Translations under genes and position numbers: made by a program
Shown here: positions 1 through 33,980 of the stretch, in pieces
Layout of the letters: each line of letters opens with the position of its first letter
Position numbering within the stretch: the stretch's first letter is position 1
Origin: Bacillota bacterium
Lineage (GTDB): Bacteria > Bacillota > Clostridia > Caldicoprobacterales > Xylanivirgaceae
NCBI GenBank assembly: GCA_023621995.1
Contig: JAMOAB010000052.1
Coordinates: forward strand, 1 to 33,980
Reading direction: 5' to 3'
Length of the DNA stretch: 33,980 nucleotides
The notes under the pieces: generated by a model
The model's input: the letters and a program-made list of their open reading frames with translations, nothing else
Databases searched by the model: none
Told to the model about the DNA's origin: nothing

Positions 1-15
1 AAGGAGGAATTATAA

Positions 16-1680
16 ATGGCAACAAAAGAGCATTTTAAGCTGAATGAAATTCGTGCTAACAATCCTATCAACTCTCAAATCAGATCTACAATCGAAACTG
101 CCTTCTACGGCAACAATGTGGAGAAAGTAACTACAATAAAGGAAGCCTATAAATTGGCGGCAAAATCGCCTGGTACTATAGTAACCGATATTCCAGTATA
201 TAAACCAGAGGCTATGGGCCTTGAGCCTGACACAAAGGTCTTATTATTCAATGACGGTGCTGTAAAGGGCAGAGCAGCTGCTGCAAGAAGAGTTCTTGGC
301 GAACCAGGAATTGACGTGGAAGAATACGGTAGCATAATCCGCGAAGCTATATACGACACACGTTTTAGAAAACTATACCACGCCAATGCATATATAGGTC
401 TAGATAAGGACTTTATGGTGAAAGCCCATCTTTTAATCCCTGAAAACCATGAAAACATAATGTATTCATGGATGCTCAATTTCCAATATATAACTGAGCA
501 TTACTATAATATGTATTCAGAATCAAGACCCCTCGAAAATGAAGGAGACATCTATATATTATCAGATCCCGATTGGCGTCATCCTGATTTTCCTATGGGT
601 CTTGCTTTCTTTGATCCAAAACATAATTGTGCAGCAATATTAGGCATGAGATACTTTGGTGAACATAAAAAGGGTACACTTACACTTGCATGGGGCATTG
701 CTAATCGACATGGTTTTGCATCCTGCCATGGAGGTCAAAAACGTTACAACCTCCAAAATGGTGACAAGTTTGTTCTAGGAGTATTCGGACTATCAGGTTC
801 TGGTAAATCCACCATAACCCATGCCCGTCACGATGATAAGTATGACATAACCATTCTGCATGATGATGCTTTCGTCATATCTACGGAAGATGGCTCTTCA
901 ATTGCCCTAGAACCCACATACTTTGATAAGACCCAAGACTATCCAATGGCCAGCGAAGATAATAAATATCTTCTTACCGTACAAAATAATGGTGCTACAC
1001 TAGATGAAGATGGAAATGTCGTATTACTTACTGAAGATGTGAGAAACGGCAATGGCAGGGCAATCAAATCTAGGCTATGGTCACCTAATAGGGTAGATAA
1101 ATTTGGTGAGCCATGTAATGCAATTGCCTGGATAATGAAGGATCCTACATTACCACCTGTAATCAGAATATCTGATCCTGTACTAGCATCTACAATGGGA
1201 GCTACATTGGCTACTAAACGTACATCGGCAGAGAGACTACCAGAAGGTGTAGATCCAGATGCACTAGTTGTAGAGCCATATGCTAACCCATTTAGAACAT
1301 ATCCCTTAGCTGAGGACTATAAGAAGTTCAAGGCCCTATTTGAAGAGAGAAATGTAGACTGCTATATCCTCAATACTGGTTACTTCATGGATAAAAAGGT
1401 ACCTAAGGAAGTTACATTGGGCTCTATTGAAAAGATAATAGAAGGTACGGCAGAGTTTAAGAAACTTGGCAACCTCTCAACCTTAGAATATCTTGATGTA
1501 CCTGGCTTTGAACCTGACTTTGACGATGAAGAATATAAAAAGCAGTTTGTAGCTCGAATGAAGGATAGAGTTGAATTCATAGAATCTAGAGATGAATTTA
1601 AAGATGGCTATGACAAATTGCCTGATGAGGCTCTACAAGCTATGAAGAAAGTACTAGACGAAGTTGAAGAAAATTTATAA
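16..1680 (+). CDS. pckA: Phosphoenolpyruvate carboxykinase (ATP)
   Basis: This cytoplasmic enzyme interconverts oxaloacetate + ATP and PEP + CO2 + ADP, for gluconeogenesis or, in some anaerobes, anaplerotic CO2 fixation. The 554-aa product has the family landmarks. The GEHKKG stretch puts the metal/substrate lysines at K218-K219. A metal-ligand His follows at H238 (SCHGG). The P-loop GLSGSGKST is at residues 258-266, and the kinase-2 acidic pair D283-D284 sits in ILHDDAF. The length is close to the 520-550 aa usual for ATP-type PckA. The GDDEH form of the second motif common in other PckA proteins is replaced here by HDDAF, so this is a divergent clade. The ATG follows a very strong AAGGAGGA site at the left edge of the window. 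The promoter lies outside the window. The gene is followed by a strong hairpin and is convergent with rsmA. Confidence 0.93.
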   Translation: MATKEHFKLNEIRANNPINSQIRSTIETAFYGNNVEKVTTIKEAYKLAAKSPGTIVTDIPVYKPEAMGLEPDTKVLLFNDGAVKGRAAAARRVLGEPGIDVEEYGSIIREAIYDTRFRKLYHANAYIGLDKDFMVKAHLLIPENHENIMYSWMLNFQYITEHYYNMYSESRPLENEGDIYILSDPDWRHPDFPMGLAFFDPKHNCAAILGMRYFGEHKKGTLTLAWGIANRHGFASCHGGQKRYNLQNGDKFVLGVFGLSGSGKSTITHARHDDKYDITILHDDAFVISTEDGSSIALEPTYFDKTQDYPMASEDNKYLLTVQNNGATLDEDGNVVLLTEDVRNGNGRAIKSRLWSPNRVDKFGEPCNAIAWIMKDPTLPPVIRISDPVLASTMGATLATKRTSAERLPEGVDPDALVVEPYANPFRTYPLAEDYKKFKALFEERNVDCYILNTGYFMDKKVPKEVTLGSIEKIIEGTAEFKKLGNLSTLEYLDVPGFEPDFDDEEYKKQFVARMKDRVEFIESRDEFKDGYDKLPDEALQAMKKVLDEVEENL

Positions 1681-1687
1681 TTGAGCT

Positions 1688-1722
1688 AAAAAATGGATGG
1701 CCATAGCAGCCATCCATTTTTT
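1688..1722. terminator. Bidirectional terminator between pckA and rsmA
   Basis: A perfect 14-bp stem (1688-1701 with 1709-1722) and 7-nt loop. The arms begin with six A and end with six T, so the hairpin works as an intrinsic terminator on both strands. It overlaps the rsmA stop codon at 1721-1723. Confidence 0.9.
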
Positions 1723-2599
1723 ATTTGCAAATCATTTTCATACATCCTCGTGCCAAAGATACAAACTCATCTACACTCAGAGTTTCCCCCCGCCTACTAG
1801 GATCTATTTCACAGCCCTCTAGTATTTTTCTAATATCATCTTTGTCGCCCATATCCTCTTTAAAAGAATAGCTTGATAAGGCATTTAAAAGGGTCTTCCT
1901 CCTCTTAGAAAATGCTGCCTTTACAACTTGAAAGAATAGTTTAGCCTCTCTTTCATCTAATGGAAGGTGGTCACGTCTAGTCAGCCTAACCATGGCAGAA
2001 TCTACCTTAGGTGGAGGCATGAACACACTGGCTGGCACCTTCACTATTATATTAGGCTCTGTATAATATTGAACTGCCACCGTCAATGCTCCATAGTCCT
2101 TAGTTCCAGGATATGCAACTATCCTATCGGCTACCTCCCGTTGTATCATCACCACCATATCTGTATAGGGAAGATCGCCCTCTAAAAAGCTCATTATAAT
2201 AGGACTAGTTATATAGTAGGGCAAATTTGCAACCACCTTAAAAGGGTGCCCATCAAAATAGTGTTCTACAATCCCATGTATATCGATGTCCAATATATCA
2301 CCATGTATCACATGAACATTTTCATAGCCCTCTAGAGTTTCGTCCAATATGGGAAATAATCTATCGTCTATCTCTACTGCCACTACCTTAGCTGCCCTAT
2401 TAGAAAGTGCCCGTGTGAGAGTCCCTATACCTGGACCTACTTCCAATATAAAATCATCTCCACATATATCAGCACCATTGACAATTTTATCTAATATATT
2501 GCCATCTATGAGAAAATTCTGTCCTAAACCTTTACTGAATTCAAACCCATGCCTTTTCAATATATCCTTTACTACTTTTGGTGATGTCAAAGACTTCAC
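1721..2599 (-). CDS. rsmA: 16S rRNA dimethyladenosine transferase RsmA (KsgA)
   Basis: This enzyme dimethylates the two adjacent adenines in the 3'-terminal helix of 16S rRNA (A1518/A1519, E. coli numbering) during late 30S maturation, using SAM. The 292-aa protein has the KsgA hallmarks: GQNFL at 26-30, the SAM loop EVGPGIGT at 53-60 and the N6-adenine motif NLPYY at 125-129. A basic KRRKTL segment lies in the C-terminal part. The start is GTG, preceded by a G-rich GGGGGGAT site. It is the last gene of the conserved yab-type cluster here. It lies 78 bases beyond the yabE stop with a weak hairpin between them. In many Firmicutes rnmV (ribonuclease M5) sits in this gap, and it is absent here. 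Confidence 0.95.
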   Translation of the reverse strand: MKSLTSPKVVKDILKRHGFEFSKGLGQNFLIDGNILDKIVNGADICGDDFILEVGPGIGTLTRALSNRAAKVVAVEIDDRLFPILDETLEGYENVHVIHGDILDIDIHGIVEHYFDGHPFKVVANLPYYITSPIIMSFLEGDLPYTDMVVMIQREVADRIVAYPGTKDYGALTVAVQYYTEPNIIVKVPASVFMPPPKVDSAMVRLTRRDHLPLDEREAKLFFQVVKAAFSKRRKTLLNALSSYSFKEDMGDKDDIRKILEGCEIDPSRRGETLSVDEFVSLARGCMKMICK

Positions 2600-2647
2600 T
2601 CGCCTATCCCCCCATCTCTAGTAATAGCTTTATCCATAATGAAACAA

Positions 2648-2668
2648 GGGCAGGATACCATCCTGCCC
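2648..2668 (-). terminator. Weak hairpin terminator after yabE
   Basis: A perfect 9-bp GC-rich stem (GGGCAGGAT / ATCCTGCCC) with a 3-nt loop. On the minus strand it is followed only by TTGTTTC, so termination is probably partial and some read-through into rsmA is likely. Confidence 0.6.
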
Positions 2669-2677
2669 ATATCATAT

Positions 2678-3778
2678 CTATCTATTGAAGTATATTTTAA
2701 CCTGTCTTCTACCAAATTGTCTACATTGATGTTCAGTCTCTAAGAATACATCCACAATATTGCCCTTTATGGCACCTCCGGTATCTGCAGCCTTGTAGTA
2801 CCCATTTAGATGTTCCCAACCCTTAGGAAACTCTATATATACCTTAGTATTTAAAGGTATTACCCGGGGATCTACCGCTATTATACCAACATATGGCCAT
2901 ATACCCGTACATGTTCTGTTTCCTGTATGAGTATAGGCTGTGGCTCTAAAATTTACAGCCGTGCCTCTACTGCTTCCTCCTCGGGATGCCAAAGTGGTTG
3001 CGTTATTGGTCTTAGAAGGTGTACTCTTGGTTGCTACTGCTTTCGAGGTCGATGCCCTATTACTTGGTTTTGGCTTTGCCACTACCTTCTTCTTGGTGCC
3101 ATTCTCTATTATTCTGTCCTTTGGCTCCTTTAGTATATTCTCCTCTACTAGCTCTCGAGATATCTCCTCCCCATCTCTGTAGACTATCATTATTTTCTTC
3201 TCTAACTCGCCTTGCTCACCCTCCTGAACCACTGCTTTCTTACCTGACTCTAACTTGTCGTTGTCTTTCACCACCTCTTTAAAAGGTATAGGTGATTTTT
3301 CAGTAATTATCTCCTTATCTATTCTATTTACTGTCACAAATAGACCAGGAGATAGAGGAGTATCAAGGCTGTGACTTACAATGTCATCATCTCCTACGAT
3401 GACACCTGCTTTTTTAAGAACATCGTCTACTGTACCCTCTGTTAAATAGACCGTCTTAATATCATTATCTGCCATAACCGTCGCTGCTATAGCACGCCTT
3501 ATAGTTATTTTGTCGTGCTTCTTGAGTTTTGTTTCTTTACTTGGTTCCACCTTATCATGGGGACCCAAATCTATATTATATTTCTTGAGTATATCCTCTA
3601 CTGTATTTTCCATTGTTACAAATTCTATAACGTCGCCATTGTCGTCTAATATTATTGACTTCTTTACGTCCTCAACGTACTGTGCAAAACCTACTGTTGA
3701 ACCCGTAACGACTATCAGGGTAATTAGAAAACCGAGTAAATATTTGTTTCCTAAAATACCCGACGAATCAGATTCCAT
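2678..3778 (-). CDS. yabE: YabE-type cell-wall protein with DUF348, G5 and 3D domains
   Basis: A surface protein of the YabE/resuscitation-promoting class, thought to cleave peptidoglycan glycan strands. The 366-aa product has one N-terminal membrane or signal segment (about 13-32) and two DUF348 repeats (about 39-80 and 107-148). A G5 domain follows (about 153-229), then a Ser/Thr/Lys-rich linker (about 230-272). The C-terminal 3D domain has its three signature aspartates at D303 (AVDPRVIPLNT), D332 (AADTGG) and D343 (IVDVF). The frame is open 29 codons further upstream, but a consensus promoter lies inside that extension. The ATG at 3778 has a clean AAAGGAGG site 8 nt away, so that start is used. 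It is divergent from the penicillin-binding protein gene, with rsmA downstream. The role follows from the family and has not been tested for this protein. Confidence 0.9.
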   Translation of the reverse strand: MESDSSGILGNKYLLGFLITLIVVTGSTVGFAQYVEDVKKSIILDDNGDVIEFVTMENTVEDILKKYNIDLGPHDKVEPSKETKLKKHDKITIRRAIAATVMADNDIKTVYLTEGTVDDVLKKAGVIVGDDDIVSHSLDTPLSPGLFVTVNRIDKEIITEKSPIPFKEVVKDNDKLESGKKAVVQEGEQGELEKKIMIVYRDGEEISRELVEENILKEPKDRIIENGTKKKVVAKPKPSNRASTSKAVATKSTPSKTNNATTLASRGGSSRGTAVNFRATAYTHTGNRTCTGIWPYVGIIAVDPRVIPLNTKVYIEFPKGWEHLNGYYKAADTGGAIKGNIVDVFLETEHQCRQFGRRQVKIYFNR

Positions 3779-3823
3779 TAAAAAAACCTCCTTTGATTTT
3801 GCAGCTTCGGTTTGGTCGTTGAC

Positions 3824-3852
3824 ATTGTAATATATTTTTAATATCTTGTCAA
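3824..3852 (-). promoter_or_regulatory. Sigma-A promoter of yabE
   Basis: On the minus strand, TTGACA (3847-3852), exactly 17 bases, then TACAAT (3824-3829). Transcription would begin near 3817, about 40 bases before the chosen start codon. This excludes the longer upstream reading of the ORF. Confidence 0.88.
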
Positions 3853-4245
3853 GGTTTTGTAACAATTTTGGTACATACTTTTAATCTTTATCCTTTTTAT
3901 GGACTTTATTATACTATTATTCCAATAACGTTGCCAATTATACCATATATGTCAAATTATATCCAACATTTTATTTAAATAGGCGCAACGCCCATCTTTC
4001 GGCTGCGCACATTGAATACACATTTAAAATATTCTAATACACTAGGCGACTTTATACTATTGACATATCTATCGATTAAAAATCTCAAGTTGAAAAACAA
4101 AAGTTTTTTTGCATCTAAACCAAATATTACAAGTATATTTTCTTTCCATAGTTGCAGAAATAATTAATCCTAGTAAGATATATTATTTAGTAGTATAATG
4201 AAAATAACAAATACAGGTGTGAGTCTTAATAGATGAGGTGATACT
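3853..4245. other. Divergent intergenic region yabE / PBP
   Basis: An AT-rich spacer of about 390 bases without a convincing gene. A short GC-rich imperfect hairpin (about 3983-4008, GCGCA...TGCGC) has no T-run. A TATAAT at 4194-4199 is a possible -10 for the downstream PBP gene, but no good -35 lies 17 bases upstream. A TTGACA at 4060-4065 has no matching -10. One copy of a short dispersed motif lies at 4039-4069. Confidence 0.5.
4039..4069 (+). repeat. Short dispersed motif, copy A
   Basis: A 31-base AT-rich stretch built around ACACTA...TTTATACTAT-TGAC-TATC. A closely similar 32-base stretch occurs at 10987-11018, about 7 kb away, and both are intergenic. I see no coding meaning. It could be a regulatory site or chance similarity in AT-rich DNA. 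Confidence 0.35.
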
Positions 4246-6369
4246 ATGAACAGACGACTTATTCCCCTTATATGCATCCTATTTTTCTTAACATTCTTTA
4301 CATCTTGTATTGATTTCCAAGTAAAGGATATAAGAAATATAAAACTCAATAAAGAAAAAAGAAATGTAGCTAGGGATACCCTCGATCTCTATCTTGATCT
4401 GTGGCAAGATGGCCAATATGACAGTATGTACGATCTTCTGTCATCGTCTAGCCAACAAAAAATAGATAGGGAGCAATTTGTAGAACGATATACCAATATC
4501 TTCTCCGCCATAGCCTTGAATGATATGGATATAGATGTAGATACTGGGCAAGAGAATATGGATAATATAGACGATGGAAAAGATGGAGATAATATAGAAG
4601 AAGAATCTATGGAAAGAGAATTTTTAGTATCTATAACCTTCAATACAGATACCGTACCAACCTTCACACAAGAATATACAATACCTACTGTCAAAGAAGG
4701 AGAACATTGGAAGGTAGATTGGTCCCCCTCCCTAATATTTCCCAATATGGATAGTGATGACGTGGTAAATATTGAGAGAATAGAAACAAAACGGGGACAG
4801 ATATTAGACAGGGAAGGGCAACTGTTGGCCGACACCTCCAATGTCTATACTGTAGGAGCTGTACCAAAGGCAATACCCAATAGGGAGACATTTGCAAAGG
4901 ATCTTTCAGCCATCATTGGGATATCGGAACAATATATACTGGCACAGCTAAATCAAAAATGGGTAACCGACGATTCCTTTGTTCCCCTTAAATCCTATCC
5001 CCTATCCATCTCACAGGAGTTTAAAGACAAGGTGCTCAGTGTAAAGGGTGTCATGTTATCCTCACAACATAAATCGGCTCGCCAATATACTAGAGGGGCA
5101 CAACTTGCCCACGTAATTGGATATGTTCAAAAGATCAACGACGAGCTCCTCAAAAAATTAGCTGACAAGGGTTATAGCCAGGAAGACGTCATAGGAAGGC
5201 AAGGTATAGAAGCTGCCATGGAAGAGACCCTCCGTGGACAAAATGGCTATAAGATATGCATAAAGGACAGAGATGGAAATGAAAAGGAGACAATAGGCCA
5301 GTATGATGGAGAAGATGGCTATGATCTGGTATTAACTGTAGACACCCGCCTTCAAGATATCTGCTATAGGGCAATGGATGGACATAGGGGCAGTGTTGTG
5401 GCAATAAATCCAAAGACAGGAGAAATTCTGTCCATGGTAAGTACACCTTCTTTCGATCCTAATATGTTCTCATTCGGCATCTCCCACGAGGAGTGGGATA
5501 CAATTAGAAATGATGAGTCCCATCCCTTAATAAATAGAAGTGTCAAAGCCTATATCCCAGGCTCCACATTTAAACCCTTCACAGCTGCCATGGGCCTTGA
5601 AGAAGGTGTAATAACCCCAGATACAGTGGTAAAAGAGGCAAGGAATAAAGAGTGGTTTCCTTCATCCGATTGGGGTAAGACGCCAATTAGAAGGGTAGAC
5701 CACCCAGATGGTGATGTTGACCTTAGAAATGCCCTTGTATGGTCAGATAATATATATTTTGCATGGACTGCACTAAAACTTGGCGGAGATAGACTAGAAC
5801 AATATGGTACCCGATATGGATTTAAAGATGATCTACCCTTTGAACTTAGCATAGATAAGGGCCAGATAAAAAATGACTCTACTAATTGGAGTGACCAATT
5901 AATAGCAGACACAGGCTATGGACAGGGGGAAGTATTAATTTCACCTATTCAATTGACTACAATGTACACAGCACTCCTAAATAATGGCAATATATTAAGC
6001 CCCCAGCTCACAAAGGAGATAAGAACTGGGTCAGGTGAAATTATAAAATCTTTCAAGACAAATATATGGAAAGACTCGGCAATGAAGGAGGAGACAGCAA
6101 ATACACTATTACCCTATTTAATAGATGTGGTAGAAGATAATACAGGCACTGCCCATAGCCTACAAATACCAAATCTCAAACTTGGTGCAAAGACTGGTAC
6201 AGCCCAACTTGGATCGGAAAAGGAAGAGGAGTTGGCATGGCTGGTGGCGTTCACAGTGGATGAAGAAAGCCCTCTACTCCTGACAGTATGTCTAGAAGTA
6301 TCGGCAGGACAGGGCAAGGAGAAATTTGATATTGCTAAAAGTATATTTAAAGAATACTATGGACGCTAA
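4246..6369 (+). CDS. Class B penicillin-binding protein (D,D-transpeptidase) with NTF2-like N-terminal domain
   Basis: Cross-links peptidoglycan stem peptides at the outer face of the membrane. The 707-aa protein starts with a lipoprotein-like signal (hydrophobic 5-18, C21 after FFTS). A MecA_N/NTF2-like domain follows (about 35-165), then a PBP dimerisation domain and the transpeptidase. All three active-site motifs are present: S440-T-F-K443, S500-D-N502 and K649-T-G-T652. The overall architecture resembles MecA-type or B. subtilis PBP3 proteins. The NTF2-like domain carries a strongly acidic low-complexity insertion at about 98-124. The ATG follows GAGGTGAT. The gene sits alone between divergent yabE and convergent tatD, an unusual position inside this conserved cluster. 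Resistance to beta-lactams cannot be read from the sequence. Confidence 0.9.
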   Translation: MNRRLIPLICILFFLTFFTSCIDFQVKDIRNIKLNKEKRNVARDTLDLYLDLWQDGQYDSMYDLLSSSSQQKIDREQFVERYTNIFSAIALNDMDIDVDTGQENMDNIDDGKDGDNIEEESMEREFLVSITFNTDTVPTFTQEYTIPTVKEGEHWKVDWSPSLIFPNMDSDDVVNIERIETKRGQILDREGQLLADTSNVYTVGAVPKAIPNRETFAKDLSAIIGISEQYILAQLNQKWVTDDSFVPLKSYPLSISQEFKDKVLSVKGVMLSSQHKSARQYTRGAQLAHVIGYVQKINDELLKKLADKGYSQEDVIGRQGIEAAMEETLRGQNGYKICIKDRDGNEKETIGQYDGEDGYDLVLTVDTRLQDICYRAMDGHRGSVVAINPKTGEILSMVSTPSFDPNMFSFGISHEEWDTIRNDESHPLINRSVKAYIPGSTFKPFTAAMGLEEGVITPDTVVKEARNKEWFPSSDWGKTPIRRVDHPDGDVDLRNALVWSDNIYFAWTALKLGGDRLEQYGTRYGFKDDLPFELSIDKGQIKNDSTNWSDQLIADTGYGQGEVLISPIQLTTMYTALLNNGNILSPQLTKEIRTGSGEIIKSFKTNIWKDSAMKEETANTLLPYLIDVVEDNTGTAHSLQIPNLKLGAKTGTAQLGSEKEEELAWLVAFTVDEESPLLLTVCLEVSAGQGKEKFDIAKSIFKEYYGR

Positions 6370-6371
6370 CA

Positions 6372-6414
6372 GAAAAACAAGACATGGCGTAGTCTACGCC
6401 ATGTCTTGTTTTTC
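6372..6414. terminator. Bidirectional terminator with 20-bp perfect stem
   Basis: The perfect 20-bp arms 6372-6391 and 6395-6414 enclose a 3-nt loop, with AAAAA/TTTTT runs at the base. It terminates the PBP gene on the plus strand and the TatD fusion gene on the minus strand. The last codons of the latter lie in one arm and its TAG stop spans the loop boundary. Confidence 0.92.
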
Positions 6415-7785
6415 TACAAATTTTCTAACTCTAAATCCCACTCCGAGATCTTCAGCTATTCTCTTCGAGGCTTCTATCTTATCAGGTGGCAATATATCTA
6501 CAACCGATAGTACCACATTTGGCACATATTCTCTACATGCCTTAGCAAACTCTAACATACCACAAAATGCATCTTCACCATACTCCGACCTACATAGCTT
6601 TTGATATTCTTCTTTTGTAGGAGCATTTAAGCTTATAGACACTGTATCTATAATACCTTCAAAGCGGGGAGCGATGTTCTCACCATGGTAGAGATTTGCC
6701 TGGCCGTTTGTATTTATCCTGGTCTTCCCACCTTGAGCCTTTACCGCCTTAGCTATCTCTATGAGTTCATCAAGTTTTATGGTAGGTTCACCATAGCCAC
6801 AAAATATTACTTCAGAATAACGGCTAGCATCGCCTATGAGGTCTATTACCTCCTGTGCTGTCGGTTCCCTCTCTAGCCATAGATTATAACCTCCAACACC
6901 TGCGTTTTCATTCCTTATACAAAAATCACATCTATTTGTACACCTATTGGTTAAATTTATATATAGTGCATCGCCAAGTACATATACAAATGTATCCATT
7001 GAGCTTCCATCCCTCTCATATTTAATGTTGAAAAGATTTAGAGTGTTCTGAAAGGTGACCATTGCCACCTCCTCTACTGGAATTCCGCGAATCTCGGCTA
7101 TCTTCTGTGCCACTAATGGCACATATCCTGGGTCGTTACGCCTACCTCTGAATGGATGGGGAGTTAGATAGGGAGAATCGGTCTCTATTAAAAGCCTGTC
7201 CAAGGGAACCTCCCTTGCCACCTCTATGGGGCGCTTGGCATTTTTAAATGTCACAGGACCACCTAAGGATATATAAAACCCAAGCTCCAAAAACTCCCTC
7301 ATCATCTCCACACTGCCTGAAAAGCAATGCATGACCCCACCTGGAATCTTATCTATATTTTCTACTATAATATCTAATGTGTCGGCGTGGGCATCCCTAT
7401 TGTGTACAATTATGGGCAGCCCTACCCGGCTTGCCAGCTCTATCTGATCTACAAAACGTCTCTTTTGTACATCCCTTGGAGAATTATCATAGTAGTAGTC
7501 AAGGCCTATCTCCCCTATGGCAACTACTTTTTCATAAGACGCCATCTGCTCTAGCTCTTCTATATGACTATCCAACATAGATTCAACATTGTGGGGATGA
7601 ATACCCACGGCTGCATATATATGGGGATAACTTTTAGCAAGTTCTATGGCAGCCCTTGAAGATTCTATTGTATCTCCAGGGTTTATTACACAGGCCACTC
7701 CCCTATTTAATAGGCCTCTTATGAGCACATCCCTATCTTCTTCAAATTTTATATCATCGAGGTGAGCATGACTATCAAAGAACAT
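6394..7785 (-). CDS. TatD-family hydrolase fused to radical SAM domain
   Basis: A 463-aa two-domain protein. Residues 1 to about 256 are a TatD metal-dependent hydrolase (deoxyribonuclease-type TIM barrel). Its ligands are all visible: H6/H8 (SHAHLD), E92, H128, H153 (MHCFSGS) and D203 (ETDSPYL). Residues about 264-463 form a radical SAM domain with the 4Fe-4S motif C282-x3-C286-x2-C289 and a GYGEPT motif at 330-335. The second part matches the TatD-associated radical SAM family, which usually accompanies TatD as a neighbour or a fusion and has no established substrate. The ATG follows an AGGTGAT site that overlaps the metG stop, so the gene is the second member of a metG operon. The same order (metS-yabD) occurs in Bacillus. 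Coding sequence runs into the terminator stem. Confidence 0.9.
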   Translation of the reverse strand: MFFDSHAHLDDIKFEEDRDVLIRGLLNRGVACVINPGDTIESSRAAIELAKSYPHIYAAVGIHPHNVESMLDSHIEELEQMASYEKVVAIGEIGLDYYYDNSPRDVQKRRFVDQIELASRVGLPIIVHNRDAHADTLDIIVENIDKIPGGVMHCFSGSVEMMREFLELGFYISLGGPVTFKNAKRPIEVAREVPLDRLLIETDSPYLTPHPFRGRRNDPGYVPLVAQKIAEIRGIPVEEVAMVTFQNTLNLFNIKYERDGSSMDTFVYVLGDALYINLTNRCTNRCDFCIRNENAGVGGYNLWLEREPTAQEVIDLIGDASRYSEVIFCGYGEPTIKLDELIEIAKAVKAQGGKTRINTNGQANLYHGENIAPRFEGIIDTVSISLNAPTKEEYQKLCRSEYGEDAFCGMLEFAKACREYVPNVVLSVVDILPPDKIEASKRIAEDLGVGFRVRKFVEKQDMA

Positions 7786-7793
7786 AATATCAC

Positions 7794-9737
7794 CTATCCT
7801 ACTCGGCTACCGCTCTTTATATCATTGTCTACAGTCACAAGCACTAAATTATCTTCATCATCTGATGCAGCTAATATCATACCCTGGGATAGTATACCCC
7901 TTAACTTGACTGGCTTTAGATTGGCCACTAGTACAAGATTTTTGCCTACTAAATCTTCTGGCCTATAATACTCAGCTATACCAGATACTACAGTTCTCAT
8001 TTCATCGCCCAATTCTAGCTCTAGTTTTAAGAGCTTATCTGCATTTTTAACCTTCTGGGCAGATTGCACTTTGGCAACACGCAGATCTATCTTGTCAAAG
8101 TCTTCTATGGTTATCTCATCTATAGTAATTATATTGTCTTCCCCATCTTTAGGTGCAGTTGGTTTAACTGATTCTAGTTCTTTTAACTCTGCCTCAAGAT
8201 CAAGGCGTGGGAATATTATATCGCCCCTTTCAACCTTAGTATTGGCTTCTACTTTGCCAAATGAATCTAGACTATTCCAACCTGTAAACTGCTCCCCTTC
8301 GCTAATACCCAACTGTTCACGAATCTTACTAGGGGTCCTGGTCATAAATGGACTTATGAGTACAGAGATGATACGAAGGGTCTCGGCCAAATTGTAGAGC
8401 ACTGTTCCTAATCTATCCCTCTTCGATGGATCCTTAGCTAATATCCATGGCGTAGTCTCATCTATATATTTGTTTGCCCTACCTATAAGTTTCCAAATCT
8501 CAGCTAGGGCATCGCTCAATTCAAATTGATCCATATGCCCTTCTACCTTATTCCTAGTCTGGAGAGCAAGATCCTTTAGTTCCTCGTCTATAGGCGCCGG
8601 CGCTTTTGGCGATGGAATTATACCATCAAAGTATTTCTCTATCATGGTCACCGTCCTACTTAGTAAGTTTCCAAGGTCATTTGCAAGATCTGAATTTATT
8701 CGATTTACAAGTGCTTCATTGGAAAACACTCCGTCTGAACCAAAGGGCACTTCTCTAAGCAAGAAATATCTTATAGCGTCTAGCCCATACCTCTCTATGA
8801 GCACTACAGGGTCTACCACATTTCCCTTAGACTTAGACATCTTGCCCCCTTCTAGTACAAGCCAACCATGGCCAAACACCTTCTTGGGTAGGGGTTCACC
8901 TAACGCCATCAATAGGGCAGGCCATATTATCGTGTGGAACCTTACGATCTCTTTGCCTACTAGATGTACGTCTGCAGGCCAGTATCTTTTGTATTTTTCA
9001 TCATTTTCACTCATATAGCCTAGTACACTTATATAGGTTGAAAGGGCATCTACCCATACATATATTACATGATCCTCATCAAAGGCGACAGGTATACCCC
9101 ACTTAAAAGATGTACGGGATACACATAGATCTTCAAGGCCTGGCTTTAAGAAATTATTTATCATCTCATTTCGCCTAGATTTAGGCTCTATAAATTCTGT
9201 ATTCTCTTCCATAAGCTCTATAAGATCATCTTGATATTTAGACAATCTAAAAAAGTATGCCTCTTCTTTAACTGGCTGTACATCCCTGCCACAATCGGGA
9301 CATTTTCCATCCACTAGTTGGTGCTCTGTCCAAAACGATTCACAGGGAGTACAATATAGACCTTCGTATTCATCTTTGTATATATCCCCTTGATCATATA
9401 GCTTTTTAAATATTTTCTGTACCACTTTAACGTGTCGATCATCAGTAGTCCGTATAAAGTCATCATAGGATATATCCATGAGTTTCCAAAGATCTATTAC
9501 GCTTGCAACTATCTTGTCCACATATTCCTTTGGGCTCATGCCTTGACTCTTAGCAGTATTTTCTATCTTCTGTCCATGTTCATCAGTTCCAGTTATGAAC
9601 ATTACGTCAAAGCCCTTCATCCTCTTATAGCGAGCTAGTGCATCGGCTGCTACTGTCGTATATGAATGACCTATATGGAGCTTATCGTTTGGATAGTATA
9701 TTGGGGTTGTAATATAGAACGTTCCTCTATCAGACAT
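7794..9737 (-). CDS. metG: Methionyl-tRNA synthetase
   Basis: Charges initiator and elongator tRNA-Met with methionine. The 647-aa class I synthetase has the HIGH signature at H21-H24 and KMSKS at 299-303. A zinc knuckle C129-x2-C132...C146-x2-C149 is present. A C-terminal tRNA-binding OB-fold domain spans about the last 105 residues (beginning near FDKIDLRVAKV), so this is the long, dimeric form. The ATG is preceded by GAGGAG at good spacing. Transcription starts at a consensus promoter near 10.06 kb and passes through a Met T-box leader. tatD follows after 8 bases in the same operon. Confidence 0.97.
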   Translation of the reverse strand: MSDRGTFYITTPIYYPNDKLHIGHSYTTVAADALARYKRMKGFDVMFITGTDEHGQKIENTAKSQGMSPKEYVDKIVASVIDLWKLMDISYDDFIRTTDDRHVKVVQKIFKKLYDQGDIYKDEYEGLYCTPCESFWTEHQLVDGKCPDCGRDVQPVKEEAYFFRLSKYQDDLIELMEENTEFIEPKSRRNEMINNFLKPGLEDLCVSRTSFKWGIPVAFDEDHVIYVWVDALSTYISVLGYMSENDEKYKRYWPADVHLVGKEIVRFHTIIWPALLMALGEPLPKKVFGHGWLVLEGGKMSKSKGNVVDPVVLIERYGLDAIRYFLLREVPFGSDGVFSNEALVNRINSDLANDLGNLLSRTVTMIEKYFDGIIPSPKAPAPIDEELKDLALQTRNKVEGHMDQFELSDALAEIWKLIGRANKYIDETTPWILAKDPSKRDRLGTVLYNLAETLRIISVLISPFMTRTPSKIREQLGISEGEQFTGWNSLDSFGKVEANTKVERGDIIFPRLDLEAELKELESVKPTAPKDGEDNIITIDEITIEDFDKIDLRVAKVQSAQKVKNADKLLKLELELGDEMRTVVSGIAEYYRPEDLVGKNLVLVANLKPVKLRGILSQGMILAASDDEDNLVLVTVDNDIKSGSRVG

Positions 9738-9781
9738 CTAACCACTCCTCATATGTTTTATAATTATTTAAGTCCAATTTT

Positions 9782-10054
9782 AAAAAATAAAAACCTCACC
9801 CCATACAAGGGGCGAGGAAATTCGCGGTACCACCCTATTTTGCCACTGCCTTACGGCAGAAGCCTCTATAGCGATCTAGCAATCGCCTAACCGTGGTAAC
9901 GGAGTCATCCGTGATGACTTACTTAAAATTTTCAGCCATCCTGCTCCAGGGCCATATTCAGTAAATCACCTATCGCTGGCTCTCACCTGCCCCAGCTCTC
10001 TTTTAGATAGGCTCCTTAACCTACTCTTCCCTTCATCGCATTTCGCTCTCATCA
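9782..10054 (-). promoter_or_regulatory. Met-specific T-box riboswitch leader of metG
   Basis: A complete T-box leader on the minus strand. Stem I carries the usual GAGAGCTGGGG and GGTGA...AGCCAGC elements. The specifier loop contains GAATATGG, giving ATG (Met) at 9953-9955, which agrees with the downstream synthetase gene. Stem III contains CTGCCGTAAGGCAG. The conserved T-box AGGGTGGTACCGCG is at 9823-9836. It is followed by an intrinsic terminator, CCTCGCCCC/GGGGTGAGG plus T-run (9782-9817). Uncharged tRNA-Met should stabilise the antiterminator and allow metG expression. Confidence 0.95.
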
Positions 10055-10060
10055 TATCTT

Positions 10061-10089
10061 AATATATGCAACTGTTGGCTATTTGTCAA
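10061..10089 (-). promoter_or_regulatory. Sigma-A promoter of the metG T-box transcript
   Basis: On the minus strand, TTGACA (10084-10089), a 17-base spacer, then TATATT (10061-10066). Transcription would begin near 10054, just before T-box stem I. Confidence 0.88.
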
Positions 10090-10135
10090 GGGAAAAATCC
10101 CATCAATATTATAACCAGCTTTGGGCTAAACTATC

Positions 10136-10855
10136 TCATTTAATCTTTACAATTCCATCTGTATATTCTGGAACTATGGAGATCATATCTTCCTTTAGAC
10201 AGTATAATATATCGTTATAGTAATTAGCTTTCTTAAGCACGTTATAATGTCGAGATTTTTTAAAGACCGATTCTAAGTTACCTTTATATTCTCTATATAT
10301 ATGTCTACACACTAGACCAAGATCATCAAGTTTAAGTTGGCCACTTCCATCGTCCATCCTATATATGATAGCTCCCACCGTTGCAATATCATCTAATGAA
10401 AACTTGCCTTCTGTTCCAGCACATATAAATACTATATCTTCTCCCCTAGATAATATGTAGTCACTTACTGCCTTTGCATTTATGAGTGCACCAAGTATTA
10501 TCTCATTTGCACCTTCCGCCTTTCTAATGGCTTTAGTTCCATTTGTAGTAGTAAATATAATAGTCCTATCCTCCACCATGTCTTTAGTGTATTCAGCTGG
10601 AGAATTGGAAAGATCAAAGCCCTCTATCTTAAGGGCATTTCTCTCACCAGCAAGGAGATAGGCATCCTTTTCATAGTTCTTAGATAGGTTCATTGCCTCT
10701 TCAATCTCTACTACAGGTATTACCTCTTTGCAGCCATTGGCAAGTGAGGTGATTATTGTGCTAGTTGCCCTTAATACATCCACCACCACAACAAGCCTAT
10801 CCTTTATAACCTTATCTTCAACACTGTCATATGTTGCGTATACAGTTACTTTCAT
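10136..10855 (-). CDS. comB: ComB-family protein (2-phosphosulfolactate phosphatase-like)
   Basis: A 239-aa member of the ComB family, named after the coenzyme M pathway enzyme that dephosphorylates 2-phosphosulfolactate. Family motifs are visible: VVDVLRATSTI near the N-terminus (D26, R29), GER, FDLSNSPAEY, TTTNGTKAI and CAGTEGKFSLDD. Family members occur in many bacteria that do not make coenzyme M, so the true substrate here is unknown. The frame opens with a TTG four codons earlier, but that TTG and the next codon form part of the TTGGAGGG ribosome binding site. The ATG at 10855 is therefore the likely start. The gene stands between the spmAB operon and the metG T-box promoter. Confidence 0.85.
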   Translation of the reverse strand: MKVTVYATYDSVEDKVIKDRLVVVVDVLRATSTIITSLANGCKEVIPVVEIEEAMNLSKNYEKDAYLLAGERNALKIEGFDLSNSPAEYTKDMVEDRTIIFTTTNGTKAIRKAEGANEIILGALINAKAVSDYILSRGEDIVFICAGTEGKFSLDDIATVGAIIYRMDDGSGQLKLDDLGLVCRHIYREYKGNLESVFKKSRHYNVLKKANYYNDILYCLKEDMISIVPEYTDGIVKIK

Positions 10856-10986
10856 ATTACCCTCCAAATCTCAAATATGTATAATAACTTGATAAGCTTA
10901 GTCCATATAAAGAAGTATAGTTTCTCAATTATCATATCAAAAAGCACATAAAAATACAAATAAAATATACTTTGCCAAAGCCCAAA

Positions 10987-11018
10987 ACACTATGTCGTTT
11001 TATACTATTTGACGTATC
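10987..11018 (+). repeat. Short dispersed motif, copy B
   Basis: A 32-base relative of the motif at 4039-4069, sharing ACACTA, TTTATACTAT, TGAC and TATC with one inserted T. It lies in the 195-base spacer between spmB and comB, which otherwise shows no clear terminator or gene. Confidence 0.35.
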
Positions 11019-11050
11019 ATTTTGGAAACTTAAGATATCAATTGCATACA

Positions 11051-11581
11051 CTATCCAAACATGAATGTACATATTGCTACAGCTACCAAAAAACCTGTGA
11101 TCTCTGCTATAAGTGCAGCAATTAAAGTATAACGAATATCCTTTATACCGACTGAGCCAAAATATATGGATAGGGTATAGAATATAGTCTCACTAGATCC
11201 CATTGCAGTAGAGGCTACTCTACCTACCAGTGAATCGGCTCCATATGTATTAAACAGCTCTGCAAGAATCCCCAATGACGCCATGCCTGATATGGGACGC
11301 ATTATTATCAACGGAAGTACCTCTGTTGGTATCCCCACTGCTTTGGCCAAGGGAGTCAGTGTAAATATGAATATATCCATGGCTCCTGACGTGCGAAACA
11401 TGGCAATAGCTACAAACATGGCCACAAGGTAGGGCATTATGCGTATAGCTGTGGTAAGACCATCCTTGGCTCCTTCAATAAAGGTGGAATATACATCTAC
11501 ACCCTTCATATGACCATAGATGAGTATAACAGATATGAACAAGGGTAGCGCATATCTAGAGATTATATTTATTATAGCCAT
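11051..11581 (-). CDS. spmB: Spore maturation protein SpmB
   Basis: An integral membrane protein of the nucleoside-recognition (Gate) domain family. With SpmA it is needed for full dehydration of the spore core in Bacillus. The 176-aa product is almost all hydrophobic segments, with the conserved central stretch RPISGMASLG and a GSSETIFYTLSIYFGS segment typical of SpmB. A longer frame exists, but the ATG at 11581 matches the family's N-terminus and overlaps the end of spmA by 10 bases (ATGGCTATAA), which suggests translational coupling. A weak AAAGGTG lies upstream, inside spmA. Confidence 0.93.
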   Translation of the reverse strand: MAIINIISRYALPLFISVILIYGHMKGVDVYSTFIEGAKDGLTTAIRIMPYLVAMFVAIAMFRTSGAMDIFIFTLTPLAKAVGIPTEVLPLIIMRPISGMASLGILAELFNTYGADSLVGRVASTAMGSSETIFYTLSIYFGSVGIKDIRYTLIAALIAEITGFLVAVAICTFMFG

Positions 11582-12165
11582 CTTTGTAGCACCTTTGCCA
11601 ATATTATTCCAACAGTAGTAGAACATATGGTGGCAATGAGGGTTGTACCAACTATCTCAGACGGATTTGCTGAACCTGCACTACTTCGCATGGCAATTAC
11701 AGTGGCAGGTATTAGCTGTACTGACGATGCATTTATGACTAAAAACATACACATGGCATCTGTAGCACGACGCTTATCCCTATTTAGGTCTTGAAGGTGT
11801 TCCATTGCCTTTACACCAAATGGTGTGGCGGCATTCCCAAGTCCTAACATATTTGCTGCCATATTCATGGCCATGGCTCCCATAGCTGGGTGATCTTTAG
11901 GTACCCCAGGAAATAAAAAGGCCAAAACGCCTCCCATCTTCTTGGAAAGTGCCTTTATAAGGCCTGAGCGCTCAGCTATCTTCATAAGTCCTAACCACAT
12001 GGAATATATGCCTATAAATCCAAAACATAGTTCAACTGCCTTTGCCGCACCTTCCATCCCTGCCTGTACCACTTTATCTACATTGCCATTTAAAAGCCCT
12101 AAAAAGATTCCAAAGAGCATCATAAAAAGCCATATAACCCCTACCCCATTTATATCACTCCCCAA
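11572..12165 (-). CDS. spmA: Spore maturation protein SpmA
   Basis: The membrane partner of SpmB, acting in spore core dehydration and heat resistance. The 197-aa product shows the family motifs WLGLMKIAERSGL, DHPAMGAMAMNMAANMLGLG, NAATPFGVKAME and INASSVQLIPATVIA. The start is less certain than the body. TTG at 12165 (AAGG 8 bases upstream) is the only usual start codon near the position where homologues begin. An ATG at about residue 15 would cut into the first membrane helix. It is first gene of the spmA-spmB operon, divergent from abrB. Confidence 0.92.
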   Translation of the reverse strand: MGSDINGVGVIWLFMMLFGIFLGLLNGNVDKVVQAGMEGAAKAVELCFGFIGIYSMWLGLMKIAERSGLIKALSKKMGGVLAFLFPGVPKDHPAMGAMAMNMAANMLGLGNAATPFGVKAMEHLQDLNRDKRRATDAMCMFLVINASSVQLIPATVIAMRSSAGSANPSEIVGTTLIATICSTTVGIILAKVLQRWL

Positions 12166-12205
12166 ACAACTTACCTTGTCTATTGATATGCCCAGTTACC
12201 TGTCC

Positions 12206-12214
12206 ATTATAACA
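12206..12214 (-). promoter_or_regulatory. Extended -10 promoter candidate for spmAB
   Basis: On the minus strand, TGTTATAAT (TG-n-TATAAT) lies about 40 bases upstream of the spmA start. No sigma-A -35 is visible. A TCATATT (12225-12231) 13 bases upstream resembles a sigma-E -35, as would suit a sporulation gene, but the -10 does not fit the sigma-E consensus well. Confidence 0.5.
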
Positions 12215-12273
12215 ATATTTTAGGAATATGAGACTTTTATAGGTATATATATGATTTTTTACCTAAAATTCGG

Positions 12274-12302
12274 TTGACTTTTAATGGAATTATTGGTAAT
12301 AT
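12274..12302 (+). promoter_or_regulatory. Sigma-A promoter of abrB
   Basis: TTGACT (12274-12279), a 17-base spacer, then TAATAT (12297-12302). Transcription would begin about 38 bases before the abrB start codon. Confidence 0.8.
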
Positions 12303-12347
12303 AAATATGTAGGATGTTGTCGAATTTTGTTTGAAGGAGGGGCACGT

Positions 12348-12662
12348 ATGAAGTCTACAGGCATTGTTAGAAAAGTAGATGAGCTTGGTCGAGTAGTTAT
12401 CCCTATTGAGCTTCGACGTACACTTGGTATTGAAGAAAAAGATGCCCTTGAGATATATGTAGATAAAGAACACATAATACTCAAAAAATATGAGCCTGCA
12501 TGTATCTTTTGCGAAGATGCTAGAGACGTCCAAGTATATAAAGGAAAAAATATATGCAAAAGATGTCTAACAGAACTTGCTAGTCAAGGCAGGGAACTAC
12601 TTGAAGAGCAAACCATTGAATACGAAGAAGAACATAGAGATTCAACACAACCAACATTTTAA
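12348..12662 (+). CDS. abrB: AbrB-family transition-state regulator with C-terminal Cys4 motif
   Basis: A 104-aa DNA-binding protein. Residues 1 to about 48 are nearly identical to the AbrB/SpoVT swapped-hairpin DNA-binding domain (KSTGIVRKVDELGRVVIPIE, LRRTLGI). This domain represses post-exponential genes in Bacillus. The C-terminal half differs from Bacillus AbrB. It has C52-x2-C55 and C70-x2-C73, a probable zinc-binding ribbon, and ends in an acidic tail. The frame opens 7 codons earlier with TTG, but those codons contain the GAAGGAGGGG ribosome binding site, so the ATG at 12348 is the start. It is monocistronic, with its own promoter and terminator. It lies between rsmI and spmA/metG, close to its Bacillus neighbourhood but on the opposite strand. 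Confidence 0.94.
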   Translation: MKSTGIVRKVDELGRVVIPIELRRTLGIEEKDALEIYVDKEHIILKKYEPACIFCEDARDVQVYKGKNICKRCLTELASQGRELLEEQTIEYEEEHRDSTQPTF

Positions 12663-12680
12663 AATTCACTATATTTAAAT

Positions 12681-12703
12681 AAAAGCAGCCAAAGGCTGCT
12701 TTT
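12681..12703. terminator. Bidirectional terminator between abrB and rsmI
   Basis: A 10-bp perfect stem AAAAGCAGCC / GGCTGCTTTT with an AAA loop, flanked by A and T runs. It serves abrB (+) and rsmI (-). Confidence 0.88.
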
Positions 12704-12716
12704 TCTGTCTTATATC

Positions 12717-13556
12717 TTATATATCGATACTATACTTGTACACCTCTGATTTGGGGATACCTCTGTCTTTTGCCACCTGTTTGATAGCCTTTTTCTTGTC
12801 TAACCCAGCTTCCATGTACTTCTCTATATGTTCCCTTATAGTTATATCTTTAAACCTATATATATCATCACCAGGCGTAATACCCTCTACAACTATTACA
12901 AATTCGCCCTTTATATCCCTTTCGCTAAATATCTCTACTATCTCATCTAGTGTACCCCGTACTACCTCTTCATGTAACTTTGTTATCTCCCGGACCACAG
13001 CTCCCTGCCTATCCCCACCAAAGACTTCAGCAAATTCTCTTAGAGTATCTTTAATCCTGTGGGGCGCCTCATAGAAGATCATGGTACGCTCTTCTTCCCT
13101 TAGCCTATTTAACCTTTCATGTCTTTCACCCTTACTACTGGTAGATAGAAAACCTTCAAACACAAATCTATCAGTGGGTAACCCTGATAACACCAAAGCC
13201 ACTGCAAAAGCAGTAGCACCTGGCATGACAGTTGGGGTTATACCTGCGTCCCAAGCCTCCCTTACAATATCAGCCCCTGGATCAGATATACCTGGCATAC
13301 CTGCATCAGAAACCAATGCAACGTCATACCCCTCGTCTACGAGAGTTAATATCTTCTCTCCTGCCCTATGTTTATTATGTTCATGATAGCTTATTAGAGG
13401 TTTTTGTATGTCATAGTGGTTTAAAAGCTTTAGGGTGTGCCTAGTATCCTCAGCTGCTATGTAGTCAACTTCCCTTAAAGTATTTAGCACCCTAAGGGTT
13501 ATATCTTCCAAATTGCCAATAGGTGTTGCACATAGTATGAGTTTACCTTGGGCCAT
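12717..13556 (-). CDS. rsmI: 16S rRNA (cytidine(1402)-2'-O)-methyltransferase RsmI
   Basis: A SAM-dependent tetrapyrrole-methylase-fold enzyme that 2'-O-methylates C1402 in the decoding centre of 16S rRNA. Recognised by ATPIGNLEDIT near the N-terminus, AAEDTRHT, SDAGMPGISDPG and YEAPHRIKDTL. It has the usual C-terminal helical extension. Three in-frame ATG codons lie at 13565, 13562 and 13556. The last has the best spacing (9 bases) from AAAGGGG and gives a 279-aa product starting just before the conserved region. It overlaps the end of the upstream methyltransferase gene by 14 bases, indicating one operon. The Bacillus counterpart yabC has the same neighbours, with yazA in between, which is missing here. 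Confidence 0.93.
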   Translation of the reverse strand: MAQGKLILCATPIGNLEDITLRVLNTLREVDYIAAEDTRHTLKLLNHYDIQKPLISYHEHNKHRAGEKILTLVDEGYDVALVSDAGMPGISDPGADIVREAWDAGITPTVMPGATAFAVALVLSGLPTDRFVFEGFLSTSSKGERHERLNRLREEERTMIFYEAPHRIKDTLREFAEVFGGDRQGAVVREITKLHEEVVRGTLDEIVEIFSERDIKGEFVIVVEGITPGDDIYRFKDITIREHIEKYMEAGLDKKKAIKQVAKDRGIPKSEVYKYSIDI

Positions 13557-14307
13557 CTCCATCATCCCCTTTCAAGCCGTATATGTGCAATATCTCTTCA
13601 GTATACGCACCACACTCATCATATACATATAGGGGAGGAAGCCACTTGAGATGGGGTTTACCACCTAGTACCCCTTCTATAAGCATGAGATTTGGCGACT
13701 TGCCAAAAGTAGGATGCACAAGCCTTATCCTCTTCGGCTCTAGCCTTACATTTCTCATACCTGTTACAATATCCATAAACCTGTCTGGCCTATGGACCAT
13801 AGCAAATTTGCCACCAAATTTCAAGAGATTAGAGGCTGCACTTAGGACATCATCTAATGTACACATAACTTCATGGCGTGCTATTGCCTTAGAATCCTTA
13901 GGATTTATAAACCCACTACCTAGTTTTTTATATGGTGGATTGGAGACTACCACGTCCCACCTAGCCCTGCCTAGCCAATTTAAATCTGTCCGTAGATCCC
14001 CGTGTACTATGGATATCCTGTCCTCCAACATATTTAATATTACACTCCTTTGTGCCATCTCCACCATGTCTTCTTGTATCTCTATACCTGTAATAGTGGA
14101 AGCTCCTGTCTTGGCAGCCATGAGTATAGGTATTATGCCAGTACCAGTACCAAGATCTACTACCCTGTCCCCCGGCTTTACCTTTACAAAGTTTGATAGA
14201 AGTACTGCATCCATGCCAAAGCAAAATTTTGTCCTATCTTGTATTATCTTATATCCCTTTATCTGTAAATCATCTAGGCATTCGCCTTCCTTTAATAGTA
14301 AGTCCAT
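13543..14307 (-). CDS. tRNA1(Val) adenine-N6-methyltransferase-like protein (YabB/TrmN6 family)
   Basis: A class I SAM-dependent N6-adenine methyltransferase; the E. coli relative modifies A37 of tRNA-Val. The 254-aa protein has the SAM motif VVDLGTGTGIIP (49-60) and the N6-amino methylation motif N123-P-P-Y126. An FGMDAVLLSNF segment typical of the family lies near the N-terminus. The ATG follows GGAGAGG. The tlpA-like gene ends 20 bases upstream and rsmI overlaps its 3' end, so the genes are probably co-transcribed. Its exact tRNA target in this organism is inferred from the family only. Confidence 0.88.
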   Translation of the reverse strand: MDLLLKEGECLDDLQIKGYKIIQDRTKFCFGMDAVLLSNFVKVKPGDRVVDLGTGTGIIPILMAAKTGASTITGIEIQEDMVEMAQRSVILNMLEDRISIVHGDLRTDLNWLGRARWDVVVSNPPYKKLGSGFINPKDSKAIARHEVMCTLDDVLSAASNLLKFGGKFAMVHRPDRFMDIVTGMRNVRLEPKRIRLVHPTFGKSPNLMLIEGVLGGKPHLKWLPPLYVYDECGAYTEEILHIYGLKGDDGDGPR

Positions 14308-14327
14308 TTACCTCTCCATATAATTTT

Positions 14328-15017
14328 TTATTGTTGTGCAAGTTTAATAAACTTTTCCATATATTCCTTATCTATAAATATACCAGGTCTAACATACCTT
14401 ATAGTTCCACCTTTGTCAATGATAAAAGTAGTGGGAATACCTATCATAGGATATATTGAATTATAGATATCCATAACTTTATCGTCTGAATCTAGGAGCA
14501 CAGTAAATGTATAGCCCTCATCTTTTATAAATTTAGCTACCTTCTCCTTTGCCTTCTTACTGTCACTCCCTCCCCTAAGTTCTAGGGAAGTTGAGTTGAC
14601 AGCCAGTATTACAACGTCTTCATATTCATCATGGATCTCTTGCATATGGGGCATCTCTGCTTTACATGGTGGACACCAAGTTGCCCAAAAGTTTAAGAAT
14701 ACTATCTTGTCCTTATAATCCGATAACACCACCTTATTGCCTTCAAGATCTACAAGTTCAAAGTCCTCCAGTTCCCTATCTATAGTCATATAATCTTGCC
14801 CTTCTACAAGGTCTACCTTTAAATCGGAGAGCTCTTCTTCAGAGTTCTTCCTTCCATCACCTACTCCATCTTGTGTAGCCTGTTCTCCTACCGTATTAGA
14901 TGGGTCAGGAAATGTATTTGGTCCAGTATCATCGCTCTTTCCACAGCCTGTATACATAAACATAGATGCTACAAACACTACAAAAAGTGCTACGACAATA
15001 TATGCCTTTCTATTCAT
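14328..15017 (-). CDS. TlpA-like thioredoxin-fold lipoprotein (thiol-disulfide oxidoreductase)
   Basis: An extracytoplasmic membrane-anchored redoxin of 229 aa. A hydrophobic N-terminus ends at C25 (MYTGC), a plausible though not textbook lipobox. It is followed by a Ser/Asp/Gly-rich linker to about residue 80 and an AhpC/TSA-type redoxin domain with W-A-T-W-C115-P-P-C118. The cis-Pro is in GIPTTF. It probably receives electrons from the CcdA membrane protein encoded just upstream and reduces exported proteins. The frame opens 12 codons earlier, but the ATG at 15017 has AAAGGG 8 bases upstream and begins the signal sequence directly. It lies 108 bases after ccdA and 20 bases before the methyltransferase gene. 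Confidence 0.9.
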   Translation of the reverse strand: MNRKAYIVVALFVVFVASMFMYTGCGKSDDTGPNTFPDPSNTVGEQATQDGVGDGRKNSEEELSDLKVDLVEGQDYMTIDRELEDFELVDLEGNKVVLSDYKDKIVFLNFWATWCPPCKAEMPHMQEIHDEYEDVVILAVNSTSLELRGGSDSKKAKEKVAKFIKDEGYTFTVLLDSDDKVMDIYNSIYPMIGIPTTFIIDKGGTIRYVRPGIFIDKEYMEKFIKLAQQ

Positions 15018-15125
15018 ATGATACACCCTTTCTCTTTTAATAGTTCTACTCATATCGCTCTTTGAATAATATCCATACCTATAGATCTATATGCGTAATT
15101 GAGTCTCTAACCTATAAGTACATTA

Positions 15126-15800
15126 TTATAAGATATTGAAGAACATGAGAATTCCTATCAACATAAGTAATATGCCACTTATCTTCTTGATTAAGTCCAT
15201 ATATTTATAGAGATTCTTAAATCGATCCCACATAGTACCCATGAGAAGGGCCATAACAATAAATGGAACTCCAAGCCCCAAAGAATATACTCCAAGGAGC
15301 CCCATACCTGCAGACAAGGTTTCAACATTGCTTGCCATGAGTAACACCGAGGTAAGTATAGGGCCTATACACGGTGTCCAACCAAAGCTAAATCCCATGC
15401 CAATGAGTATGGATGTTATAAACGATGGAGCATTGCTCTTTTGTATCTGCCGACGCTTTTCGCGGTTTAAAAATGGTATATCTACAAATCCAGCATGGAA
15501 GAGTCCAAATACTATTATTAGAATGCCGCTTATCTTTCGTATAATGTATTGATGCTGCCTTAAAAATTTTCCAAGAGATGTGGCTGCCGCTCCAAGGGCA
15601 ATAAAGACTATGGAAAACCCCAGTACAAAGCCTATAGAGTTTAACATAAGTTTACTCTTTGAGCTGTCTTCTCCAATATCTTGCACCGACTGACCTGTGA
15701 GATAGGTGAGATATACTGGAATGAGTGGCAACACACAAGGTGATAGAAAGGATGCCAACCCCTCTAGGAATACTGTTATAAAATATACATTACTTGCCAA
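15126..15800 (-). CDS. ccdA: CcdA-type thiol-disulfide interchange membrane protein
   Basis: Moves reducing equivalents from cytoplasmic thioredoxin across the membrane to extracytoplasmic thiol proteins. The 224-aa protein has about six hydrophobic segments. Its two catalytic cysteines sit in the family motifs SPCVLPLIPVYLTYLTG (C22) and GWTPCIGPIL (C144). The start is TTG at 15800, preceded by GGGAGG at 7 bases. The adjacent TlpA-like lipoprotein is the expected partner. Confidence 0.93.
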   Translation of the reverse strand: MASNVYFITVFLEGLASFLSPCVLPLIPVYLTYLTGQSVQDIGEDSSKSKLMLNSIGFVLGFSIVFIALGAAATSLGKFLRQHQYIIRKISGILIIVFGLFHAGFVDIPFLNREKRRQIQKSNAPSFITSILIGMGFSFGWTPCIGPILTSVLLMASNVETLSAGMGLLGVYSLGLGVPFIVMALLMGTMWDRFKNLYKYMDLIKKISGILLMLIGILMFFNIL

Positions 15801-16118
15801 ATCGAAACCTCCCTATTATGCTATCTTTTTGTTGATACTATCATTTAAATAGATTTATACCCATGGTGCAAAATATATAAACAATAGTTTGATTTTTAAC
15901 AATCTTAATTTGGATGCTTGTATCAATATATAATGAAGAGAAAAATAATAGTAATTCTCTATATAACTTATTTAAGATAAAACCTCCTACGGATTTGTCA
16001 ATTTTTAAACAGATTGTCTTTACAATATCTACTTTTTTGTATATGTCGAGTAAATGCAAATAATACAAATATATGGAAGTCATGTATAATAGCCGTCAGT
16101 TTGGATAAAACATATACC
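15801..16118. other. Divergent intergenic region ccdA / LCP1
   Basis: An AT-rich spacer without a convincing gene. A TATAAT at 16085-16090 may be the -10 for the LCP gene but has no clear -35. On the minus strand a TTGACA (about 15997-16002) followed by GTAGGAGG (15982-15989) looks like an expression signal. No ATG, GTG or TTG follows at usable distance, and the 80-aa open frame across it does not look like a protein. Confidence 0.45.
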
Positions 16119-17084
16119 ATGAGAAAATTTTTAATACTGGTTTTAAGTATAATGCTAGTTTGCCTCATACTTACAGGAGCATACATAGCAGTGCAGCTTA
16201 GCTATATAGATCATAAACCCTTTTCCCTGCAAAAGGAGGTACAAAGATTAAAGGAATATCTAGGGATAGTGGATGGCTCTCCTGAAGAGTCTGCTACAGG
16301 GGTTACAAACATATTACTTTTAGGAATAGATAGGCGCACAACTACAGAAGTCTCACGCTCCGATGTCATGATGATAGCATCAATAGATAAAAAAAACAAA
16401 CAATTAAAGCTTACATCCCTCATGCGGGATATGTATATTCCCATACCAGATAAGGGGAGCAATAGAATAAATACCGCCTATCAGCTAGGGGGACCTGCCC
16501 TCTCTATAAAGACGGTAAATACAAATTTTGATCTGGACATAACCAGATATGCCATTGTAGATTTCTTTGCCCTAGAACATGTAATAGATATTATAGGTGG
16601 TATTGAAATTGAACTTACTCCTGAAGAGGTGGAACTCATAAACCTCTATATAGATGACCTAAACCGTTTAGATGAGACAGACAAAAGATCTCCATATATA
16701 AAAGATGCAGGAACGCAGCTATTAGATGGCAGACAGGCTGTTGCCTATACACGTATACGCTATACAAAAGGTGGAGACTTCCAACGTACAAAAAGACAGC
16801 GAACCGTCCTAGATACAATGTTTAAAAAGTTATCCTCAACCAGTAAGTTAAAATATCCTGATCTCTTAGCCTCAATCCTCCCCTATGTAGAGACTAATAT
16901 CTCCCGATCTGAGATATTGAGCTTGGGAGCCCGTATAGCCACATTTAAAAACAGGGAAATTCTACAATACAGGATACCTGTAGATAAGACATTTAAAGAA
17001 CAAAAGATAAGGGGAATGGATGTATTAGTGCCTGATATAGATGAAAATAAAAGACTGCTACATGAATTTATATATGGCAGATAA
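16119..17084 (+). CDS. LytR-CpsA-Psr (LCP) family glycopolymer ligase, copy 1
   Basis: LCP proteins transfer undecaprenyl-pyrophosphate-linked polymers such as teichoic acids or capsules onto peptidoglycan through a phosphodiester bond, outside the membrane. The 321-aa protein has one N-terminal membrane helix (about 4-26). Its LCP domain shows ILLLGIDRR (66-73), RSD (80-82), LTSLMRDMY, NTAYQLGG, GGIEIEL and a C-terminal ARG-rich TRIRYTKGGDFQRTKRQR block. The ATG at 16119 begins the usual MRKF-type membrane anchor. The longer open frame upstream does not look coding. The ribosome binding site is weak (only GGA), so translation may be low. A close paralogue lies 168 bases downstream. Confidence 0.9.
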   Translation: MRKFLILVLSIMLVCLILTGAYIAVQLSYIDHKPFSLQKEVQRLKEYLGIVDGSPEESATGVTNILLLGIDRRTTTEVSRSDVMMIASIDKKNKQLKLTSLMRDMYIPIPDKGSNRINTAYQLGGPALSIKTVNTNFDLDITRYAIVDFFALEHVIDIIGGIEIELTPEEVELINLYIDDLNRLDETDKRSPYIKDAGTQLLDGRQAVAYTRIRYTKGGDFQRTKRQRTVLDTMFKKLSSTSKLKYPDLLASILPYVETNISRSEILSLGARIATFKNREILQYRIPVDKTFKEQKIRGMDVLVPDIDENKRLLHEFIYGR

Positions 17085-17189
17085 TGTTAAGTTCATATAT
17101 TGTTCATATATTTATATTATAATGTAATAGGCAAAATACAAAAGTTGTTACAAAATGATAAAAATATGGTAACATTATCTGCCTAAGTA

Positions 17190-17218
17190 TTGACTTGCAT
17201 GTTGTTTTATAGAATAAT
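17190..17218 (+). promoter_or_regulatory. Sigma-A-like promoter of LCP2
   Basis: TTGACT (17190-17195), a 17-base spacer, then AATAAT (17213-17218), 35 bases before the start codon of the second LCP gene. It gives that gene its own promoter apart from read-through from LCP1. Confidence 0.7.
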
Positions 17219-17252
17219 TGTTGTATAGTTCAATTTGGAGGTTTAGAAAGAC

Positions 17253-18668
17253 ATGAAAAAGTTTCTTATAATAACACTGACAGTACTAATAGTTGCTCTT
17301 GTCGGGACAGGAATATATGCCTATTCATTGCTCAATGGTATAACTAGAACCTCGCTGGCAGAATCTACTCCTGAGGACCTGGGAATATCTGATTCTGCAC
17401 CTAAGGAGGAGGATACAGGCGTAGTGAATGTGTTGCTCTTTGGTATCGACCGTCGTGATCCTAATGAGAAGGGTTCTCGCTCTGATGCTATAATGATAGC
17501 TACAGTTGACAAAAAACATCAAAAGCTAAAACTCACATCTCTCATGAGGGACATGTATGTATCCATACCTGGCAAACCCGATCATAAGCTAAACTCCGCA
17601 TATGCCTTTGGTGGTCCTGCTCTAGCAATAAAGACAGTAAATACCAACTTCGATCTCAATATAAAGAGATATGCCACAGTAGACTTTTTTGGATTAGAAA
17701 ATATAATAGATACCCTAGGTGGTGTAGAGATAGATGTAAAAAAAGGAGAAGTAAAGTATATAAATCAATATTTAGACGAGCTAAATAGCATTGATCAATC
17801 GGGTAAGAAATCCCCCTATGTTACAGATGCTGGACTTCAGACCCTAGATGGCAAACAAGCAGTGGCATATTGCCGTATAAGATATGTAGGTAGAGATGAC
17901 TTTGAACGTACTGAAAGGCAGAGAAGAGTCCTTGCACAGCTATTTGAAAAGGCCAAGGATATAAATGTCACTGATGCACCTAAACTGGCATCGGCCATAT
18001 TCCCCTACGTGGAAACAAATATGACTAATACCGAAATAATTACCCTAGGAACAGCAGTGCTTGGTTTTAAAGACAAGACCATATATCAGTATAGAATCCC
18101 AGCTGACGGCACTTTTACAAGTCCGACAATCAAAAAGATGTCTGTACTAGTACCTGATTTTGATGCTAACAAAAAACTGCTACATGAATTTCTCTACAAT
18201 AGTGATGGGAATATTGACGACGAGGTGGTAGAAAATATATTAAAGTCAGTCCCTAAGACTACTAATACCTCAGATAGTAGTAATAAAGCCAGTCCTTCCA
18301 AGGCTACCAATACAACTGATAATAATAAAAAAAATAATAACACTGCCAAGCCGAAGAGTAAACCTAAAGATGATACGACACAAACTACAACTACCACAAA
18401 ACCTAAGGACGGGGGGCAACCAAAAAATGATAATGTCCCTCCTAAAACCGAAGAAAAACCACCTTCTGAACCTACACAACCTGAGGAACAAGACAACAAT
18501 GAAGGTAATAAAAGCCAAGATGGAGAAACTACTCCGCCAGATCAAGAACAAAATCCTAAAGATGAAGGCGAAAATAATCCACCAGCAGAAAATACACCTT
18601 CTACTGATAGCAGACCAGTAGATAAAAATCCCGTATCCACTAGTACAGCTGAAAATACTGCTGCTTAA
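17253..18668 (+). CDS. LytR-CpsA-Psr (LCP) family glycopolymer ligase, copy 2, with long disordered tail
   Basis: A 471-aa paralogue of the preceding gene. It has an N-terminal membrane helix (about 4-26) and an LCP domain from about 57 to 315: VLLFGIDRRDP, RSDAIMIATVD, LTSLMRDMYV, LNSAYAFGGPALAIKTVN, CRIRYVGRDDFERTERQR. The last 140 or so residues, absent from copy 1, are a low-complexity tail rich in Thr, Asn, Lys, Pro and Glu. This looks like a spacer that crosses or embeds in the wall. GGAGG lies 11 bases before the ATG. The long tail produces spurious antisense frames. The two LCP genes probably arose by tandem duplication. Confidence 0.92.
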   Translation: MKKFLIITLTVLIVALVGTGIYAYSLLNGITRTSLAESTPEDLGISDSAPKEEDTGVVNVLLFGIDRRDPNEKGSRSDAIMIATVDKKHQKLKLTSLMRDMYVSIPGKPDHKLNSAYAFGGPALAIKTVNTNFDLNIKRYATVDFFGLENIIDTLGGVEIDVKKGEVKYINQYLDELNSIDQSGKKSPYVTDAGLQTLDGKQAVAYCRIRYVGRDDFERTERQRRVLAQLFEKAKDINVTDAPKLASAIFPYVETNMTNTEIITLGTAVLGFKDKTIYQYRIPADGTFTSPTIKKMSVLVPDFDANKKLLHEFLYNSDGNIDDEVVENILKSVPKTTNTSDSSNKASPSKATNTTDNNKKNNNTAKPKSKPKDDTTQTTTTTKPKDGGQPKNDNVPPKTEEKPPSEPTQPEEQDNNEGNKSQDGETTPPDQEQNPKDEGENNPPAENTPSTDSRPVDKNPVSTSTAENTAA

Positions 18669-18672
18669 GCAT

Positions 18673-18709
18673 AAAAAAACCGATGGAGCTACAATCCATC
18701 GGTTTTTTT
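18673..18709. terminator. Bidirectional terminator between LCP2 and the SpoIID-ChW gene
   Basis: A 15-bp perfect stem (18673-18687 with 18695-18709), 7-nt loop, and seven A / seven T at the base. It serves the two convergent genes. Confidence 0.92.
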
Positions 18710-18714
18710 TGCTT

Positions 18715-21348
18715 TTATTTTTTTATAAGCCGTATCTCTATAGCCTCTAATCTCTTGCCCTGTCCTGTGGTGCCTGCTATACTGCCCTCAGGTACCCAAT
18801 CTTGTTGCCAACCTATACCCTGTACATGGGCTCTATACTCTATGCTATAGCCAGGAGGTGCACCCTCTAGCTCTATCTGTATTGCCTCTAATCGAAGTGA
18901 CCTTCCTACTGTGCCTGCCATATGGTCACCATATACCCATGATTGCCAGCCGTCTTTCTCCACATGGGCTCTATATTTTATCTTCATATCTTTAGGAGCA
19001 TCTAAGAGTTTTATCTCTAGTGCTTCTAGCCTGAGGCTCCTACCTTCTGTACCGGCCATTTCTCCCTCTTTCACAAATGGCTGCCAACCATCACTCTGGA
19101 CATGGGCTCTATAGGTAAGAGACGGCTCCCTCTCCGGTGAAGAGGAGGTATTGCTTAGCTTTATGCGTATAGCCTCTATCCGCTTGCCGCTACCTGGTAG
19201 TCCTGCTACCTGGCCATCCTCAACCCAATCCATCCAGCCTACTCCCTGCATATGGACCTGGTATTGAACACTATAACCTGGTACATTGTCAAGGGCTATG
19301 GCTATGGCCTCTATCCGCTTTGACTGGCCCTGGGTTCCTGCTATATCGCCATTTGACATCCAACTCTGCCAGCCTGTGCCTTCTACGTATGTCCTATACT
19401 TTACGCCCATCCCTGGCTCTTCGCCTAACAACTGTATCTTTAGAGCTTCCAACCTAAGGGCCTTGCCAGTGGTGCCTGAAATATCGTCACCTTTGACCCA
19501 GTCTTGCCAACCTACTCTTTGTGAGTGACCTACATGTATTATACTAAACTCTCCTGGGTCTGGCTTAGGTACAGGAGGTGGGTCTAGCTTTGGTGGTGTA
19601 ATCGGCTCCGGCTTAGGTTTTGGTGCCGATGGGAGGGCCGGCGCCGGCAGAAGTGTCTCAAACGTAACGCCTGGGAAATAGAATGATAGTATCTCCCTAT
19701 AATTGTGTCCATAATCCCTTGCCCGTGCGTAGGCACCTATCTGGCTCATGCCAACTCCATGCCCATAACCTACACCAGACAGCTCATACCTTGCAGAACT
19801 TGGACTGTCGTCTACCTTCTCACTCCAAGCTTGGGTGCTATCCATGATCTGATAGCTTACAAATCCCCTATTTAGATCTATAGCTGTTCCCGATGGAACG
19901 GTACGCATTTCCACCGCCTCTATGGCAGGTGATGTAGTCTCCCCACTTCCTGCTATATGTCCATTCTCTGTCCAATTTTGCCAGCCCTGCCCCTCCACAT
20001 ATACCCTATACTGGAGTTTCCAGCCGGCTGGTGCATCGACAAGCTCCATCTTAAGCCCTTGTATGGGCTGTCCACTTAAAGTTTTAACTGCGTCATCACC
20101 GTCATATGACCAGTCTTGCCAACCAAGTCCCTTAACATATGCTTGATATCTTATGCCCATACTATTTATGGGTTGGATGAGTTTGGCCTTAAAATTTTGA
20201 ATTGGCGCTCCACTTTTTGGCGAACCTGCATATCGCTCATCGGGTATATACTTTATATCATACTTAGTACTTCTAACTCTATAATCCTTGAATGCATTGC
20301 GGGGTCTTTCTTTTTTAAGGGTAAGGACTCCATCTGTGCCTATTATCTTCATCTCACGTATGCTGCCACTCTCGTTTCTCACGATATTATCTATATCTAT
20401 GGAGACAAATTCTCCTATGGACAAACCATTATCACCAATTGCTCCTCTAAATATACCTCTAAGCCCCTTTTCCCCATTTCTATCGTCCACCTTTAAAGTA
20501 TGGGACCAGGTATATGCAAGGTGAGGGAAATGCACTGTCCTAGCAAGGGTATCGGCCTCATCGGGAAAGGAGCGAAGAACCGGATCTGCACTTGTCCAAA
20601 CATTCTCCGATGCCTCAGTATACCCACCATTTGACGCACCATATGTGACATTTGCAAGATAATTACCATATTCTAGCACAATGCCCTTTGTCTCCTCTAT
20701 TGCACGAATGGCATTTTTATGATTTTTATTATAGCCTTTGAAAACTTGGAAGCTTGTCGTATCATCCACATGCCAATCCCGACCTCGTTTAGCATACATA
20801 TGGCGGAGGGCAAAGGTTCGTGCAACCACCGCTTGAGATTTCAGGGCTTCAAGGGGCCAGCTGTCACTCATCTCATAGGGAAGTACCCCCACAAGGTATG
20901 TCTCTAGAGGCAGATGGGCTATGGGTTGTACATAGGCCCTGCCACTCTCTGTATATCTATGGAACTCCATATTCCCCCTATAGTTGTATGAACCTACGGT
21001 AATGAGCCCATTTGGTTCATCCACCGGTCTTAATACTATTTTCGATGATGCCTCATGTAAGATTTTCCCACTGTCATCCTTTATCCTAAGGCCACTGCCA
21101 CCGATGGCCACACTATATTTGGTCCCTGCATGGAGATATGTATCGCTCCCATCTATGAGATATGAAGCATTCACTGTAAACGACATACCCTGTGGTTTGC
21201 CCTGATAGGTAATCAATACCCGTATATGATTGTTATATGCCTCTTGTATACTACTGCTCAGTGCTGCCTGGACTGTGTTACTAGGTATTAATGTAAATAT
21301 AATAGTTAGTACATATAGAGCTACTAAAAATCTTGCAAACCTCTTCAC
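18715..21348 (-). CDS. Secreted SpoIID/LytB-domain protein with eight ChW repeats
   Basis: An 877-aa exported wall protein. The signal peptide is about 1-28 (TVQA/AL). The SpoIID/LytB lytic transglycosylase-type domain runs from about 135 to 565. Its probable catalytic Glu is E159 (PYEMSDSWPLEALKSQAVVA), with ASNGGYTEASENVW at about 238-251. The closing motif GVGYGHGVGMSQIGAYA is at about 525-541. Two ChW (clostridial hydrophobic W) repeats (about 398-482) are inserted inside this domain. A proline/lysine linker (about 568-599) leads to six more ChW repeats of about 46 aa (about 602-877), each with a G-W-x-x-W/F core and a G-R-S-L-R-L-E-A-like ending. The start is GTG with GGGGG 9 bases upstream. 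It lies 43 bases after rfbC with no terminator, so it is probably the last gene of the rhamnose operon. ChW repeats probably bind the wall or sugars. It may act in vegetative wall remodelling rather than engulfment. Confidence 0.9.
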   Translation of the reverse strand: MKRFARFLVALYVLTIIFTLIPSNTVQAALSSSIQEAYNNHIRVLITYQGKPQGMSFTVNASYLIDGSDTYLHAGTKYSVAIGGSGLRIKDDSGKILHEASSKIVLRPVDEPNGLITVGSYNYRGNMEFHRYTESGRAYVQPIAHLPLETYLVGVLPYEMSDSWPLEALKSQAVVARTFALRHMYAKRGRDWHVDDTTSFQVFKGYNKNHKNAIRAIEETKGIVLEYGNYLANVTYGASNGGYTEASENVWTSADPVLRSFPDEADTLARTVHFPHLAYTWSHTLKVDDRNGEKGLRGIFRGAIGDNGLSIGEFVSIDIDNIVRNESGSIREMKIIGTDGVLTLKKERPRNAFKDYRVRSTKYDIKYIPDERYAGSPKSGAPIQNFKAKLIQPINSMGIRYQAYVKGLGWQDWSYDGDDAVKTLSGQPIQGLKMELVDAPAGWKLQYRVYVEGQGWQNWTENGHIAGSGETTSPAIEAVEMRTVPSGTAIDLNRGFVSYQIMDSTQAWSEKVDDSPSSARYELSGVGYGHGVGMSQIGAYARARDYGHNYREILSFYFPGVTFETLLPAPALPSAPKPKPEPITPPKLDPPPVPKPDPGEFSIIHVGHSQRVGWQDWVKGDDISGTTGKALRLEALKIQLLGEEPGMGVKYRTYVEGTGWQSWMSNGDIAGTQGQSKRIEAIAIALDNVPGYSVQYQVHMQGVGWMDWVEDGQVAGLPGSGKRIEAIRIKLSNTSSSPEREPSLTYRAHVQSDGWQPFVKEGEMAGTEGRSLRLEALEIKLLDAPKDMKIKYRAHVEKDGWQSWVYGDHMAGTVGRSLRLEAIQIELEGAPPGYSIEYRAHVQGIGWQQDWVPEGSIAGTTGQGKRLEAIEIRLIKK

Positions 21349-21391
21349 AATATAAAACCCCCTTTAAATTGCCCTTATTTAAATAAGACCC

Positions 21392-21946
21392 TTATTCAAA
21401 CATATCTTCCGAAAAATTTGGCCATCTCTTATCCTTATCCGATAATATAATATCCTCCACCCTATCTAGGGGCCACTCAATACCGATGGTTGGGTCATTC
21501 CATGCTATGCCTCCCTCATCCTCTGGATGATAAAAATCAGTACACTTATATGCAAACACCGCCTCATCTGAGAGAACCAAAAAACCATGGGCAAATCCTT
21601 CCGGTATGTATAGCTGTTTTTTATTCCCTTCTGATAGCACTATACCGTACCAGCTCTTATATGTTGGCGACTTAGGTCTGATATCCACTGCAACGTCAAA
21701 CACCTCACCTTTGAGCACCCTAACTAATTTGCCTTGGGGGTATTCCTTTTGAAAGTGTAACCCCCTTAGTACACCCTTTACTGACTTTGATTGATTGTCC
21801 TGCACAAATACGCTGTAGAGCCCTGCTGATTTAAATTCATCATAGTTGTATGTCTCCATGAAGTATCCTCGCTCATCTTCAAATACGGTAGGCTCTACAA
21901 CATATAGTCCAGGTATGTGGGTCTTTGTAAATTCAAATTTTGCCAA
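21392..21946 (-). CDS. rfbC: dTDP-4-dehydrorhamnose 3,5-epimerase
   Basis: Third step of dTDP-L-rhamnose synthesis: double epimerisation of dTDP-4-keto-6-deoxyglucose. A cupin-fold protein of 184 aa with FEDERGYFMETY, VLRGLHFQ (catalytic His at H64), KLVRVLKGEVFDVAVDIR and IPEGFAHGFLVLSD. The open frame extends 23 codons into rfbB. GGGGAGG sits 8 bases before a TTG at 21946, which gives the normal family length, and the rfbB stop lies only 4 bases upstream. TTG is therefore the chosen start. Fourth gene of the rfbDABC operon. Confidence 0.95.
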   Translation of the reverse strand: MAKFEFTKTHIPGLYVVEPTVFEDERGYFMETYNYDEFKSAGLYSVFVQDNQSKSVKGVLRGLHFQKEYPQGKLVRVLKGEVFDVAVDIRPKSPTYKSWYGIVLSEGNKKQLYIPEGFAHGFLVLSDEAVFAYKCTDFYHPEDEGGIAWNDPTIGIEWPLDRVEDIILSDKDKRWPNFSEDMFE

Positions 21947-21950
21947 ACTA

Positions 21951-23018
21951 TCATGCCTCCCCTCTATTGCCATACATCTCTTCGTAGTATTTTTGATAGT
22001 CGCCAGATACGACATTCTCCATCCATTCCCTGTTGTTTAAATACCACTCTATGGTCATGATTATTCCCTCATCAAAGAGTACCTTTGGCTTCCATCCAAG
22101 ATCTCTGCCTATTTTGGTAGGATCTATGGCATAGCGCCAATCATGACCCTTTCTGTCGGCTACAAATGTTATGAGTCCCTCTGTTATAGTATTGTCTACG
22201 TTCTTATTTAGATAATCTATAATAGTCTTTACTATATCGATATTAGTCTTCTCATTATGGCCACCTATGTTATAAATCTCACCTGGCTCTGCCCTATGCA
22301 TAACTAGATCTATAGCTTCCACATGATCGCCTACATAGAGCCAATCACGTACATTTAGGCCATCTCCATAGACAGGCAAAGGCTTTTTATTGAGGCAGTT
22401 ATTGATTATAAGTGGGATAAGTTTTTCAGGAAATTGGTATGGACCATAGTTATTACTACACCTTGTTATATTTATAGGCATACCATATGTATGGAAGTAT
22501 GCATTTACTATGAGATCTGCCGATGTCTTACTAGCTGAATATGGACTTCTAGGAGCTAGGGGAGTATCTTCAGTGAAGTATCCTGTATCTCCCAGTGAGC
22601 CATATACTTCATCGGTAGATACCTGTAAAAACTTCTTTCCTTCTAAGAAACTTCCGTCTTCCTTCTCCCATGCCTTCTTGGCTGCATTTAAAAGGGTATT
22701 TGTACCCAACACATTTGTCTGTATGAATATATTTGGATCTTCTATACTCCTATCTACATGACTCTCAGCTGCAAAATTTACCACATAATCTATGTCATAT
22801 CTATTGAACAGATCGTCTACAAGCTCTTCGTCACATATGTCTCCACGGACAAATGTATACTTTGAATTATTCTCCACACTCTTTAAATTGTCTAGATTCC
22901 CTGCATATGTGAGCTTGTCTAAGTTGATTATGTGATAATCTTCATACTTATCTAACATATAGAGGACAAAATTACTACCGATAAATCCGGCGCCTCCAGT
23001 TACAAGTACTGTCTTCAT
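21951..23018 (-). CDS. rfbB: dTDP-glucose 4,6-dehydratase
   Basis: Second step of dTDP-L-rhamnose synthesis: NAD-dependent conversion of dTDP-glucose to dTDP-4-keto-6-deoxyglucose. A 355-aa extended-SDR enzyme with the Rossmann motif GGAGFIGS (8-15), T135-D136-E137 in STDEVYGS and the catalytic Y160-x3-K164 (SPYSASK). Length and motifs are normal. AAGGAG lies 10 bases before the ATG and overlaps the end of rfbA, whose stop is 5 bases upstream. Confidence 0.97.
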   Translation of the reverse strand: MKTVLVTGGAGFIGSNFVLYMLDKYEDYHIINLDKLTYAGNLDNLKSVENNSKYTFVRGDICDEELVDDLFNRYDIDYVVNFAAESHVDRSIEDPNIFIQTNVLGTNTLLNAAKKAWEKEDGSFLEGKKFLQVSTDEVYGSLGDTGYFTEDTPLAPRSPYSASKTSADLIVNAYFHTYGMPINITRCSNNYGPYQFPEKLIPLIINNCLNKKPLPVYGDGLNVRDWLYVGDHVEAIDLVMHRAEPGEIYNIGGHNEKTNIDIVKTIIDYLNKNVDNTITEGLITFVADRKGHDWRYAIDPTKIGRDLGWKPKVLFDEGIIMTIEWYLNNREWMENVVSGDYQKYYEEMYGNRGEA

Positions 23019-23023
23019 ATCGA

Positions 23024-23764
23024 TTAATCTCCTTCCTGTTCTTCTAGTTCAACATCCATGTCAGCTGCCAGCTGATTAGCTGCAGCAAGGGAGGGAAATG
23101 TACCTGCGTCTGTCCACCAACCCTCTAATATATCATAAGTCAGTGTCCCAGCTTCTATATATGCATTATTCACATCGGTTATCTCCAGCTCGCCCCTACC
23201 CGATGGTTTTAATCTTTTTATAATATCAAAGGCATCACTGTCATACATATATATACCTGTAACACAGTAGTTACTCTTTGGCTCCTCTGGTTTTTCTTCT
23301 ATAGAGACTATCTTGCCATGCTTTATCTCAGCAACTCCATATCGCTTAGGATCCTTTACCCGTTTTATGAGTATCTTAGCACCCTTCTCCTGTCTTTTGT
23401 AGTTTTCTACATATCGAGTTATGCTATCTTGGAAGATATTATCACCTAATATGACAACACATCTGTCGTCTCCTACAAAACCTTCGGCAAGCCCTAACGC
23501 TTCTGCTATACCGCCTGGCCTATCCTGTACCCTATATGTGAAATTTAAACCCATGTCTGCTCCACTACCTAACAAGTTTACAATTGCACCTGCATGCTCT
23601 TTGCCAGTGACTATGAGTATATCCTCTATACCTGCCTCCTTTAGCTTGTATATGGGGTGGTATATCATTGGATATTTACCTACCGGTAGCAGATGTTTGT
23701 TTGTTACCTTAGATAGGGGATATAACCTAGATGCAGTTCCCCCTGCTAATACTATACCTTTCAT
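23024..23764 (-). CDS. rfbA: Glucose-1-phosphate thymidylyltransferase (short form)
   Basis: First step of the pathway: glucose-1-phosphate + dTTP to dTDP-glucose. The 246-aa nucleotidyltransferase has LAGGTASRLYPLSKVTNKHL, LLPVGKYPMIYHPI, DRPGGIAEAL and VILGDNIF. It is about 45 residues shorter than typical RmlA (about 290 aa), lacking the C-terminal helical region. The G-S-G-T-R loop of classical RmlA reads G-T-A-S-R. Such short forms are known among sugar nucleotidyltransferases. The operon context is the main reason for assigning dTDP-glucose. ATG overlaps the rfbD stop (ATGA). GGAGG lies 12 bases upstream. Confidence 0.88.
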   Translation of the reverse strand: MKGIVLAGGTASRLYPLSKVTNKHLLPVGKYPMIYHPIYKLKEAGIEDILIVTGKEHAGAIVNLLGSGADMGLNFTYRVQDRPGGIAEALGLAEGFVGDDRCVVILGDNIFQDSITRYVENYKRQEKGAKILIKRVKDPKRYGVAEIKHGKIVSIEEKPEEPKSNYCVTGIYMYDSDAFDIIKRLKPSGRGELEITDVNNAYIEAGTLTYDILEGWWTDAGTFPSLAAANQLAADMDVELEEQEGD

Positions 23765-24615
23765 TGTTGTATAAAACCTCCTTCGAAATATTCCTCAAGT
23801 CCTTCTCTCCAATGGACAAAACTATCTAGACCTATAAGTTTTAGCATGAAATTATCTAAAACCGAATAGGCAGGCCGTCTAGCTGGGCTTCCAAATTCCT
23901 CTGTGGTGGTGGGCGTTACCTCCACATCCATGTCAGCTAGCTTAAATATCTCCTTGGCAAACTCATACCAGCTACAGCTTCCTTGGCAAGTTCCATGGTA
24001 TACTCCATAGCTATCTGTGTGTATTAGATCTAATATACATCTTGCAAGAAGTAGAGTACTTGTGGGACTTCCCACTTGGTCATCTACTACTTTGACCTTT
24101 CCCTTCTCCCTACCTAATCGGATCATTGTCTTTACAAAATTGGCACCATCTCCATATAGCCACGCTGTACGTACTATGAAATGCCTTGGATTTAGTGTTC
24201 TAGCCATATCCTCTCCCAGTTTCTTTGACGCACCATATACGTTTATAGGGTTTAAGCTATCTGTCTCCCTATAAGGATGATTGGCAGTTCCATCAAAGAC
24301 ATAATCTGTAGACACTTGTACAAGTTTTGCTCCTACTTTGAAGGATGCTGCAGATAGATTTTGTACTCCTATGCCATTTATAGAAAAGGCTTTGTATTCA
24401 TTAGTCTCACATCTATCTACATTTGTATAGGCTGCACAATTTATGACCACATTGGGTTTTGCCGATAGTATAGCATCAAATACCTGGTCACTGCAAGTTA
24501 TATCTAGGTTATCAATATCTGTGGCCACCACCTCATAGGTAGGATATCTGTCCTCTATTTGACGAATTATCTCCTTGCCCAATTGACCCTTTGCCCCTGT
24601 TATAAATATCTTCAT
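23761..24615 (-). CDS. rfbD: dTDP-4-dehydrorhamnose reductase
   Basis: Last step of dTDP-L-rhamnose synthesis: NAD(P)H reduction of dTDP-4-keto-L-rhamnose. A 284-aa SDR-type reductase with GAKGQLGKE at the N-terminus, NCAAYTNVDRCE, STDYVFDG and the catalytic Y127-x3-K131 (VYGASKKLGE). GGAGG lies 8 bases before the ATG. It is the first gene of rfbD-rfbA-rfbB-rfbC, with a 4-base overlap into rfbA. Confidence 0.96.
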   Translation of the reverse strand: MKIFITGAKGQLGKEIIRQIEDRYPTYEVVATDIDNLDITCSDQVFDAILSAKPNVVINCAAYTNVDRCETNEYKAFSINGIGVQNLSAASFKVGAKLVQVSTDYVFDGTANHPYRETDSLNPINVYGASKKLGEDMARTLNPRHFIVRTAWLYGDGANFVKTMIRLGREKGKVKVVDDQVGSPTSTLLLARCILDLIHTDSYGVYHGTCQGSCSWYEFAKEIFKLADMDVEVTPTTTEEFGSPARRPAYSVLDNFMLKLIGLDSFVHWREGLEEYFEGGFIQQ

Positions 24616-24905
24616 CTATATAGCCTCCTTCATCTTCCAATACCTGCATACTCAAACCCTACAGCTTCTACGCTATCTCTATAGAAATAACTACCCTTTA
24701 TATCTACCTCTATTTAAAAGGTCTATCTTACCTTCTCTACATCCATACATATTATATTTCAATCCAAATCAGCAAAACAAGTCCCAGACGCTGAACCTAC
24801 ATGGCCTGTCCCAAATACACTTATTCTTATTTGATTGCCCCCCAGTATCTATGATTATATATCTACCGCTCCAAATTTTTTAGTAAGGATTAGAAATTCC
24901 CTTTT

Positions 24906-24914
24906 ATTATATCA
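24906..24914 (-). promoter_or_regulatory. Extended -10 promoter candidate for the rfb operon
   Basis: On the minus strand, TGATATAAT (TG-n-TATAAT). No good -35 lies upstream, as is usual for extended -10 promoters. The same nonamer precedes the RelA/SpoT gene. Confidence 0.55.
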
Positions 24915-25027
24915 TATTTAGAATATTTTAGAAGAATAAATCCCCTTATGATACGCTTGGTAAATATGCACAAATTTACACATACTGGTTGAATTAACCT
25001 GTATTTGATGGTATTCTATCATTAATT

Positions 25028-25074
25028 ATAGATAACAATACGGAATACGAAAATAAACTCACAAAGTTATCTAT
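25028..25074. repeat. 9-bp inverted repeat upstream of the phosphodiester glycosidase gene
   Basis: ATAGATAAC (25028-25036) and GTTATCTAT (25066-25074) are perfect inverted copies separated by 29 bases, about 80-130 bases before the start codon. They could be paired operator half-sites or chance. Confidence 0.35.
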
Positions 25075-25154
25075 GATATTATTCTAGTTCATATGCCAGC
25101 ATCTTTAGTAGTGGACTTGAATAATTATAATATAGTGATATGGAGGTCTTTTAA

Positions 25155-28079
25155 ATGGCAAAGCGCAATATTACAAAAATTGCGTCGTTAATAGGAATCC
25201 TCTCTCTAATCATGACAATCTTACCAACACAAGCTAGGGCAGCAGCCACACCCAATATCTTTGAGAATGCTATACATAGGAATCTAAAAGACGAGCGAAT
25301 AACCCGGGGTATAACACATACTACCTTCGAAGTGTTTGACAGTGAAGGATGGCTGAGGGGCAATATACTCACAGTAGACCTCAAAGACGGTAATGTAAAG
25401 TCAGATCTTTTAATGTCTAATACCCTAACTGATAGAAAAGTACCTACCGAACTTGCAAATGAAGCTCGGGCAATTGCAGCGGTAAACGGCGATTTCTTCT
25501 ATCTCGGTTCAGCCACAGTACCACGGGGCTATGTTGTAAAGTCAGGCGAACTTCTAAAATCTAGTCCAAGGTGGGACAAGACGATGGCAATAACCACTGG
25601 TAATATGGGCAAGATGTTAAATCTCGCCATGTCAGGAACTATACAGAATCTATCCCGCCCTGGTTCTCTGTCCATTCCCATAGGTGGGCTAAACGATATA
25701 TATCCAAATCCAAATAGCGTAGTATTATACACACACATATGGGGAAGTAAGACCCGGAGCGGCTTCTTGTCAGGGGCTAAAAACTATACAGAAGTAGTTG
25801 TAAAAGGTAATAAAATAATAGACAAGATAGAAAATGGTCTATATACTAAAAAATTAGACGAAGATATGTATCTCCTTCTGGGACGGGAAGAAGGTGCAAA
25901 CAGACTACGTACCCAGCTCCAAATAGGTGATACTATAGATATTAAATATGCAACTGCACCCGACTATAAAGAGCTTGCCTATGCCCTATCTGGCGATGAA
26001 TTTGTAGTAAAGGATGGAAGACCACTTACCTTCCCTACAAATCCATATCGCCATCCGCGTACAGCAGTAGGCTTCAACAAAGATGGCACTATTATGTATT
26101 TGGCAACCATAGATGGAAGGTCATCCCTCAGTCGAGGCATGAGCTATAGTGAGTTAGGACAGTTTATGGCATCTTTAGGTGCATGGAATGCCCTCAATCT
26201 AGACAGCGGTGGTTCTACCCAGATGGCAGTACGGGAACCAGGGAACACAAAGCCCACCATTACAAATTCTCCTTCAGATGGACGAGAGAGGGCAGTGCCC
26301 AATGGTATTGGTCTTTTTACAACATCACCTGAAGGCAATTTAGAGGGCTTTCATATAAAGACTGAAGACAATAGAGTATTTCCAGGGTTTAGCCGCACAT
26401 TCACATCAGCTCCCTATGATGAATATGGCAATCCCCTAAAGATAGATACAAAACCTAATTGGATGAGCGAGCTTGGTACATTTGAAAGCCCTGGTATACT
26501 GAGCGCTAACCAATCTGGGAAGGGAGAGGTCAAGGTAAGTCTAGCCGATATAGTATCTACACATTCAATAGAAGTCCTTGGGGCACTTTCCTCCATATAC
26601 ACTGATACTACACACATGACACTTAATAATGGTAAGAAGGGAAGTTTTAAAGTATATGGAGTAGACGAAATGGGATATAGTACCTCCATTGAAACAAGGG
26701 ATATAACCCTTTCATTTAATAAGGATCTTGTCGATGTAGTACCAGACGATAACAATAGCTTCCAAGTAGCGCCCAAAGTAGCTAATGGCTCAGGTCTTAT
26801 AGAGATTAAAGCAGGAGACAAGATATGTCATATGGGCTTTGCCATAGGCACCAAGAACATTATCGTAGATAGCTTTGATGATATAAACAAATGGGCATTT
26901 AGAAAATATCCAGAACAGGTAGGCGGAAAAGTAAGCATTGTACAGAATAAAGAGCGAAAGGGCAATATAATAAGGTTAGACTATGACTTTAGGCATACAA
27001 CAGTAAGTCGTGCTGCCTATGTAACGGCAATGCCTAAGCCCTTAGAACTGCCTAAAGATCCATTGGCACTAGGAGTATGGGTACATGCCGACGGTGGATA
27101 TAATCATTGGCTTAGGGGGCATATAAGAGATAACACCGGAAAACAACATGTAATAGATTTTGCAAATCCTGTGAACTGGAAGGGATGGAAATACGTTGAA
27201 GCTAAGATGCCTACAGGCCTTCCACAGCCCCTATATTTGGAGAGAATATATGTAGTTGCCACCGATCCTAAACAGCTCAATGCCCATTCAATATTCTTTG
27301 ATGATATAACTGCAGTAGTGCCACAAACTGTGGAACTGCCTGAGCGAGAACAAAAGACAGATTCAATAGTAGTACCAGAGGCAAATGGCTGGAGGCTGGC
27401 TACTGTATCCAATCTTTATCTCGATGGCAACAGGCCTATAGAGGAGAGTGTAAAAAAGATCCAAGACAGTTTGGCTAAAGCCTTAGCCGAAGAAACTGAA
27501 ACGATTATATTTGCTGGTAACCTGGTGGCAAAGGGTACTCTCCAAGACTATAAATACGCAAAAGAATGTATCGAAAAAGCCCTACCTAAAGGCATGGATT
27601 ATTATGTAGTACCTAGTCCACAGGATACAAATCCCTCTGGAACTCTCACAGACTTTGCTAAAGTCTTTGGAGGTAACTCCAACGGATTTGATAAAAATGG
27701 CACAAGATTCTTCATATTAAATATGGCAACCAATAGTTGGCGTACTTCAAATCCCAACCAGTGGACAGTAATAAAAGATACAATAGAAAAGGCAAAAAAC
27801 GATGAGAATATACACAGCTTAGTCATGATAAATTGTGCACCTATATATAATAGAAATTCATATAGACCAATTACAGCTGATTCTGGCGAAGCTAAGCTCA
27901 TGCAGCAGATGCTAACTCAATTTGTCAATGATACAGGTAAATCAGCAGTATTTATTCATGGTACTAGCAGTGGAGTCTATCGCATAAGTGGAATTCCCCA
28001 TATAGGAACAGATAATAGGGCCACTATAATTGCAATAGATCCATCTAGTGATGATAAGATAAAGGTCATACAGAAATAA
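25155..28079 (+). CDS. Secreted phosphodiester glycosidase (NAGPA domain) protein with degenerate C-terminal phosphoesterase-like domain
   Basis: A 974-aa exported protein. The signal peptide is about 1-29 (TQARA). The NAGPA domain (about 90-390) carries AVNGDFF (N111-G112-D113), PRTAVGFNKDG and LNLDSGGST (D350-S-G-G353). It is related to the enzyme that removes GlcNAc from a phosphodiester-linked sugar. A beta-rich Ig-like region follows (about 395-565), then a jelly-roll, CBM-like segment (about 570-725). The last part (about 746-974) has the order and spacing of a calcineurin-like phosphoesterase, but the metal-binding positions are replaced: SNLY for D-x-H, AGNLV for G-D, SPQD for G-N-H and HGTSSG for G-H-x-H. 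GGAGG lies 8 bases before the ATG. Divergent from the rhamnose operon; the substrate is unknown, perhaps a phosphodiester-linked wall glycan. Confidence 0.85.
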   Translation: MAKRNITKIASLIGILSLIMTILPTQARAAATPNIFENAIHRNLKDERITRGITHTTFEVFDSEGWLRGNILTVDLKDGNVKSDLLMSNTLTDRKVPTELANEARAIAAVNGDFFYLGSATVPRGYVVKSGELLKSSPRWDKTMAITTGNMGKMLNLAMSGTIQNLSRPGSLSIPIGGLNDIYPNPNSVVLYTHIWGSKTRSGFLSGAKNYTEVVVKGNKIIDKIENGLYTKKLDEDMYLLLGREEGANRLRTQLQIGDTIDIKYATAPDYKELAYALSGDEFVVKDGRPLTFPTNPYRHPRTAVGFNKDGTIMYLATIDGRSSLSRGMSYSELGQFMASLGAWNALNLDSGGSTQMAVREPGNTKPTITNSPSDGRERAVPNGIGLFTTSPEGNLEGFHIKTEDNRVFPGFSRTFTSAPYDEYGNPLKIDTKPNWMSELGTFESPGILSANQSGKGEVKVSLADIVSTHSIEVLGALSSIYTDTTHMTLNNGKKGSFKVYGVDEMGYSTSIETRDITLSFNKDLVDVVPDDNNSFQVAPKVANGSGLIEIKAGDKICHMGFAIGTKNIIVDSFDDINKWAFRKYPEQVGGKVSIVQNKERKGNIIRLDYDFRHTTVSRAAYVTAMPKPLELPKDPLALGVWVHADGGYNHWLRGHIRDNTGKQHVIDFANPVNWKGWKYVEAKMPTGLPQPLYLERIYVVATDPKQLNAHSIFFDDITAVVPQTVELPEREQKTDSIVVPEANGWRLATVSNLYLDGNRPIEESVKKIQDSLAKALAEETETIIFAGNLVAKGTLQDYKYAKECIEKALPKGMDYYVVPSPQDTNPSGTLTDFAKVFGGNSNGFDKNGTRFFILNMATNSWRTSNPNQWTVIKDTIEKAKNDENIHSLVMINCAPIYNRNSYRPITADSGEAKLMQQMLTQFVNDTGKSAVFIHGTSSGVYRISGIPHIGTDNRATIIAIDPSSDDKIKVIQK

Positions 28080-28160
28080 ATAGTACGTTTTATCTATATT
28101 CTAAATATCTACCCTAGTATATAATTGTACTTACAGTTTAAAGCTGAAAGGATGGGTCCT

Positions 28161-29006
28161 ATGAAAAAGTTAACATTAGACCAAGTAATAAATAGAGTGG
28201 AAGATATGCCTGCACTACCTAGTGTGGTGTCAGAGGTTATGGCACTTACCGAGGACCCAGATTCGACACCTCATGATATTGAAAAGGTCGTCATAAGGGA
28301 TCAAAGTCTCACCACAAGAGTTCTTCGCTTGGCAAATTCAGCATACTATGGTTTTCCCCGGCGAATAAGCACTGTAAGTGAGGCAACCATACTATTAGGC
28401 TTTCAAGCCATACGTAGTATAACCTTAAGTGCTGCTGTAAGTAAAGTATTAATTCGAGAACTACCTGGCTATAAAATGGATAAAGGTGAGCTTTGGCAAC
28501 ACTCCCAAACATGTGCCATAACAGCTAGACACATTGCACGTAGAATAAAAGCAAAAAATCCAGAACAGATTTACGTGGCAGGGCTTCTACACGACATTGG
28601 AAAAGTTATAATGAGTTATTATATAAAAGATAGCTATGCAACAGTTATAGATATGGTACTTAGCGAAAATATCACTTTCCTCCAAGCTGAGGAAGAGATA
28701 CTAGGCTTCAATCACGCCCAAGTGGGTGGTCACATAGCAGAGAAATGGAATCTTCCCCACGACCTTGTAGAGGCCATCTCCCATCATCATGCTCCAGAAG
28801 AAGCAGAGTTAAACATCTATATGACATGCATTACCCATGTTGCCGATGCTATTACAATGATGATGGGTATAGGCCTAGGTGTAGATGGCATGGCCTATTC
28901 CATATCTGACTATGCCATTGATTTTCTAGATATATATATGGATATGGATACCATAATGGCAGAAGTATTTGATGTAATAGCCGATGAAGATAGTTTCTTC
29001 TATTAA
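28161..29006 (+). CDS. HDOD-domain signalling protein
   Basis: A 281-aa cytoplasmic protein that is almost entirely an HDOD domain (about 15-215), a relative of HD phosphohydrolases used in bacterial regulatory pathways. Visible features are the PALPSVVSEVM opening, SLTTRVLRLANSAYYGF, EATILLGFQAIR and a retained HD pair H144-D145 in GLLHDIGK. No output domain is fused. The frame opens 12 codons earlier, but the ATG at 28161 follows GAAAGGATGG at normal spacing and starts a typical MKKLTLDQV sequence. Transcribed separately from the upstream gene (81-base gap with a TATAAT at 28120-28125). A terminator follows. What it senses or binds cannot be told. Confidence 0.87.
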   Translation: MKKLTLDQVINRVEDMPALPSVVSEVMALTEDPDSTPHDIEKVVIRDQSLTTRVLRLANSAYYGFPRRISTVSEATILLGFQAIRSITLSAAVSKVLIRELPGYKMDKGELWQHSQTCAITARHIARRIKAKNPEQIYVAGLLHDIGKVIMSYYIKDSYATVIDMVLSENITFLQAEEEILGFNHAQVGGHIAEKWNLPHDLVEAISHHHAPEEAELNIYMTCITHVADAITMMMGIGLGVDGMAYSISDYAIDFLDIYMDMDTIMAEVFDVIADEDSFFY

Positions 29007-29020
29007 AAATATATGGTCAG

Positions 29021-29055
29021 ACCAGAGGGCCTATGTAATGCTCTCTGGTTTTTTA
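29021..29055 (+). terminator. Intrinsic terminator after the HDOD gene
   Basis: Stem ACCAGAG (29021-29027) / CTCTGGT (29043-29049) with a 15-nt loop, followed by a run of six T. Confidence 0.8.
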
Positions 29056-29110
29056 TTGCTAAAAGTTCATAGTTTTTTTACAATTGTTTTAAAAAACTCA
29101 TAAATATATT

Positions 29111-29119
29111 TGATATAAT
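29111..29119 (+). promoter_or_regulatory. Extended -10 promoter of the RelA/SpoT-domain gene
   Basis: TGATATAAT, with TG at 29111-29112 and TATAAT at 29114-29119, lies 33 bases before the start codon. The expected -35 position is only an A-run. Confidence 0.6.
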
Positions 29120-29152
29120 TGATATGGACTTAAAGTATTAGGGGGATATAAC

Positions 29153-30520
29153 ATGAAATTAATAAATAGTTTTTTAATGGATTATGCTTCAAAGATAGAT
29201 TACTATGAAGAGACTGCTAAGATTTGTGCTGAAATATGCCAAAGGGAGTTAGAAAGAGAAGGTATACGGGCAATTGTAACCTATAGGGTAAAGAGGTTAG
29301 ATAGACTCAAAGAAAAAATTATCAAAAGAAATAAGAGAAAGAACTATTCTACTATAGAAGAAATATACACTGATATTGTAGATCTAGCTGGAGTTCGTAT
29401 TGCCATATACTTTCCAGACGATATAAACAAGATAGATAAGTTTATAAATTCTCAGTTTCATGTACATAGGGTAAAGCACTTCCCTCAACATTTAAAGGAC
29501 AATACCTATCAAAATGCCGATAAAAAAAGTAGATACAAAAAAGTATTTTCAGGCTATCACGCCACCCACTATCGAGTGAGCTTAACACCTTTTCAATTAA
29601 GAAATTATGGAATAAAGGACACCTCATATACCAAAAACAATATAGAAATACAAGTAGCATCTGTACTCATGTTAGCTTGGGCAGAGGTAGAACATGACCT
29701 TGTGTATAAGCCGTTAAACGGTAGGCTGTCTATAGCTGAATATGAAATACTAGATGAATTAAATGGTTTGGTACTGGCCGGTGAATTGGCACTTAAAAGA
29801 CTGCAAAAGGCAGTAAAAGAGCGAATTGCCGAAGATGATACCCCATTTTCCAATCACTATGAACTGGCTGCTTTTATATATGACAGGATCTATTCCACAT
29901 CTGGTGAGAAATGTGATGACATAACCATGGGTAGGGTAGATATGCTGTATAGCTTTTTAAAAGAAGTTAATCTAAATACCCCCCAATATATAGATCAATA
30001 TATAGAAGATATAGACTATATGCACCACGAACTCTCAGTTGTGGAACAGATTATAGATATGATAATAGAGAGAGAACCCTACCTATACAGGACATTCTTG
30101 AATATAAAAGAATATATGGCTGATAAAAATCCATATATAAACTCCTATGAGGAGAATACTAAAGAACAAGAAACTAAAAAATATATACTATACTTCATCG
30201 ATAAACTCACTGATCTGCAACTTGTCATGGATAAATTTATAGATAAATTTTATCCTGGTCGAAGTGGCTCTCTACAGAACAATATAGATATTATAATAGA
30301 CACTTTAGAAGATGATACCATTACTGACAGACTGAATACTATTAGAAACATAAACTTTCAAATCATTCACGACAGCTCCCTTCCTGCTAAAGATATGCTA
30401 GTTGAAGGTGGACAGATGATAGAATATATAATAGATGAAATATTAGACAAGTTTAATGATGAGGAGAGAGAGGAACTACAAAAAAGGGTGGATGAAATAG
30501 ATATAGAACTTGGTTCATAA
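29153..30520 (+). CDS. RelA/SpoT synthetase-domain protein with long C-terminal helical extension
   Basis: A 455-aa protein. Its N-terminal part (about 20-225) is a RelA/SpoT nucleotidyl (pyrophospho)transferase domain. It has TYRVKRLDRLKEKI, D77 in VDLAGVRIAIYF, GYHATHY (134-140) and E165 in IEIQV followed by AEVEHDLVYK. All are positions used for catalysis in small alarmone synthetases. There is no HD hydrolase domain and no TGS/ACT region. The remaining 230 or so residues are mostly charged helices of no recognised family. It could be a (p)ppGpp synthetase, or a toxic relative that modifies tRNA (toxSAS/CapRel type). No adjacent small antitoxin ORF is seen. The ATG follows GGGGGG. Its 3' end contains a terminator hairpin for the convergent gene. 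Confidence 0.85.
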   Translation: MKLINSFLMDYASKIDYYEETAKICAEICQRELEREGIRAIVTYRVKRLDRLKEKIIKRNKRKNYSTIEEIYTDIVDLAGVRIAIYFPDDINKIDKFINSQFHVHRVKHFPQHLKDNTYQNADKKSRYKKVFSGYHATHYRVSLTPFQLRNYGIKDTSYTKNNIEIQVASVLMLAWAEVEHDLVYKPLNGRLSIAEYEILDELNGLVLAGELALKRLQKAVKERIAEDDTPFSNHYELAAFIYDRIYSTSGEKCDDITMGRVDMLYSFLKEVNLNTPQYIDQYIEDIDYMHHELSVVEQIIDMIIEREPYLYRTFLNIKEYMADKNPYINSYEENTKEQETKKYILYFIDKLTDLQLVMDKFIDKFYPGRSGSLQNNIDIIIDTLEDDTITDRLNTIRNINFQIIHDSSLPAKDMLVEGGQMIEYIIDEILDKFNDEEREELQKRVDEIDIELGS

Positions 30521-30531
30521 TATCATCCACC
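30481..30531 (-). terminator. Terminator for the histidine phosphatase gene, embedded in the relA-like CDS
   Basis: Perfect 9-bp arms GGTGGATGA (30487-30495) and TCATCCACC (30523-30531), with an inner GAAC/GTTC pairing. On the minus strand they are followed by CTTTTTTG. One arm and the T-run are inside the last codons of the RelA/SpoT-domain gene. Confidence 0.65.
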
Positions 30532-30548
30532 TCTTTGCATAATAATGA

Positions 30549-31262
30549 CTAATCGAAGTTTGCCTTTATACCCCTTGGTCTCACTGGCAAGCCTGCCTCA
30601 TATAGATGGGAAACATCTCCTAAACCAATACATCTCGGCACTGCCCACCTATCTGATCGCTCATCAAAGAGTACAGTGGTAACAGAACTAGGGGGTAGCC
30701 AAAACCCTGACCATATAAGAGGCAGAGGTATTTCAAGTAGATGACCTAGCCAAGTTAGACCAAACCCACCATGGCAAAACACTGCGATTCTGTCTGTATT
30801 AGGCCTATGGCAAGCATATTTACCACCTTTTCTACGGTAGCCTTGCCTCTCTAAAAACTCATCTGAGTGTTTTCTTATCATCTCAAAAGTCTCTACAATA
30901 TCGTCTGCCTTTTTATCCATGTAGGGTATATTACGCCACATATCGTAGGATAGGATAATATCCCCTTTTCTAATAATTTCACCTGGAATATCCCAAGCCG
31001 CTATCGTGCCCCATGGTGTATCATCTATCTTGAGACTATCCCATATCTCCTCCGTCCACTCCTCAATATTGTAATCAAGTCCTAGACGTTCTGCAGTATG
31101 CTTCATAGTATCAATAGCTCTACCCATAGGCGAACTGTATATCTTATTTATACCTTCCCGCTCCAGCCGCTTTGCAAGAGCCTTAGCTTCTAGATGACCA
31201 GCCTCAGTAATAGTGTTATTTTCATAATCAGGATCTGCATGACGGATAATATATAGTCTCAT
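30549..31262 (-). CDS. Histidine phosphatase family protein (phosphoglycerate-mutase-like)
   Basis: A 237-aa cytoplasmic protein of the histidine phosphatase superfamily. The RHG-type motif is RHADP with the phospho-accepting H8 (R7-H8). SSPMGRA (R48) and FCHGGFG (H164) supply the other phosphate-pocket residues. The middle insertion of about 60 residues (WDSLKIDDTPWGTIAAWDIP and onward) and the Trp-rich C-terminal half are not like cofactor-dependent phosphoglycerate mutase, so a different phosphorylated substrate is likely. AGGAG lies 7 bases before the ATG. It has its own consensus promoter and is convergent with the RelA/SpoT-domain gene. Confidence 0.85.
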   Translation of the reverse strand: MRLYIIRHADPDYENNTITEAGHLEAKALAKRLEREGINKIYSSPMGRAIDTMKHTAERLGLDYNIEEWTEEIWDSLKIDDTPWGTIAAWDIPGEIIRKGDIILSYDMWRNIPYMDKKADDIVETFEMIRKHSDEFLERQGYRRKGGKYACHRPNTDRIAVFCHGGFGLTWLGHLLEIPLPLIWSGFWLPPSSVTTVLFDERSDRWAVPRCIGLGDVSHLYEAGLPVRPRGIKANFD

Positions 31263-31293
31263 CTGTAATCTCCTTTTCCATATGATATTTTAT

Positions 31294-31322
31294 ATTATAT
31301 AATAAGGGAAGTTTTGGTTCAA
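31294..31322 (-). promoter_or_regulatory. Sigma-A promoter of the histidine phosphatase gene
   Basis: On the minus strand, TTGAAC (31317-31322), a 17-base spacer, then TATAAT (31294-31299), 32 bases before the start codon. Confidence 0.82.
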
Positions 31323-31462
31323 CCCACAACATATTCTTCCATTCGTATATAACCCAGCCAATGGCCGTTCTTTAAAGGCTGCCTATGGCTTTATGTTATT
31401 GATTATAAACTCATAACTTAAGAACATTTCATACATAAAGCACTTTTCCATAGTATACTATA

Positions 31463-31508
31463 CAAAGTTATGGGAGATACTAAGTACTTAGTATCTCCCA
31501 TAACTTTG
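31463..31508. repeat. Perfect 46-base palindrome (23-bp arms, no loop)
   Basis: Arms 31463-31485 and 31486-31508 are exact inverse complements meeting at AAGTACTT. It lies 29 bases past the stop of the secreted coiled-coil gene, so it may end that transcript, but only TTT follows the stem on either strand. Alternative roles are a protein-binding site or a relic of a small inverted-repeat element. The other side is 165 bases of AT-rich spacer before the histidine phosphatase promoter. Confidence 0.85.
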
Positions 31509-31537
31509 CCTTCTTACCTCATCCATATCTATAAGAA

Positions 31538-32308
31538 TCAAATGGTGTTTAAGCATTCAAGGAGTAATTGGGTATTATATAGTATAAGCTCTAGCGTCTC
31601 TATTTGTCTCCCTTGTATATATACCATATTCTCGAATGTCCTAACTGCATCCCTAAATTGTCTTCCTCTTACATAGCCTATATATGTTTTCGTCTCCCGT
31701 GTCATCTGACCAACAGTATAGTCTATCTCTCTCATTTCATCTCTAAGATTCTTATTTATTGCCTTTATCCTATCAAAGTCTTCACCATTAAACTCCCTAT
31801 CAGGGTTTTTCACTATATCTTTTAACTCGCCTTTAATCTGATTCATATTAGCATTTATTTGATTTGCCAACCTATAAGTATCAGCTGCATTAGTTACAAA
31901 TTGATACTTTAGCTCTATTTGCTTATTTACTATATCTACCACTTTTTTAGCTTTACCAAAGCCCTCTTCTATTCTATCTCCAATGCCACCTATCCTCTGT
32001 ACTCTTACCACTCGCCCAACAGGCTCTTCCTCTTCTTCTAGAGTCTCTAAATTTTCCACTTCTTCGATGGCATCTTCTAATTCGTTGTCCGTAACTTTTT
32101 CTTCATCTACAATAGTTTTTTGGCCTTCCAGTTCTTCCATGAGCTCTTCTAACTCGTCAACTATCTCGTCTACTGCCTCTTTAGCCTCTTGTGTTACCCT
32201 ATCGGCATCGTCTTGATCAGTATTATCCAATTGGGCATCAGCGTAGCCTACCATAGGGGTAAAAAGAATTGTTAACATCACCGTAAAAGCAATTATTCTT
32301 TTTTTCAT
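31538..32308 (-). CDS. Secreted acidic coiled-coil protein of unknown function
   Basis: I do not recognise this family. The 256-aa product has a clear signal peptide (MKKRIIAF..., cleavage near GYADA at about 23-25). A very acidic helical stretch follows (about 36-102; Glu/Asp-rich, heptad-like, e.g. VDELEELMEELEG), then a short GRVVRVQRIGGIGDR hinge. A second long helical, more basic region runs from about 115 to 256. No catalytic motif or membrane anchor is visible. The longer frame adds 6 codons, but the ATG at 32308 has AAAGGAG 7 bases upstream. The gene stands alone between two large palindromes. It may be a surface or matrix protein, but that is a guess. Confidence 0.75.
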   Translation of the reverse strand: MKKRIIAFTVMLTILFTPMVGYADAQLDNTDQDDADRVTQEAKEAVDEIVDELEELMEELEGQKTIVDEEKVTDNELEDAIEEVENLETLEEEEEPVGRVVRVQRIGGIGDRIEEGFGKAKKVVDIVNKQIELKYQFVTNAADTYRLANQINANMNQIKGELKDIVKNPDREFNGEDFDRIKAINKNLRDEMREIDYTVGQMTRETKTYIGYVRGRQFRDAVRTFENMVYIQGRQIETLELILYNTQLLLECLNTI

Positions 32309-32357
32309 GATGATTCTCCTTTCCATCCCTATGCCTAAAAGCGGAGATATGTTTTGT

Positions 32358-32401
32358 AGATATCAAACAATATATCAACAAAGATATATTGTTTGATATC
32401 T
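32358..32401. repeat. 19-bp perfect inverted repeat upstream of the coiled-coil gene
   Basis: Arms 32358-32376 and 32383-32401 are perfect inverse complements around a 6-base AACAAA loop. It is AT-rich with no T-run after the stem. It lies about 50 bases upstream of the start codon and about 100 bases past the glycoside hydrolase stop. A TACAAT on the minus strand (32403-32408) abuts it, so it could overlap the transcription start as an operator or 5' stem. Confidence 0.8.
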
Positions 32402-32498
32402 CATTGTATATATAACCCGCTTCCAATATTTCGAAACAACTTTTACCTACTAACTTTATATAAGTAACTATTGATAATATAAATATAAATTAATAGAT

Positions 32499-33980
32499 CT
32501 ACCCAATTTGAACCCTAACTCCTGATCTAATATCCATTTCATATATATGTCCTTTTTTATCTATAAGCTTAATATTGGATTGGTCTTCCTCTTCCGCCTT
32601 AGCATATACATAAATATCATCGTCTTCACACCTTATGGAAATTCTCATACCTCTGAAATGAAAGTTTTCCATGGGGACTATAGGTAACACCATATCCATA
32701 TCATACATGGGTATACCATGATATAGCCATATACAGCCCAATATATCACCTGCACCTACATTGGAGGACATCCCTGGAGTGCATAAAAACCCATAATCAC
32801 TTCTTGCAAGCTCTCCAGTTGTGGCATTGAAACACTCCCATATATTCGGATATCTAAGTACCATATTTAGAATAGAGTTAAACGCCCTACCTAAAAGATG
32901 TGGAAAGTAGAATCTACAAACTTCCATACCAAGGGAACACGATTTAGGCCACGCAGCACCTCTCCAATACACATCGGCCCTAAACCCTATCTCACCTGGT
33001 GCAACTGTTCTAATACCATAATTGCCAATAAGTTTTGTAAAGTTTTCTTCCATCTCCATAGCCCGTTCAGGCTCTACTATGTGATATACAAGGGGAAATA
33101 GTCCATCTACCCCTACTCGAGTATCCAAGGTTCCATCTTTATGAAGGACACCATACCATTTTTTATCCCCATCCCACAGATACTTGTCCATAGAATATTT
33201 GGTTCTCTTTGCCCTTCTTTCCCACTCTCTATCATATTTACCTATTTCCCTAGATATTTCAGCCATAGCTAGTTCATAGCGGTACCTCTCAGCTGCAAAT
33301 ATTGCAGGATAGCAATATTCTTCTTTTATTCCATCTTCGCCATATGTTACTCTCTGAAATGCACATGTAGTATCTAGACCTGTGTCAAGGGATGTGGTAA
33401 TGCCCCACAGATGAATATCTTTAAAAGCCTTGTCCCGGGTTCTTGTAATATAGTCATAATAGTCCTTAAAAGCTTTATACCACTTAATTAGAGATTCCCT
33501 ATCATAGGTAGTATGGTAGTATCTTAGAGCTACCCAAGGTAGATGGGGCGTCTGTATTATCCCAACTCCTCCTGCCCAGCCTTCACCTGGCTTTTCCTCA
33601 TCTATGTATATTGCATGGGTTATATAACCGTCTTCTCGCTGACTGTCCACTAGCATATCCATTGCCTTTCGAACCCACTGGGATGTATAGTCTGTATCCT
33701 GATTTGAATGCCATTCAACTGAAGGCATAGCCCATTGCCACAGTCCCTTATACACAGGTAAGGATTCGGTTATACTATGACCCCATTTAGGATGATCATA
33801 GTAATTGTTTTTTATGGCCCACCAACTCTTATAGTATGCCTTCTTCTCCCTATCTCTTGTAAACTCTATATAGGGTAGTGAATTAAACCATGTATCCCAT
33901 CTGTTTGCTATATCCTGTTCAAAATTTTTGCTATCTAAGGCACATACGGCCTTATCCATAGATATGCTGCTAAGTCCAAA
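32499..33980 (-). CDS. Six-hairpin (alpha/alpha)6 glycoside hydrolase, N-terminal part outside window
   Basis: 493 residues are visible. The frame stays open to the window edge, and the first internal ATG (33959) has no ribosome binding site, so the gene almost certainly begins further right. The sequence fits an MGH1/GH63-like glucosidase barrel: SWWAIKNNYY, PSVEWHSNQDTDYTSQW, VDSQREDGYITHAIY, FRADVYWRGAAWP and an ECFNATTGE segment near the end of the barrel. A short beta-rich C-terminal piece follows (from about 65 residues before the stop). Such enzymes remove glucose or other sugars from oligosaccharides. The substrate is not readable here. No signal peptide can be judged because the N-terminus is missing. 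Confidence 0.75.
   Translation of the reverse strand, partial: FGLSSISMDKAVCALDSKNFEQDIANRWDTWFNSLPYIEFTRDREKKAYYKSWWAIKNNYYDHPKWGHSITESLPVYKGLWQWAMPSVEWHSNQDTDYTSQWVRKAMDMLVDSQREDGYITHAIYIDEEKPGEGWAGGVGIIQTPHLPWVALRYYHTTYDRESLIKWYKAFKDYYDYITRTRDKAFKDIHLWGITTSLDTGLDTTCAFQRVTYGEDGIKEEYCYPAIFAAERYRYELAMAEISREIGKYDREWERRAKRTKYSMDKYLWDGDKKWYGVLHKDGTLDTRVGVDGLFPLVYHIVEPERAMEMEENFTKLIGNYGIRTVAPGEIGFRADVYWRGAAWPKSCSLGMEVCRFYFPHLLGRAFNSILNMVLRYPNIWECFNATTGELARSDYGFLCTPGMSSNVGAGDILGCIWLYHGIPMYDMDMVLPIVPMENFHFRGMRISIRCEDDDIYVYAKAEEEDQSNIKLIDKKGHIYEMDIRSGVRVQIG

What the first reader, a model, noticed from the sequence alone, without database searches (positions are those of the whole stretch)
27390..28079. 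A pseudo-phosphoesterase domain at the end of the NAGPA protein
Residues about 746-974 follow the order of a calcineurin-like phosphoesterase fused behind a NAGPA domain. Every expected metal-binding motif is altered: SNLY (752-755) for D-x-H, AGNLV (787-791) for G-D, SPQD (821-824) for G-N-H, MINCAP (891-896) for the H motif and HGTSSG (935-940) for G-H-x-H. This suggests the fold was kept while catalysis was lost, perhaps for binding a phosphorylated glycan.
Basis: partly seen in the sequence, partly recalled or inferred. Interest (0 to 1): 0.55.

Follow-up and report, generated by a model that had tools for sequence, protein, structure and literature searches.

The report
Dead phosphoesterase tail on wall enzyme
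A secreted bacterial enzyme that probably cuts sugar-phosphate bonds in the cell wall carries at its end a second enzyme-shaped domain that has kept its fold but lost every residue needed to hold metal, and similar dead tails are common in related bacteria.

Summary
ORF 25155-28079 (974 aa) is a secreted NAGPA protein whose last ~237 residues fold as a calcineurin-like phosphoesterase (AlphaFold2 pLDDT 90.4; Z 21.6 to Rv0805, 20.7 to GpdQ). All seven scored metal-ligand columns that relatives keep are replaced (window N,Y,N,P,Q,C,T). Ligand-keeping NAGPA fusions exist in Actinomycetota, one archaeal record and a few Bacillota, and align motif for motif. The window is no lone oddity: its closest relative (G003) and a large group of Clostridia fusions are ligand-less too. 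Trees place the window pair with the ligand-keeping clade (SH-aLRT 97-99), but AU tests with corrected labels do not reject one common loss (p 0.17-0.42); a Streptomyces copy is a clearer separate loss. In ligand-less proteins the domain turns from the better- to the less-conserved part, yet close pairs still show purifying selection, and conservation lies in the core and one invariant Glu (E912), not in the metal pocket. Best reading: a non-catalytic structural or targeting module rather than a phosphoglycan-binding pocket. NAGPA-phosphoesterase fusions are in print (Updegrove 2024); my searches found no report of ligand-less ones.

The parts
25155..28079 (+). 974-aa secreted protein: signal segment, NAGPA, Ig-like part, beta-sandwich part, ligand-less phosphoesterase domain
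   Evidence: the ORF listing; Pfam NAGPA E 2.7e-33; signal segment judged from the hydrophobic N-terminus only
25266..26354 (+). NAGPA (phosphodiester glycosidase) region, residues 38-400
   Evidence: PF09992 over its cut-off; phmmer to 3ohg (DUF2233 family) E 1.7e-14 and to NAGPA entries such as 6pku E 3.2e-5
26355..26864 (+). Ig-like linker region, residues 401-570
   Evidence: weak: Big-like E 0.26, below cut-off; no Pfam family at E 0.01 on residues 401-722 alone
26865..27320 (+). beta-sandwich (carbohydrate-binding-like) region, residues 571-722
   Evidence: weak: FlaA1 E 2.1e-5 on residues 630-692, below cut-off; Lyase_N E 1.1e-4, below cut-off, in relative L006
27366..28076 (+). ligand-less calcineurin-like phosphoesterase domain, residues 738-974
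   Evidence: AF2 pLDDT 90.4, pTM 0.88; Foldseek best E 6.4e-10; VIA Z 21.6
27408..27419 (+). former motif I: SNLY for D-x-H/Q
27513..27527 (+). former motif II: AGNLV for G-D
27615..27626 (+). former motif III: SPQD for G-N-H-E
27825..27842 (+). former motif IV: MINCAP, Cys at the His position
27957..27974 (+). former motif V: HGTSSG for G-H-x-H/G
   Evidence: register uncertain by two residues
27888..27890 (+). E912, identical in 61 of 61 ligand-less and 31 of 31 ligand-keeping copies counted
21392..24615 (-). dTDP-rhamnose genes RmlC, RmlB, RmlA, RmlD, divergent from the NAGPA gene
   Evidence: Pfam; same order beside NAGPA in G003 (L145)
16014..18668 (+). two LytR-CpsA-Psr (LCP) wall-polymer ligase genes, 16014-17084 and 17253-18668
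   Evidence: Pfam PF03816; both match one place beside the same cluster in G003

Best explanation
The protein is a secreted phosphodiester glycosidase that probably acts on a sugar-1-phosphate linkage of a rhamnose-containing wall polymer. Its C-terminal domain is a calcineurin-like phosphoesterase that has lost its metal site and so, most likely, its catalysis; it is kept as a non-catalytic module that packs against or places the NAGPA/beta-sandwich part at the wall. Shown here by sequence and model: the fold, loss of all scored ligands, descent shared with ligand-keeping fusions, a change of relative constraint, no conservation of the old pocket, and a gene neighbourhood conserved in one sister genus. 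Inferred: loss of catalysis, the scaffold/targeting role, and the wall-linkage substrate. About 0.95 for the dead-phosphoesterase identity and about 0.5 for the structural/targeting role; the figure given is for both together.
For: Fold: then 50 and 51 (Rv0805 Z 21.6, 205 residues, rmsd 2.4; GpdQ Z 20.7). A second model, of L066 from 19 ligand-less rows only, still gives the fold (pLDDT 92.1; GpdQ Z 16.9, 183 residues, rmsd 2.6). Homology: profile A3 reaches GpdQ at 6.6e-8; PF00149 matches 28 of 49 A3 rows but not the window. Ligand loss. Descent: the window pair falls in a set with 26 ligand-keeping rows in the NAGPA tree (97*) and in a tree of residues 38-722 (99*), and with 27 in the domain tree (99*). 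Constraint: domain/NAGPA identity ratio 1.06-1.29 among 26 ligand-keeping rows, 0.69-0.77 among 28 ligand-less Clostridia rows, 0.71-0.74 window against ligand-keeping rows. dN/dS of the ligand-less domain 0.065-0.32 in five of six close pairs, the sixth saturated. Old pocket variable, core and E912 conserved. Context: LCP-RmlCBAD-NAGPA order kept in G003; a streptococcal rhamnopolysaccharide joins MurNAc O6 through a GlcN-1-phosphate diester, and LCP enzymes attach such polymers (PMC8807736, passages), the kind of bond the human NAGPA enzyme cuts in GlcNAc-1-phosphate-6-mannose (PMC12024695, passages).
Against: No activity, metal content or binding was measured. Window and L003 differ by about half in the NAGPA part and dS is near saturation (domain dN 0.71, dS 2.16, ratio 0.33), so present constraint on the window's own domain is only roughly tested and slow decay is possible: L003 has lost the motif III stretch and its ratio to ligand-keeping rows is the lowest (0.60-0.62). 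The excess of loss at ligand columns is modest (p=0.043, and 0.070 at the stricter cut). The rhamnose/LCP neighbourhood was found in only one other genome. The ligand-keeping clade is itself not canonical: 25 of 28 A3 rows have Gln at the second motif I position and most lack the second His of GHxH, so its members may not be active either. NAGPA's own signature is altered in the window (DSGGS), so even the glycosidase activity is unproven.
Confidence: 0.5

Rival explanations
1. Binding module: the former active-site cleft now holds a phosphorylated or polyol wall glycan without metal. The two Asp-to-Asn changes and the Gln, Tyr and Cys remove negative charge and leave hydrogen-bonding groups.
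For: The window's replacements are N, Y, N, P, Q, C, T (or H) with no acidic residue; the protein looks secreted and Pfam shows no separate wall-anchoring domain.
Against: L003, the closest relative, has N, D, R, a deletion and E at the same places; three of the four scorable former ligand columns vary more than the median column in 61 ligand-less copies.
Confidence: 0.2
2. Relic: the domain has no function and is drifting, kept only because its loss is not selected.
For: It is the least conserved part between window and L003 (62/195 identical, against 177/361 for NAGPA); L003 lacks the motif III stretch and the Clostridia group the motif II-III stretch.
Against: Open, complete domain in two genera; 34 of 84 other strongly conserved columns kept; confident models; dN/dS 0.065-0.32 in close pairs of other ligand-less proteins; E912 in 61 of 61.
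Confidence: 0.25
3. Still an enzyme, with metals held by other residues or without metal.
For: Cys894 sits at the motif IV His position; some other copies keep Asp at motifs I and II (L084, L106, L146-L151).
Against: Three His and two Cys in the whole domain; both motif Asp and the Asn and His of motif III are changed.
Confidence: 0.04
4. Not a phosphoesterase fold at all.
For: No Pfam or NCBIfam phosphoesterase match on the window sequence itself.
Against: and the model built without ligand-keeping rows.
Confidence: 0.01

Closest known systems
NAGPA-calcineurin-like phosphoesterase fusions of the ShfP (YvnB) radiation (Updegrove et al. 2024, PMC11488536; abstract, section 7 and passages seen)
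   Same: Secreted proteins with Ig-like domains; a phosphoesterase fused to NAGPA is named there as one architecture.
   Different: In ShfP, Ala changes at D927, D963, NHD997-999, H1080 or H1114/H1116 gave partial or total failure to complement; the matching residues are absent in the window. The parts seen mention no ligand-less versions.
Ligand-keeping NAGPA-phosphoesterase proteins of Actinomycetota, Halocatena marina and Bacillota (28 rows of A3; also L153-L155)
   Same: Same domain order, alignable over most of the length; the 27 A3 rows used in the NAGPA tree lie around the window pair (L048 was not in that tree; L153-L155 in no tree).
   Different: They keep 5 to 7 of the 7 scored columns (Gln in motif I counted as kept); the window keeps none.
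Ligand-less NAGPA fusions of Clostridia (e.g. Acetivibrio mesophilus L057, Ruminiclostridium sufflavum L077, Desulfosporosinus L062, Thermoanaerobacterium L084)
   Same: NAGPA protein ending in a ligand-poor phosphoesterase-fold domain.
   Different: Shrunken domain without the motif II-III stretch; a separate group in the trees, though AU tests do not exclude that it is sister to the window pair.
Class III / GpdQ-like metallophosphoesterases (Rv0805, GpdQ)
   Same: Fold; best matches.
   Different: Known as di-metal enzymes (recalled); the ligands are absent here.

Membership tests
Calcineurin-like phosphoesterase superfamily (fold and descent) | Two-repeat alpha/beta sandwich fold | tested here: met
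   AF2 model pLDDT 90.4; Z 21.6 to Rv0805, 20.7 to GpdQ
Calcineurin-like phosphoesterase superfamily (fold and descent) | Sequence homology to known members | tested here: met
   Only through relatives: profile A3 to GpdQ 6.6e-8, PF00149 in 28 of 49 A3 rows; the window alone gives no PF00149 match
Active metallophosphoesterase | Five motifs with di-metal ligands (D-x-H, GD, GNH, H, GHxH) | tested here: not met
   0 of 7 scored ligand columns kept; few His elsewhere
Active metallophosphoesterase | Metal content and hydrolysis | not testable with these tools
   needs protein
NAGPA / phosphodiester glycosidase (PF09992) | Profile match over cut-off | tested here: met
   116 bits against cut-off 25
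NAGPA / phosphodiester glycosidase (PF09992) | Catalytic residues in place | tested here: inconclusive
   N111, F114, F115, R302, D320, D350, S354 lie in invariant columns of the 9-row alignment, but DGGGS reads DSGGS in window and L003 only, 2 of 89 rows; the paper on the DUF2233 domain and its function was not held
ShfP (YvnB) phosphoesterase radiation | Secreted phosphoesterase fused to adhesion/Ig domains, NAGPA in some | tested here: inconclusive
   Architecture agrees with PMC11488536 section 7; place in that paper's tree not tested

The most novel reading that the evidence does not exclude
A secreted metallophosphoesterase tethered to NAGPA has repeatedly been turned into a non-catalytic module (clearly apart in a Streptomyces copy, probably twice more in Bacillota) that is now a frequent form in Clostridia, so the phosphoesterase fold is reused as a wall-enzyme part (scaffold or targeting), with selection moved from the metal cleft to another surface around E912.
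Probability: 0.45. Interest if true: 0.55.

Novelty: new variant of a known kind. Interest (0 to 1): 0.42.

Why it matters
Standard annotation misses this domain (no Pfam or NCBIfam phosphoesterase match on the window), while a profile of ligand-less copies finds it in 120 of 391 genomes searched in the class. If the module is truly non-catalytic, it is a bacterial, extracellular case of a metallophosphoesterase fold reused without chemistry, with ligand-keeping relatives of the same architecture as natural controls. It also points to the neighbouring NAGPA domain as a candidate for cutting polymer-peptidoglycan sugar-1-phosphate links, which can be tested directly.

Tried and rejected
My first AU test rejected one clade of the 32 rows I had labelled ligand-less (p 0.00083), and I took it as proof of separate losses for the window pair and the Clostridia group. 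Two rows inside the Clostridia group had been mislabelled as lacking the domain: L114 has it (profile A2 1.4e-29) and is ligand-less, and L091 has an unrecognisable tail at the same place. With these two added the test does not reject one clade (34 rows, p 0.172); nor does the domain alignment (33 rows, p 0.243) nor residues 38-722 (34 rows, p 0.416). So separate loss of window and Clostridia is favoured by the trees but not established; I lowered the novel-case odds from 0.55 to 0.45, the joint confidence from 0.55 to 0.5 and the interest from 0.45 to 0.42, and raised the relic rival from 0.2 to 0.25. The same check showed that L087 (Streptomyces), also labelled as lacking the domain, has a ligand-less remnant (profile A3 2e-20).

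Other dead ends. Pfam and NCBIfam scans of the window domain gave only chance-level matches (DUF7916 E 0.0017, CobB E 0.048, both under cut-off), not followed. phmmer of the domain alone against PDB gave nothing credible. Searching the order with the domain: 2 of 30 genomes, window and G003. GAP50 appeared in the fold lists (Z 18.0) and I considered it as a precedent for an inactive anchor, but the two papers I could see (passages) describe it as a phosphatase, so I dropped it. A VPS29 literature search gave 0 papers. Papers on the DUF2233 domain and on GAP50 were not held. Literature on ligand-less NAGPA-phosphoesterase fusions: searches 'phosphodiester glycosidase'+'bacteri', 'NAGPA'+'metallophosphoesterase' (26), 'NAGPA'+'uncovering enzyme'+'crystal structure'+'catalytic' (37), 'phosphodiester glycosidase family'+'teichoic' (38), 'DUF2233'+'uncovering enzyme' (62), pseudoenzyme terms (63), 'NAGPA'+'peptidoglycan'+'teichoic' (80, 8 of 72 papers listed) showed none in their listings; this covers open-licence PMC text only.

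Rows dropped before counts. From the NAGPA tree I left out L010, L014, L016, L018-L022, L048, L105, L113 by hand (other architecture, partial or short) and L106 for under 200 NAGPA residues. The 30 rows labelled 'no_such_domain' therefore include L114, L091 and L087 (above) and proteins with a phosphoesterase farther on: 4 of 4 checked by Pfam (L068, L074, L080, L109) carry PF00149 after other domains. From the entropy count I left out the window and its duplicates L139 and L152, the G003 copy L127, the partial L172, the stand-alone L174/L175 and near-identical rows (71 to 61). Of the 120 class matches only the 30 best loci (window and G003 among them) were read; none keeps the ligand set; in 4 (L126, L132, L133, L138) the NAGPA signature was not in the stretch held. 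Of 30 phylum loci read, 3 NAGPA fusions of one family (L153-L155) and 2 stand-alone proteins (L174, L175) keep it; 24 others, one of them partial (L172), and the window do not. Trees are 'quick' searches with SH-aLRT only; the domain tree has several long branches.
Full report
Observation. The window ORF 25155-28079 encodes 974 aa. Pfam sees only NAGPA over its cut-off (116 bits).

What the C-terminal part is. No phosphoesterase family matches the window domain itself. Relatives settle it. The search for related loci with an alignment of nine NAGPA proteins kept 80 loci. In 28 of the 48 domains that I aligned with the window (A3), most or all scored metal ligands stand at the window's altered positions: 25 read D,Q,D,N,H,H,H over the seven scored columns, L053 D,K,D,N,H,H,H, L055 D,R,D,N,H,H,H and L035 D,H,D,E,H,H,D; the window reads N,Y,N,P,Q,C,T. 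PF00149 matches 28 of the 49 A3 rows (the call does not name them), and the A3 profile reaches GpdQ in the PDB at 6.6e-8 and Rv0805 at 1.4e-5.

AlphaFold2 on the window domain with A3 gives pLDDT 90.4 and pTM 0.88. Foldseek's best PDB match is Rv0805 (E 6.4e-10), and VIA-align 2 gives Z 21.6, 205 aligned residues, rmsd 2.4 for Rv0805 and Z 20.7 for GpdQ. Because A3 contains ligand-keeping rows, I also modelled a shrunken copy (L066) from 19 ligand-less rows only: pLDDT 92.1, best match GpdQ Z 16.9, 183 residues, rmsd 2.6. The fold is thus predicted to be kept in both ligand-less groups.

How complete the loss is. Of columns at least 85% conserved in 27 ligand-keeping rows, the window keeps 0 of 7 ligand columns and 34 of 84 others (p=0.043; at 95%, 0 of 6 and 21 of 47, p=0.070). 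The domain has three His and two Cys in all. The ligand-keeping clade is itself altered at one metal site: Gln at the second motif I position in 25 of 28 rows, and the second His of GHxH missing in most. L053 and L153-L155 have GHxH but Lys in motif I. So 'ligand-keeping' does not mean proven active.

How widespread. A profile of ligand-less domains (A2) finds the domain in 120 of 391 genomes searched in the class; the 30 best loci were read and none has the ligand set. With the mixed profile A3, 141 of 398 genomes searched in the phylum match, a count that includes stand-alone phosphoesterases; of the 30 loci read, 3 NAGPA fusions of one family and 2 stand-alone proteins keep the ligands. G053 (same class as the window) pairs with Ruminiclostridium sufflavum (100*), so the window's class is probably Clostridia (inference).

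How often it was lost. In a tree of 89 NAGPA regions, window and L003 (100*) lie in a 30-row set with 26 ligand-keeping rows (97*), with ligand-keeping L053 next outside (91); the other ligand-less rows form a separate group of 32 (95*). A tree of residues 38-722 gives the same 30-row set (99*), and the domain tree puts the window pair with 27 ligand-keeping rows (99*). The window also keeps the motif II-III stretch that the Clostridia group lacks. These favour two losses. But AU tests with corrected labels do not reject the window pair and the Clostridia group as one clade: p 0.172 on the NAGPA region (34 rows), 0.243 on the domain (33 rows), 0.416 on residues 38-722 (34 rows). An earlier rejection (p 0.00083) rested on two mislabelled rows. 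A clearer separate loss is L087, a Streptomyces protein lying among 8 Streptomyces rows (100*) whose tail still matches the A3 profile (2e-20) but has lost the motif II-III stretch and nearly all ligands; it is one genome and may be decaying. So at least two losses in all, with the number in Bacillota open, taking the ligand-keeping state as ancestral (established knowledge of the superfamily).

What selection says. Among 26 ligand-keeping proteins the domain is better conserved than NAGPA at the same divergence (ratio 1.06-1.29); among 28 ligand-less Clostridia-group proteins it is less conserved (0.69-0.77, the last bin holding one pair); window against ligand-keeping proteins 0.71-0.74, L003 0.60-0.62. 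In five close ligand-less pairs the domain's dN/dS is 0.065-0.32, above the same pairs' NAGPA (0.029-0.186) but well under 1; two of these pairs share L011, and a sixth pair (L057/L059) had saturated dS and was not used. Ligand-keeping pairs gave 0.109-0.408 for the domain and 0.122-0.420 for NAGPA in the six pairs. In 61 non-redundant ligand-less copies the former motif I, II and IV positions stand at the 70th, 91st and 64th entropy percentile and motif V at the 21st (mostly Gly), while E912 is identical in 61, W870 in 59 and D909 in 53; E912 is also identical in all 31 ligand-keeping copies counted. So constraint left the cleft and stayed on the core and one acidic position. This speaks against a conserved binding site in the old cleft.

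Surroundings. Upstream and divergent lie RmlD, RmlA, RmlB, RmlC (24615-21392), a SpoIID/ChW protein and two LCP ligase genes. In G003 the order LCP-RmlC-RmlB-RmlA-RmlD-NAGPA is kept with 58-78% identity. In the 80 related-loci loci (flanks of at most 5 kb) I saw, at E 1e-8, RmlA-like matches in 7 and an LCP match in 1, so this context is shown for one family only. A streptococcal rhamnopolysaccharide is joined to MurNAc O6 through a GlcN-1-phosphate diester, and LCP enzymes attach GlcNAc-1-phosphate-linked polymers to MurNAc (PMC8807736, passages). The human NAGPA enzyme removes GlcNAc from GlcNAc-1-phosphate-6-mannose (PMC12024695, passages). A role in cutting a wall-polymer linkage is therefore a sensible inference, not shown; the altered DSGGS signature of the window's NAGPA part (2 of 89 rows) is a caution.

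Known work. NAGPA-phosphoesterase fusions are named in the ShfP/YvnB paper (PMC11488536; abstract, section 7 and passages), which shows by Ala changes that the ShfP ligands matter. Ligand-less forms are not mentioned in the parts seen, and my searches (listed under Tried and rejected) showed no paper on them. I file the domain as a catalytically dead descendant of the superfamily, not as an active metallophosphoesterase.

Verdict. Interest is moderate: a clean, testable pseudoenzyme case with natural controls, within a known architecture.

Noticed in passing
window 26202-26216 (residues 350-354); L003: The NAGPA signature DGGGS reads DSGGS in the window and L003 only (2 of 89 rows; L015 has DAGGS; 86 have G), so the NAGPA site of this pair may also be altered.
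   Followed up: partly
L087 (Streptomyces sp. A1136), residues about 730-899: A ligand-less, shortened phosphoesterase remnant inside a group of Streptomyces NAGPA proteins that keep the ligands.
   Followed up: partly
L036 (Halocatena marina, contig of 3.9 Mb): A haloarchaeal record carries a ligand-keeping NAGPA-phosphoesterase gene next to L035 and the Actinomycetota in the tree, suggesting transfer.
   Followed up: no
L153-L155 (three genomes of one family, same phylum): NAGPA fusions with GHxH, NH and both Asp kept but Lys in motif I, like L053.
   Followed up: partly
window 9805-10045 (-): T-box leader in front of the methionyl-tRNA synthetase gene.
   Followed up: no
window 6394-7785 (-): One ORF joins a TatD DNase domain and a radical SAM domain.
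   Followed up: no
window 18715-21348 (-): SpoIID-domain protein with seven ChW stretches beside the rhamnose genes.
   Followed up: no
window 16014-18668 (+): Two LCP genes in tandem, where both match one place in the G003 stretch examined.
   Followed up: no
L068, L074, L080, L109: Paenibacillaceae and Bacillaceae NAGPA proteins of about 1440-2060 aa carry a PF00149 domain farther downstream, some with SLH repeats, apparently another kind of fusion.
   Followed up: partly
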